A DNA stretch of 64,000 nucleotides from contig NZ_AJHJ01000001.1 of NCBI RefSeq assembly GCF_000257645.1, positions 62,001-126,000 on the forward strand, in the 5' to 3' direction. The first letter of the stretch is position 1; each line of letters begins with the position of its first letter. This DNA is from Serratia sp. M24T3 (GTDB lineage: Bacteria > Pseudomonadota > Gammaproteobacteria > Enterobacterales > Enterobacteriaceae). Made by a program: the position numbers and the translations under genes. The notes under the pieces were generated by a model. That model made no database searches. It was given only the letters and a program-made list of their open reading frames with translations, and was not told the origin of the DNA. This document shows positions 1-64,000 of this stretch, one piece after another.

Positions 1-360
1 GGCAAACTCCACCGAGTCCACGTGACACATGCCGATTTACACTATGAAGGTTCATGCGCCATCGATCAGGACTTTCTCGATGCTTCCGGTATTCTGGAAT
101 ACGAAGCCATCGATATTTATAATGTGACCAACGGTAAACGTTTTTCTACCTATGCTATTGCGGCGGAACGCGGTTCGCATATTATTTCAGTAAACGGTGC
201 CGCGGCACATTGTGCCAGCGTCGACGATCTGCTGATCATCTGTTCCTACGTGCAGATGTCAGACGCCGAAGCGCGTCAACACAAGCCAAATGTGGCCTAT
301 TTTGAAGGCAAAAACCTGCTGAAACGCACAGCCAAAGCGGTGCCGGTTCAGGTAGCCTGA
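1..360 (+). CDS. panD: Aspartate 1-decarboxylase (5' truncated by window edge)
   Basis: This pyruvoyl enzyme converts L-aspartate to beta-alanine for pantothenate and CoA synthesis in the cytoplasm. The reading frame is open from base 1. About seven N-terminal residues are missing compared with the usual 126-residue protein, so the GTG at 22 is an internal Val codon and not the start. The self-processing site is visible as YEGS: the Gly-Ser bond at fragment residues 17-18 (family position 24-25) is cleaved to make the pyruvoyl group. The protein is nearly identical to E. coli PanD through its last residues (PVQVA). A strong terminator follows at once. Confidence 0.97.
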
Positions 361-385
361 TAGCCCTCCGTTATTTCGCTTAAAG

Positions 386-415
386 AAAACGGGAGCTTGA
401 TGGCTCCCGTTTTTT
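386..415 (+). terminator. Rho-independent terminator after panD
   Basis: Eleven-base arms (386-396 and 403-413, containing CGGGAGC/GCTCCCG) enclose a short loop and run into a T tract. It lies 26 bases after the panD stop. The A-rich left arm means it may also serve yadH, which ends at 440 on the other strand. Confidence 0.9.
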
Positions 416-439
416 ATCGGCTAAATCTGGCAAAATTGA

Positions 440-1210
440 TTAACTTCTTAGCCCGCGTCCGCGCTCGATCAGGTACCAGGCCAGCAGGTAAAATACCACG
501 ATGAACGCCACCAGCACCGCCATGGTAAACACCAGTGGCACATCTGAAATTCCCAGAAATCCGTAGCGGAATCCGCTGATCATATAAACGATCGGGTTAA
601 GCTTGGAGATCGCCTGCCAAATCGGCGGCAGCAGGGTCAGAGAGTAAAATACCCCGCCCAGATAAGTCAGCGGTGTCAGCACGAAGGTCGGTATCAGGCT
701 GATATCGTCAAAAGTCGTAGCAAATACTGCGTTCAGCAAACCACCCAGCGAGAACAGGATGGCGGTCAGCAGCAGCGTCAACGCAATTACCCACCATGAG
801 TGGATAGTAAGATGCACGAAGAACAGCGAGATGACGGTGACCAAAATCCCCACACAAATACCGCGTGCCACGCCGCCACCGACGTAACCGGCGATCACCA
901 CGTGAGTTGGCACAGGCGCTACCAGCAGTTCTTCAATGTTGCGCTGGAATTTGGCGCTGAAAAACGACGACGCGACATTGGCGTAGGAGTTGGTGATAAC
1001 CGACATCATAATCAGGCCGGGGACGATAAATTGCATGTAGCTGAAACCGTGCATATCGCCGATGCGTGAACCAATCAAATTCCCAAAAATCACAAAATAC
1101 AGGGACATAGTGATCACCGGTGGGACCAGGGTTTGCACCCAGATGCGTCCAAAACGGTTAATCTCTTTCATCCAGATACTTTTTAGTGCCACCCAATAGA
1201 GTTGCGACAT
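440..1210 (-). CDS. yadH: ABC-2 type transporter permease YadH
   Basis: Inner-membrane permease of an ABC-2 exporter whose substrate is not known. The 256 residues contain about six hydrophobic segments, including VPPVITMSLYFVIFGNLIG near the N-terminus and a final segment around 225-245, typical of this family. It pairs with the ATPase YadG directly upstream. The yadG stop and the yadH ATG share one base (TAATG), so translation is probably coupled. In E. coli yadGH also lies beside can. Confidence 0.93.
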   Translation of the reverse strand: MSQLYWVALKSIWMKEINRFGRIWVQTLVPPVITMSLYFVIFGNLIGSRIGDMHGFSYMQFIVPGLIMMSVITNSYANVASSFFSAKFQRNIEELLVAPVPTHVVIAGYVGGGVARGICVGILVTVISLFFVHLTIHSWWVIALTLLLTAILFSLGGLLNAVFATTFDDISLIPTFVLTPLTYLGGVFYSLTLLPPIWQAISKLNPIVYMISGFRYGFLGISDVPLVFTMAVLVAFIVVFYLLAWYLIERGRGLRS

Positions 1211-2133
1211 TATTTTTTACCCTCACTGCCATTTACCAGGGTGACAAACAGCTCTTCCAAACGGTTAGCCTTGTTGCGCATGCTCAACACCTGTACGCCC
1301 TGCTTGCTCAGCTGGCTAAACAGCGAATTAAGACCCTGCTCGCGCATCACCTCAACTTCCAGCGTCGAGGTATCAAGCAGGTTACTGGGATAGCCCTCGA
1401 GTTTGGGAATCGCGCTTTTCGGTGCCAAATCAAGCACGAAAGTTTCTGATTTCTGCTTGGCCAGCAGCGATTTCATCGAGGTGTTTTCCACCAGCAGACC
1501 GCCCTGAATAATGCCGATATTGCGACACAGCATCTCGGCCTCTTCAAGATAGTGGGTGGTTAGAATAATGGTTGTACCCTGCACATTTAGTTCTTTCAGG
1601 AAGCCCCACATAGAACGGCGCAGCTCGATATCCACACCCGCGGTTGGCTCATCGAGGATTAGCAGTTTAGGCTCATGCATCAGCGCACGGGCAATCATCA
1701 GACGACGTTTCATCCCGCCCGACAGCATGCGCGAGCGATCGTTGCGTTTACCCCACAAGTCGAGCTGAGTGAGATACTTTTCAGCACGTGATAGGGCGTC
1801 AGAACGCTTCACGCCGTAGTAGCCTGCCTGATTAACCACAACCTGCATCACGGTTTCAAAAGGGTTAAAGTTGAACTCCTGAGGGACCAGTCCGAGCTGG
1901 CGCTTGGCGTTAACAATATCCTTGTCGATGTCGTAACCAAATACCTGAACCTTGCCGGAGGACTTGTTTACCAGCGAGCTGATAATGCCTATGGTAGTGG
2001 ACTTTCCGGCCCCGTTGGGACCTAGCAGCGCATAGAAATCGCCGGCTTCAACACGCAAGTCAATCCCGCGTAGAGCCTGTACACCGCCTGCGTAGGTTTT
2101 GGTTAACTTCTCCAGTTCTAAAGCGTATGTCAT
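1210..2133 (-). CDS. yadG: ABC transporter ATP-binding protein YadG
   Basis: ATPase subunit of the YadGH exporter. Walker A is GPNGAGKST at residues 38-46, the ABC signature LSGG is at 137-140, Walker B LLILDEP begins at 157, and the switch His lies in TTHYLEEAE. The C-terminal 80 residues after the nucleotide-binding domain are typical of DrrA/NodI-type exporter ATPases, which fits an ABC-2 permease partner. The substrate cannot be told from sequence. The gene is divergent from can, with 135 bases between them. Confidence 0.94.
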   Translation of the reverse strand: MTYALELEKLTKTYAGGVQALRGIDLRVEAGDFYALLGPNGAGKSTTIGIISSLVNKSSGKVQVFGYDIDKDIVNAKRQLGLVPQEFNFNPFETVMQVVVNQAGYYGVKRSDALSRAEKYLTQLDLWGKRNDRSRMLSGGMKRRLMIARALMHEPKLLILDEPTAGVDIELRRSMWGFLKELNVQGTTIILTTHYLEEAEMLCRNIGIIQGGLLVENTSMKSLLAKQKSETFVLDLAPKSAIPKLEGYPSNLLDTSTLEVEVMREQGLNSLFSQLSKQGVQVLSMRNKANRLEELFVTLVNGSEGKK

Positions 2134-2199
2134 AAGTGAAGTCTTACCTTGTTTTCAATGTATTGTTTTCTCAAGATTCGTATAGGTTAAGCAGAACCC

Positions 2200-2229
2200 T
2201 TGTGAATTTCATTCGAGTTGACCTATATT
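2200..2229 (+). promoter_or_regulatory. Candidate promoter of can
   Basis: TTGTGA (2200-2205) and TATATT (2224-2229) are separated by 18 bases, about 40 bases before the can ATG. The match to sigma-70 consensus is moderate and was judged by eye only. Confidence 0.35.
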
Positions 2230-2268
2230 ACTCCAACGTAGACGCTTTCTTACAGGCTATTAACTTTC

Positions 2269-2922
2269 ATGAAAGATATCGAAACACTGATCAGTAACAA
2301 CGCTGCCTGGTCAAAAATAATGGAAGAGGAAGATCCTGGCTTTTTCGAACGCCTCTCTCTTGCTCAGAAACCACGTTTTCTATGGATCGGTTGTTCCGAC
2401 AGCCGCGTTCCTGCTGAACGTTTAACCGGACTGGAACCTGGCGAACTTTTTGTTCACCGTAACGTTGCCAACCTGGTTATCCACACTGATCTCAACTGCC
2501 TGTCCGTTGTGCAATACGCTATCGACGTGCTGGAAGTTGAACACGTGATTATTTGTGGTCACCACGGCTGCGGCGGCGTGAAGGCGGCGATCGAAAACCC
2601 GGAATTAGGATTAATCGATAACTGGCTGCTGCATATCCGCGACATCTATTTCAAGCACGGACACGCGCTTAGCGAACTTGAGCCTGATGACCGTCTGAAT
2701 AAACTCTGTGAGCTGAATGTTGCGGAACAGGTGTATAACCTGGGGCACTCCACCGTGATGCGCAGTGCCTGGCAACGCGGTCAAAAAATCACTATTCACG
2801 GCTGGGTGTACGGACTTCAGGATGGCCTGTTGCGTGACTTGAATATGGCATCCAACAGCCGTGAAGAGCTCGAGCAGCGCTATCATCGGGGCGTTGCTTC
2901 CCTGATTGAACAGTCAAAATAA
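2269..2922 (+). CDS. can: Beta-class carbonic anhydrase
   Basis: Interconverts CO2 and bicarbonate in the cytoplasm and supplies bicarbonate for carboxylation reactions. The zinc ligands and catalytic dyad are in place: Cys42, Asp44 and Arg46 in GCSDSR, and His98/Cys101 in CGHHGCGG. The 217 residues align end to end with E. coli Can (220). It is a single gene, divergent from yadGH and convergent with hpt. The start codon lacks a strong Shine-Dalgarno sequence, but the N-terminus [11 protein letters not shown] matches the family exactly. Confidence 0.97.
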
Positions 2923-2954
2923 CGACATTTTCAATCATAACCGGCACTAATAAT

Positions 2955-2990
2955 AACGCCCCGGACTATACAATAGTTCGGGGCGTTTAA
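2955..2990 (+). terminator. Terminator after can
   Basis: Fourteen-base arms (2955-2968 and 2974-2987, one G-T pair) close a five-base loop, 33 bases after the can stop. The T tract is short (TTTAACGTT), so termination may be incomplete. Confidence 0.7.
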
Positions 2991-3014
2991 CGTTCCAGTA
3001 TGTGCGCTGACTCA

Positions 3015-3167
3015 ATTTTGAGCACTGCCCGGGTCAGAAGTGGCTAAATCTGACCAAGAGCGTAGCAGATGACGCCAATTGTGATTCGGACAGCGCGCAG
3101 AAACCGGAGTGGACATAAAGTCCATGAGGATTTTGAGCACTGCCGGGGTCAGAAGTGGCTAAATCTG
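3015..3167. repeat. Pair of 38-bp direct repeats between can and hpt
   Basis: Two 38-base copies at 3015-3052 and 3130-3167 differ at one base. Each begins ATTTTGAGCACTGCC and ends GTGGCTAAATCTG. The 77 bases between them hold a small hairpin (TGGAC/GTCCA, near 3110-3124). The unit lies between two convergent genes and has no plausible ORF. It looks like a composite intergenic repeat, but I cannot name a family from sequence alone. Confidence 0.85.
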
Positions 3168-3179
3168 GTAGCGAATTGC

Positions 3180-3716
3180 TTACTCTTCGAGCATGGTGAC
3201 TTTGCCGACATACGGCAGATGGCGATAGCGCTGTGCGTAGTCGATACCATAACCAACCACAAACTCGTCTGGAATGGTGAATCCGACGTACTCCACGGTG
3301 ACGTCAACCTCGCGGCGCTCCGGCTTGTCGAGCAACGTACAGATTGCCAGAGATTTCGGGCCGCGCAATTTGAAGATTTCACGGACTTTGCTCAGCGTAT
3401 TACCTGAATCGATAATATCTTCGACGATCAGCACATCTTTGCCGCGAATATCTTCGTCCAGGTCTTTGAGGATTTTCACATCGCGAGTGGTCGACATACC
3501 GTTGCCGTAACTTGAAGCCGTCATGAAATCGACCTCATGCGGGACGTCGATAGCGCGGCATAAATCGGCCATAAACATAAACGATCCACGTAACAGCCCG
3601 ACCAAAACCATTTCACTACCGCTGTCGCGATAGTGTTCAGTGATCTCACGACCCAACTCGGCAATACGGGTTTTTACTTCCTGTTCGGAAATCATTACGT
3701 CTACAGTGTGTTTCAT
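3180..3716 (-). CDS. hpt: Hypoxanthine phosphoribosyltransferase
   Basis: Purine salvage enzyme that makes IMP (and GMP less efficiently) from the free base and PRPP. The PRPP-binding motif [14 protein letters not shown] and the C-terminal [20 protein letters not shown] are intact. The 178 residues match E. coli Hpt counted from its MKHTV start. In E. coli gcd separates hpt from cueO. Here the 195 bases to cueO carry no such gene. Confidence 0.97.
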
Positions 3717-3911
3717 ATCAAGCCTGGCTACCTAAAAATAAAATGAGTCCTGCCACCATTATGGCTGATGGCAGTCTTTGTGCGCAGGGAGTATATCAAA
3801 GAACGTTGCGCAACAAGAAATTTCCCTTTCCCTTGTACAAAACGATAAGCCAGCGAGCCGAGTCTAGACGAGGGTCGAATCCGCAACGCAGAATGGTCGA
3901 CGCCTAGCCAA

Positions 3912-5564
3912 TCAGGCAACGGTGAAGCTGGTCATCATGCCTGTATCCTCATGTTCGAGCAGATGACAGTGCGCCATGTAGGCATGCTGCTGGTCGGCGC
4001 GATGGTTGAACTGCACCAGAACTTCGCTACGGCCGCCCTCTACGCGTACGGTATCTTTCCATCCCTGACGATGTTTTGCCACTGGCTGGCCGTTTTCGGT
4101 AAGGATACGAAACTGAGTGCCGTGGATATGGAAAGGATGCAGCATCATGTCTCCTTCGCCAGATATCGTCCATTTCTCATATTGCCCCTGCCTGACTGCA
4201 AACGCCGGGTGATTCATATCGTAGGCTTTGCCGTTAATCTTGTTGGCGGTCATATAGTCAAAGTGTGCAGCCTGTTGCGGCATCGCCATACCCGCATGGT
4301 CACTTGAAGACATGCCCGGCATTTTCATATTCTGATGCCCACCCGACATATCCATACTCTGATGCCCAGCCGCAGACATGCCCGGCATTGCAGCCATATT
4401 ATCCGTGCTGCCGTTTTCCATGCTCATACCCGCCATTGCTCCGTGACCATAGCGTTTCATCAATGCCTGCATGCCTTGCTGGTCAAGCTGCGGATCCATC
4501 ATCAGCTGTAGCCAGCGCGTTGGGATGTCATCATGCGAAGGCAGCGGCGGCAAGGCAATCAGCGAATCAGGCAAAGAGGAGCCAGACTGGGTAATAGTTG
4601 GCTGGATTTTCAGCACCGCCAGTGGCTGGTCGAACGGAGCCAGCGTCATGCCCATCTGCTTCACCGGAAGTGTTACCAAATCAAAAGCTTTGCCGTCGGA
4701 ACAGTCGATCATCACTTCAAAGCGCTCGCCCATCAGCATTGGCAATTCGCTGACCTTAACCGGTTCCGGCAGGAAACCGCCGTCGCTGGCAATGACATAC
4801 AGCGGGCGACGATCGCTGGTCGCAAGTATCAACGAGCGGGCATTACAGCCATTAAGCAAACGCAGCCGCACCCAGCCGCGTGACACGCCGTGTTGCGGAT
4901 AAATCACGCCGTTGGTCAGCATGTGTTGCCCGAACCACCCCACCGCGGCGGTCATGATATCGAGCTGATAATCAATCTGACCGGCCGCGTTAAGCCGTTT
5001 ATCCTGCAAAATTACTGGAATGTCATCAACACCCCAGCGCGAAGGAATTTTCAGCTTATCGCCATCCTCGTCATCAATTATCACCAATCCCGCCAACCCC
5101 ATTGCTACCTGATAACCGCTGGTCTGATGTGGATGAGGGTGAAACCAGCAGGTTGTCGCAGGTTGGTCTACAGTAAATTGCACCTCTCGACGAGCGCCGG
5201 GTGCAATCATCGCCTGTGGGCCGCCATCTGCATCGCCGGGGATCTCAAGTCCGTGCCAATGTACCGTGCTGGCCTGAGGTAAGTTATTTTCAACGATAAC
5301 CCCTACCGGCTTGCCTCTGCGCAGTCTCAGCGCGGGGCCAGGCAGATTGCCATTAACGCCCCAGATCGTGGTATTAACACCCGTTAAAATCTGGCTTTGG
5401 CCCTGCTGAAGCCTGAGACGATAGATTCCTCTGACATCTGGCTGCAGGATCTCGGGGATCGGCAGCGCCGGGCGACTGTCCGCAAAAGCCTGGCGGCTCC
5501 ATGCAGGAAGGGCAGCGACGCTGCCGTATAACGCGGCCAGCTTGATAAAATCGCGACGATACAT
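3912..5564 (-). CDS. cueO: Periplasmic multicopper oxidase CueO
   Basis: Oxidises Cu(I) to the less toxic Cu(II) in the periplasm. A Tat signal (RRDFIKLAA at 3-11, likely cleavage after QAFA at 28) exports the folded protein. The copper ligand motifs are complete: HWHG at 102, HPHPH at 142, HPFHIHG at 476 and [12 protein letters not shown] at 532. A Met-rich insert at about 376-428 is longer than in E. coli CueO (550 against 516 residues overall) and should form the substrate copper-binding lid. A CueR-type promoter lies just upstream. It is transcribed away from yacC. Confidence 0.96.
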
Positions 5565-5605
5565 GGTCGGTCCTTTTTGATGTCAAAAGAGAGGCTGATT
5601 CACTC

Positions 5606-5636
5606 AGACTAAACCTTTCCCCAGGGTTAAGGTCAA
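5606..5636 (-). promoter_or_regulatory. CueR-type operator and promoter of cueO
   Basis: On the minus strand a -35 TTGACC (5631-5636) and a -10 TAGTCT (5606-5611) are separated by 19 bases, the over-long spacing typical of MerR-family promoters. The spacer contains a dyad with ends ACCTT and AAGGT (5613-5633) that resembles CueR boxes. Its position, about 45 bases before the cueO ATG, fits copper induction by CueR. CueR itself is not in the window. Confidence 0.85.
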
Positions 5637-5830
5637 GCCGATATAAGATTTGAAAAAAACTGATGTAAAAGAAATTTATGTGCGCTGTGGCAAATATGGT
5701 AACGTCATTTTGATAATTTATGGGCCTAATCATTACTATGCTGAATATTTTTACTGTGCTTAAAGCACTTTTTATCGCCAGATTCAACTTAACGGCAAAG
5801 ACTCATTTACCTACAAAAACAAGGCAGAGC

Positions 5831-6178
5831 ATGAAAAAAACCACCCTGAGTCTGCTATTGCTGACGTTACTCGGATTCTCCTCGGCCAGCCAGGCGCTTA
5901 GCGAGCCGGAAGCAGAAGATCTTGCCGACCTGACCGCTGTTTTTGTTTATCTGAAAAATAATTGCGGCTATGACCAACTTCCCAACACGCAAATCAAACG
6001 GGCGATAATATTTTTCGCACAGCAAAATCACTGGGATTTAACCAATTACGCTAACTTCGACATGCAGGCGTTGGGTGAGGACAGCTATCGCGACCTTAGC
6101 GGTATCGCGGTTCCAAAACCGGTTAAATGCAAGTCTTTGGCCCGAGATTCGTTGGGATTACTAACGTACAGTAACTAA
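5831..6178 (+). CDS. yacC: YacC, PulS/OutS pilotin-family exported protein
   Basis: Small exported protein of 115 residues, the same length as E. coli YacC. The start chosen is the ATG at 5831, because it gives a signal peptide (MKKTTLSLLLL..., likely cleaved after SQA or QAL near residues 20-22). The upstream extension to 5720 has no similarity. The body carries two Cys residues (NNCGYD and VKCKSL) that probably form the disulphide seen in pilotin-like proteins, and the strongly conserved GEDSYRDLSGI. Its function is not established. Confidence 0.88.
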   Translation: MKKTTLSLLLLTLLGFSSASQALSEPEAEDLADLTAVFVYLKNNCGYDQLPNTQIKRAIIFFAQQNHWDLTNYANFDMQALGEDSYRDLSGIAVPKPVKCKSLARDSLGLLTYSN

Positions 6179-6187
6179 ATTGTACCG

Positions 6188-6214
6188 CCTCGCCCCGCTT
6201 TCTGTGGGGTGAGC
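6188..6214 (+). terminator. Hairpin after yacC (possible terminator)
   Basis: CTCGCCCC (6189-6196) can pair with GGGGTGAG (6206-6213), about ten bases after the yacC stop. There is no T tract, so it may be an mRNA end-stabilising hairpin and not an intrinsic terminator. Confidence 0.4.
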
Positions 6215-6365
6215 TAGAATATCCTCTGAAGATACCCCGCCTGTAATACACCCCTGACAATAATGATTGTCTTGGCTGAGGTTTGACCGTGCAAGCCACG
6301 GCCGAATTCGCTACCCTATTTCACCAATCTTCAAGGCGGTGAGTACTCAGGATAAGGGTAAGAAT

Positions 6366-7241
6366 ATGTCTCAAAAAATATCTCGGAAAGAAATTTGGTA
6401 TGAGACGCTGCACGACAGTTTCGGCCAATATTTCACTGTTGAAACAGAACTTTATCGCGATAAAACCCAGCATCAGGATCTGGTGATTTTTGAAAATGCG
6501 GCGCTGGGCCGCGTAATGGCGCTCGACGGCGTGGTGCAAACTACCGAGCGCGATGAGTTTATCTATCACGAAATGATGACCCATGTTCCACTGCTGGCTC
6601 ACGGCGGTGCTAAAAAAGTGTTGATTATTGGCGGTGGTGACGGCGGTATGCTTCGCGAAGTTTGCCGCCACAAGGGCGTTGAGCAAATCACCATGGTGGA
6701 AATTGATCCTGGCGTGGTCGAATTCTGCCGCCAGTATCTGCCCGGCCATAACGCGGGTTCTTATGAAGACGCCCGCTTTAATCTGGTCATTGATGACGGG
6801 GTCAATTTCGTCAATCAGACCCACGAAACCTTTGATGTGATCATTTCTGACTGCACCGATCCTATCGGGCCGGGCGAGAGCCTGTTCACCTCCCGCTTCT
6901 ACGAAGGCTGCGCCCGCTGTCTCAATCCCGATGGTGTCTTCGTGGCGCAGAACGGAGTTTGTTTCCTGCAACAGGATGAGGCAGTCAACAGCCATCAAAA
7001 ACTGAGTCACTATTTCGAAGACGTCAGCTTTTATCAGGCGGCGATCCCAACTTATTATGGCGGGATCATGACCTTTGCCTGGGCAAGCAATAATCCGCAA
7101 TACCGTAGTCTGAGTGTCGATAAGCTGCAGGAACGCTTTGCCGCCTCAAACATCGTCAGCCGATATTATAATCCAGGCATCCACCACGGCAGCTTTGCCC
7201 TGCCGCAATACTTACTGAATGCCCTTTCAGCAAGCCGTTGA
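6366..7241 (+). CDS. speE: Spermidine synthase
   Basis: Transfers the aminopropyl group from decarboxylated S-adenosylmethionine to putrescine. The start at 6366 ([17 protein letters not shown]) gives 291 residues against 288 in E. coli. The longer frame from 6267 has no homology. The nucleotide-fold motif [14 protein letters not shown], the acidic VEIDPGVV and the catalytic [10 protein letters not shown] are intact. speD follows after 28 bases, so the two enzymes are co-transcribed and supply each other's substrate. Confidence 0.97.
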
Positions 7242-7269
7242 AACACCATCCACAAGGGGGTGAACTAAA

Positions 7270-8064
7270 TTGAAAAAGCTGAAACTGCATGGTTTCAATA
7301 ACCTGACCAAGAGTTTAAGTTTTTGTATCTACGATATTTGCTATGCCAAAACCGCAGACGACCGCGCCGGCTATATCGCTTACATCGATAAAGAATACAG
7401 CGCCAATCGCCTGACGGAGATCCTCACCGAGACCTGCTCAATCATCGGCGCCAACATCCTTAACGTCGCGCGCCAGGATTACGAACCGCAAGGTGCCAGC
7501 GTGACGATTCTGGTCTGCGAGGAACCGATTGATCCCAAAGACGTTGATACATCTGAGCATCCCGGTCCATTACCGAGCTCAGTGGTGGCCCACCTCGATA
7601 AAAGCCACATCTGCGTTCACACCTATCCGGAAAGTCATCCGGAAGGCGGGCTGTGCACTTTCCGCGCCGATATTGAAGTATCGACCTGCGGAGTGATTTC
7701 ACCGCTTAAAGCACTGAACTATTTAATTCACCAGTTGGAATCAGACATCGTGACTATTGACTATCGCGTACGTGGTTTCACTCGTGATATCAATGGTGTG
7801 AAACACTATATTGACCATTCCATTAATTCGATTCAGAACTTTATGTCGGTAGATATGAAATCGTTGTATCACTTGATGGACGTCAACGTGTTTCAGGAAA
7901 ATATCTTTCACACCAAGATGATGCTCAAAGACTTCGATCTCAAACATTATCTGTTCAACGCCAAACCGGATGAGCTGAGTGCCGTCGAGCGTAAAGAGAT
8001 TACCGACCTGCTTTATAAAGAGATGCAGGAAATCTACTACGGCCGAAACATCCCGAACGTCTAA
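7270..8064 (+). CDS. speD: S-adenosylmethionine decarboxylase proenzyme
   Basis: Makes decarboxylated AdoMet, the aminopropyl donor used by SpeE. The start is a TTG with a GGGGGTGAAC-like ribosome site; the same rare start occurs in E. coli speD and may limit expression. The protein is 264 residues, as in E. coli. Self-cleavage between Lys111 and Ser112 ([13 protein letters not shown]) creates the pyruvoyl cofactor. It is the second gene of a speED operon that ends in a strong terminator. Confidence 0.97.
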
Positions 8065-8066
8065 AT

Positions 8067-8105
8067 AAAAAGGCCGCACATCTTGTTGATGCTGCGGCCT
8101 TTTTT
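8067..8105 (+). terminator. Terminator after speED (possibly bidirectional)
   Basis: A long stem (AAAAAGGCCGCA with its complement, plus inner CATC/GATG) closes a five-base loop and ends in a T run, three bases after the speD stop. The A-rich left side means it could also stop yacL transcripts, which end at 8124 on the other strand. Confidence 0.93.
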
Positions 8106-8123
8106 GACTGGTGCATATACCGT

Positions 8124-8489
8124 TTAGCGATAGGTCACGATAAATGCGCGATACTTTTCCAGCACCAGCAGAAAGTCTTCGATGCCGCAGAAAGACAGGC
8201 TTTCTTCATCGTAATAATTCATGCCTTCTTCCATGCCATCGCTTTCTAAATCCAGCTGGTTCGCCCTGACCATGACCTCTTCACCATCCAGCCACAGCGT
8301 GTATTCATGGCCTTCCATTTGCCAGGTTCGTTCACTGCCTTTCAATTCCGCAGCGGCGGCTTCTATCTTGTCGAGCAGGCTTAAATCGCCATTAATTTCT
8401 TCATTCAGCCAGTGGCCGATCACTTCATGACCCATCGAAAAACGGGCCTTTACTTGCCCGGTGATATCACGCAGGAAATCATAATCCAT
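8124..8489 (-). CDS. yacL: UPF0231 family protein YacL
   Basis: Conserved enterobacterial protein of unknown function, 121 residues (E. coli 120). The recognisable core is [20 protein letters not shown], then the acidic segment [18 protein letters not shown]. There is no signal peptide or membrane segment, so it should be cytosolic. It is a single gene, convergent with speED and followed in the same direction by acnB. Confidence 0.92.
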
Positions 8490-8558
8490 GGTCTTATCTC
8501 CCGATTGGCTTTAAGACTAATTTAATTATAGAAACAGAAAATTCTTGAGAACAACCCA

Positions 8559-8586
8559 ATAAAAAAGGAGGCCGAAGCCTCCTTAT
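8559..8586 (-). terminator. Terminator after acnB
   Basis: On the minus strand GGAGGC-TTCG-GCCTCC is followed by a run of Ts, about 25 bases after the acnB stop. The UUCG tetraloop makes this a very stable hairpin. Confidence 0.93.
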
Positions 8587-8609
8587 GTTCTGTGGCGCAA
8601 TATAGCGAC

Positions 8610-11207
8610 TTAAAGCGCGGTTTGGAAGATCACGCTGTCAGCTTTATCGGTATATTCGCTCAGCTTATCGAAGTTCAGATAACGATAGGTGTCTACCGCC
8701 GTCTTATCAACCTCTGCCATGTAACCCAGATACTCTTCCGGCGTTGGCAAACGTCCCAGCAAGGAGGCGATTGCAGCCAGTTCGGCAGAAGCCAGATAAA
8801 CGTTTGCTCCGTTACCAAGGCGGTTCGGGAAGTTACGGGTCGAGGTGGAAACCACGGTGGAGCCATCGGCTACGCGCGCCTGGTTACCCATGCACAATGA
8901 GCAGCCAGGGATCTCGACGCGAGCACCGCTCTTGCCGAATACGCTGTAATAACCTTCTTCGGTCAGCTGTGCGGCATCCATTTTGGTCGGTGGCGCAACC
9001 CACAAGCGGGTTGGCAACGCGCCTTTGTGGCTGTCGAGCAACTTACCGGCAGCGCGGAAGTGACCGATGTTAGTCATGCACGAACCGATAAACACTTCGT
9101 CGATTTTGCTGTTGGCAACGCTTGACAGCAAACGGGCATCGTCCGGATCGTTTGGCGCACAAAGAATCGGCTCTTTGATCTCGTTCAGATCGATTTCGAT
9201 CACCGCGGCATATTCCGCATCGGCGTCGGCTTCGAGCAGAGTCGGGTTGGCAAGCCACTCTTCCATGCCGGTGATACGGCGCTCGATGGTACGACGGTCG
9301 CCGTAACCTTCGGAGATCATCCACTTCAGCAACACGATGTTAGAGCTCAGATACTCTTTAATCGGTGCCTGATCAAGTTTGATGGTACAGCCTGCAGCAG
9401 AACGTTCCGCCGAGGCGTCGGCCAGCTCGAATGCCTGCTCGACTTTCAGCTCTGGCAAACCTTCAATTTCCAGGATGCGACCTGAAAACAGGTTTTTCTT
9501 ACCTTTTTTCTCAACGGTCAGATGGCCTTCCTGAATCGCGTAATAAGGGATGGCATGAACCAGGTCACGCAAGGTGATCCCCGGTTGCATTTTACCCTTG
9601 AAGCGCACCAGAACAGACTCTGGCATATCCAGCGGCATTACGCCGGTGGCGGCCGCAAACGCCACCAGTCCAGAACCTGCCGGGAATGAAATGCCGATTG
9701 GGAAACGAGTGTGCGAGTCACCGCCAGTGCCGACGGTATCTGGCAGCAGCATACGGTTCAGCCAGGAGTGAATGATGCCATCGCCCGGACGCAGTGAAAC
9801 ACCGCCGCGGTTCATGATGAAGTCTGGCAGCGTGTGGTGCGTGGTCACGTCAACCGGCTTAGGATAAGCGGCGGTATGACAGAATGACTGCATCACCAGA
9901 TCGGCAGAGAAGCCCAGACAGGCGAGGTCTTTCAGCTCATCACGGGTCATTGGACCGGTGGTGTCCTGAGAACCTACAGAAGTCATTTTCGGCTCGCAGT
10001 ATTCGTTAGGACGAATACCTTCAACGCCACAGGCGCGACCGACCATTTTCTGCGCCAGAGAGAAGCCTTTGGAGCTGAGAGCTACCGGCTTGGCAACTTT
10101 GAACACTTCGCTGATAGGCAGCTTCAGTGATTCGCGCGCCTTGGTAGTCAAACCACGGCCAATGATCAACGGAATACGTCCACCAGCGCGAACTTCATCG
10201 AGCAGAACATCGGTTTTCAGTTCGAAAGTAGCAATCACTTCGTCAGTTTCGTGGTTGCGAACTTCACCCTTGTACGGATAGATGTCGATCACATCGCCCA
10301 TGTTCAGGTTAGACACGTCAACTTCGATCGGCAAAGCCCCAGCATCTTCCATGGTGTTGAAGAAAATTGGCGCAATTTTGCTGCCAAGAACGACACCACC
10401 ACCGCGTTTGTTAGGCACGTAAGGAATGTCGTCTCCCATGTACCACAACACTGAGTTAGTCGCGGATTTACGCGAAGAACCGGTACCAACCACGTCGCCG
10501 ACGTAAGCCAGCGGGAAGCCTTTCTTATTCAGCTCATCAATCTGTTTGATTGGACCGATAGTGCCAGGCTGGTCAGGAATGATGCCTTCACGTTCGATTT
10601 TCAGCATTGCCAGAGCGTGCAGCGGAATATCCGGGCGCGACCAGGCATCAGGTGCGGGTGACAGATCGTCGGTATTGGTTTCGCCGGTCACTTTGAACAC
10701 GGTGACGGTAATTTTTTCAGCCGGTTTAGGACGTGCAAGATACCACTCGGCATCGGCCCACGACTGCAGAATTTTGATAGCGTGGCTGTTGCCCGCTTTG
10801 GCTTTCTCTTCGACATCATAGAAGTTGTCGAACATCAGCAGAGTGTGCGACAGCGCTTTAGCAGCGATCGGAGCCAGCTTTTCGTTTTCCAGCGCTTCAA
10901 TCAATGGATGAATGTTGTAGCCACCTTGCATGGTGCCCAACAGTTCAATCGCTTTTTCGCAAGTCACCAGCGGAGATGTCGTTTCACCCTTGGCAACGGC
11001 TGCCAGGAATCCGGCTTTGACATAAGCGGCTTCGTCAACGCCCGGCGGTACGCGGTTAATCAGCAGGTCCAGCAGAGTTTCTTCTTCACCTTCAGACGGG
11101 TTCTTCAGGGATTCAACCAGTGCGGCCATTTGTGAAGCATCGAGCGGCTTAGGGACAATGCCCTGTGCAGCACGCTCGGCTACGTGCTTACGGTATTCTT
11201 CTAGCAC
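8610..11207 (-). CDS. acnB: Bifunctional aconitate hydratase 2 / 2-methylisocitrate dehydratase
   Basis: TCA-cycle aconitase, which also serves the methylcitrate cycle. The start chosen is the GTG at 11207 ([14 protein letters not shown]), preceded by GAGGAGAG. It gives 865 residues, exactly the E. coli length. An ATG 21 codons upstream is in frame but has no homology. The 4Fe-4S ligands are in GSCMTNIG and PGCSLCMGN. AcnB follows the usual HEAT-swivel-1-2-3 domain order. It also binds its own mRNA in E. coli when the cluster is lost. A good promoter lies about 210 bases upstream. Confidence 0.97.
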
Positions 11208-11589
11208 GACTCTCTCCTCGCTCTCATTGTCATTTATTATATCCAGGCTGAGCCTGGGTTCCGACATCAATCAGCCAAAACCCCGGAGGGTCAAAGCGCC
11301 CTGAAAATGGGGTTAAATGTGGTCGATAGCCGGATCACGGCGGGGTTGTCTTGTGTGAGGCGTAAGCGAAACATCCTGAACGCTTAGCGACGACAGTCCC
11401 CGGTTGCGCTGTGGCAGCATAGCAGGGTTTGACTCGCTTGTTAATTCGTTCACAAAAAAGCAACATAAAATATTTGCTGAATCGTTGAGCACAGTGTGAT
11501 CGACTGCTGTATTTGTTTTGGCCTGAGCCTTGCATGATGAGTCGCTGAAAGTCATGCCGTTTTTATCTCTTAATCAGCAAGGAAAGAAG
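11208..11589. other. Divergent regulatory region acnB / gltI-like gene
   Basis: This 382-base region has no convincing gene. It holds the acnB promoter and a roughly 200-base acnB leader. Near 11485-11513 there is a weak plus-strand promoter candidate (TTGAGC, 17 bases, TGTATT) for the binding-protein gene. Confidence 0.6.
11416..11444 (-). promoter_or_regulatory. Candidate sigma-70 promoter of acnB
   Basis: On the minus strand TTAACA (11439-11444) and TATGCT (11416-11421) are separated by 17 bases, with a TGC just before the -10 giving an extended -10 character. Transcription would begin near 11409, about 200 bases before the GTG. Confidence 0.6.
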
Positions 11590-12486
11590 ATGTCACGCAA
11601 GAACATACAAAAAGTTATTCTCTGCTCCGCCCTACTCTGTGGATACGCTCAGGCAGAAACCTTGACCGGGACTTTGAAGAAGATTGACGATCAAAATCTG
11701 GTGACCGTGGGTTATCGCGAATCCAACGTGCCTTTCTCTTACAAGGGTGACGATAACAAGATCCTCGGCTATTCGCAGGAATATTCCAATGCGATTGTCG
11801 ATGCAATCAAAAAACGCCTGAATAAAGATAATATTACGGTGAAGTTTATCTCTATTACCTCGCCTAACCGCATCCCGTTGCTGCAAAACAATGTCTATGA
11901 TTTTGAGTGTGGTTCAACGACTAATAACCCTGAGCGTCAGCAGCAGGTCACTTTCTCAGACAGCATTTTCATCGTCGGCACCAAACTGCTGGTTAAGAAA
12001 GGTTCAGGAATCAAAGATTTCTCTGACTTAAACGGCAAGGCTGTTTCAACGACCGGCGGCACCACCTCGGAAATCCTGTTGAACAAAATGAATAGCGATA
12101 AAAAGATGCAGATGCGCATCATCAGTGCGCAAGAAGGAGGCGCTTCGGCATTCCATACTCTGGAAACCGGCCGCGCTTCTGCTTATATGATGGATGATGC
12201 TCTGTTGGCCGGTGACCGTGCCAAAGCGCGTAAACCATCAGACTGGGAAATCATTGGCACGCCGCAATCGCGTGAGGCTTATGGGTGTATGCTGCGTAAA
12301 AACGATCCGCAGTTTGAGAAATTGGTCGATGACACCATTGCCAGCGCGCAAACCTCCGGCGAAGCAGCTAAATGGTACACCCGCTGGTTCCTGCAACCCG
12401 TGCCGCCTAAAAACCTGAACATGGATTTTGCGATGTCAGATGACATGAAAGACTTGTTCGCGCATCCAAACAACAAAGCGCTATAA
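11590..12486 (+). CDS. Glutamate/aspartate ABC-type periplasmic binding protein (GltI-like)
   Basis: Periplasmic substrate-binding protein of 298 residues that closely resembles E. coli GltI. The start at 11590 follows AAGGAAAGAAG and gives a clean signal peptide (cleavage after YAQA at 22). The matching core includes SNVPFSYKG, NRIPLLQNNVYDFECGSTTNNPERQ and a conserved Cys pair (FECG and YGCML). No permease or ATPase gene is next to it, whereas gltI normally leads gltJKL. It is therefore an orphan or a paralogue that borrows another transporter. In E. coli this slot between acnB and lpd holds yacH. Confidence 0.85.
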   Translation: MSRKNIQKVILCSALLCGYAQAETLTGTLKKIDDQNLVTVGYRESNVPFSYKGDDNKILGYSQEYSNAIVDAIKKRLNKDNITVKFISITSPNRIPLLQNNVYDFECGSTTNNPERQQQVTFSDSIFIVGTKLLVKKGSGIKDFSDLNGKAVSTTGGTTSEILLNKMNSDKKMQMRIISAQEGGASAFHTLETGRASAYMMDDALLAGDRAKARKPSDWEIIGTPQSREAYGCMLRKNDPQFEKLVDDTIASAQTSGEAAKWYTRWFLQPVPPKNLNMDFAMSDDMKDLFAHPNNKAL

Positions 12487-12504
12487 CCACAAAATTCAGG
12501 TACA

Positions 12505-12531
12505 AAAAAACCGTCACAAGGACGGTTTTTT
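12505..12531 (+). terminator. Terminator after gltI-like gene
   Basis: CCGTC/GACGG with flanking A7/T6 pairing around the loop ACAAG, about 20 bases after the stop. The symmetric A and T tracts allow termination in both directions. Confidence 0.9.
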
Positions 12532-12591
12532 GCTTCCAGACAACTGTTAGCGCAGCTGAATGAAATACTTAATATCAGTAAGCTACTAATA

Positions 12592-12607
12592 CAAGTGCCA
12601 CAGAGCA
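12592..12607 (+). repeat. First copy of a 16-bp direct repeat
   Basis: CAAGTGCCACAGAGCA occurs here and again at 12753-12768, 161 bases downstream. In the second copy it is part of a hairpin. The copies bracket the leader of a small transcription unit. Confidence 0.85.
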
Positions 12608-12752
12608 AATGAAGTATGCCTCACATAGCTCAAAAAAACAACTCAGAAATGCTGTGTAAAAAACCAGTGTCACGGTACTATCCAGGCTGGACTGCTTCGC
12701 CGGTTTAGCGACCGGTCATCGGGCCAGGAGGCAGCTCATCAACACTACGATT

Positions 12753-12772
12753 CAAGTGCCACAGAGCACTTG
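12753..12772 (+). repeat. Second repeat copy, forming a perfect hairpin
   Basis: CAAGTGC (12753-12759) and GCACTTG (12766-12772) pair perfectly around a six-base loop, 60 bases before the small ORF. The first 16 bases repeat those at 12592-12607. It may be a regulatory fold in the leader RNA; this is inference. Confidence 0.6.
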
Positions 12773-12831
12773 TTTCACCGATATTTTTCCGATGAAGTTG
12801 ACGTGGTCGTGGTTCTGCAAAGGATCGCGCA

Positions 12832-12954
12832 ATGAAAAGGATTTCTGTTTATATCCTTATTGTTGTACTGGGGAGTACATTGAGTTTGATAAATGGCGGA
12901 TGGTCAATATCCCATATTTATCTGAACATTAATGTTATCAACCAGAACAAGTAA
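12832..12954 (+). CDS. Putative 40-residue hydrophobic small protein
   Basis: I do not recognise this gene. An ATG at 12832 with a good ribosome site (AAAGGA, eight bases away) opens a 40-codon frame beginning MKRISVYILIVVLGSTLSLI. Two basic residues followed by about 16 hydrophobic residues look like a signal peptide or single membrane helix. The polar tail contains WSISHIYLNINV. It is preceded by a structured leader and followed by an intrinsic terminator, so it forms its own small transcription unit. The design resembles small membrane proteins and type I toxins, but I see no match to a named family. Coding status is unproved. Confidence 0.5.
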   Translation: MKRISVYILIVVLGSTLSLINGGWSISHIYLNINVINQNK

Positions 12955-12960
12955 GTTACT

Positions 12961-12984
12961 GGCCGCTTCTCGGAGCGGCCTTTT
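12961..12984 (+). terminator. Terminator after the small ORF
   Basis: GGCCGCT (12961-12967) pairs perfectly with AGCGGCC (12974-12980), followed by TTTTA, six bases after the small ORF stop. This supports a discrete short transcript. Confidence 0.85.
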
Positions 12985-12995
12985 ATATCAGGCAT

Positions 12996-13029
12996 ATAAA
13001 TAAAAACGGCCCCTTCTCAGGAGCCGTTT
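12996..13029 (-). terminator. Terminator of the pdh operon after lpd
   Basis: Read on the minus strand, AAACGGCTCC-loop-GGGGCCGTTT is followed by TTATTTAT, about 18 bases after the lpd stop. Confidence 0.85.
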
Positions 13030-13046
13030 GAACCTTTAAGCAGAAG

Positions 13047-14471
13047 TTACTTTTTCTTGGCTTTTGGGTTTGGCAGGTCAGTGATGCTACCTTCGTATAG
13101 CTCGGCAGCCAGACCGACAGATTCGTGCAGCGTTGGGTGTGCGTGGATGGTCAGTGCCAGATCTTCGGCATCACAACCCATCTCGATAGCCAGGCCAATT
13201 TCACCCAGCAGCTCGCCGCCGTTAGTCCCAACAATAGCACCACCGATGATACGGTTGGATTCTTTGTCGAAAATAAGCTTGGTGATACCGTCTGCGCAAT
13301 CGGAAGCAATCGCACGACCGGAAGCTGCCCAAGGGAAGGTGGCGGTTTCGTAGCTGATGCCTTTCTCTTTGGCTTCTTTCTCGGTCAGACCCACCCAGGC
13401 AACTTCTGGCTCAGTGTAGGCGATTGAAGGAATAACCTTCGGATCGAAGTAGTGTTTTTTGCCTGAGATAACTTCAGCAGCCACGTGACCTTCATGCACA
13501 CCTTTGTGCGCCAGCATTGGCTGACCCACGATATCGCCGATAGCGTAGATGTGAGGAATGTTGGTGCGCATTTGTTTGTCGACGTGGATGAAACCACGAT
13601 CGTCAACTTCAACGCCAGCTGCGCCAGCTTCCAGCGACTTACCATTAGGAACACGGCCGATTGCTACCAGCACGGCGTCGTAACGCTGCGGTTCTGCCGG
13701 AGCTTTCTTGCCTTCCATCGTTACGTAAATACCGTCTTCTTTCGCTTCGACGTTAGTGACTTTGGTTTCCAGCATCAGGTTGAACTGCTTGCTGATTTTT
13801 TTGGTAAAGACTTTAACCACGTCTTTATCGGCAGCCGGGATCACTTGGTCAAACATTTCGACCACGTCGATTTTTGAACCCAGCGCGTGATACACGGTTG
13901 CCATTTCCAGACCGATAATACCGCCGCCCATGACCAGCAGACGCTCAGGAATGGTCTTCAGCTCCAGCGCATCGGTAGAATCCCAAACGCGTGAGTCATC
14001 ATGAGGGATAAATGGCAGAGTGATTGGACGTGAGCCCGCAGCGATGATCGCGTTATCGAAAGTGATGGTCGTTGGACCGTTCTCACCTTCAACAACCAGG
14101 GTGTTTGCACCGGTAAATTTGCCCAGGCCGTTTACAACTTTAACTTTGCGGCCTTTTGCCATGCCAGCCAGACCACCGGTCAGTTGGCCGATGACTTTCT
14201 CTTTCCACAGGCGGACTTTATCGATGTCAGTTTGTGGCTGACCGAAAACAATGCCGTGTGCTTCCAAAGATTTAGCTTCGGAAATCACTTTTGCAACGTG
14301 CAGCAGAGCTTTGGAGGGGATACAACCAACGTTAAGGCAAACACCACCAAGAGTGGAGTAACGCTCAACCAGAATAGTTTCAAGACCTAAATCAGCGCAA
14401 CGGAAAGCGGCAGAATAGCCTGCAGGACCAGCCCCAAGTACCACGACCTGAGTTTTAATTTCTGTACTCAT
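13047..14471 (-). CDS. lpd: Dihydrolipoamide dehydrogenase (E3)
   Basis: FAD-dependent E3 of the pyruvate and 2-oxoglutarate dehydrogenase complexes and of the glycine cleavage system. It reoxidises dihydrolipoyl groups with NAD. FAD motif GAGPAGYSAA (13-22), redox-active disulphide Cys45-Cys50 in GGVCLNVGC, NAD motif GGGIIGLE and catalytic HAHPTLHE are present. Two adjacent ATGs exist. The second (14471) is better spaced from AAGAGG and yields 474 residues as in E. coli. It is the last gene of pdhR-aceEF-lpd but also has its own upstream promoter. Confidence 0.97.
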   Translation of the reverse strand: MSTEIKTQVVVLGAGPAGYSAAFRCADLGLETILVERYSTLGGVCLNVGCIPSKALLHVAKVISEAKSLEAHGIVFGQPQTDIDKVRLWKEKVIGQLTGGLAGMAKGRKVKVVNGLGKFTGANTLVVEGENGPTTITFDNAIIAAGSRPITLPFIPHDDSRVWDSTDALELKTIPERLLVMGGGIIGLEMATVYHALGSKIDVVEMFDQVIPAADKDVVKVFTKKISKQFNLMLETKVTNVEAKEDGIYVTMEGKKAPAEPQRYDAVLVAIGRVPNGKSLEAGAAGVEVDDRGFIHVDKQMRTNIPHIYAIGDIVGQPMLAHKGVHEGHVAAEVISGKKHYFDPKVIPSIAYTEPEVAWVGLTEKEAKEKGISYETATFPWAASGRAIASDCADGITKLIFDKESNRIIGGAIVGTNGGELLGEIGLAIEMGCDAEDLALTIHAHPTLHESVGLAAELYEGSITDLPNPKAKKK

Positions 14472-14583
14472 CATGACCTCTTAATTGTTTGTCCGGCGGG
14501 TCAGACGTCTTTTGAAGCGCACTCATAAACTATGAATGCAGTACGCAACGCCCTTCATCCACCGGGACGCATACACCGCGAGA

Positions 14584-14611
14584 AGTTTACAGAATTGTTA
14601 AAATTCTGCAA
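14584..14611 (-). promoter_or_regulatory. Candidate internal promoter of lpd
   Basis: On the minus strand TTGCAG (14606-14611) and TAAACT (14584-14589) are 16 bases apart, about 113 bases before the lpd start. In E. coli lpd has a separate promoter so that E3 can be supplied to other complexes. Overlapping TTAACAATTCTG could be an ArcA-like site, but this is weak. Confidence 0.5.
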
Positions 14612-14674
14612 ACAAAGTTCGGGTGACCTGAGTCTCAACAACCTTGTTATCCATTCGGAACAACAAGATCCGTA

Positions 14675-14705
14675 TCAAAAACAAGGCCGGCAACTGGCCG
14701 GCCTT
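14675..14705 (-). terminator. Terminator between aceF and lpd
   Basis: Perfect nine-base arms (14683-14691 and 14697-14705, AAGGCCGGC) around a five-base loop. On the minus strand they are followed by GTTTTTGA. It sits eight bases after the aceF stop and should let only part of the pdhR-aceEF transcripts read on into lpd. Confidence 0.85.
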
Positions 14706-14712
14706 ATAACAA

Positions 14713-16635
14713 TTACATAACCAGACGACGAATATCTGACATTATTGTGCCAATGTATGCCGCAAATCGTGCTCCGGCAGCACCGTCAATAACACGGTGG
14801 TCGAAGGACAGAGACAGTGGCAACATCAGACGTGGTTCGAACTCTTTGCCATTCCATACCGGCTTGATAGACGATTTGGAAACGCCCAGAATCGCCACGT
14901 CCGGCGCATTGACGATAGGCGTAAACGCTGTGCCGCCGATACCGCCGAGGCTGGAAATAGTGAAACAGCCGCCCTGCATATCTGAAGCAGTCAGTTTGCC
15001 ATCACGGGCTTTCTTGGAGATTACTGACAGCTCGCGGGACAGCTCAACAATGCCTTTCTTGTTGACGTCACGGAACACAGGAACCACCAGACCGTTTGGC
15101 GTATCAACCGCCACACCGATGTTAATATATTTTTTCAGCGTCAGCGTCTGCGCATCGGCAGAAAGCGAGCTGTTAAAGCGTGGGAATTCTTCCAGCGCTT
15201 TGGCTACGGCTTTCATGATGAAGACCAGCGGCGTGATTTTCACGTCGAGTTTCTTCTTCTCGGCTTCAACGTTCTGCTGTTTGCGGAACTCTTCAACTTC
15301 GGTGATATCCGCTTCGTCGAACTGCGTAACGTGCGGGATCATGACCCAGTTACGGCTCAGGTTGGCACCAGATATTTTCTGGATACGGCCCAGCTCAACT
15401 TCTTCGATTTCACCAAACTTGCTGAAGTCCACTTTCGGCCATGGCAGCATGCCTGGAAGACTACCACCCGCAGCCGCTGCGGCAGCAGGTGCAGCCTCAG
15501 CGCGTTTAACAGCATCTTTCACGTAAGCCTGAACGTCTTCGCGCAAGATGCGGCCTTTACGACCGGTGCCTTTCACTTTCGACAGGTTAACGCCAAATTC
15601 GCGTGCCAGACGACGGATAACCGGGGTCGCGTGAACATAGGCATCGTTCTCGGAGAACTCACCTTTGCTCTCGGTGGCCGCAGCAGCTGGGGCCGGAGCC
15701 GCCGCTTTCTGTTCCTGTTTGGCAGGAGCAGCCGCTTCTTCTTTCCTGGCCGGAGCCGCAGCAGGCGCCGCGCCTTCAACTTCAAACACGAAGATCAGCG
15801 AGCCGGTGCTGACTTTATCGCCCGCAGCGATTTTGATTTCTTTAACGGTTCCGGCAAACGGAGCAGGCACTTCCATCGAGGCTTTATCGCCCTCAACGGT
15901 TATCAGCGACTGTTCAGCGGCAACTTTATCGCCTACTTTAACCATGATTTCGGTGACTTCAACTTCGTCGCCGCCGATATCAGGCACGTTAACTTCCTTG
16001 CTGCCAGAGGCCGCAGGAGCCGCTGCAGGTTTCTCTTCCGCTACGGTTTCTTCTTTGGCTGCCGGAGCAGCAGAGCCTGAACCCGCGACGTCGAACACGA
16101 AAATCAACGAGCCGGTGCTGACTTTATCGCCAACAGCAACTTTGATTTCTTTCACTGTACCTGCGAACGGAGCCGGAACTTCCATTGAGGCTTTATCGCC
16201 TTCAACGTTGATCAGTGACTGCTCGGCTTCAACCTTGTCGCCAACTTTAACCAGGATTTCGGTGACTTCAACTTCGTCGCCGCCAATGTCTGGCACGTTA
16301 ACTTCTTTGCTTTCGCTTGAAGCCGCGGCGGCAGGTTTTTCTTCTTTTACTTCTTCTTTTGCAGCTGGTTTTTCTTCTGCTTTAGCCGGTGCCGCAGCGC
16401 CGTCCGCAGAATCAAACACGAAGATCAGCTTGCCGGTCTCGACGGTATCGCCGACCGCAACTTTAATTTCTTTAACCACGCCAGCCTGTGGAGAAGGAAC
16501 TTCCATTGACGCCTTGTCACCTTCAACAACAATCAGTGACTGCTCGGCCTCAACTTTATCGCCCACCTTCACCAGCACTTCGGTGACTTCTACTGCATCG
16601 GCACCAATGTCCGGTACATTAATTTCAATAGCCAT
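14713..16635 (-). CDS. aceF: Pyruvate dehydrogenase E2, dihydrolipoyl acetyltransferase
   Basis: Core acetyltransferase of the pyruvate dehydrogenase complex. Three tandem lipoyl domains each carry the lipoylated Lys in GDKASMEVP (the first is Lys41, the others about 100 and 200 residues later), joined by Ala/Pro/Glu-rich flexible linkers. A peripheral E1/E3-binding domain follows ([18 protein letters not shown]), then the catalytic domain with [14 protein letters not shown]. The length of 640 residues is slightly above E. coli (630), with the extra residues in the linkers. It starts 13 bases after the aceE stop. Confidence 0.97.
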
Positions 16636-16648
16636 CTGTCTTTACCTC

Positions 16649-19312
16649 TTACGCCAGACGCGGGTTAACTTTGTCAGCATCGATGCCAAACTTGGTGATG
16701 GCTTCAGCCACAACCTTAACATCGATCTCGCCACGCTTGGCCAATTCACCCAGTGCTGCAACGACCACGTAAGATGCATCGATCTCGAAGTGGTGACGCA
16801 GGTTTTCGCGGCTGTCAGAACGACCAAAGCCGTCGGTGCCAAGCACGCGGAAATCGCTGGCAGGAACGAAGTTACGGATCTGCTCGGCGAACAGCTTCAT
16901 GTAGTCAGTCGATGCAACAACCGGCGCATCATTCATAACCTGAGCCACGTAAGGAACGCGTGGTTCTTCAGCCGGATGCAACATGTTCCAACGTTCGCAA
17001 TCCTGGCCGTCACGGGCCAGCTCGGTGAATGAAGTCACGCTGTAAACATCAGAGCCAACGCCGTAGTCTTTGGCCAGAATCTGAGCAGCATCACGCACGT
17101 GGCGCAGAATGGAGCCCGAGCTCATCAACTGCACTTTACCCTTACTACCTTCGATGGTTTCTAATTTATAGATACCTTTACGAATGCCCTCTTCCGCGCC
17201 TTCTGGCATAGCTGGCATGTGGTAGTTTTCGTTCAGCGTAGTAATGTAGTAATAAATGTTTTCTTGAGCTTCGCCGTACATACGAACCAGGCCGTCATGC
17301 ATGATGACCGCCACTTCGTAGGCATACGCCGGATCGTAAGAAATACAGTTAGGAATAGTCAGCGACTGAATGTGGCTGTGACCATCTTCATGCTGCAGAC
17401 CTTCACCGTTCAGAGTTGTACGACCTGAAGTCCCACCGACCAGGAAGCCGCGCGCCTGTTGGTCGCCCGCTGCCCAGCACAAGTCACCGATACGCTGGAA
17501 ACCGAACATAGAATAGTAGATATAGAACGGGATCATAGGCAGGTCGTTGGTGCTGTACGACGTCGCCGCTGCCAGCCAGGAAGAGGCGGCACCCAGTTCG
17601 TTGATACCTTCCTGCAGAATCTGACCTTTCTCGTCTTCTTTATAGTAAGCAACCTGCTCACGGTCTTGCGGGGTATATTGCTGACCGTTCGGGCTGTAAA
17701 TACCAATCTGACGGAACAGACCTTCCATACCGAAAGTACGCGCTTCATCGGCGATGATCGGTACCAGACGATCTTTGATAGATTCGTTTTTCAGCATCAC
17801 GTTCAAAGCACGGACGAAAGCGATAGTGGTCGAAATCTCTTTCTTCTGCTCTTCGAGAAGCTGAGAGAAGTCTTCCAGTTTCGGCATTTCCAGCTTCTGG
17901 GTGAAGTTTGGCAGACGAGTTGGCAGATAGCCTTTCAGCGCCTGGCGACGTTCGTGCAGGTATTTGTACTCTGCAGAGTCTTTTTCCAGAGTGATGTAAG
18001 GTAGTTTATCAATGTTTTCATCGCTAACCGGCACGCTGAAACGATCACGGATATAGCGCACGCCATCCATGTTCATTTTCTTGACCTGGTGGGCAATGTT
18101 CTTGCCTTCAGCAGTTTCACCCATGCCGTAACCTTTGATGGTGTGAGCAAGAATTACTGTTGGCTGGCCTTTGGTATTCTGCGCTTTGTTCAGTGCAGCA
18201 AAGACTTTCTTAGGATCGTGACCCCCGCGGTTCAGAGCCCAGATCTGCTCATCGGTCATGTCTTTGACCAATTCCGCAGTTTCTGGATACTTGCCGAAGA
18301 AGTGCTCGCGAACATATTTACCGTCGCGCGATTTGAAGGTCTGGTAGTCACCGTCAACCGTTTCGTTCATCAGCTGGATAAGCTTGCCGCTGGTGTCTTT
18401 ACGCAGCAATTCATCCCAGCGGTTGCCCCAAATCACCTTGATTACGTTCCAGCCGGCGCCTGCAAAGATGCCTTCCAGTTCGTTGATGATTTTACCATTA
18501 CCGGTAACCGGGCCATCAAGGCGCTGCAGGTTACAGTTGATGATGAAGCACAGGTTGTCCAGCTTCTCACGGGTCGCGATGGTGATCGCACCTTTAGATT
18601 CTGGCTCATCCATCTCACCGTCGCCCAGGAACGCGTAAACGCGCTGGCTGGTAGTGTCTTTCAGACCGCGGTGATCAAGATATTTCAGGAACTTGGCCTG
18701 ATAAATAGCACCGATTGGACCCAGACCCATTGATACGGTCGGGAACTGCCAGAATTCAGGCATCAGTTTAGGGTGTGGATATGAAGAAAGACCTTTACCG
18801 TGAACTTCCTGACGGAAATTGTTCATCTGGTCTTCAGTCAGGCGGCCTTCAAGGAAAGCACGCGCGTACACGCCCGGAGAAATGTGGCCCTGGAAGTAAA
18901 CCAGATCGCCGCCGTCCTGCTCGTTGCGTGCACGGAAAAAGTGGTTGAAGCACACTTCGTAAATAGCGGCAGAAGACTGGAATGATGACATGTGGCCACC
19001 CAAATCCAGGTCTTTTTTAGAGGCACGCAGAACGGTCATGATCGCGTTCCAGCGGATTGCCGTACGAATGTTGCGTTCCAGCTCCAGGTTACCCGGATAT
19101 TCAGGTTCGTCTTCAACAGCGATGGTATTGATATAGTTACGGCTTGCAGAACCAGCTGCAACGCTCACGCCGCCTTTACGTGCTTCGCTCAGAACCTGAT
19201 CGATCAGGAACTGTGCACGCTCAACACCTTCTTCACGGATGACCGATTCGATCGCTTGTAGCCAGTCGCGAGTTTCGATCGGATCCACGTCATTATTTAC
19301 ACGTTCTGACAT
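16649..19312 (-). CDS. aceE: Pyruvate dehydrogenase E1 component
   Basis: Homodimeric thiamine-diphosphate enzyme that decarboxylates pyruvate and acetylates the lipoyl groups of AceF. The ThDP motif GDGEMDEPESKGAI, the catalytic-region HEDGHSHIQ and the C-terminal NPRLA are visible. The 887 residues equal the E. coli protein. It begins the structural part of the operon, 199 bases after pdhR, and the gap contains a long hairpin. Confidence 0.98.
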   Translation of the reverse strand: MSERVNNDVDPIETRDWLQAIESVIREEGVERAQFLIDQVLSEARKGGVSVAAGSASRNYINTIAVEDEPEYPGNLELERNIRTAIRWNAIMTVLRASKKDLDLGGHMSSFQSSAAIYEVCFNHFFRARNEQDGGDLVYFQGHISPGVYARAFLEGRLTEDQMNNFRQEVHGKGLSSYPHPKLMPEFWQFPTVSMGLGPIGAIYQAKFLKYLDHRGLKDTTSQRVYAFLGDGEMDEPESKGAITIATREKLDNLCFIINCNLQRLDGPVTGNGKIINELEGIFAGAGWNVIKVIWGNRWDELLRKDTSGKLIQLMNETVDGDYQTFKSRDGKYVREHFFGKYPETAELVKDMTDEQIWALNRGGHDPKKVFAALNKAQNTKGQPTVILAHTIKGYGMGETAEGKNIAHQVKKMNMDGVRYIRDRFSVPVSDENIDKLPYITLEKDSAEYKYLHERRQALKGYLPTRLPNFTQKLEMPKLEDFSQLLEEQKKEISTTIAFVRALNVMLKNESIKDRLVPIIADEARTFGMEGLFRQIGIYSPNGQQYTPQDREQVAYYKEDEKGQILQEGINELGAASSWLAAATSYSTNDLPMIPFYIYYSMFGFQRIGDLCWAAGDQQARGFLVGGTSGRTTLNGEGLQHEDGHSHIQSLTIPNCISYDPAYAYEVAVIMHDGLVRMYGEAQENIYYYITTLNENYHMPAMPEGAEEGIRKGIYKLETIEGSKGKVQLMSSGSILRHVRDAAQILAKDYGVGSDVYSVTSFTELARDGQDCERWNMLHPAEEPRVPYVAQVMNDAPVVASTDYMKLFAEQIRNFVPASDFRVLGTDGFGRSDSRENLRHHFEIDASYVVVAALGELAKRGEIDVKVVAEAITKFGIDADKVNPRLA

Positions 19313-19355
19313 GGTGCTTTTCCTTATCTGTCTCTAATACGTAGGTTTATCTGGA

Positions 19356-19400
19356 GCCTGTCTTCCTGCATTCTTGACGTAAAAATGCACGAAGACAGGC
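19356..19400 (-). repeat. Long hairpin in the pdhR-aceE intercistronic region
   Basis: Seventeen-base arms (19356-19372 and 19384-19400) pair with a single mismatch around an 11-base loop; the arms begin GCCTGTCTTC. There is no T tract on the minus strand, so it does not look like an intrinsic terminator. It would be transcribed in the pdhR-aceEF mRNA, 44 bases before the aceE ATG. Confidence 0.85.
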
Positions 19401-19511
19401 CCATCAGTTTAGTTTCTGCTCTCCTGAAAGAGCATCAAGCTTCCAAAATTATTCTCAAAAAACCCTAAAAAACGGGCCATGGGTATGCAGACAGCCAGGA
19501 TTACCCAGAGT

Positions 19512-20282
19512 TTAATTTTCTTCATTGCGTTGCTGGAGTCGGCGTAGTGAACGATCACGACGGCTGTGCTCCCTGCTCATATCCAGCAAAACTTCCTCAA
19601 TAAACGCCAAGTGGCGGTGTGAAGCTTCGCGCGCCTTTTCCGGCTCGCGTGCCACAATCGCCGCAAAAATCCCGGCGCGGTGGTTGCTCACCAGCGGCAG
19701 CATTTCGCGACGCGAGTAAAGCAATTCAAAATTTTGGCGGACGTTTTTTTCCAGCATTGGTCCCATACAGCGGACCAGATGCAGCAGCACCATATTATGC
19801 GTGGCTTCTGTTACAGCAACTTGGTACTGCATAACCGCGTCGGCTTCGGCGTCGAGATCGCCGCTGTCCTGCGCTGTCTGAATCACAACGTGACAGTCAC
19901 GAATGCGCTGCAGGTCCTCTTCCGTTCCACGAAGTGCGGCATAATATGCAGCAATACCTTCAAGCGCGTGTCGGGTTTCAAGGAGGTCAAACTGTGATTC
20001 AGGATGGTCAGAAAGTAATTCTGTAAGAGGATCACTAAAGCTTTGCCAGAGGTTGCTTTGTACGAAAGTACCACCGCCCTGGCGACGAAGCAGAAGCCCT
20101 TTGGCTTCAAGCCGCTGGATAGCTTCCCTCAGCGAAGGCCTTGAAACATCAAACTGTTTTGCCAGTTCACGTTCAGGCAAAAGTTTTTCACCAGGCCGTA
20201 GCGTCCCTTCCAGGATCAGAGATTCGAGCTGTTTCTCAATTGCGTCAGATAACTTCGGCTGTCTAATTTTACTGTAGGCCAT
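19512..20282 (-). CDS. pdhR: Pyruvate-responsive GntR-family repressor PdhR
   Basis: Represses its own operon and other respiratory genes unless pyruvate is bound. The start at 20282 ([13 protein letters not shown]) gives 256 residues, against 254 in E. coli; a frame 20 codons longer lacks homology. The N-terminal GntR winged helix ([22 protein letters not shown]) is near-identical to E. coli, followed by an FCD effector domain with the conserved [11 protein letters not shown] and [10 protein letters not shown] perfect operator lies 46 bases upstream, consistent with autoregulation. Confidence 0.97.
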
Positions 20283-20327
20283 GGGAACGTTTATCTGCCT
20301 TTTAGGTCTCGTGAAGAGCTCGGAGTA

Positions 20328-20344
20328 AATTGGTAATACCAATT
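20328..20344 (-). promoter_or_regulatory. PdhR operator
   Basis: A perfect palindrome AATTGGT-N3-ACCAATT, fitting the established PdhR consensus ATTGGTNNNACCAAT. It overlaps the end of the -10 hexamer and the likely start site of the pdh promoter, the position expected for repression. Confidence 0.93.
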
Positions 20345-20370
20345 TAAAAAACGTGGCCGTAAAGTAACAA
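20342..20370 (-). promoter_or_regulatory. Main promoter of pdhR-aceEF-lpd
   Basis: On the minus strand TTGTTA (20365-20370) and TTAAAT (20342-20347) are separated by 17 bases. The -10 abuts the PdhR operator. Confidence 0.65.
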
Positions 20371-20705
20371 AGTATTCACTCGGTGTCCATATCGGGCCTT
20401 CCTTAAAACCGCTTATCCCGCACATTTTAACAAAAATTTAGCATTTCATTTTTTAACGTGCTCTGGATCACATTTCGACCTTTTTAGTCAGTTTTTTGAT
20501 CAACATGCGCGTTTCTTATGCGCTTATTCAATAAACCAGGTGCAAACTTTTTCGCTTAACACTATTCTTGGCCGAACGGTAGTTAATGCTGATTTTAAGT
20601 CACATTACAGCCGTAAATAATTAGATACAAAGCATGTAATCTTCGGCTTACAGCATACGTTTTAAGCTGATTTTTAGATTTTCCCTTACGACAGAGGATC
20701 GGGAA
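20371..20705. other. pdhR-aroP divergent intergenic region
   Basis: AT-rich region with no ORF of note. Apart from the pdh promoter and the candidate TyrR box near aroP, I see only homopolymer-rich stretches typical of upstream regulatory DNA. Confidence 0.5.
20635..20652 (+). promoter_or_regulatory. Candidate TyrR box upstream of aroP
   Basis: TGTAAT-N6-CTTACA matches 10 of 12 positions of the TyrR consensus TGTAAA-N6-TTTACA. It lies 53 bases before the aroP ATG. TyrR represses aroP in E. coli. Confidence 0.6.
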
Positions 20706-22079
20706 ATGGAACACAGGCAACACGGTGATGAACTGAAGCGCGGGCTGAAAAATCGCCACATTCAGTTGATTGCTTTAGGTGGCGCAATTGGCACCGGGCT
20801 TTTTCTGGGGATAGCCCAAACGATTAAAATGGCTGGGCCTTCTGTACTTCTTGGCTATGCCATTGGCGGTTTGATCGCATTTCTGATCATGCGTCAGTTA
20901 GGTGAAATGGTAGTAGAAGAACCTGTTGCAGGTTCCTTTAGTCATTTTGCCTACAAATACTGGGGTAATTTTGCTGGTTTCGCCTCAGGCTGGAACTACT
21001 GGGTATTATACGTATTAGTCGCAATGGCAGAGCTGACCGCGGTTGGCATCTACGTACAATACTGGTGGCCCGAGATCCCGACCTGGGTCTCTGCTCTGGT
21101 GTTCTTTGTGCTGATTAACGCCATTAACCTGACCAACGTTAAAGTTTACGGCGAGATGGAGTTCTGGCTTTCGCTGGTAAAAGTGGTCGCGATTGTCGGC
21201 ATGATCGTCTTCGGTGCCTGGCTGCTGGCCAGCGGTCACGGCGGTCCCGAAGCTACAGTGACCAATCTCTGGGCGCAGGGAGGATTCTTTCCTAATGGCG
21301 TTAAAGGGTTAGTGATGGCGATGGCGGTGATCATGTTCTCGTTCGGCGGACTCGAGCTGGTCGGCATTACTGCTGCCGAAGCCGATGACCCGGAAAAAAG
21401 CATTCCCAAAGCCACCAATCAGGTTATCTATCGTATTCTGATTTTTTATATTGGCTCGCTGGCTATCCTGCTTTCGCTCTATCCCTGGGGCAAAGTTATC
21501 GAAGGCGGTAGCCCGTTTGTACTGATCTTTAACGCCTTGGACAGCAAGCTGGTCGCAACCCTGCTTAACGTTGTGGTGCTGGTTGCGGCACTGTCGGTTT
21601 ACAACAGCTGTGTTTACAGCAACAGCCGCATGCTGTTTGGCCTCGCCAAGCAAGGCAACGGTCCAAAATCGCTGCTGAAAGTTGACCGTCGTGGCGTGCC
21701 TTATGTGGCCATCGGTGTCTCGGCGCTGGCTACCGCATTATGCGTTGTGATTAACTACGTGATGCCAGGCGAAGCGTTTGAAATCCTGATGTCGCTGGTA
21801 GTTTCTGCTCTGGTGATCAACTGGGCGATGATAAGCCTGGCGCACCTCAAGTTTCGTCAGGCCAAGGCGCGTGCTGGCGTAAATACCAAGTTTAAAGCGC
21901 TGCTTTATCCACTGGGTAATTACATTTGCCTGCTGTTCCTGGCAGGTATTCTGGTGATTATGTACCTCACGCCAGGTATTCGCATTTCGGTGATTCTAAT
22001 CCCGGTGTGGCTGATTTTGCTCGGTATCAGCTACAAGCTGAAAGGCAAAAATTCTGCAGTGGTTAATCTCGGTAAATAA
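20706..22079 (+). CDS. aroP: Aromatic amino acid:H+ symporter AroP
   Basis: General permease for Phe, Tyr and Trp in the inner membrane (APC superfamily, about 12 transmembrane helices). The first helix carries the substrate-binding GAIGTGLFLG, and helix 6 has the conserved MFSFGGLELVGITAAEAD. It has 457 residues, as in E. coli. The family is shared with PheP, and the divergent pairing with pdhR is the E. coli aroP arrangement, so AroP is preferred. A terminator follows directly. Confidence 0.93.
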   Translation: MEHRQHGDELKRGLKNRHIQLIALGGAIGTGLFLGIAQTIKMAGPSVLLGYAIGGLIAFLIMRQLGEMVVEEPVAGSFSHFAYKYWGNFAGFASGWNYWVLYVLVAMAELTAVGIYVQYWWPEIPTWVSALVFFVLINAINLTNVKVYGEMEFWLSLVKVVAIVGMIVFGAWLLASGHGGPEATVTNLWAQGGFFPNGVKGLVMAMAVIMFSFGGLELVGITAAEADDPEKSIPKATNQVIYRILIFYIGSLAILLSLYPWGKVIEGGSPFVLIFNALDSKLVATLLNVVVLVAALSVYNSCVYSNSRMLFGLAKQGNGPKSLLKVDRRGVPYVAIGVSALATALCVVINYVMPGEAFEILMSLVVSALVINWAMISLAHLKFRQAKARAGVNTKFKALLYPLGNYICLLFLAGILVIMYLTPGIRISVILIPVWLILLGISYKLKGKNSAVVNLGK

Positions 22080-22095
22080 CCCGCTTATAAATGAC

Positions 22096-22123
22096 AAACC
22101 CGGCGCTTCTGCCGGGTTTTTTT
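22096..22123 (+). terminator. Terminator after aroP
   Basis: Perfect nine-base arms AAACCCGGC/GCCGGGTTT around a six-base loop, running into a T tract 16 bases after the stop. Confidence 0.93.
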
Positions 22124-22276
22124 ATGCTTGTGCAAAGCCATCCGAACTGTTGCCAAGCTCACAATTTCATTTTCGTGACCAATTCGTCCATCTCTATGAC
22201 CTTTATCTCCTGACTCGAAACCATAAGCGAGGTTAATACTTCATACACAAGTTATTTGCCCCTTTGGAGAGAATCA

Positions 22277-23710
22277 ATGAGACAAGGCGCGCTGTCATTT
22301 AAAGAGAAAGTGGCCTATGGCATGGGAGATGCGGGCTGCAACATGATTTGGGGCACCATCACCCTGTTTCTGAGCTACTTTTATACCGACGTTTTCGGGC
22401 TGGCTCCTGCCTTGGTTGGCGTGATGTTATTATCGGTGAGAGTCGTCGATGCAGTCAGCGATCCGATTATGGGCGCGATTGCAGACCGGACCACCACTCG
22501 CTGGGGGCGATTCCGTCCTTATTTACTGTGGGTTTCGCTGCCATTCGCCCTGTTTAGCGTTTTAATGTTTTCAACGCCAGACTGGAGTTACTCCAGCAAG
22601 GTGATCTATGCGTTTGTGACCTATTTCCTGATGTCGCTGACCTACACCGCTATCAACATTCCTTACTGTTCGCTGGGCGGTGTGATAACAGCCGATCCAA
22701 AAGAGCGAGTTTCCTGTCAGTCTTATCGTTTCTTTATGGTCGGCATTGCCACGCTGATTCTGTCCTCTTCCCTGCTGCCAATGGCGCAGTGGTTCGGTGG
22801 CGCGGACAAGGCTCGCGGTTATCAGATGTCGATTGGGGTGATGGCGCTGATTGCGCTGGTCATGTTTTTGTTTTGCTTTAGCTCGGTCAGAGAGCGAATT
22901 CACCCTGCAGCCCCCACTAAACGCGCACTGAAAAGTGACCTCAAAGATGTATGGAAGAACGACCAGTGGGTGCGCATTCTGCTGCTGACTTTCTGCAACG
23001 TCTGCCCCGGCTTTATTCGCATGGCCGCCACTATGTATTACGTCACCTGGGTGATGGAGAAATCGACGTCGTTCGCCAGCCTGTTTATCAGCCTTGGCGT
23101 CGTCGGCATGATGGTCGGCAGTGCGCTGGCCAAGCCTCTCACCGATCGCTTCTGCAAGCTAAAAGTCTTCTTCTGGACCAATATCATCCTCACGCTGTTT
23201 TCATGTGGCTTCTACTTCCTGAATCCACATCTGACGACATTGATTCTGGTGGCATATTTTGTGCTGAATATCCTGCATCAGATACCTTCCCCACTGCACT
23301 GGTCATTGATGGCAGACGTAGACGATTACGGCGAGTGGAAAACCGGTAAACGAAGCACCGGCATCAGTTTTTCCGGCAATTTATTCTTTCTGAAGTGCGG
23401 ACTGGCAGTAGCTGGCGCTATGGTTGGATTTTTACTCTCGCTTTATGGCTATCAAGGGGGTGCCACATCACAGACTGCATCAGCGCTTAACGGTATCGTG
23501 CTGTTGTTCACCGTGATTCCGGGTATTGGTTATCTGATTACCGCCGGCGTGGTCAGGCTATTGAAAGTTGACCGTGAATTAATGAAGACTATTCAGGCCG
23601 ATTTGGAGAAACGCCGCCACAATTTTCATGATCTAAACACCTATCCTGAAGCTAAACAGGGGGCAGCCGATTTATCGGCCTTTGCAAGCAAGGAACCCAA
23701 GCATGAGTAA
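22277..23710 (+). CDS. GPH-family sugar:cation symporter (pentoside type)
   Basis: Inner-membrane symporter of the glycoside-pentoside-hexuronide family (MFS superfamily, about 12 helices, 477 residues). The start at 22277 follows GGAGAG. Family marks are the N-terminal KEKVAYGMGDAGCNMIWG, the loop after helix 2 with DAVSDPIMGAIADRTTTRWGRFRPYL, here given as separate motifs DPIMG and RWGRFRPY, and the central ADVDDYGEWKTGKR. It resembles E. coli YagG/XynP-like xyloside carriers. The overlapping GH43 gene suggests it imports short arabino- or xylo-oligosaccharides. The exact sugar is inference. Confidence 0.85.
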   Translation: MRQGALSFKEKVAYGMGDAGCNMIWGTITLFLSYFYTDVFGLAPALVGVMLLSVRVVDAVSDPIMGAIADRTTTRWGRFRPYLLWVSLPFALFSVLMFSTPDWSYSSKVIYAFVTYFLMSLTYTAINIPYCSLGGVITADPKERVSCQSYRFFMVGIATLILSSSLLPMAQWFGGADKARGYQMSIGVMALIALVMFLFCFSSVRERIHPAAPTKRALKSDLKDVWKNDQWVRILLLTFCNVCPGFIRMAATMYYVTWVMEKSTSFASLFISLGVVGMMVGSALAKPLTDRFCKLKVFFWTNIILTLFSCGFYFLNPHLTTLILVAYFVLNILHQIPSPLHWSLMADVDDYGEWKTGKRSTGISFSGNLFFLKCGLAVAGAMVGFLLSLYGYQGGATSQTASALNGIVLLFTVIPGIGYLITAGVVRLLKVDRELMKTIQADLEKRRHNFHDLNTYPEAKQGAADLSAFASKEPKHE

Positions 23711-24659
23711 AAGTGTTTATTCGAATCCGTTTATCACCCAGCGCGCCGATCCGCACATCTGGCGTCATACCGACGGCCATTATTATTTTATCGCTTCGGT
23801 ACCAGAGTATGACCGGCTCGAAATTCGCCGTTCAGCCACTCTTGAAGGTCTGGCCGAAGCCCGACCGCGCATAGTCTGGCGCAAGCACAGTGGCGGCCCA
23901 ATGAGCGCACTGATTTGGGCGCCAGAGCTGCATTATATCAATGGCAACTGGTACATTTATTTTGCCGCAGCGCCTTCAGACAAAATAGTCAAAGGATTGT
24001 TTCAACATCGAATGTTCGTGCTTGAATGCTCCGATGCCGATCCCCTGAGTGGAAAATGGCAGGAGAAAGGCCGGGTCGCCACGCCGATTGATAGCTTCTC
24101 GCTGGATGCGACCCATTTCAGTCATGCGGGCAAAAGCTACTATCTTTGGGCGCAAAAAGATCCAGCTATTGAGGGTAATTCAAACTTGTATCTGGCTGAG
24201 ATGAGCAACCCGTGGACGCTAAAATCCGCGCCGGTAATGCTTAGCAAGCCGGAACTACCGTGGGAAACCATTGGTTTTAAAGTGAATGAAGGACCAGCGG
24301 TGATTGAGGGCTACGACAAAATTTTCATCACCTATTCCGCCAGCGCCACTGACGAAAATTACTGCATTGGCTTGCTATGGGCCGATCTCGAAAGCGATAT
24401 CACCGATCCGGGCCAATGGCATAAATCGCCGACGCCGGTATTTAAGACTGAGGCAGATAATCGTCAGTTTGGACCGGGACACAACAGTTTTACCCAGAAT
24501 GAAAAAGGCGAGGACGTGCTGGTTTATCACGCAAGAAATTACACCGAGATTCAAGGTGATCCGCTTTACGATCCCAACCGCCACACGCGATTAAAGACCA
24601 TAAACTGGGACGATGACGGCATGCCGGTGTTCGGTATTCCTCCGGCAGATAATCATTAG
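23703..24659 (+). CDS. GH43 family glycosidase (arabinofuranosidase/xylosidase-like)
   Basis: Five-bladed beta-propeller glycosidase, 318 residues, with no signal peptide, so it should act on imported oligosaccharides in the cytoplasm. The inverting catalytic triad is recognisable: general base Asp16 (RADPHIW), pKa modulator Asp135 (SLDATHF) and general acid Glu196 (NEGPAV). The N-terminal pattern, ASVPEYDR and GPMSALIWAPELH, resembles the GH43 branch that contains exo-alpha-1,5-arabinofuranosidases; a beta-xylosidase activity cannot be excluded. The ATG overlaps the end of the transporter gene by eight bases, so the pair is one operon. Confidence 0.85.
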   Translation: MSKSVYSNPFITQRADPHIWRHTDGHYYFIASVPEYDRLEIRRSATLEGLAEARPRIVWRKHSGGPMSALIWAPELHYINGNWYIYFAAAPSDKIVKGLFQHRMFVLECSDADPLSGKWQEKGRVATPIDSFSLDATHFSHAGKSYYLWAQKDPAIEGNSNLYLAEMSNPWTLKSAPVMLSKPELPWETIGFKVNEGPAVIEGYDKIFITYSASATDENYCIGLLWADLESDITDPGQWHKSPTPVFKTEADNRQFGPGHNSFTQNEKGEDVLVYHARNYTEIQGDPLYDPNRHTRLKTINWDDDGMPVFGIPPADNH

Positions 24660-24664
24660 TTTGA

Positions 24665-25519
24665 TTAAACCAGTGTGCCGTAAATCGTCAGCAATGCCAC
24701 CACGATAAGAATGATAATGGTGACTTTTCGCGCCATGGCAACCGCTGAGCGCGGGGTTTGTACCGGATCAAGGTGCGGATCGCGCGCCAGTGAAAACTGA
24801 GCTAATCGAGTAAGCACTTCATACTGTCGAGTATGTACATCGCCCAGTGAAGCAAACCAGGCCGGTAAGGCCTTTTCTCCGTGACCAATCAAAGCATAGG
24901 CAACGCCCGCAAGACGAACCGGGATCCAGTCAAGCACATGCAGCAGATTATCGACACCAGATTGGCTGCGCTTCAACGGCGTAGAGTTGCGGGCAAGCCA
25001 GGACTGATAACCGCGCAGTGCGGCATAGCCTGCCAACGCAACCGGACCATAAGGCCCGCAGACTACAAACCAGAATAGCGGCGCGAGATAATAGCGAAAG
25101 TTAATCCAGATTAGGGCGTTTTGCAGCTCGCGTAAACGCAGGCCCTCGGCACAATCCCCAGGTAAACCGTGAATAAGCGCCAGCTCTTCTGCCATCTCGG
25201 AACAGGCGTTGGAATCGCCCTGACGAGCAGATTTCAGATAGGCGCGATAGTGCTTGCGCTTAAGACCCGCACCGATGCACAGCAGGCAGATCAACACCCA
25301 TAACACCAGCGATGGAACACCAAAGAAAAAGCCATGTACCAGCCGCAGAATACCCCACACCACCGCCATCCAAATGACAATAATCGCCAGAGTTTTAGTC
25401 AGCGAAGCCGCGCGACCGCGGCGATAAATCACCTCGAAACGATGATCGAGCTGCCAATGCTCGCCTAGTTTAAATAAGCGTTCCCAGGCTAAAACCAGCA
25501 ACAAAGTAATTAACGTCAT
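24665..25519 (-). CDS. ampE: Inner-membrane protein AmpE
   Basis: Membrane protein of the ampDE operon linked to beta-lactamase induction; its biochemical role is not settled. The length is 284 residues, as in E. coli. Hydrophobic segments lie at the N-terminus ([19 protein letters not shown]), around 45-60 and 70-88, in the middle ([11 protein letters not shown]) and at the C-terminus ([14 protein letters not shown]). It starts 38 bases after ampD and converges with the GH43 gene, leaving only five bases between the stops. Confidence 0.93.
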
Positions 25520-25557
25520 GGACGATGGCTCTCTTTTGGTGTGTTACTCAGCGTGTG

Positions 25558-26097
25558 CTATTTCATTGCTTCAAGATAGCGCTGCCAGTCAAAGTGCGGG
25601 CCTGGGTCAGTTTTCCTGCCCGGCGCAATATCACTATGTCCTGTAATGTGCTGCAAATCGATAGGATAGTGTCTTAGTATCAAATCAGTAACTTGAAGTA
25701 AACTCTGATATTGAGCGTCGGTAAATGGCTCAAAGTCGGTTCCTTCGAGTTCGATGCCGATAGAGAAGTCATTACAACGCTCCCTGCCCTGCCAGTTAGA
25801 GACTCCTGCATGCCAGGCACGTTTGTTAAAAGGCACGTATTGCACCACTTCACCGTCGCGGCGGATTAAACAATGGGCCGCAACGCGTAGCTGGTAAATC
25901 TGCTCGAAAAAGGGGTCTTCACTGGGATCGAGCGTACCGGTAAACAGCTGATCGATGTAAGGCCCGCCAAACTTGCCAGGCGGTAGGCTTATATTATGGA
26001 TAATCAACAGTGAGGGAATTTCATCTTCTGGGCGAAGATCGCAATGCGGAGAAATAACCTGCCGCGCTTCGGTGATCCAGCCTTGGCTTAACTCCAT
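25558..26097 (-). CDS. ampD: 1,6-anhydro-N-acetylmuramyl-L-alanine amidase AmpD
   Basis: Cytosolic zinc amidase of muropeptide recycling. It removes the peptide from anhydromuropeptides and so keeps AmpR-controlled beta-lactamase off. Zinc ligands His34, His154 and Asp164 and the catalytic Glu116 fall at exactly the E. coli positions (IIHNIS, GHSDIAP, KTDPGP and GIELEG). The protein is 179 residues. It heads an ampDE operon and is divergent from nadC. Confidence 0.96.
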   Translation of the reverse strand: MELSQGWITEARQVISPHCDLRPEDEIPSLLIIHNISLPPGKFGGPYIDQLFTGTLDPSEDPFFEQIYQLRVAAHCLIRRDGEVVQYVPFNKRAWHAGVSNWQGRERCNDFSIGIELEGTDFEPFTDAQYQSLLQVTDLILRHYPIDLQHITGHSDIAPGRKTDPGPHFDWQRYLEAMK

Positions 26098-26126
26098 TGT
26101 CGCTCCTTTTCAAGTATGACGGGTAA

Positions 26127-27107
<981 letters not shown>

Positions 27108-27160
27108 ACCTCAAGCAAATTCTCCTGCCGTTTAAACTAATCCCTGAATGAGATTTAGAG

Positions 27161-27200
27161 AATCCCCTCTTCGGTTTTTTTTGAAACCGCGAGGGGAATT
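27161..27200. repeat. Imperfect inverted repeat between nadC and ppdD
   Basis: The arms AATCCCCTCTTCGGTTT and AAACCGCGAGGGGAATT pair with small bulges across a loop made of Ts, about 55 bases after nadC. The T run lies in the loop and not after the stem, so it is not a normal terminator. The function is unknown. Confidence 0.6.
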
Positions 27201-27359
27201 TGCGAGCTTTATTCCTGATTTATTTCTCCGTTTCATCATTACATTTTCTTTTTCCGCGACGTCTCGCAAGACGCTTTTTCTCCGCTAGCCGCTGCACACC
27301 GAAGTCGCTAAGTTGAGCCCTCATTCAGCCTCAATGATTTCCAGGAAAAGGAAAACCTT

Positions 27360-27884
27360 ATGCAACTCAAAATGATATCCCCCGTCTTATTGCCGGCTCA
27401 CTCGGCTGTTACTTGCTCACGAACCACCTCAAAACATCAAAACTATCAGCAGGGTTTTTCGCTGATCGAGCTGATGGTAGTGATTGGGATTATTGGCATT
27501 CTCAGCGGTATCGGCATTCCCGCTTATCAGTCTTACACCCAAAAAGCGGCACTTACCGACATGCTGCAAACTATGGTGCCTTATAAAACGGCCAGCGAAC
27601 TATGCAGCATAGATTTAGGCGAACTGGTTGCCTGTAAAAATGGTGTCTCCAACATCCCCGAAAGCAAGCAGTCTCGCTATGTCAGCGAGGTGAAGGTTGA
27701 AGCCGGTGTTATTACGCTCATCGGAAAGCAGGCTTTGAGCGGGCTCAGCGTAGTCATGACACCAGTGATTAACTCCGCTGATGGCAGTATTGACTGGAGC
27801 CGCCAATGTCTGAATACGGGAAATGATGGGTTGGTAAAATCATGCGAACAGATTTTCCATTTCAATGACACTGGAACACGCTAA
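27360..27884 (+). CDS. ppdD: Type IV prepilin PpdD, long-leader form
   Basis: Major pilin-like subunit. The prepilin peptidase site is QQG|FSLIELMVVIGIIGIL: Gly32 at -1, Phe at +1 and the essential Glu at +5 (residue 37). The hydrophobic N-terminal helix and the globular part (KAALTDMLQT, GLSVVMTP and Cys residues near the C-terminus) match E. coli PpdD. The oddity is the 32-residue leader; E. coli PpdD has six. No ATG, GTG or TTG start lies nearer the cleavage site. The next gene overlaps by one base (TAATG), forming a ppdD-hofB-hofC operon. Confidence 0.9.
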   Translation: MQLKMISPVLLPAHSAVTCSRTTSKHQNYQQGFSLIELMVVIGIIGILSGIGIPAYQSYTQKAALTDMLQTMVPYKTASELCSIDLGELVACKNGVSNIPESKQSRYVSEVKVEAGVITLIGKQALSGLSVVMTPVINSADGSIDWSRQCLNTGNDGLVKSCEQIFHFNDTGTR

Positions 27885-29338
27885 TGGATGCCCGGCTTGA
27901 CTCGATCAAGGAGCAACTGGAGCAGCAATGCCAACATTATGGTGCGGTATTAATTGGTATGGAACAGGACGATTTGCGCGTCGCCTGCCACCAGCAAAGT
28001 ACCGACACTGCCGCCCTCCTGAGTGCACTACGCTTTATCTGCGCCTTAAAGGTCAGGCTGGAATATTGGCCGCAAACTCAAATCGAACGCGCGCTGAACC
28101 GGGCTGAATATGATTCAGGCGATCAACAGCACTCAGCCCGGCATAACGAGGACCATAATCTTGATGAGGAAAGTAAAGTACCAGTGGTGCAGTTTCTTAA
28201 CCAGACGTTGAAACAGGCAATTCAGCGGCGAGCCTCGGATGTTCACTTTGAACCGTTTGAAAATCAGCTACGTGTGCGGTTACGTATCGATGGCGTTTTA
28301 CAAGAGGTTCCCGCTCCCGATTATTCTCTCATCGCCAGCGTGCTTGCTCGACTTAAAATTATGGGGCAGTTGAACGTCGCCGAGCACCGTTTACCGCAGG
28401 ATGGGCAAATAGCAGTGGCCTGTGACAAGCAGCGGTATTCTATGCGCATCGCGTCATTACCCGTATTGTGCGGGGAAAAAATCGTGCTGCGGATTCTGGA
28501 TCGCACCCAGCAGGAATTGTCGATGGAGCAGCTCGGGCTCTCAGCCATAGAGCAACAACAGTATCTCTCCGCGTTGAGTAAACCTCAGGGCCTGGTTTTA
28601 GTGACCGGCCCGACCGGCAGCGGAAAAACTGTCACGCTATATACCGGTTTACGCCATCTCAATAAGGTCAGCCGAAATATTTGCAGCGTTGAGGATCCGG
28701 TAGAAATACCGGTACATGGTATCAACCAGACGCAGATTAATAGCAAGACGTCGTTGAGTTTTGCCAGCGTGCTGCGCTCGCTACTGCGCCAAGATCCCGA
28801 CGTTATCATGATCGGCGAGATACGCGATGCCGAGACAGCAGAAATTGCGGTCAAAGCTTCTCAAACCGGGCATCTGGTGCTGTCGACTTTGCACACTAAC
28901 TCGACTTCCGAAACTCTGGTCAGGCTGGCGCAGATGGGTATCGAAGGCTATCAGATTGCTTCGGCTTTACGTTTGGTGATTGCCCAGCGACTGGTCCGTA
29001 AGTTATGCCCGCACTGTAAATCTCCTCATCAAACAATGTTAAAATCGGAATCTGGTGGTCAGGCTAACGCCATGGAAATCTGGCAGGCGGTAGGCTGTGA
29101 GCACTGTTTCTCGGGTTATTACGGCAGAGTGGGGATTTATGAAATGCTTGAAAACAGCCCGTCGCTGCAACAGGCATTGGTCAATGGCGCAGATTCACAG
29201 GCGCTGAGAGAAATTGCCTCCTCACAAAGCCAACAAACACTCTATGCCTCAGGGATGACACTGGTTAAGAAAGGCATTACCTCGCTGAGTGAACTGTACC
29301 GAGTGATCGGCGAGGAAAATTCGAGTGAGTCAGAGTGA
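27884..29338 (+). CDS. hofB: Type IV pilus/type II secretion assembly ATPase HofB (GspE/PilB family)
   Basis: Cytoplasmic hexameric ATPase that powers pilus polymerisation. Walker A GPTGSGKT is at 242-249, the Asp box and Walker B are in RQDPDVIMIGEIRD, and the His box is TGHLVLSTLHTN. A zinc-binding tetracysteine (CPHC and CEHC) lies near the C-terminus. It has 484 residues, against 461 in E. coli; the N-terminal domain is divergent. Coupled to ppdD by a one-base overlap and to hofC by a 14-base overlap. Confidence 0.93.
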   Translation: MDARLDSIKEQLEQQCQHYGAVLIGMEQDDLRVACHQQSTDTAALLSALRFICALKVRLEYWPQTQIERALNRAEYDSGDQQHSARHNEDHNLDEESKVPVVQFLNQTLKQAIQRRASDVHFEPFENQLRVRLRIDGVLQEVPAPDYSLIASVLARLKIMGQLNVAEHRLPQDGQIAVACDKQRYSMRIASLPVLCGEKIVLRILDRTQQELSMEQLGLSAIEQQQYLSALSKPQGLVLVTGPTGSGKTVTLYTGLRHLNKVSRNICSVEDPVEIPVHGINQTQINSKTSLSFASVLRSLLRQDPDVIMIGEIRDAETAEIAVKASQTGHLVLSTLHTNSTSETLVRLAQMGIEGYQIASALRLVIAQRLVRKLCPHCKSPHQTMLKSESGGQANAMEIWQAVGCEHCFSGYYGRVGIYEMLENSPSLQQALVNGADSQALREIASSQSQQTLYASGMTLVKKGITSLSELYRVIGEENSSESE

Positions 29339-30530
29339 TCTTTATCTTTATACCTGGCAGGCAGTAGATGACTCAGGAAAGCTGCTCTGTGGGGAGAGCC
29401 TGTTACCACGTTCACAGGAGGTGTTCGGTCAGTTGCTTCAAAAAGGACTCCAACCGATTGTCCTTAAAAAATCACTTAAGATGGGCAAAGGATACTGGAA
29501 AAACAAGGAGCGTATTGCCTTTGTCCGTCAGTTAGCCACGCTGCTACAAACTGGCCTGCCTCTGACGCTGAGTCTTGAGCTGCTCGCCAGCGACCATCCA
29601 CTGGCAGGATGGCGCTGTGTGCTTGCAGACCTGGTAAAGAAGGTCAATGAAGGGCAGCCGCTGTCGAGTGTAATGAAGGAATATCCGCAGGTCTTCCCCC
29701 CTATTTATGCGCAAATTATCTCAATAGGGGAATTGACTGGCCAGTTGGATAGCTGCTGTGCACAGCTGGCAATCCAGCAGGAACAGGTAATGCAGCTGCA
29801 AAAGAGAGTAAAAAAGGCGCTGCGTTATCCGCTAATTGTCATGGTGGTCGCCTTGGCGATTACCTTGTTGATGCTGACACTGGTCTTACCGGAGTTTGCC
29901 AAAATTTATGATTCCTTTGATGCTCAGCTACCGTGGTTTACACAGATGCTGATTTCCACTTCCGGGGCCATTGTGCGCTTTGGGCCTGCCGTCTCGCTGT
30001 TTTTTGCCTTAGGTATTGGGTTGTATATACGGTATCTGCACCCGCAAGAAAAATGGCGCTGGCGAGAGCAAGCCTGGTTGCTACGACTGCCACTCGTGAG
30101 AAAGCTGATAGGCGATGGTTGCTTGTGTCAACTGTTTCAAACTCTGGTTCTAACCCAACACGCTGGGATGACCCTTAGCGCCGGGCTTGAGGCGGCTGAA
30201 ATAACAATCAGTAATCTTCATTATCGGCGCGCAGTCGGGCAACTGACACAGCGTTTATCTCAGGGAATAGCCTTGAACAAGGCACTGCATGAGTCCGTGC
30301 TGTTCCCGGCGCTTTGTCGCCAACTGGTGCGGATTGGCGAAGAGTCTGGAGCATTGGATACTTTGCTCGAGAAACTGGCTCATTGGCACGCTGAACAGGC
30401 CAATGAATTGGCCGATAACATGGCGCAAAAGATCGAGCCGCTGATGATGCTGTTTATGGGGGTAATAGTTGGCGGGCTGGTCATCGCGATGTATTTACCA
30501 ATCTTCAATCTCGGGGCGGCAATGACCTGA
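29325..30530 (+). CDS. hofC: Type IV pilus assembly inner-membrane platform protein HofC (GspF/PilC family)
   Basis: Polytopic platform protein that couples the HofB ATPase to pilin extraction from the membrane. It has the two repeated GspF domains, each with the conserved region after FVRQLATLLQTGLPL and FQTLVLTQHAGMTL, and three hydrophobic segments (about 170-190, 205-230 and 375-395). It is 401 residues long, starts at GTG 29325 with GAGGAA upstream and overlaps hofB by 14 bases. No prepilin peptidase lies in this operon, as in E. coli. Confidence 0.92.
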   Translation: MSQSDLYLYTWQAVDDSGKLLCGESLLPRSQEVFGQLLQKGLQPIVLKKSLKMGKGYWKNKERIAFVRQLATLLQTGLPLTLSLELLASDHPLAGWRCVLADLVKKVNEGQPLSSVMKEYPQVFPPIYAQIISIGELTGQLDSCCAQLAIQQEQVMQLQKRVKKALRYPLIVMVVALAITLLMLTLVLPEFAKIYDSFDAQLPWFTQMLISTSGAIVRFGPAVSLFFALGIGLYIRYLHPQEKWRWREQAWLLRLPLVRKLIGDGCLCQLFQTLVLTQHAGMTLSAGLEAAEITISNLHYRRAVGQLTQRLSQGIALNKALHESVLFPALCRQLVRIGEESGALDTLLEKLAHWHAEQANELADNMAQKIEPLMMLFMGVIVGGLVIAMYLPIFNLGAAMT

Positions 30531-30699
30531 AACGCGAGGTTTTTTTTCAAGGCTTGTTACTGGAGGCAAATTAGCAGAGGTTTATAAAACTCAGGTGTTT
30601 TAGCTTATTCTCCCCAGCCAATTGTGTTCTCAACAGGCCGGGGAGTGCTCAATAAATAGCGTGCAGCAATCAGAGAACTATGCCCCACAGACGTTTGGA

Positions 30700-31740
30700 T
30701 TATTGTCCAAACAACCGATTTTCCTGCTCGGCAACGCGGATAAAGGTTGTGCGTTTTGTCAGCTCTTTCAGTCGCTCTGCGCCAACGTAGGTGCACGCTG
30801 AACGTAGGCCGCCTAAAATATCACGAACGGTATTTTCGACAGGTCCACGCAGCGGCAGCTTGACCATTTTGCCTTCGGCAGCGCGATACTGCGCAACACC
30901 GCCTACGTGACGTTGCATGGCAGATTCTGAGCTCATGCCGTAAAACAGCATAAATTTATCGCCATTTTCTTCAACGATGGTGCCTTCGCATTCATCATGT
31001 GCGGCCAGCATACCGCCGAGCATGACAAAATCAGCACCGCCGCCAAAGGCTTTGGCTACGTCTCCGGGCACTGCACAGCCGCCGTCGCTGACAATTTGGC
31101 CGCCAAGGCCGTGGGCCGCATCGGCACATTCAATCACCGCTGAAAGCTGCGGATAACCCACGCCAGTTTTAACTCGCGTAGTGCAGACCGAGCCTGGTCC
31201 GATCCCGACTTTGACAATATCCGCACCCGATAAGATAAGCTCTTCGACCATCTCACCGGTGACCACATTGCCTGCGCAGATGACTTTATCCGGGCAAGCC
31301 TCGCGCACGCGCTGCAGGAATTCAACAAAGTGTTCGGAATAGCCATTGGCAACGTCGAGACAAATAAATTTCAGCAGCGGAGATAGTGCCAGAATATCCT
31401 GCAATTTTGTGAAATCTGCCTGCGATGTCCCGGTCGAGACCATCACATGATGCAGCACGGTCTCACTGCTTAGAGCGATAAAGGCCTGCCACTGTTCTAC
31501 GCTGTAATGTTTGTGCACTGCGGTGAGTAAGCCAAAAGAGGCGAGCGCTTCTGCCATGCTGAAAGTGCCGACGGTATCCATATTGGCGGCAATGATAGGC
31601 GTTCCCGACCAGCTCTGGCCAGAATGCTTGAATGTGAAGGTTCGACTGAGTTCGACTTCTGAACGGCTCTTGAGGGTTGAGCGCTTGGGACGAATGAGGA
31701 CGTCTTTAAAACCTAATTTTAAATCTTCTTCAATACGCAT
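30700..31740 (-). CDS. guaC: GMP reductase
   Basis: NADPH-dependent reductive deamination of GMP to IMP, balancing the purine pools. The start at 31740 ([13 protein letters not shown]) is the family start and gives 346 residues; an ATG 12 codons upstream is discarded. The thioimidate-forming Cys186 is in [13 protein letters not shown], and the flap [14 protein letters not shown] is conserved. It is convergent with the hofC operon. Confidence 0.96.
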
Positions 31741-32028
31741 AGGGTTGTCCTGGTTGGGGCTAAAAGCCTGCATCACGAAACAGCAGGCAAGTAACAGTTT
31801 GCACCTTCTCCAGTGGTTTTATCATACTCAGGAATAGGCGCACGGCAAGAGGCCGTTTTGCCTCTCACCTCACAGTTTGCAATTTCACTTTAGGCTATAT
31901 CCTGTGCTCAAGGCTGAATGCGCACACGCCGATGCCCCATCAACCATAAGGTTGGCTTGCACTTACTGACGATACCTTTATCATTTAAGCTATCGCACTT
32001 TATGAACACAAAGCATTCGAGCTAAAGC

Positions 32029-32658
32029 ATGAGCTACATAGTTGCACTCACCGGCGGGATAGGCAGTGGAAAAAGCACGATTGCCAACGCCTTTGCGCGT
32101 CTGGGCGTTACGCTGGTTGATGCTGATATTATTGCCCGTGAAGTTGTCAAACCTGAAACCCCTGCGTTGAATGCGTTGGCTGAACGATTTGGTAAACAAA
32201 TTATTCAGCCTGATGGCTCACTCAACCGCCCACGTTTGCGCGAAATTATTTTTAGCAATACAGATGATAAACAATGGGTTAACCAACTCCTCCATCCTAT
32301 AATACAGGCAGAGACACAGCGTCAGATTCAGGGCTCTTTGACGCCCTATGTGCTTTGGGTCGTTCCTCTGCTAGTAGAAAATGGATTACAAGGGCGGGCA
32401 AATCGCGTACTTGTGGTTGATGTTAGCGAAGAGGTTCAACTCGCAAGAACAATCAGCCGTGATGGGGTAAACCGTCAGCAGGCGGAAAGCATTATCGCCG
32501 CGCAGGCCTCGCGCCAGCAAAGGCTGGCCAGCGCGGATGACATTATTGATAACAACGGTGGTCCCGAGACGATCGAGCCGCGTGTTGCTTCATTACATAG
32601 CCGTTATCTGGAATTAGCGGCTTCAGCGACCCGACAGGATATTGACAAGAATGAGTGA
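32029..32658 (+). CDS. coaE: Dephospho-CoA kinase
   Basis: Last step of CoA synthesis, phosphorylating the ribose 3'-OH of dephospho-CoA. The P-loop GGIGSGKST is at residues 9-17, with the CoA-domain motif [11 protein letters not shown] and the lid region [13 protein letters not shown]. The 209 residues fit the family. Its stop overlaps zapD by eight bases; coaE-zapD-yacG is the usual enterobacterial operon. Confidence 0.96.
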
Positions 32659-33403
32659 TGTGGTTTCTACCGTTCTCTTTGAACATCCTTTAAATGAAAA
32701 GATGCGCACCTGGTTGCGTATTGAATTTCTTTTACAACAGTTACACGCTAATCCCCAGATTAGTGCCATGGGCCCTGCGCTGACCTTTTTCCGTACCGCG
32801 TCTGATTTGCTGGACGTTTTGGAACGCGGGGAAGTGCGCACTGAACTGCTTAAAGAGCTTGAGCGCCAACAGCAAAAACTGCTGTTATGGGCCGATGTCC
32901 CAGGCGTTGAGATGTCTCGTATTCATGAATTGCGTGCCGAGCTGAAAGAGACGGCAACGGTGTTGATGAGCGCACCGAGGATTGGTCAGGCGTTGAAAGA
33001 AGACCGTCTTATCAGTCTGGTGAAACAGCGCCTGAGTATCCCTGGCGGCTGTTGCAGTTTTGATTTACCGACGCTGCACATTTGGCTGCATTTGCCGCAA
33101 GAACACCGTGATGGCAATGTGCAAACCTGGCTGGAAACGCTGGCTCCGCTGAATCGTTCGCTGACCAGTATTCTTGGCCTGATTCGACAGTCTGGGCCTT
33201 TCCGTAACCAGATTAGCCTCAATGGTTTCTTTCAGGATAATGCTGAGGATGCAGATTTACTGCGTCTGCAGATTTCTCTTGAGCATCAGCTTTATCCGCA
33301 GGTGTCAGGCCATAAGACTCGTTATGCTATCCGCTTTTTGCCTTTGGATAGTGAAAAGGGCCAGGTTCCGGCCAGACTTAATTTTGAACTTGCCTGCTGT
33401 TAG
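32651..33403 (+). CDS. zapD: Cell division protein ZapD
   Basis: Cytoplasmic FtsZ cross-linker that bundles protofilaments at midcell. The start at 32651 gives 250 residues; the core [22 protein letters not shown] and the region [18 protein letters not shown] match E. coli ZapD, ending in FELACC. It overlaps coaE by eight bases and is followed by yacG after nine bases. Confidence 0.95.
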
Positions 33404-33412
33404 GAGTTGGTG

Positions 33413-33613
33413 ATGAATAACGACGTAATTGAAGTCAATTGCCCAACCTGTGGCAAATCGGTTATCTGGGGCGAAAAGAGTCCTTATCGTCCGTTCTGCT
33501 GCAAACGCTGCCAGTTGATTGATCTCGGCGAATGGGCCGATGAAGAGAAACGCATCCCAAGCAAAGGCGAGATTAACGACCTCGACGAGTGGAGCGAAGA
33601 CGACATCAAATAG
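33413..33613 (+). CDS. yacG: DNA gyrase inhibitor YacG
   Basis: Small zinc protein that binds GyrB and inhibits supercoiling in E. coli. The four zinc-binding Cys are in CPTCGK (residues 10 and 13) and FCCKRCQ. The 66 residues match the usual size. The start is the ATG at 33413, six bases after TAGGAG; TTG and GTG codons just upstream are too near the ribosome site. The acidic tail DEWSEDDIK is typical. Confidence 0.94.
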
Positions 33614-33638
33614 AAAAGGGCCGCAAGGCCCTTTTTTA
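33613..33638 (+). terminator. Terminator after yacG (also faces mutT)
   Basis: AAAAGGGCC-GCAA-GGCCCTTTT with a T run, starting right at the yacG stop. The symmetric flanks allow it to stop mutT transcripts coming from the other side. Confidence 0.92.
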
Positions 33639-33687
33639 CGTCAGTGAAACGTTATTATCATGCTCGTGATACCCGCGCATTAACCTT

Positions 33688-34089
33688 TCAAATCTCGCCT
33701 TTTTGCAATGCGATTACGATTTCGGCGTTGGCCGGTGGAAAGTCACTTTCTTTGAGTTCACTTTGCGCAACCCAACGCATTGGCTGCCCCTCTTTGCCAT
33801 AGGGCTCGCCGCTCCATTGCTCTACGATGAAGAAATGCAGATTTACAATGCGGTCGGGAAAGGTGTGTTGCAAAGTACGAATCAGCACCGGATGGCGGGT
33901 GTCGATACCGACTTCTTCCTGTAGTTCGCGGACCAGCGCTTCAACAGGAGTTTCACCGCTTTCGATTTTACCGCCCGGAAATTCCCAAAATCCAGCCATG
34001 TGTGATGAAGGGTCTCGCAGGGTAAGAAAGATCTCTTTCTGTGCATTGCGAATGATCCCTACCGCGATATTCCGTTGTTTCAGAGTCAC
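33688..34089 (-). CDS. mutT: 8-oxo-dGTP diphosphatase MutT
   Basis: Cleans oxidised 8-oxo-dGTP from the nucleotide pool and so prevents A-T to C-G transversions. The Nudix box is complete: a GGKIESGETP start, with REL and the metal-binding QEEVGI, at about residues 38-60. It has 133 residues, close to E. coli MutT. It lies downstream of secA on the same strand, as in E. coli. Confidence 0.96.
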   Translation of the reverse strand: MTLKQRNIAVGIIRNAQKEIFLTLRDPSSHMAGFWEFPGGKIESGETPVEALVRELQEEVGIDTRHPVLIRTLQHTFPDRIVNLHFFIVEQWSGEPYGKEGQPMRWVAQSELKESDFPPANAEIVIALQKGEI

Positions 34090-34103
34090 TGTTTACACCT
34101 CAA

Positions 34104-34129
34104 AAGTAAGGGCGGTGATTAGCCGCCCC
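34104..34129 (-). terminator. Candidate terminator after secA
   Basis: On the minus strand GGGCGG-loop-CCGCCC is followed by TTACTTTTG, 34 bases after the secA stop and just before mutT. The T tract is interrupted, so some readthrough to mutT is likely. Confidence 0.6.
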
Positions 34130-34162
34130 TGTGTATCATTTATTGCTTGCTGCCAAGAGCAA

Positions 34163-36880
34163 TTAGCTCTGCAGACGGCCGTGGCACTGTTTGTATTTCT
34201 TACCTGAACCGCATGGGCAAGGATCGTTACGGCTCACTTTGCGATCAGCGGCCGCCGGGCTGCCTGCGGTTGGCGACAGTTCCTCTTCGAGAGAGGCAAC
34301 GTGGCTCAGCTGTTGCTGCTGTGCCAGACGCTCGGCTTCTTCACGGCGGTGCTCTTCCATGGCCTCAACTTCTTCAGGCATACGCACCTGAACCTTGCTC
34401 AATACGCTAACCACTTCATATTTCAGTGATTCAAGCATTGATGCAAACATTGCGAAGGATTCACGCTTGTACTCTTGCTTAGGATCCTTCTGCGCATAGC
34501 CACGCAGATGGATACCCTGACGCAGGTAGTCCATCGCTGCAAGATGCTCTTTCCACAGGGAATCGAGGGTCTGTAGCATCACACCTTTCTCGAAGTTGCG
34601 CATCATGTCGATGCCAACCACTTCTTCTTTGCTGGAGTAAGAATCTTTGGCGATTTGCAAAATACGCTCGCGCAGAGTCTCTTCATGAAGTTCAGGCTCT
34701 TTATCCAGCCATTCCTTGATAGGCATCTCCAGTTCGAAGTCGTTCTTCAGGCGCTCTTGCAGGCCTTCAACATCCCACATTTCTTCCAGAGACTGTGGTG
34801 GAATGCAGCTGTCGATAGTGCTTTTGAACACGTCTTCACGGATGCTGGCGATGGTTTCGCTCACGTCGCTAACGTCCAGTAGTTCGTTACGCTGCGAGTA
34901 AATTGCGCGACGCTGGTCGTTGGCTACATCATCGTACTCAAGCAGTTGTTTACGAATGTCATAGTTACGGCTTTCAACTTTACGCTGTGCGTTGGCAATA
35001 GCCTTGGTCACCCACGGGTGCTCGATAGCTTCGCCCGGTTTCATACCCAGTTTACGCATCATGTTGGCAACGCGATCGGATGCGAAGATACGCATCAGCT
35101 GGTCTTCCATAGACAGGTAGAAGCGGGATGAACCGGCATCGCCCTGACGCCCCGCACGGCCGCGCAGCTGGTTATCGATACGACGCGATTCGTGGCGCTC
35201 GGTACCAATGATGTGTAAACCGCCGGAAACCAGAACCGCTTCGTGACGGATGTTCCAGGCTTCTTTGATGCTGGCGATTTGCTCTGCCGTTGCATCTTCA
35301 CCCAGATTTTCGATTTCAACCTGCCAGCTACCACCCAGCACGATATCAGTACCGCGACCGGCCATGTTGGTAGCAATGGTCACGCGGCTAGGCTGACCGG
35401 CCTGCGCAACGATATCTGCTTCTTTAGCGTGGAACTTGGCGTTTAGAACGCTGTGTTCGATACCGGCCTTGGTCAGCTCGTGAGAAACCACTTCAGACTT
35501 CTCAATCGACGCGGTACCGACCAGAATTGGCTGGCCGTTGGCGCTGCGAACTTTGATATCTTCAATGATAGCGCCAATTTTTTCCATTTCGGTCATGTAG
35601 ACCAGGTCTGGCAAATCTTTACGCTGCATTGGGCGGTTGGTTGGCACCACGATGGTATCAAGCTTGTAGATGGTGCTGAATTCAAACGCTTCGGTGTCAG
35701 CAGTACCCGTCATACCGGCCAGTTTTTCGTACAGGCGGAAGTAGTTCTGGAAAGTGATGGACGCCAGTGTCTGGTTTTCGTTTTGAATATCAACGTGCTC
35801 TTTGGCTTCAACGGCCTGATGCAGGCCGTCTGACCAACGGCGGCCCTGCATGGTACGGCCAGTGTGTTCATCAACAATGATGACTTCGCCGTCTTTCACG
35901 ATGTAGTCAACGTCACGGGTGAACAGCACGTGGGCACGCAGCGCGGCGGTCACATGGTGCATCAGCATGATGTTGCCTGGGGAATAGAGCGACTCGCCCT
36001 CTTCCATGATGCCTGCTTCAGCCAGCAACTCTTCAATCAGGATCAGACCGCGTTCAGTCAGGTGAACTTGACGTGCTTTTTCGTCCACAGAAAAGTGGCC
36101 TTCGCCCTGGAAGGAGTCGGAGTCTTCTTTTTCCTGACGGATCAGTTTAGGGATCAGTTTGTCTACGCGAATATACATCTCTGAGCTATCTTCGGCCGGA
36201 CCGGAGATGATCAGCGGAGTACGGGCTTCATCGATTAAGATTGAGTCGACCTCATCCACCAGCGCGTAGTGCAATTGACGCTGCACGCGTTCTTCAATGC
36301 TGAACGCCATGTTGTCACGCAGATAGTCAAAGCCGTATTCGTTGTTGGTGCCGTAAGTGATGTCCGCAGCGTACGCTTCACGCTTGGCCGGTGCTGGCAT
36401 GTTTGGCAGGTTGATACCTACGGTCAGGCCAAGAAATTCAAACAGCGGGCGGTTATTTTCGGCGTCACGTTGCGCCAGATAGTCGTTGACGGTAACAACG
36501 TGAACACCCTTGCCGCTCAGCGCATTCAAGTAGGCTGGCAGGGTTGCGGTCAGCGTTTTACCTTCACCTGTACGCATTTCTGCGATACAGCGTTCGTTCA
36601 GTACCATACCACCGAGCAGCTGCACGTCGAAGTGACGCATGCCGAACACACGATCGCTCGATTCTCGAACCACTGCAAAAGCTTCCGGGATTAAAGATTC
36701 GAGCTCTTCGCCCTTGGCAAGGCGTGCACGGAATTCGTCAGTTTTAGCACGCAGTTGTTCGTCGCTGAGTGCCTTGATTTCAGGCTCGAGGCGGTTAACC
36801 TGGTCAACCACTTTGCGCATACGGCGCAGAGTACGATCGTTACGGCTACCAAATACTTTGGTCAAAATTTTGCTGAACAT
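34163..36880 (-). CDS. secA: Preprotein translocase ATPase SecA
   Basis: Motor that drives unfolded proteins through SecYEG. In order: NBD1 with Walker A MRTGEGKT (about 102-109) and [13 protein letters not shown], preprotein cross-linking domain, NBD2 with [13 protein letters not shown], helical scaffold and wing, and a C-terminal zinc finger [16 protein letters not shown] (Cys888, Cys890, Cys899 and His900) for SecB and ribosome binding. It has 905 residues, against 901 in E. coli. The upstream secM should regulate its translation according to secretion demand. Confidence 0.98.
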
Positions 36881-37019
36881 AATTCTTGATTTCTCGTTAA
36901 GCCACTCTCGGCGGCTACTATTTATGTTGAAACTTTGGGTCTTGCCGGCGCAGTTAATAGGCTTATGACTTACTTACTGGCGCAATAAAAAACGGCAGAG
37001 ATCACTTCAGGAATGACAA

Positions 37020-37553
37020 TCAAACAAGAGAGAGTTTTGGACCGGCGCGCGTACCCAGAACTTGTGCGATCCACAATCCAGGTTGGTATTGATTGGAGGC
37101 CGTGAGCAGCGTTTGCTGAGTACCACGGATAATAACGGGAGGTTTTGCCTCATGGGTCAGCAGCGAGTTAAGCGTAACCAGCAAGGCGAGTTGTTGCACG
37201 TGCAGCGGTTCAGCATCGGCTGAAACGGCGGTGTGCGTCACAACATTATAGGTAACAACCTGTGGGGCGAGTGCAAAAGAAAGATGACGAATGACGGTGC
37301 GTAGCGCATGCTGCTGCCAATAGTCGACGCCTAACGAGGCACGACGATTACCCTGCAGCCATGCCAAATTGGTCAGCCCGCGGTTGCCGATATTTAAACG
37401 GTTTAGACTTGGCGAGGTATTGGTTACACTGGCCAACTCAGTTTGTGAAAGATTCGTCGACACGCCAAGGCTAGCCGCGACCATCCCCAATAGGAGATGC
37501 GGCCAAAAATACCTTCTGCCAAATTGTCGCCAACGATTTAGAATACCAATCAC
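37020..37553 (-). CDS. secM: SecM secretion monitor with substituted arrest motif
   Basis: Leader protein that stalls its own ribosome to expose the secA ribosome site; export pulls the stall free. The N-terminus ([24 protein letters not shown]) is an exported signal near-identical to E. coli, and the segment [22 protein letters not shown] is conserved. The arrest region at 156-172 reads [17 protein letters not shown]. Compared with the canonical FSTPVWISQAQGIRAGP, Phe150 is Tyr and Ile162 is Thr; Trp, Ile, Gly and RAGP are kept. It is 177 residues long with a GTG start. secA follows after 139 bases. Confidence 0.92.
37038..37088 (-). promoter_or_regulatory. SecM ribosome-arrest peptide coding region
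   Basis: Codons for SecM residues 156-172. Sense codons read directly from the sequence include Pro172 CCA, Arg169 CGC, Thr168 ACG and Gly167 GGT. Stalling at Pro would hold the ribosome about 155 bases before the secA start. Confidence 0.85.
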
Positions 37554-37581
37554 AAGTTTTACAATCCGCCGGAGCTCGTCA

Positions 37582-38127
37582 ATGCGTAACAGCCGCCCAC
37601 AATTATTAGATATCCTGTTCGATGACGCTACCGCTGCCGGGCAAAGCCCTCTGCGCGTAGTTCAACAACGTGCGGCCGCATTACTCAAGCTCAATCGCGC
37701 TGTCAAAAGTCTGCTACCGACCCAAATGCAACCGTGGTGCCGGGTGGGTAATTATCGCCAGGGTGTATTGGTGCTAGAGATAGCAAATGCCAGTTGGATG
37801 ATGCGGTTACGTTATGAACAACCGGCGCTTCTCTCTGCACTTCGAGCGCAAATACTACCATCATTGTCTTCAATCGACATCAGGATTAATCCATCGTTGA
37901 TGGCGAAAGTGGAAAGCATTGCACAGAAAAATGAAAATTCTGCTCGAGAATATGAAAAAACGGGAATATCAAAAGGACCCTTGCCGCAAGTAAGGCAACT
38001 GAGTAAACAAAGCGCAGAAGAATTACGACAGTTGGCGAGCCGTAGCCCTGAGAAACTTAGAAAGGCATTAGAACGACTGGCTGAAATGGCCGGAGAGGGT
38101 GCCAAGACAACCAGTCGTAATAAGTAA
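37582..38127 (+). CDS. DciA/DUF721 family protein
   Basis: Protein of 181 residues. The N-terminal KH-like DUF721 domain is recognisable ([18 protein letters not shown], then [20 protein letters not shown] and [13 protein letters not shown]). This fold is that of DciA, the ancestral bacterial loader of the replicative helicase DnaB. The C-terminal third is charged and probably disordered or helical. The start at 37582 has GGAG upstream and the family N-terminus ([15 protein letters not shown]). It is divergent from secM, with only 28 bases between start codons, so the secM promoter probably lies inside it. It is convergent with lpxC, 12 bases away. Whether it loads helicase here is unknown. 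Confidence 0.8.
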
Positions 38128-38139
38128 TATCGATACCGA

Positions 38140-39075
<936 letters not shown>

Positions 39076-39168
39076 TTATCCATCCAACCGGCTTAAGTTT
39101 ACCTTAAGACCGGCGAGACAGTATAGCACAAAGAGCGGAGATCCCAACTTTAGGACAATTCGTTTAAC

Positions 39169-40323
39169 TTAGTCCGCCTGCTTGCGCAGGAACGCCGGAA
39201 TGTCCAGATAGTCTGGCTCTTTGTTTGATTGCGTACCTGGATCGTTAACCACTTTGGCAGCTGGCTTGTTTTCCTGCGGCAGCGGCGACATGCCGTGCTG
39301 CTGGTAACGGTGATCCATTACTGGCTGGCTGGCAGGTTTATTGGTCACCAGAGTGATTTCAGGACGTTTGTCCATACCAATACCTGTTGCTACCACAGTA
39401 ACACGCAATTCGTCGTTCATTTCCGGGTCAAGGGAAGTACCGATAACGACCGTTGCATTATCAGAGGCGAAAGCACGGATAGTGTTACCCACGGTTTCAA
39501 ACTCATCCAGACGCAGGTCGAAGCCAGCGGTAATGTTGACCAGCACGCCGCGCGCGCCAGACAGGTCGATATCTTCCAGCAGCGGGCTGGAGATCGCCAT
39601 TTCGGCGGCTTCTTCAGCGCGATCTTCACCACAGGCCACACCAGAACCCATCATCGCGTAGCCCATTTCGGACATCACGGTGCGCACGTCGGCAAAGTCG
39701 ACGTTCATCAGGCCTGGACGGGTGATCAGCTCGGCAATACCCTGAACTGCGCCTTTAAGCACGTCGTTGGCCGCACCGAAAGCGTCGAGCAGAGAAATAC
39801 CGCGACCCAGAACTTTAAGTAACTTGTCGTTCGGGATAGTGATCAATGAGTCAACGTGCTTTGAAAGCTCGGCAATACCCTGCTCCGCAAACGCCATACG
39901 CTTCTTGCCTTCAAAGTTGAAAGGCTTAGTCACTACCGCTACGGTCAGAATACCTAAATCTTTTGCAACTTCAGCAACCACAGGCGCTGCACCAGTACCG
40001 GTACCGCCACCCATACCTGCCGCGATGAACACCATATCGGCGCCTTCGAGTGCAACTCGCAGGGCTTCACGGTCTTCTTCAGCAGAATTGCGACCCACTT
40101 CCGGGTTCGCACCAGCACCCAGACCTTTGGTAATACCGCTACCAATCTGGATTGTCTGGCCTACTGCCGTCTTACGCAACGCCTGAGCGTCGGTATTAAC
40201 GGCAAAGAATTCAACACCTTCGATGCGCTCACGCACCATGTGCTCGACAGCGTTGCCACCGCCACCGCCGACGCCGATGACTTTAATCACCGCGTCGTTG
40301 GTCAGTTCCATAGGTTCAAACAT
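39169..40323 (-). CDS. ftsZ: Cell division GTPase FtsZ
   Basis: Tubulin homologue that forms the Z ring. The GTP-binding signature [10 protein letters not shown], the synergy-loop [11 protein letters not shown] and the C-terminal peptide [15 protein letters not shown], which binds FtsA and ZipA, are intact. The start at 40323 ([10 protein letters not shown], with GGAGAGAAA upstream) gives 384 residues, against 383 in E. coli; the frame upstream is spurious. Confidence 0.98.
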
Positions 40324-40395
40324 AGTTTCTCTCCGTTTTGTGCCTGTCGCTTCGGGATCACCAATACACTTCACTATGATCCCGTTGTTGAAACA

Positions 40396-41652
40396 TTAAA
40401 ACTCTTTTCTCAGCCAACTATTGATTCTTTTGAACCAATTGCCCACTGAGGCGCGTTTTTCCACTTCTGCCTCACCGCTGAGGTGAGACTCTTTACCATA
40501 GTGCAGTAGCCCTACAGCGGTTGAGTAGTAAGGTTCCTGCGCATAGTCTGTCAGCCCGGTAATGTTCAAAGGTTGACCAATTCGCACTTGGGTATGGAAT
40601 ACCCTTTGTGCACAAGCTGCCAGACCATCGATTTGTGCTGCACCACCGGTTAATACAATACCGGCGGCCAGATGGTGTTTTACGCCCTGTTGGCGTAACT
40701 GTTCCTGCAATTGCAGAATCTCGTCATTGACCAGATTCAACAACTCCGTGTAACGCGGTTCGATTACCTCTGCAAGCGTCTGACGCTGCAGGCTGCGCGG
40801 TGGGCGTCCACCTACGCTTGGCACTTCGACATTTTCGTCTTTGCCTACGATCGAACCCAGAGCACAACCGTGACGAACTTTAATTGCTTCGGCATCAGTT
40901 GGCGGCGTACCGAAGGCATAAGCGATATCACTGGTGACCACGTTACCCGCATACGGGATAACCTTAGTATGACGCAGTGCGCCGCCAGTATAAACGGCTA
41001 TATCCATGGTACCGCCGCCGATATCTACGACACAAACGCCTAGCTCACGTTCGTCTTCAGTCAGTACTGCATAACTTGCAGCCAAACCGGCAAATATCAG
41101 CTGGTCAACCTTCAGACCACAGCGTTCAACCGCTTTGACGATATTTTTGGCCATGTCGTTATGACAGGTAATCAGATGAACTTTAGCCTGCATGCGCACG
41201 CCAGAAAGTCCGACCGGATTCTTGATGCCTTCCTGATAATCGATGGCGTATTCCTGAGGAATAACGTGCAGAACGCGGTGTTCGTCGCGTACGCGTACCG
41301 ATTTGGCGGTATGAACCACGTTCTCTACATCTTCCTGCGTAACTTCCTCTTCCGAAATAGGAACCATCCCTATTTCATTCTGACAACTGATATGTTTACC
41401 AGACAAAGCAAGGTAAACAGAGGAAATTTGGCAATCTGCCATCAATTCGGCCTGATCAATCGCGCGCTGAACGCATTTCACGACTGATTCGAGGTCGTTT
41501 ACTCCACCCTTGTCCATGCCTCTGGACGGGCAGCTTCCCACTCCGATAATGTTGACCATGCCATCGGGCAGAACTTCCCCTACCAGTGCAGCGACTTTTG
41601 CTGTACCGATCTCCAGCCCAACTACCAGTTTTCTGTCCGTCGACTTGATCAT
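40396..41652 (-). CDS. ftsA: Cell division actin-like protein FtsA
   Basis: ATP-binding actin-family protein that tethers FtsZ to the membrane. Phosphate-1 motif [13 protein letters not shown] and phosphate-2 [17 protein letters not shown] are present. The C-terminal amphipathic membrane-targeting helix is [13 protein letters not shown]. It has 418 residues. Its ATG overlaps the ftsQ stop by four bases (ATGA). Confidence 0.98.
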
Positions 41653-42539
41653 TGTTGTTTAGCCTGTACCTGATTCTGATTTCTGTTGTTTTGCTGACCG
41701 TCTTTTTGTCCATCACTGCCAGCCGGGTCGATAAACGCTGGAGCCCAACCTACCGAGGCACCGCTTTCATAACGTAAATCAACATAACTGATGCGTTTCT
41801 TATCGGCGTCCGCCTGCTGTTGCAGACGAGGATAAAGCTCGATAAAACGCTGCAAACGTCCGTTGCGATCGTCACGCCCCAAATCAATGCGGATATCGTC
41901 ATCCAGCGTAATCTGCCATGAGTGACGTGCCGTCATTGAGACTGACTTGACCGCGAACTTCCCTACAGAAGACGCTGACGCCAGCTGTTGGCTCATGGTC
42001 TGATAACCTTGCAAAACATCCTGTTCACTGCCTTCCGGGCCATACAACAGCGGCATTTTCTGTTTGGCTACGCGCTCGGCCGGAATGCTGAACGATTTGC
42101 CGTCGACATCAACCATGTGCAAATCATTCCAGTGCGCCACTGGCACATACTCCACCAGATGTATCTTCAATTCGTTCGGCCACTGCTTGCGCACGCTGAC
42201 CTGTTTAATCCACGGCAGACGTTCTATCTGCTGCTGAATAATGTTCACGTCCTGAGTCATAAAGGTGCCAGGCTCGCCCAGCGACAATATAGACTGCCGG
42301 ATATCGTCGTTGGTGGTGTAATGGCGATCGCCAGTCACTACCAGTTCAGACAGCGGAAGACGCTTGGCATCGTCCATCCAGCTCAGCACCGCCCAGGCAC
42401 TCCAGCCGATAGTTGCCAATACCAGCAGCAGGAAGAACATTCCCGCCAGCTGTCCACCGTTACTGCGGCGGCCTTGACTTTGGCTTTGGCTATCAGCCTT
42501 CGTCGCACGCTCTCGTGCATTTAGGGCAGCTTGAGACAT
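41649..42539 (-). CDS. ftsQ: Divisome protein FtsQ
   Basis: Bitopic scaffold that recruits FtsB and FtsL. Short cytoplasmic segment, one membrane helix ([21 protein letters not shown] at about 29-49), then POTRA ([20 protein letters not shown]) and beta domains. It has 296 residues, 20 more than E. coli. The excess is largely a polar Gln/Asn-rich periplasmic tail from about 274 on ([11 protein letters not shown]). It follows ddlB by one base and overlaps ftsA by four. Confidence 0.96.
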
Positions 42540-42540
42540 A

Positions 42541-43470
42541 TCAGTCAGCGAGCTCCAGAATGCGGGCTACCAGCTGCGGGAAACTCAGTCCCGCCTGTTT
42601 GGCCGCCATCGGCACCAAACTGTGGCTGGTCATGCCGGGTGATGTATTAACTTCAAGCAAATTGAAGTTGCCTTCGCTGTCCTGCATGACATCAACACGC
42701 CCCCAGCCGCTGCAATCCAGCGCGCGGTAGGCCTGTAAAGCCAAGTCTGCCAACTCTTGTTCCTGCTGAGCATCGAGGCCGCTCGGGCAAAAATATTGCG
42801 TCTCGTCGGAAATATATTTCGCCTGATAATCATAAAAAATACCGGCTGGCTGGATGCGAATAGACGGCATCACCTGGTCGCCCACAATCGCTACGGTATA
42901 TTCAGGGCCGCTTAACCATTTTTCGATCAGCAGGTCGTCGTCGTGAAGAAATGCTTCTTCCAGCGCAGGCAGCAATTCTTCCGGCGCATTGACCTTACTC
43001 ATACCAACGCTGGAACCTTCACGGCTTGGCTTGACTATCAACGGAAGACCCAGTGCGGTAATCTTCTCGCTCAAAGCGCCCTGCCCTGCCGCTGCCAGAT
43101 CTTTTTTGTTTAATGCGACAAACGGTGAAACCGGCAGTCCCAGCGCTTCCCACACCAGCTTGGTGCGAAATTTATCCATGGTCAGCGCCGAAGCCATCAC
43201 GCCACTGCCGGTATAGGGCAGGTCGAGATGCTCAAGAACGCCCTGAAGCGTGCCGTCTTCTCCACCGCGGCCGTGCAGCGCGATAAACACCTTGCCGTAC
43301 CCTTCATCTTTAAGACGAGTGACGGCAAACGTTTTGGTATCGAGGGCGTGAGCATCAATACCTGATTCACGCAGGCCGGCCAGCACCGCTGCACCTGACT
43401 GCAATGAAACTTCGCGTTCGGCTGAAGAACCGCCAAACAGCACGGCGACTTTAGTATTGGCATTAGACAT
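42541..43470 (-). CDS. ddlB: D-alanine--D-alanine ligase B
   Basis: ATP-grasp ligase that makes the D-Ala-D-Ala dipeptide for UDP-MurNAc-pentapeptide. Motifs: [24 protein letters not shown], the grasp loop [13 protein letters not shown] and the metal site [14 protein letters not shown]. The start at 43470 ([14 protein letters not shown]) is nine bases from GGGAG and overlaps the murC end by eight bases. It has 309 residues, against 306 in E. coli. Confidence 0.96.
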
Positions 43471-44947
43471 AGTGCTCATCTCCCTTCTTGGCCGCCTGCA
43501 ACTTTTGGTCGGCCAGTTTGCGAGCGACCTTGCCGATATTGCCGGCACCCTGAACCAGGATCAGGTCGTTGGCGTCGAGGATGGGTGCCAAAATGCCCGG
43601 CACGGCGTCAATATCAGAAACCAGAATCGGGTCAAGCTTGCCGCGCGCACGGATGGTGCGACACAGCGAACGGCTGTCTGCGCCCGGAATTGGCGCTTCA
43701 CCTGCCGGATAAACGTCTAGCATCACCAGCAAATCTACCTGTGACAGCACATTGGCGAAATCGTCGTATAAATCACGAGTACGCGTATAACGGTGCGGCT
43801 GGAACACCATCACCAGACGCCTGTCTTCCCAACCGGCACGCGCGGCTTTGATAGTCGCGTCAACTTCGGTCGGATGGTGGCCGTAGTCATCAACCAGCAT
43901 TGCGCTGCCGCTTTTGCCGTTAACATTGTCCAGCGGATATTCGCCCAGGAAGTCAAAGCGGCGTCCAGTACCCTGGAAACCAGCCAGCGCGGTCAGGATC
44001 GCGTCGTCGCTGATATCTTCGTCGGTAGCCACGGCAATCGCCGCAGCCGCGTTCAGCGCATTGTGACGACCCGGTGCATTAAGCATCACGTCCATCGGGG
44101 TCTTGTCCTGGCGGCGCACGGTAAAGTGTCCTTGAGAACCGACCTGACGGTAATCTTCAATAAACACGTCGGCATCTTCGCTGAAGCCGTAAGTCGTTAC
44201 GTGGCGACCTACGCGCGGCAGCAACTCGCGGATAACCGGATCATCGATACACATCACCGCACGGCCGTAGAACGGCAAATTGTGCAGGAAGTTAATAAAT
44301 GTCTGCTTGAGGATCTCAAAGTCACCCTGATAAGTGTCCATGTGATCCGCTTCGATGTTGGTTACAATCGCCACCATCGGCTGTAAATGCAGGAAAGACG
44401 CATCGCTTTCATCTGCTTCGGCAATCAGGAATCTGCTGGAACCAAGACGCGCGTGCGTGCCTGCTGCTTTAACCAGGCCGCCGTTAACGAAAGTCGGATC
44501 CAGTCCAGCCTCGGCGTAAATACTGGTCACCATCGCGGTAGTCGTGGTTTTACCGTGCGTACCAGCCACTGCAATCCCGTGACGGAAACGCATCAGTTCG
44601 GCCAGCATCTCGGCGCGGCGAATAACCGGAATACGCGCTTCTCGTGCTGCGATAAGCTCCGGGTTGTCGGCAGAAATGGCGGTTGAGACCACCACAACGC
44701 TGGCGTCCAGCACGTTTTCAGGACGGTGATTAAAGTAAATCGTTGCCCCAAGAGCGGACAATTGCTGCGTTACCGGATTCGGAGCCAGGTCTGACCCACT
44801 AATCTGGTAGCCTTCATTGGCCAACACTTCGGCGATACCACCCATGCCGGCACCACCGATGCCAACAAAGTGTATGTGCCGGACGCGATGCATCTCGGGC
44901 ACGAAGGTACGCAGTTTCGCCAATTGTTGTGTATTCACGTTTCTCAT
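43463..44947 (-). CDS. murC: UDP-N-acetylmuramate--L-alanine ligase
   Basis: Adds the first amino acid, L-Ala, to UDP-MurNAc. N-terminal nucleotide-sugar domain [21 protein letters not shown]-loop [11 protein letters not shown], and the C-terminal domain with [10 protein letters not shown]. It has 494 residues as drawn. A GTG at codon 4 (giving [10 protein letters not shown], as in E. coli with 491) is an alternative start, since the ATG at 44947 sits only three bases from AAAGG. Confidence 0.97.
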
Positions 44948-44999
44948 AAACCTTTGTTAATCGGACTGACGGCGTTCATGCTGCCGTCACTCACTGTTT

Positions 45000-46067
45000 T
45001 CATTTATTACTTGCCGCTACCACTTCAGCGGCAACGCGTTCGGTCGCATCCGGGATAGCCGCCGCGCGAGCGTTACGGGCCATCTCTAACAGACTCTGAC
45101 GATCCCAACCGGCCAGAAGGTCTGCAACAGCACCGGCGTTAAAATCTTTTTGCTCGATAATCTTTGCGGCACCGGCTTTTTCAAGCGGCAACGCGTTCCA
45201 ATACTGCTGGCGATCCTTGTGCTGGAAGGGCACAAAAATGGCCGGTAAACCTGCGGCGGCAATTTCGCTGACGGTCAACGCACCGGAACGGCACACCACC
45301 ACATCGGCCCAGGCGTAGGCTTGCGCCATGTCATCTATAAACTCGGTCACTTTATGCTGCGTTTGACCGGCCTGTTGATACGCCTCATTTACCTGCTCCA
45401 GCGCGCCTTTACCGACCTGATGCCAGATAGTCACGCGATCGCCCAGGATGGCGGCAATTTTTGGCATCGCCTGATTTAAAACCCGCGCGCCCTGGCTGCC
45501 GCCAACCACTAGAATTCTGATTTGACCTTCACGACCGGCAAAACGTTCATCGGGCAACGGTAACGCCAGCACATCGGTACGCACCGGATTCCCCACGACT
45601 GCCGCGTTCGGGAACGCACCGGGAAACGCCTGCAATACCGTCTTGGCAATGCGTGACAGCCAGCGGTTGGTCAGTCCGGCAATACCATTTTGTTCATGTA
45701 AAACTACCGGAATACCGCATGACCAGGCGGCCAAACCGCCAGGACCTGAAACATATCCGCCCATCCCCAGTACCACATCAGGCTTGAAGCGACGCATGAT
45801 AGCCTTCGCCTGCCGCCACGCATGATATATGCGAATCGGGGCCGTAAGTTGCGCTTTCAGACCTTTCCCACGCAATCCGGCAATTTTAATGAAATCTATT
45901 TCAATTCCGTGTTTTGGAACCAGGTCAGCTTCCATGCGGTCGGCAGTGCCTAACCAGCGAACTTCCCAGCCTTGCGCTATTAAATGATGAGCCACTGCCA
46001 GTCCGGGAAAAACATGACCACCGGTACCGCCTGCCATCACCATCAAACGCTTGGTCTTGCCACTCAT
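45000..46067 (-). CDS. murG: MurG, lipid II-forming GlcNAc transferase
   Basis: Peripheral inner-membrane glycosyltransferase converting lipid I to lipid II. Glycine-rich loops [12 protein letters not shown] and [11 protein letters not shown] (N-terminal domain), [10 protein letters not shown], and the UDP-GlcNAc-binding [17 protein letters not shown] with PFQHKDRQQ are present. The length is 355 residues, as in E. coli. It overlaps ftsW by four bases. Confidence 0.98.
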
Positions 46068-47284
46068 CGGGCACTCCTTACAAACGCCTGCGCTTTCGCC
46101 ATCCGCGTTTCATAATCTATTCGTAGCAACAGCGTTAACGCGGTCGACATAATCAGCAAACTTGAACCACCGTAGCTTATCAGCGGCAATGTCAGACCTT
46201 TGGTCGGTAACATCCCCGCTGCAGCACCCACGTTTACCAGAGCCTGGAAGCTTATCCATACGCCGATTGAGCAGGCCAGAAAGCCGGAAAAACGCTGGTC
46301 AATCTCCAGCGCGCGACGGCCAATGGACATGGCGCGAAAAGCGACGAAGAATACCATTAACAGCACTAAAACCACACCGAAATAGCCGAGTTCTTCACCT
46401 AAAATGGAGAAGATAAAGTCGGTGTGTGCTTCAGGCAAATATTCGAGTTTTTGTACTGAATTTCCAAGGCCTTGCCCCCAAAACTCGCCACGACCAAATG
46501 CCATTAAAGACTGCGTTAACTGGTAGCCGCTGCCGAACGGATCGGCCCATGGGTTCCAGAACGATGTTACGCGGCGCATACGATAAGGTTCAGTGACAAC
46601 CAACAGTGAAACCGCGAACAGTCCAGAACCGATAATCGCCAGAAACTGCCACAGCTTGGCACCGGCTAAAAACAGCATCGCCAGCGTGGTTACGAACAGC
46701 ACGATTACGGTACCGAGGTCCGGCTGTAACAGCAGCAATACGGCCAGCACCACCATCACGCCCATCGGTTTGCAGAAGCCCCAGAAGTTGCTTCGTACCT
46801 CATCAACCTTACGCACCAGATAGCTGGCGAGATAGCAAAACAGCGAAAGCTTGGAGAACTCGGCCGGCTGAATACGCAACGGCCCCAGGGATATCCAGCG
46901 CGATGCACCGTTGATCGAGCTCCCCACGCCCAGCACGATAACCAGCATGATGATTGAGGCAAACAGCAGAACGTTGCTGTATTTCTGCCATACCATCATC
47001 GGGATACGCAGGGTAATCAGACCAATAATAAAGGCCAGCACCAGATAGATTGCATCACGCTTGGCAAACATAAACGGATCGTTTGCCAGACGCTGGCCGA
47101 TTGGCATGGAGGCCGAGGTCACCATGACGAAGCCGATAATTGCCAGCCCAAAAGTCATCCACATCAGCGTGCGGTCATAGAGAACCAGTGTCAGGCTTTC
47201 GTTCTCTTTGGCGCCCATCACCCAGTCGTTGGCTTTATTGCCAAATCCTCGAAGCAGGCCAAATCCAGGAAGTCGAATACGCAT
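46064..47284 (-). CDS. ftsW: Septal peptidoglycan polymerase FtsW (SEDS family)
   Basis: Ten-helix SEDS glycosyltransferase that works with FtsI at the septum. Conserved segments include the [11 protein letters not shown] motif, [24 protein letters not shown], and the late [16 protein letters not shown]. It has 406 residues, against 414 in E. coli. It shares one base with the murD stop and overlaps murG by four. Confidence 0.97.
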
Positions 47285-48600
47285 CAGCCAAGCTCCTTAG
47301 CTAGAGCGGTAAATACGTCGCCACGCTGTTCAAAGTTTTTGAACTGATCCAGACTGGCGCAGGCTGGCGATAGCAACACCAAATCCCCGGATTGCACTTT
47401 GCCGGCGATATCTCGCATTGCCTGCTCCATTGTCTCGAACAGTGAAGATATCTCGGGACGTAAATCAGCCAGCTCGCCGCCATCATGACCAAAGCAGTAC
47501 AGGCGAATCTTGTCACCGCTCAGATAGGGCAACAGCGGGGTGAAATCCGCAGACTTGCCGTCCCCACCCAGCAGTAAATGCAGCGTGCCTTCAACCTGCA
47601 AGCCGTTTAAAGCCGCCTCGGTGCTGCCGACGTTGGTGGCTTTTGAATCGTTAATCCAGCGCACGCCGTTGTGTACCAGCGCAACCTGAAAACGGTGAGC
47701 CAGACCGGTGAAGGTGGACAACGCCTTGAGGCTGGATGCCTGAGGAATACCCACCGCATCGGCCAAAGCCAGCGCTGCCAGCGCATTGGTATAGTTATGT
47801 CGACCCGTCAGCGGCATCTCGGCGGTATTAAAGATCCGTTCGCCACGCACTCGCAGCCAAATTTCGCTTTGCTGGCGCGTAAGATGATAATCACCGACAT
47901 CAGCGCCAAAGCTCACGCAGCGCTTATCTGCACCGCGGATCGGCATGGTCAGCGCGTCATCGGCGTTTACCACGCACAGTTTGGCGTTTTCATAAACTTT
48001 AAGTTTCGCCGCGCGGTACTGCTGCAGGCCAAACGGGTAACGGTCCATGTGGTCTTCGGTGACATTTAAAATAGTCGCTGCCGCCGCGTGCAGACTGTGG
48101 GTGGTTTCCAGCTGGAAGCTGGACAGCTCGAGCACGAACAGTTGATAGTCATGACCAAGCATGCTCAGCACCGGTAAACCAATATTGCCGCCTACGCCGA
48201 CCTGCCATCCTGCTGCCTTGCCCATTTCCCCCACCAGACTGGTGACGGTGCTTTTGCCGTTGGAACCCGTGATCGCCACAATCGGCACGGTCACTTCACG
48301 GCAGAACAGCTCGATATCGCCGACAATTTCCACACCGGCTTCGGACGCTGCGCTCAGAGCAGGCGTGGCAAGCGCCATACCCGGACTCGCGACGATCAAA
48401 TCCGCCTCCATCAGCCAGTCTTCATTCAAAGAGCCTAAATGGCGCTCGATATTGGCCGACAGCTTGTCGAGTCCCGGCGGACTGACACGGGTATCGATAA
48501 CACGCGGCGTGACGCCCCGTGATACAAAGAAATCAACACAGGAAAGGCCGGTAAGCCCCAGCCCGATGATGACCACTTTTTTACCCTGATAGTCAGTCAT
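47284..48600 (-). CDS. murD: UDP-N-acetylmuramoylalanine--D-glutamate ligase
   Basis: Adds D-Glu to UDP-MurNAc-L-Ala. [12 protein letters not shown] at the N-terminus binds the substrate, the P-loop is [15 protein letters not shown], and the C-terminal domain has [15 protein letters not shown] and [15 protein letters not shown]. The length is 438 residues, as in E. coli. It starts two bases after mraY. Confidence 0.97.
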
Positions 48601-48602
48601 AA

Positions 48603-49685
48603 TTAGCGCACCTTCAGCGTCGCCAGGCCAATCAGCACCAGCATCAGCGAAATAATCCAGAAACGCACAATCACGCGAGGTTCCGGCCAGCCTTTAAGCT
48701 CATAGTGGTGATGAATTGGCGCCATACGGAAAATACGCTGGCCGCGCAGCTTAAAGGACCCTACCTGCAAAATAACCGACAGCGTTTCAACCACGAACAC
48801 GCCGCCCATAATCAGTAACAAGAACTCCTGACGCAACAGTACGGCGATGGTGCCCAGTGCTCCGCCCAGCGCCAGCGAACCGACGTCACCCATGAATACC
48901 TGCGCAGGATAGGTGTTAAACCACAAGAACCCGAGGCCTGCACCGACAATTGCCGTACAGACAATGACCAGCTCGCCCGCATGGCGCAGATAAGGAATAT
49001 GCAGATAGTTGGCGAAGTTCATGTTGCCAGTCGCCCACGCTACCAGTGCAAAGCCAGCCGCTACGAACACTGTTGGCATAATCGCCAGCCCGTCCAGACC
49101 GTCGGTGAGATTCACCGCGTTGCTGGTACCGACAATCACGAAATAGCTCAACAGGATGTACAGCAGTCCCAGCTGCGGCATGATGTCTTTGAAGAACGGC
49201 ACCACCAGCTCAGTGGCTGGCGTGTCTTTGCCCACGGTGTACATCACGAAGGCAACCACCAGGGCAATCACCGACTGCCAGAAGTATTTCCAGCGAGCAA
49301 TCAGGCCTTTGGTATCTTTGCGCACCACTTTGCGATAGTCATCGACAAAGCCAACCACGCCGTAACCTACCAGCACGAACAGCACGCACCAGACGTAAGG
49401 GTTTGATGGATAAGCCCACATCAGCACCGAAACGGTAATTGAGAACAGGATCAGCACTCCACCCATGGTAGGCGTGCCGCGCTTACTAAAATGTGACTCC
49501 GGGCCGTCATGACGCACGACCTGGCCTATCTGCAATTTTTGCAAATAGGTAATCAGACGCGGCCCCATCCAAAGCGAAATGAACAGAGCCGTCAGCAGGC
49601 TGACAATGGCGCGAAACGTCAGATACGAAAAGACGTTAAAGCCGGAATAATATTTGACCAAGTGCTCGGCCAGCCAAACTAACAT
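48603..49685 (-). CDS. mraY: Phospho-MurNAc-pentapeptide translocase MraY
   Basis: Integral membrane enzyme (ten helices) that makes lipid I on undecaprenyl phosphate. Catalytic and binding motifs are FVDDYRKV (Asp pair), [13 protein letters not shown] and [11 protein letters not shown], plus the His-rich [14 protein letters not shown]. It has 360 residues, as in E. coli. It overlaps the murF end by seven bases. Confidence 0.98.
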
Positions 49686-51040
49686 GTTGCATTCTCCTGT
49701 AACGCCCGTACTACCTGCTCCATCGCGGCACTACGTGAACCTTTAATTAAAACGGTAATTACCGCGTGTTCAGATAACAAGCTGGCCAAACGGGCAGTTA
49801 CAGCCGCTTTATCCTGAAGGTGTTCTCCGCAGCCACTGGCATCGCTAATTGCGCGACTGTCATGACCGACGGTTAATACTTTATCGATACCGGCAATGCG
49901 GATAGCTTCGCCGACCTGACGATGGCAAGCCTCGCTTTCATCGCCCAGCTCTGCCATGTCGCCCAGCGCCATCACGGTATAACCCGGCATTTCTGCCAGA
50001 GTTTGCGCAGCGGCGGTCATCGACCCCACATTGGCGTTGTAGCTGTCGTCGAGCAAAATTTTGCCTTCCGCCAGTGCTATCGGATACAAACGACCTTTCA
50101 CCGCCTGCAACGTGGCCAAACCTTCGCGGATTGCTTCGAGCGTGGCATCCACAGACAATGCCAGAGCCGCGGCGGCCAATGCATTCGCCACATTGTGACG
50201 ACCTGGCAATGGCAGACTGATATCAATTTTTCCGGCCGGAGAATGCAGCGTAAAGGTGGTTTTTTCTGCCCCAACCTGCACATTGCTGGCGTAGAAATCG
50301 ACACCGTCAGCCTGTTCCGGAGAGAAACGCCACACGGTTTTATTACCGATATGCGCCTGCCAGTGCGGCCAGTCATTATTGTCGGCGTTGAGGATTGCGA
50401 CACCGTCGGCTGGCAGTCCTTCAAAAATTTCACCCTTGGCTTTTGCCACGCCAGCCAGTGATCCAAAGCCTTCGAGATGTGCCGCAGACAGGTTATTCAC
50501 CAGCGCGGTCTGCGGACGAGTAAGATCGGTGGTATAGGCAATTTCGCCCTGATGATTAGCCCCCAGCTCGACCACGGCGAAATCGTATTCCGGGGTCAGT
50601 CGCAGCAGGGTCAACGGCACGCCAATATCATTATTAAAGTTGCCCGCGGTGTAGAGTACATTGCCGCATTGGCGAAGGATCGCCGCCGTCATCTCTTTCA
50701 CCGAGGTTTTACCGGAAGAACCCGTCAGTGCAACCACGCGAGCAGGCACCTGCCGGCGAACCCAGGCACCGAGTTTCCCCAGGGCAATGCGCGTATCGGC
50801 CACCACTAGCTGCGGGGCATCCAAGGCAAGACGCTTGCTGACAATCAGCGCGGCAGCCCCGGATTTAAGGGCATCGGCGGCAAAGTCGTGGGCATCAAAT
50901 TTTTCGCCTTGCAGGGCGATAAACAGACAGCCCGGCGTAATCTGGCGCGTATCGGTGGTGACCGCTTCAATTTGCGTGTCGTTGCCAATCAGCTCGGCGG
51001 CCAATACTTCGGTGAGTTTTTGCAGGGAAACCGGGATCAT
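49679..51040 (-). CDS. murF: UDP-MurNAc-tripeptide--D-Ala-D-Ala ligase
   Basis: Adds the D-Ala-D-Ala made by DdlB, completing the cytoplasmic pentapeptide precursor. P-loop [26 protein letters not shown] and the C-terminal [11 protein letters not shown] are typical Mur-ligase signatures. It has 453 residues. It overlaps murE by four bases and mraY by seven. Confidence 0.97.
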
Positions 51041-52524
51041 GCGACCACCCCCAGCAAACGAGCGGCAGTGACGCGATCCGAATAATCGAATCGTTGATTG
51101 CCGACCAATTGGTAGTCTTCATGGCCTTTACCGGCTATCAGCACGACGTCGTTTTCACCCGCCTGCATTATTGCGCTGGTCACGGCTTCGGCTCTGCCAG
51201 AGACAGCCAGCGCGCGGCCAGCATCCAGCAAGCCGGAAAGAATGTCATTGATGATAGCGCGAGGATCTTCGCTGCGCGGGTTGTCGTCGGTGATGACCAC
51301 GCGATCGGCGTACTGCTCGGCAATGCCGCCCATCAACGGACGTTTACCCTTGTCGCGATCGCCGCCACAACCAAACACACACCAAAGCTGGCCGGTACAG
51401 TGCAGGCGAGCCGCCGCCAGCGCTTTTTCCAACGCGTCAGGGGTGTGAGCATAATCGACCACCACGGTTGGACGGCCTGGCGCATGGAACACTTCCATAC
51501 GGCCACAAACCGGCTGCAACTGCGGCGCGGTTTGCAGTAGCTCGTCAAAGGAATATCCCAGAGACAGCAGCGTACCGAGCGCAACCAGTAGATTGCTGAC
51601 ATTGAACGCGCCCATCAGGCGGCTTTCAAGAATGCCTTTGCCCCAGCTGGAATCCAGCTCGACGGTGGCACCTTTATCGTGATAATTCACGCTGCTGGCC
51701 GATAACCAGCGACCCTTCCAGCCTGCTGGCAGTTTATTTTCCATGCTGACCGCAACGGCGTCGGGCAATTGTGCCAGCCAACGTTGCCCGACGGTGTCAT
51801 CAGCATTAATAATCTTTTGCTCACTATTATGAGTCGAGAACAGCTGCCATTTCGCTTCTTCATAATTTTGCATATCACCGTGGTAATCCAGATGATCGCG
51901 GCTCAGGTTAGTGAACGCAGCCGCAGCAAATGGCAAAGCGGCAACGCGGTGCTGCACCAGGCCGTGTGAAGAAACTTCCATCGCAGCGAAGGTCGCGCCC
52001 TGCTGCACTAAATCACGCAGGATTTGCTGGACCTGAACTGCAGAACCGGTAGTGTTTTCCGCCGGAACCACATGATTGAGTAAACCATTGCCTACTGTTC
52101 CCATTACCGCGCTGGTTTCGCCCAGCATCTGCGACCACTGCGCCAACAGCTGGGTGGTGGTGGTTTTACCGTTAGTGCCGGTTACACCGACCAGACGCAA
52201 TGCGGCACCCGGCTGCTGGTAAAAACGACCGGCAATCTCGGACAACAGCAGGTTTAAATTTTGCAGATAAATCACGGGCACGCCGTGCTTCACGCTGATA
52301 GAGCCGTGTTCGGCCTGCCCTTGCGCTTCTGCTACTACCGCACTTACACCTTGCGCAATAGCCTGAGGAATATAGTGACGGCCATCACTGGTATGGCCTG
52401 AAATCGCGACAAACAGATCACCGGCAGCCGCAATGCGACTGTCGAGAGCCATGTCTTTGAGCACCGTTTGCGGGGCATCACTCACCCACGGAGCCAGGAG
52501 GTCGCGTAAATTACGATCTGTCAC
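51037..52524 (-). CDS. murE: UDP-MurNAc-L-Ala-D-Glu--meso-diaminopimelate ligase
   Basis: Adds the third residue. P-loop [15 protein letters not shown], carbamylated-Lys region [11 protein letters not shown], and the diaminopimelate-specificity motif DNPR in [10 protein letters not shown], which shows that the substrate is meso-DAP as in other Gram-negative bacteria. It has 495 residues. It overlaps ftsI by 14 bases and murF by four. Confidence 0.97.
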
Positions 52525-54274
52525 CTGAAGCCTCTTTTTGATTATTGACTATGTCATTGCCTACGTCCGTCGGTAAGGCATCCGGCTCGATATTCATCGT
52601 GCGCAATACGCCGCCCATAATGGCGCCGAATACTGGTGCAGAAACCGCACCCCCGTAGTATTTTCCGCCCTGAGGATCGTTAATCACTACCACCAGCGCA
52701 AAACGCGGATTACTGGCTGGCGCGACGCCCGCCGTGTAAGCAATGTATTTATTCACGTATTTACCGTCCGGTCCGACTTTCTTGGCAGTACCGGTTTTGA
52801 TGGCAATGCGATAGCCCTTGATTGCGGCTTTCACACCGCCGCCTCCAGGAAGGGCAACACTTTCCATCATTCGAACCACGGTACGCACCAGAGGTTCAGG
52901 AAATACGCGTTCGCCGGAAACCGGCGGATCAACTTTGGTAATCGACAGCGGACGGGCAATGCCCATGCTGCCAATCGTTGCATAGACTCGCGCTAGCTGG
53001 AGAGGTGTCACCATCAGCCCGTAGCCGAAAGAGAAGGTGGCCCTCTCTATGTCAGACCACCGTTGTTTTTTTGGATATAAGCCACTGCTTTCCCCAACCA
53101 GTCCCAAATTGGTGGGTTTACCCAGCCCAAAGCGCGAGTAAGTGTCTACTAGCTCTGAGGACGGCATCGCTAACGCCAGTCTGGAAACACCAACGTTACT
53201 CGACTTCTGGAGGATACCCGTGACCGAAAGCTCCGGATATCTGGCCACGTCCTTGATTTCATGGCCATTAATGCGGTAGGGCATCGTATTTAATACGCTA
53301 TTTTCCTTGACGACACCCTGTTTCAGCGCAGTCATTACCACCATCGGTTTAACCGTTGAACCCGGCTCGAAGATGTCGGTAATAGCGCGGTTACGCATGG
53401 TGTCTTTTGGCGTATCAGCCATATTATTCGGGTTATAGGACGGGCTGTTGGCCATTGCCAGCACTTCACCGGTCTGCACATCGACCAATACCGCCGTGCC
53501 TGATTCGGCTTTGTTGAAAGCCACGGCATTGTTCAGTTCACGATAAACCAGCGCCTGCAAACGTTCATCAATGCTGAGCATCAGGTTGTGCGCGGCCTGA
53601 CTGTCTACCGAAGAGATATCTTCAATCACGCGACCATGGCGGTCTTTACGCACGGTTCGCTCGCCCGCTTTACCCGTTAGCCAGCGATCAAAACTTTTCT
53701 CGACGCCCTCAATGCCTTCGCCATCAATGTTAGTCACGCCAATAACGTGCGATGTAACCTGACCGGCGGGATAGTAGCGACGGGATTCCTGGCGCAGGAA
53801 AATACCCGGAAGTTTGAGCTTGCCGATGTATTCGCCAATCGCTGGATTCACCTGGCGCGCCAGATAGACAAAGCGGCCACTCGGATTGGCATTCACTTTT
53901 GAGGTCAGTTGGTCGATGGGGGTGTTCAGAGCATCGGCCAGCGCTTTCCAGCGGCTGTCGCCAGTAATGCCGCCGTGCTCGTTAACTTCTTTCGGGTCGG
54001 CCCAGATAGCGTTAACAGGAACGCTCACCGCCAGCGGACGGCCCGAGCGGTCACTGATCATGCCACGCGAGGTTGGAATGGTTTGTACGCGAAGAGAGCG
54101 CATATCGCCCTCTCTCACCAGTTTGCCGGGGTTGATCACCTGGAGATAGGCAACGCGCGATAACAGTCCGGCCAGTGCCAGAAGAATACCGCCACACAGC
54201 AACGCAAAACGCCAGCTTATAAAGCTGGCTTTATCTTCCTGACGCTTAAACTTTGCGGCACCGGTCGCTTTCAT
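52511..54274 (-). CDS. ftsI: Septal transpeptidase FtsI (PBP3)
   Basis: Class B penicillin-binding protein that cross-links septal peptidoglycan with FtsW. Short cytoplasmic tail, a membrane helix ([20 protein letters not shown], about 23-42), pedestal domain, then the transpeptidase with catalytic Ser in PGSTVKP (about residue 305), SSN in KSSNVGVS and KTG in IKTGTAKK. It has 587 residues, against 588 in E. coli, with the C-terminal region that is trimmed in E. coli. Confidence 0.98.
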
Positions 54275-54329
54275 CTGTCGCTTGTCATCTCCATGAGCAA
54301 ATTGCCTTAAGCCTTATTGCCGAATTAAT

Positions 54330-54650
54330 TTATTGCTGCACTACGATGGTTTCCTGTGAGGGGTCAACGTGTTGCATTTGCAATTTTTCGGTCGCGATAC
54401 GTTCTACCCGGCTGTGATCGCCGAGGGCGTTCTCTTCAAGGATCAGGTTGCGCCATTCAATATCCAGCGCATCTTTCTCAAGCACCAGTTGTTCCCTCTG
54501 GGCTGTCAGTAATCGCGTTTTATGCGATACGGTAACGACTGCCATGGCACTGACCAAACTGGAGATCAGCAAGATCATGGGAATTTTTCCGTGGCGCAGG
54601 ATGTCGCCAAAAATAACTCCCACCAAACCATGACGCTCGTTGCCTATCAT
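54330..54650 (-). CDS. ftsL: Divisome protein FtsL
   Basis: Small bitopic protein that forms the FtsQLB complex and activates FtsWI. One membrane helix ([20 protein letters not shown], about 24-43) is followed by a periplasmic coiled coil ([20 protein letters not shown]) almost identical to E. coli. It has 106 residues, against 121 in E. coli; the missing part is the start of the cytoplasmic tail. No in-frame start further upstream was evident, and the ATG shares a base with the rsmH stop (TAATG). Confidence 0.95.
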
Positions 54651-55588
54651 TACGCGGTCCTCGCGGCAAAACGCAGTACTGAGCTACGTGCTCTAGGGTT
54701 TTCAGCCACCTCAGCCTCAGAAGGCATCATCTTGCCCAAAGATTTGAGGGTCCGACCACCAAGGCTTTGTAGCTGAGCTTCAGTCATCGGGATACCCGCT
54801 GGCACCTGCGGCCCACGGCTGTGCTGGCGAATAAATCGTTTCACAATTCGGTCTTCCAGCGAATGGAAGCTGATCACTGACAAACGGCCATCCGGTGCTA
54901 AAACTTCATGTGCTCCGTCCAGCGCGCGCTCGATCTCTTCGAGTTCGCTGTTGATATAAATACGGATTGCCTGGAAGCTGCGCGTTGCCGGATGCTTGTG
55001 CTTCTCACGAAACGGTGACGCATTGGCAATCAGGTCGGCCAGCTCCTTGGTGCGGGTCATTGGCTGTTCGCGATTGCGGTCAACAATGGCGCGGGCAATG
55101 CGTTTGGCAAAACGTTCTTCGCCGAAAGTCTTCAAAACCCAGGCAATATCGTCGGCTTCGGCTTTCATTAGCCATTCAGCAGCTGAATAACCGCGGCTCG
55201 GGTCCATGCGCATATCCAATGGTCCATCGCGCATAAAAGAGAAACCGCGCTCTGGATCGTCCAACTGCGGCGAGGAGACGCCCAAATCCAGCAATACTCC
55301 GTCGATCTTGCCTGCTAATTCGCGTTCATGAACATATTGTGCAAGGTCGGAAAACGGGCCATGGACAATTGAGAAACGTGGATCATCAATCGCTTTGGCA
55401 GCTTCGATCGCCTGTGGATCGCGATCGATTGCCAGCAGTCGCCCTTCCGGCCCCAGCTGTGACAAAATCAGTCGCGAATGACCGCCGCGACCAAAGGTTC
55501 CATCGATGTAAATACCGTCTGGGCGAATATTCAGCCCGTTTACGGCTTCATCCAATAACACGGATGTGTGTTTGTAATTTTCAAGCAT
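54650..55588 (-). CDS. rsmH: 16S rRNA m4C1402 methyltransferase RsmH
   Basis: SAM-dependent N4-methyltransferase acting on C1402 in the ribosomal decoding centre. SAM motif [13 protein letters not shown] and catalytic-region [19 protein letters not shown] are intact, with [13 protein letters not shown] near the C-terminus. It has 312 residues, against 313 in E. coli. Second gene of the dcw cluster, two bases after mraZ. Confidence 0.97.
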
Positions 55589-55590
55589 GC

Positions 55591-56049
55591 TTATAATGAC
55601 AAGTCCTGTAATCTCTCGGAAAGTGGTTCGCGAGACGATTGTTCAGCGTCAATGTCTTCCTTAACTTGTTGATACCAGGTCTGTTCATCCCACAATTCAA
55701 ACTTGTTGAATTGCCCAACCAGCATCACTTCTTTGGCCAGCCCGGCGTGCTGCCGCAATGTGTTTGCGATAAGCAGGCGCCCGGCGTTATCCATCTGACA
55801 TTCACTTGCATGACCCAGTAATAAACGCTGTATGCGGCGTTCTACCGGATTCATGCTCGACAGACGGGACAATTTTTGTTCAATAACTTCCCACTCAGGC
55901 AGGGTGTAAAGGAGCAGGCATGGGTGATGGAGATCGATGGTGCAAACCATCTGACCTTGCGACTCTTCGCTCAGCAAATCCCGATATCGGGTGGGTACGG
56001 CAAGCCGCCCTTTGCTGTCGAGGTTAACCATCGTTGCCCCACGGAACAT
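55591..56049 (-). CDS. mraZ: Transcriptional regulator MraZ
   Basis: First gene of the dcw cluster. It is an AbrB-like dodecameric DNA-binding protein that represses its own promoter in E. coli. Two SpoVT/AbrB-like domains start at [21 protein letters not shown] and at [16 protein letters not shown]. The start at 56049 gives 152 residues, the E. coli length. An ATG six codons upstream is inside the leader and without homology. Its binding repeats are visible 29 bases upstream. Confidence 0.96.
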
Positions 56050-56077
56050 ACCTGAGCTACCCCTCAATGACCCTTTT

Positions 56078-56103
56078 CACCACTTTACACCACAAATTCC
56101 CAC
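56078..56103 (-). promoter_or_regulatory. MraZ-binding repeats
   Basis: On the minus strand GTGGG, GTGGT and GTGGT are spaced exactly ten bases apart, immediately downstream of the Pmra -10, the arrangement bound by MraZ in E. coli. A fourth GGGT-like unit follows in the same phase. Confidence 0.85.
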
Positions 56104-56110
56104 TTGAAGG

Positions 56111-56140
56111 AGTTTACGGATGGTTTTAAAACCTTGTCAA
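56111..56140 (-). promoter_or_regulatory. Pmra promoter of the dcw cluster
   Basis: TTGACA (56135-56140, perfect -35) and TAAACT (56111-56116) with an 18-base spacer on the minus strand. The start site falls near 56104, just upstream of the MraZ repeats. This should drive mraZ through the division genes. Confidence 0.85.
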
Positions 56141-56755
56141 GCCAGAGAGGCCAAGGTTTCTGAATATTTACAGGCAATAAGTTGAGCAAAAACCGGTGAA
56201 CTGTGTTTTTAACCAGAGGGATTAAAAAATAACGTCATGATTAGTTGAGGAAATTTCATTTAAATAATAATAATGCTCAAAAAGAAAACAATTTGGACAT
56301 TATTTATCTATTTATATTCTTCTGCTATCGATCTCTCATTTCTTAAAACCACGGACTTTGCATATTGCTTAATAGTCCCCGACACTTGTCGTGCCGTTAA
56401 AAATGCTTCATACCGCATGACAGCCCTTCCTGCCGCAGCTTTCAGCGCCTGAAAAGACATGACTAAAATTGCCGGGCCAAATTAAGCCGGGAATTCTACA
56501 GCAGAATAGCTCACAGTATTAACGTATTTTTGAAATTGATTATTCTCTTTTTATGAGGGAAAACATTTTCAAATAATAATTTGTGTGAGATTGCTCTTAA
56601 TCTTAATCGACGGTGGCTTTTTAAGAATTGTCGAAATCTTTTCGCCGCAATTTCAGCCATTCAAAAGTATTGTTTTGTAAAGTTTAGGGTTAATGCAGAA
56701 AAAGCCGGAAGGGGCGAGTTCAGAAATGCAGATACGCATTATCTGAACCCGGAAA
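56141..56755. other. AT-rich cra-mraZ intergenic region
   Basis: About 600 AT-rich bases between cra and Pmra. An imperfect inverted repeat (GTTCAG/CTGAAC, 56718-56747) lies just after cra and may end its mRNA, but it lacks a T tract. A 59-codon frame at 56273-56452 has no ribosome site and is not accepted as a gene. I see nothing else in the region. Confidence 0.6.
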
Positions 56756-57760
56756 CTATTTACGGCTGAGACTGCCGCGACGGAATAAGTTACGACGAAT
56801 ACGGGTCAGGCCGGCTTTTGGCTTTCTAGGTTCATCGAGGCAGGCAAGCACCAGTTCGAGCACGCGCTCTGCTACATCGCGATGTCTCTGCGCCACGGCC
56901 AGCACCGGACACTCGAGGAAATCCAACAGTTCGTTGTCGCCAAAGGTAGCAATAGCAAGATCCGCGGGTAACCTGCCCTGCTGTTTTAGCGTGACATCCA
57001 TAACGCCCTGCAATAGTTGGAACGACGTGGTGTACAATGCTTTCGGCATCTCATGTGTTTTGAGCCACTCGGCAAAAACTTGAGCAGCTGAATCGCGATC
57101 GTAGGCATTGGCGTACAGATAATCTGGCTTACGCGAGTCGCCTTCCCATGCCTGACGGAAACCTGATTCACGCAGGAAGCTAACAGAAAGCTCAGGCAGT
57201 GCGCCAAGATACAGCACGCTTTCGGCAGGGAATTTACGCAACTCATCGGCCAGCATAAACGCATCTTCCTGATCGGCGCCGACGACGCTGATAAAGTTCT
57301 CGGGATCCAGAGCGCGATCGAGGGCGATGATCGGGAAATCATCTTTTGCCCAGCGCTGATAGAAAGGATGTTCCGGCGGAAGTGAAGTAGAAATAATAAT
57401 TGCGTCGACCTGACGCTGCAACAGGTGCTCGATACAGCGCATTTCATTATCTGGCTGATCTTCCGAGCAGGCGATCAGCAGTTGATAGCCACGCTGGCGC
57501 GCCTGACGTTCCAGAAAATTAGCAATTTTTGTGTAGCTGGTATTTTCCAAATCGGGAATGACCAGCCCAATCGAACGGGTTCTGCCTGCGCGCAGTCCTG
57601 CCGCAACGGCATTTGGGTGGTAGTTATGTTCCTTCACGACAGCCATGACTTTCTCGACTGTCTTATCGCTGACACGATACTGCTTCGCCTTGCCGTTAAT
57701 AACATAACTGGCAGTCGTACGCGAAACACCCGCTAACCTCGCGATTTCATCCAGTTTCAC
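56756..57760 (-). CDS. cra: Catabolite repressor-activator Cra (FruR)
   Basis: LacI-family regulator of glycolysis and gluconeogenesis, released from DNA by fructose 1-phosphate. The helix-turn-helix is [20 protein letters not shown] and the hinge helix follows at [10 protein letters not shown]; the effector domain carries [11 protein letters not shown] and [15 protein letters not shown]. The start is the GTG at 57760, six bases from AAGGGG, giving 334 residues as in E. coli. A TTG one codon earlier is less well placed. Confidence 0.97.
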
Positions 57761-57891
57761 CAAGAACCCCTTAATAAAAGTAAATACCCTGAATATCTAA
57801 CCCAATAAGACCCTACTCGGCAAGGTGTTTTACCATAACCCCTTAGCCCGATAGTGAAAAGTCAGGGAATGCGCACGGAATAATAAAAAAT

Positions 57892-57921
57892 AAAAAAGCC
57901 CAACCGGAGTTGAGCTTTTTA
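57892..57921 (-). terminator. Terminator after ilvIH
   Basis: On the minus strand AAAAAGCTCAAC-TCCG-GTTGGGCTTTTTT (one mismatch) is followed by A/T-rich sequence, 37 bases after the ilvH stop. Confidence 0.8.
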
Positions 57922-57958
57922 GCGATGACGGGGGTTTTAATCATCCCGAATGGCAATA

Positions 57959-58450
57959 TTAGCGCATCACCTTATCACCGCGTGACACACCGACCACGCC
58001 CGAGCGAGCAACCTCAACAATCTCGGCAACGTCACGTACCGTGTTGAGGAAGGCATCGAGCTTGTCGCTGGTGCCAGCAAGCTGAACCGTGTAAAGCGTA
58101 GCAGTCACATCAACAATCTGCCCACGGAAGATCTCGGTAGAGCGTTTAATCTCTTCGCGGCCGTAGCCTGAAGCCTGCAGTTTAACCAGCATGATCTCAC
58201 GCTCGACGTGAGCGCCCTGCACCAGTTCGTTTACACGCAACACGTCCACCAGCTTGTGCAGCTGCTTCTCGATCTGTTCCAGCACCTTGGCATCACCCAC
58301 TGTCTGAATAGTCATACGCGACAGAGTAGGATCGTCGGTCGGGGCCACGGTCAGGCTTTCAATGTTATAACCGCGCTGGGAGAACAGCCCGACAACGCGA
58401 GACAGTGCGCCTGATTCATTCTCTAACAGTACTGATAAAATCCGGCGCAT
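57959..58450 (-). CDS. ilvH: Acetolactate synthase III small (regulatory) subunit
   Basis: Regulatory subunit that gives AHAS III its activity and valine feedback. The N-terminal ACT domain ([32 protein letters not shown]) is abbreviated here as [16 protein letters not shown]; the C-terminal domain follows with [19 protein letters not shown]. The start at 58450 gives 163 residues, the E. coli length. It begins two bases after ilvI. Confidence 0.97.
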
Positions 58451-58452
58451 GA

Positions 58453-60171
58453 TTATGTCCTCTCCGTTTTGCTTAACCACATTTCGTCCATTCCACCGCC
58501 ACGGATCAACATTGGGTAAACGTGTTCGGTTTCATCCACGCTGATATCGACAAATACCAGACGATTTTTTAACGCCAGCGCTTCGGCCAGTTTGCTTTCG
58601 AGCTCGTCAGGATGGCGAATGGCGATCCCGACGTGACCGTACGCTTCAGCAAGTTTGACGAAATCAGGCAGCGATTGCATGTAAGACTGAGAGTGGCGAC
58701 CCGAGTAAATCATGTCCTGCCACTGCTTCACCATGCCAAGATAGCCGTTGTTAAGGTTAACAATCACCACCGGCAAATCGTATTGCAGCGCGGTTGAAAG
58801 CTCCTGGATATTCATTTGGATACTGCCGTCGCCGGTAACACAGACTACCGTTTCATCCGGCAGACCAAGTTTGACACCCAGCGCGGCGGGCAAACCAAAG
58901 CCCATGGTGCCGAGGCCACCGGAGTTTATCCAGCGGCGCGGTTTATAAAACTGATAATAAAGAGCCGCAAACATCTGATGCTGGCCGACGTCGGAAGTAA
59001 CGTAAGCTTCGCCCTTGGTCAGACGATGCAATGTCTCGATCACTGCCTGTGGTTTGATGGTACCCGTGTTTTTATCGTAACCGAGGCAATTCTTGGCCCG
59101 CCATTGCTCAATGCTTTGCCACCAGTCACGCAGCGAATCGAATTCTTGCTTCTCTTCGGCGGTTTCCAGCAACTCAAGCATTTGCACCAGCGTTTGTTTG
59201 GCATCACCAACGATTGGGATGTCAGCATTGACTGTTTTCGAGATCGAAGTAGGGTCAATATCGATGTGCATGATGGTCGCGTTAGGGCAGTATTTTTCGA
59301 GATTGTTGGTGGTACGGTCGTCAAAACGCACGCCCACGCCGAAGATCAAATCGGCATTGTGCATGGTCATATTGGCTTCGTAAGTTCCGTGCATACCAAG
59401 CATGCCCACGCTCTGGCGGTGAGTGCCGGGGAAAGCGCCCAGGCCCATTAGCGTTGATGTTACCGGCAGATTCAATTTTTCCGCCAGCGTCAGCAATTCG
59501 GCGCTGCACTCGGAATTCACTGCGCCACCGCCGACGTAAAGCACCGGCTTTTTCGCTGCCATTAACGTCTGCAAAGCACGTTTGATCTGCCCACGATGGC
59601 CTTGCACCGTTGGGTTGTAAGAGCGCAGCGAAACCTGCTCTGGATAGGCATAAGGCAGCTTAATCTGCGGGTTCACCACGTCTTTCGGCAGGTCAATGAC
59701 CACCGGCCCAGGTCGGCCGGTAGATGCCAGATAAAACGCTTTTTTCAGAACGGTAGGAATATCTTCCGCACGCTTGACCAGGAAGCTGTGTTTCACAATA
59801 GGCCGAGAAATCCCGACCATGTCACATTCCTGGAAGGCATCGTAGCCAATCAGCGAGCTGTGAACCTGACCGGAAAGCACGACCATGGGGATGGAATCCA
59901 TATAAGCAGTGGCAATACCGGTAATGGCATTGGTTGCGCCAGGTCCTGAAGTGACCAGAACTACGCCGACTTCTCCCGTCGCACGCGCATAGCCATCGGC
60001 CATGTGCACTGCGCCCTGCTCATGTCTCACCAGCACATGATCAATCCCGCCAACCGTGTGCAGGGCATCATAGATATCCAACACCGCTCCGCCGGGATAA
60101 CCGAATACATGTTTTACGCCCTGATCGATTAACGACCGGACGACCATCTCGGCTCCTGACAACATCTCCAT
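58453..60171 (-). CDS. ilvI: Acetolactate synthase III large (catalytic) subunit
   Basis: ThDP-dependent enzyme making acetolactate and acetohydroxybutyrate for branched-chain amino acids. The catalytic Glu lies in [19 protein letters not shown], and the ThDP motif is [20 protein letters not shown]. It has 572 residues, against 574 in E. coli. The ribosome site GGAGGC is strong. Regulation by Lrp is expected from E. coli. The 530 AT-rich bases upstream would hold its promoter. Confidence 0.97.
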
Positions 60172-60704
60172 GGGTTTGCCTCCAGGCTTGTCTTCTTATT
60201 TGTGACGACTCGTTTCTAATGGATGTCGGAAATCGTTCCCTAATCCCGGATATGAGGGCTTGGCACCCTTCTGTACTGTTTTAATGTTCTGAATATAACT
60301 GATTACCTTAACGTCAGAATTTAGGTCAGGCAAACGACAAAAAACCATAGAAACTACAAGGCTATCTTGAGCCGCTGCATTTATCATAGTTATTGGAATA
60401 ATAAACCATACAAGCGGCGCTGCTAGTGGGGGATATAACGCTGAAGGAGTTAATTACAGAATTAAATTATGCCCCATTAGGGCATATTTTTTATATAACA
60501 AAAAGTGATCTTCATCACGCTATGAGGTTAAGAATCCAAGTCTTTTCTTGATTTTCAAATAAACACCTGAAGCAGACGCCATAATAACCGGGCTCGCGTG
60601 GCTGGTTTTTAAAAGAAAATAAAAGTAGGTTAAGCTGCCGCAAGCCGTTTGGTAAAAAAAATCACAACGCAATTTTACCAGTATAAAAAACTACAAAAAA
60701 GCCC
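60172..60704. other. AT-rich ilvI-leuO intergenic region
   Basis: About 530 bases with no gene. In E. coli the matching region holds Lrp sites for ilvIH. Here I see AT-rich, bent-looking sequence with short A and T tracts, but could not single out a convincing promoter or Lrp site by eye. Confidence 0.5.
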
Positions 60705-60711
60705 TTAGGGC
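60692..60711 (-). terminator. Terminator overlapping the leuO stop codon
   Basis: On the minus strand GCCC-TAA-GGGC is followed by TTTTTT. The three-base loop is the leuO TAA stop itself (60705-60707), so the stem's left arm is coding sequence. Confidence 0.7.
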
Positions 60712-61679
60712 AGGCTTACATTCTGCGTCAACAACTCCTTCATCCACAGATGTCCTTTGTCTTTACTCGCGGATTCATGCCACGATAAATAACTGGTTAT
60801 TTTATTATTAATCCATGGCAAACGGTCAATTTTCAAATTTAATCTTTCTGCACTCTGCTGCGCTAGCCACTTAGGCACGACTGCTATCATTTCAGTTTGC
60901 GAAACAATTTCCATTACGCTGAACAGGCTCGCCCCCTGATAACAAACTCTCTTATGGGTTTCGGGCTTATTATAATAAGGGAAACTAAATGATGACGGCC
61001 CATTAAGTCTGACAACCGCATGTTTCTCTTTAAAATAATAGGACTGGCTAGCCTGCTGCTGAATGCGCGGATGATTATTAGAGGAAATCAACACAAGCTC
61101 ATCTTCGAAAAGCTTTTGATTATAATAGTCGGCACGATCAATGCTGCGGTAATCAATGACAAACTCAAGCTCCTGATAGCGCAGTTGATTTTCGATATTA
61201 TCGCTAATCAGTGATCCAATATTCAAGGTCACGCTGCGCGAATGCTGCTTGAGCACGCCAAGAATCTTGGGGGCCAGCAGCAGGTCAAGCGGGCTGCTGA
61301 TAGTGATGGCAAACTGTCTGCGACTGGTTTGAGGATCGAAGCAAAGGCCGGGTAACTCATTAGTGACCAGTTGCAAAGCCTGACGAATCGGTCCGTAAAG
61401 TTGATGAGCACGTGCAGTAGGTTCTATACCGCGACCTGAGCGAACAAATAGCTCATCGCTGAACATATTTTTTAATCGGGAAACAGCATTACTGACTGCC
61501 GGTTGTGACATTCCCAGCATCCGTGCGGCACGTGTTATATTTTGCAATTGCATCACCGCGTCAAATACGGTTAATAAATTTAAATCTGCACGGCGTAGAT
61601 GGTTATCCTCATGGCTGACTTGTACTTTATTGTCAGGAATTCTTTTACTCTGCGTTTTATCTAAAATAATGTCAGTCAT
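60705..61679 (-). CDS. leuO: LysR-type regulator LeuO
   Basis: Pleiotropic LysR regulator that antagonises H-NS silencing. The winged-helix core is DLNLLTVFDAVMQLQNITRAARMLGMSQPAVSNAVSRL, quoted in part as NITRAARMLGMSQPAVSNAV; the effector domain follows and ends with LSWHESASKDKGHLWM. The start at 61679 follows GGGAGG and gives 324 residues, against 314 in E. coli; ten extra residues lie in the variable N-terminus. The effector domain diverges much more than the HTH. It sits divergent to leuLABCD, as in E. coli. Confidence 0.95.
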   Translation of the reverse strand: MTDIILDKTQSKRIPDNKVQVSHEDNHLRRADLNLLTVFDAVMQLQNITRAARMLGMSQPAVSNAVSRLKNMFSDELFVRSGRGIEPTARAHQLYGPIRQALQLVTNELPGLCFDPQTSRRQFAITISSPLDLLLAPKILGVLKQHSRSVTLNIGSLISDNIENQLRYQELEFVIDYRSIDRADYYNQKLFEDELVLISSNNHPRIQQQASQSYYFKEKHAVVRLNGPSSFSFPYYNKPETHKRVCYQGASLFSVMEIVSQTEMIAVVPKWLAQQSAERLNLKIDRLPWINNKITSYLSWHESASKDKGHLWMKELLTQNVSLP

Positions 61680-61990
61680 GACGCCTCCCACATTAAAAGT
61701 TAAGTCCATTTGAACCAACACCTAAACCAACGCGATTAGCTCGCTATTTATCAGCTGTAACCCTGTGATTATTTATCCACGATGAAATAAACTACCGCAA
61801 AAGGTTAAATTTCTATCTGAGTAATTCGTGATAATCCTTATCAGAGACCTTTTATTTATGAGAAAAACCTGATTATTTGGCTCTGTTTAGCGATAAAAAT
61901 GCTCGGGTAACTTGATTCACTGTTGAAGCAGGTATTTTCAGAGTTTTATTCCGGATTAAAACCCTGTCCTTTATATTGCCTTTTCGCCTG

Positions 61991-62027
61991 TGAATGCAGA
62001 CAAGAGTTGACATCAACTCCGCATTCA
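61991..62027 (+). promoter_or_regulatory. Nested inverted repeats over the leu promoter
   Basis: An inner dyad GAGTTGA-CA-TCAACTC (62004-62019) is enclosed by outer arms TGAATGC (61991-61997) and GCATTCA (62021-62027). The inner dyad contains the -35 hexamer. All arms are perfect. This may be an operator or a cruciform-prone site. Confidence 0.65.
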
Positions 62028-62035
62028 AGTATCAA
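62007..62035 (+). promoter_or_regulatory. Promoter of leuLABCD
   Basis: TTGACA (62007-62012) and TATCAA (62030-62035) with a 17-base spacer, about 50 bases before the leader peptide ATG. The -35 is perfect. Confidence 0.85.
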
Positions 62036-62085
62036 TTTAAAGCACTGGCACAACGCCACTCAATTACAGAGAAGCTGAAATCGAA

Positions 62086-62169
62086 ATGTTAAAATTCACC
62101 CGTCTACTTGGCCTACTACTCAACGCAGAATCATTGCGCGGTATGCCAGTGGGTGAAAGCAAGAACTGA
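62086..62169 (+). CDS. leuL: leu operon leader peptide
   Basis: A 27-residue attenuator peptide beginning MLKFTRLLGLLLNAESLRG. Five Leu codons (CTA, CTT, CTA, CTA, CTC) fall within six codons, so a shortage of charged leucyl-tRNA stalls the ribosome there. A terminator hairpin follows 21 bases after the stop. It matches E. coli LeuL in size and layout (28 residues, four consecutive Leu), with divergent sequence. Confidence 0.92.
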   Translation: MLKFTRLLGLLLNAESLRGMPVGESKN

Positions 62170-62190
62170 TTTCAGCCTCCACAAATAGCA

Positions 62191-62219
62191 AACCCGCGCA
62201 AATGCGCGGGTTTTTTTTT
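62191..62219 (+). terminator. Leucine attenuator terminator
   Basis: AACCCGCGCA/TGCGCGGGTT with a two-base loop followed by a run of Ts. The left arm (62194-62201, CCGCGCAA) can instead pair with TTGCGCGG inside leuL (62134-62141), giving the competing fold needed for attenuation. Confidence 0.93.
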
Positions 62220-62260
62220 ATCCGCAAAGCGCGAAAATAACCTCGACAAGGAACATAGAC

Positions 62261-64000
<1,740 letters not shown>

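Follow-up and report, generated by a model that had tools for sequence, protein, structure and literature searches.

The minus strand of the window (the whole 64,000-nucleotide stretch of DNA analysed) carries a secM gene that adjoins secA on its upstream side. The 177-residue open reading frame matches the Pfam SecM family PF06558 (3.8e-42) and the NCBIfam SecM equivalog NF002799 (1.4e-59; 201 bits against a cut-off of 100; residues 3–174), and a protein search of the source genome found it in single copy. Its GTG start lies at the same place in the 13 loci aligned, and the annotated start of E. coli SecM is also V. Residues 3–27, where an N-terminal export signal would lie, are invariant or nearly so in 32 aligned SecM proteins. 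lpxC lies upstream of secM, with a DciA-like reading frame between the two on the opposite strand. We found secM in all six Rouxiella genomes searched, and among the best 80 of 274 relatives (hereafter the named set) those at 82–87% identity include Rouxiella silvae, R. badensis and R. aceris. The reading frame is an authentic SecM secretion monitor, in a Rouxiella genome, and because the whole orthologous gene is present its arrest motif is not a chance resemblance. The divergent neighbour of secM (37582–38127, plus strand, 181 aa) matches Pfam DciA, the DnaC/DnaI antecedent, at 1.2e-16. The features of the locus are as follows.

34163..36880, minus strand: secA, the downstream regulated gene, which directly follows secM
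36881..37019, minus strand: secM–secA spacer of 139 nt, longer than usual (median 70 nt in the 184 loci measured)
36901..36915, minus strand: small hairpin just upstream of the secA ribosome-binding site (6-pair stem, from an alignment of 13 sequences)
37020..37553, minus strand: secM coding sequence, 177 aa, GTG start, TGA stop at 37020–37022 (open reading frame and family matches)
37038..37088, minus strand: arrest window of 17 residues, E. coli numbering 150–166 (translation, compared with 266 family motifs)
37038..37049, minus strand: RAGP core, with a stall expected at Pro172, the equivalent of E. coli Pro166 (R, A and P in 266 of 266 motifs, G in 265)
37050..37052, minus strand: Thr162, ACG codon, the unusual residue (T in 4 of 266 motifs, I in 261, N in 1)
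37086..37088, minus strand: Tyr150, TAC codon, ordinary in the family (Y in 36 of 266)

The first-pass annotation had described this motif as an arrest peptide with substitutions at two critical positions, Tyr for Phe150 and Thr for Ile162, in which the equivalents of W155, I156, G161, R163, A164, G165 and P166 are kept. Translation of the minus strand against E. coli K-12 SecM (FSTPVWISQAQGIRAGP from residue 150) confirms both substitutions and every kept residue, while the plus strand at 37038–37088 encodes a peptide unrelated to the SecM motif. An identical motif in a second genome of the same species (hereafter the window species) makes a sequencing error unlikely. The window and E. coli (FxxxxWIxxxxGIRAGP) thus share an orthologous gene before secA and the residues just listed, but the window protein has Y150, G153, L160 and T162; Ile162 is absent, and Thr stands there. 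Five residues follow its RAGP, compared with four in E. coli and in the commonest tail of the family (210 of 266), and its secA spacer is 139 nt compared with 61 in E. coli.

How unusual these residues are can be read from a survey of SecM confined to one family of the order. We profiled 392 genomes, of which 271 had a match, and fetched 267 loci; the short partial matches in the small genomes G041, G133, G139 and G153 were left out before fetching. Addition of the Rouxiella genome G005, which was outside the draw, brought the set to 268 loci, and 266 motifs could be read. The two loci without a readable motif are L202 and L212, the latter with masked bases. One match (L142) has an internal stop, and its motif was taken from the open piece that contains it. 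The named set overlaps the 266 in species.

The arrest motif proved uneven in its conservation. Position 150 is F in 123 motifs, H in 84, Y in 36 and another residue in 23; position 153 is G in 105, A in 47, P in 34 and another residue in 80; position 156 is L in 134, I in 87 and V in 39. Trp155 is kept in 254 motifs and Gly161 in 259. R163, A164 and P166 are each present in 266 of 266, and G165 in 265. Position 162 is I in 261, T in 4 and N in 1. The commonest class of motif departs from the nine E. coli residues at two of them (120 of 266). Tyr150 is therefore ordinary and Thr162 rare in the family, and Ile162 is a common but not a defining feature of SecM, because it is absent from 5 of 266 homologues. 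Position 155, which has also been called critical in E. coli, carries Arg in 10 of the 266 motifs (for example HRTGIRLAQVQGIRAGP; loci L252, L268, L273, L132, L142 and five others).

These counts divide the first-pass claim of two critical substitutions. The part concerning Phe150 does not stand, since Phe itself occurs in only 123 of 266 motifs and the E. coli F150Y mutant, as described in passages of PMC6340945, keeps about 50% of stalling, or about 80% when combined with P153A; Tyr150 as a defect is ruled out by the family counts. The part concerning Ile162 stands. According to the same source, stalling among the conservative E. coli mutants is weakest with I162L and R163K, which are at the level of the matching alanine mutants; its results give the position-162 change as I162L, and its discussion names it 'lysine'. 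Ile162, Arg163 and Pro166 were reported as invariant in 2009 (Yap and Bernstein), a statement repeated in passages of the 2024 structure paper PMC10951299, so the window carries a rare natural Thr at a position reported as invariant. Other natural departures from the E. coli core have been described: LAGP, RADP and RASP among SecM homologues (passages of PMC10987492) and RGSP in Mannheimia SecM. Whereas those variants change the core itself, the window SecM has its core intact and the residue before it changed. No report joining SecM and I162T was found in the literature searched; searches on natural SecM variants yielded nothing further among the matches listed, and Rouxiella is unmentioned among the matches listed.

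We located Thr162 in both genomes of the window species, in R. badensis and in one locus (L177) of a separate genus, g69, with the motif WQAGIWLSQVQGTRAGP. In the named set it occurs in R. badensis only, and L072 of that set has Ile; the other three Rouxiella species have Ile162. The second g69 genome found, L183, reads GNRADP, that is, Asn162 followed by RADP in place of RAGP, a combination that looks like decay. Both g69 genomes found (L177/L349 and L183/L350) pair Trp150 with a residue other than Ile at 162.

The history of these residues was traced on a secA+lpxC tree, which recovers R. badensis as sister to the window species (bootstrap 99) and joins G005 to R. silvae (bootstrap 100). Parsimony on this tree puts the replacement of Gln160 by Leu before the split of four Rouxiella species and that of Ile162 by Thr in the ancestor of the two sister species; Tyr150 and Ile156 were acquired most recently, by the window species. 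The sister relationship makes one origin of Thr162 in Rouxiella likely. It is not certain, because a SecM-only tree of the family (263 distinct proteins), built with the motif removed, does not pair the two Thr162 Rouxiella species and has four changes at position 162.

The first-pass annotation had suggested that local changes, PGL before the Trp and VL before the Gly, compensate for the substitutions. The comparison with near relatives argues otherwise. The SecM proteins of R. aceris, Ewingella, Rahnella and Yersinia (HQPGLWLAQVQGIRAGP type) resemble the window protein in G153, in L154 before the Trp, in V159 and in having His or Tyr at 150, but they keep Gln160 and Ile162. R. aceris retains HQPGLWLAQVQGIRAGP and Ewingella has the same motif, which we presume to be ancestral. 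PGL and V are both already present in R. aceris, Ewingella and Yersinia, so they did not arise to compensate for Thr162; as new compensations they are ruled out by Ile162 relatives that carry both, and PGL is, by this comparison, the ancestral background in the nearest genera. Leu160 is common to four of five Rouxiella species and so older than Thr162, and since Thr162 stands with Gln160 in the other genus, Leu160 is not required.

A further question is whether the gene is still under selection. Comparison of the motif codons of the window species with those of R. badensis gives 3 nonsynonymous changes (path-averaged; two residues differ) and 8 synonymous ones (dN 0.09, dS 1.08), and the whole of secM gives dN 0.09 and dS 0.64. 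In 10 pairs from sister genera (Rahnella; Ewingella with Hafnia psychrotolerans; Serratia) there are 0 or 1 nonsynonymous motif changes. Judged by these substitution patterns, secM is not decaying: gene and motif are under purifying selection, looser than in the sister genera. A decaying gene, which the first-pass annotation had entertained, is unlikely because this selection is seen between two Thr162 species. The presence of Thr162 in both is no proof of selection on Thr itself, because one codon could persist by chance.

Outside RAGP, the motif has evolved more rapidly in Rouxiella than in sister genera. Measured against R. silvae and G005, the window species has 6 differing motif residues at 90–94% identity of the remainder of SecM, whereas 188 non-Rouxiella pairs in the same identity band have at most 4 motif differences. 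Within the usual range are the window species against R. badensis (2 differences) and R. silvae against G005 (0). On the family tree the Rouxiella motif has 8 changes compared with 2.15 expected from the remainder of the protein, which ranks 5th of 96 partly nested clades of the same size. Both rate tests, by identity band and by family tree, were chosen after the motifs had been seen.

The leader RNA of secA is also distinctive in Rouxiella. Spacers at the six Rouxiella loci run from 127 to 142 nt, nearly twice the median of 70 nt; among the 184 of 268 loci measured, those with a recognised secA start, the only other one within this range is L233, at 133 nt. A scan of 36800–37900 for sigma-70 and terminator consensus sequences gave no hit on the minus strand and none in the spacer, and the plus strand yielded two promoter-like sites at a near-chance level, so that a secA promoter or terminator within the long spacer was rejected as far as the consensus scan extends. 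Rouxiella, Ewingella and Rahnella all retain the small hairpin, in which 94.8% of alignment cells are paired, a level reached by only 1 of 500 shuffles. In two of its pairs both partners have changed (37 of 500 shuffles reached this number), and the row of the window species keeps four of six pairs.

Folding models of 235 leaders connect a stall to access to secA in some lineages. A modelled stall lowers the opening cost of the secA site by a mean of 1.14 kcal/mol (median 0.43), compared with a drop of 0.54 (median 0.14) in a swap control. At L118 and L152, which have the exact E. coli motif, the predicted cost falls from 5.3–5.8 to 2.7–2.8 kcal/mol, and in the g69 genomes from 6.3 to 4.9 (L177) and from 7.7 to 4.6 kcal/mol. 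The shift in Rouxiella is −0.17 to +0.49, with no benefit in four of five species and a small one in R. aceris, so stall-dependent opening of the secA site in this genus is unsupported by the model. One Serratia and one Yersinia leader, modelled in the same way, gave no stall benefit for secA access either, so the model may miss their switch. The window species has a predicted opening cost of only 1.1 kcal/mol, the 7th lowest of 235; in R. badensis the site is closed, at a predicted 5.0 kcal/mol (rank 174 of 235). In G005 (L354), a scan of cut points, along which the cost goes from 3.5 to 1.3 kcal/mol, located the masking arm about 10–30 nt downstream of the stall, farther than the edge of the ribosome is expected to reach. 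Direct pairing between the end of secM and the secA site, scored as duplex energy against shuffled arms, has a mean z of −0.51 over 228 leaders. It is strong in the two g69 genomes, at −19.5 kcal/mol in L177 (z −1.7), where it involves the part of secM just past the stall site, and at −18.2 in L183 (z −1.18). It is modest in the window species (z −1.29) and does not exceed that of shuffled arms in R. badensis (z +0.74).

Combining these observations, we propose that the window SecM is, on balance, probably a working arrest peptide, weaker or retuned in comparison with E. coli. We infer the stall, its strength and its release. In the proposed mechanism, the SecM C-terminus would stall its ribosome, Gly165 occupying the P site and Pro166 waiting in the A site, for as long as the Sec machinery does not pull on the nascent chain, and would in this way set secA translation. 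In Rouxiella other than R. aceris, the outer part of the arrest window has drifted while RAGP was kept, and Ile162 gave way to Thr in the likely shared ancestor of R. badensis and the window species. Arrest would have been kept but, set against E. coli, would be weaker or more readily released. The structure paper (passages of PMC10951299) places the Ile162 side chain on A2058 and allows a bond between A2062 and the main-chain carbonyl of this residue. With Thr162 the beta-branched shape and the main-chain carbonyl contact to A2062 would be preserved, whereas hydrophobic packing on A2058 would be lost. Beta-branching could be the reason that Thr162 is tolerated.

The strongest rival, which we consider unlikely without being negligible, is that the Thr162 lineage retains little or no arrest, that secA is expressed without it, and that secM persists as a coupling leader or by inertia. 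Since I162L behaves like alanine in E. coli, Thr162 could abolish arrest; these mutants, with R163K, are among the weakest described in passages of PMC6340945. The fast drift of the Rouxiella motif, the long secA spacer, the low opening cost predicted for the secA site of the window species and the lack of a stall benefit in the folding model all point in the same direction. Against this, RAGP is kept, with synonymous changes around the core, despite high synonymous divergence. R. badensis, which also has Thr162, has a closed secA site, and the Serratia and Yersinia leaders are likewise without a stall benefit in a model that may miss their switch.

Rather less probable is that the peptide arrests with full wild-type strength, Thr162 being compensated by Gly153, Leu160 or the upstream segment. 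Removal of Pro153 rescues some weak E. coli mutants, F150Y best of all (passages of PMC6340945), and the window has Gly153. Across the family, Pro153 occurs only together with Phe150 (34 of 123 motifs with F150 compared with 0 of 143 others), and on the family tree Fitch changes number nine for Pro153 and five for Phe150. This fits the laboratory rescue of a weak residue 150 by removal of Pro153, though given shared ancestry the pattern is no more than suggestive. The passages of PMC6340945 on P153A, however, describe no great rescue of the position-162 mutant. Moreover, Gly153 is ancestral in Rouxiella, is common alongside Ile162 elsewhere and is found in 105 of 266 motifs, whereas Thr162 is found in only 4.

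That a changed Rouxiella ribosome tunnel accepts Thr162 is highly improbable and, for the uL22, uL4 and 23S positions checked, close to refuted by sequence comparison: among the uL22 and uL4 proteins from six Rouxiella genomes nothing is peculiar to the two Thr162 species, uL22 is identical to E. coli from residue 73 on, tunnel hairpin included, and 20 of 20 23S positions around the arrest site, in a list drawn in part from papers, are as in E. coli in all seven rRNA copies compared, which come from five genomes other than R. aceris, so that ribosome compensation was rejected for want of a matching change.

Within the preferred reading of a weaker or retuned arrest, a more specific idea can be put forward tentatively. 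Because Leu and Ala fail at position 162 in E. coli, arrest may need a beta-branched residue there, in which case Thr162 would be a functional alternative to Ile, and the Thr lineages may possess a force sensor with a lower release threshold, joined to a long secA leader unlike that of E. coli. SecM peptides are employed both to sense force and to model nascent-chain arrest, and the two natural Thr162 lineages offer a direct test of what position 162 must do. The E. coli list of critical residues is itself partly local, with Phe150 in 123 and Ile156 in 87 of the 266 motifs.

A separate observation concerns a stretch of about 17 nt that spans the secM stop codon and continues beyond it (TTGATTGTCATTTCTGA); it is almost unchanged in five Rouxiella species, with at most one difference per species. 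The flanks of this stretch vary more (L355:3753-3924 and the other Rouxiella rows of the alignment), and visual inspection shows a short complementarity between it and the region where ribosomes bind for secA.
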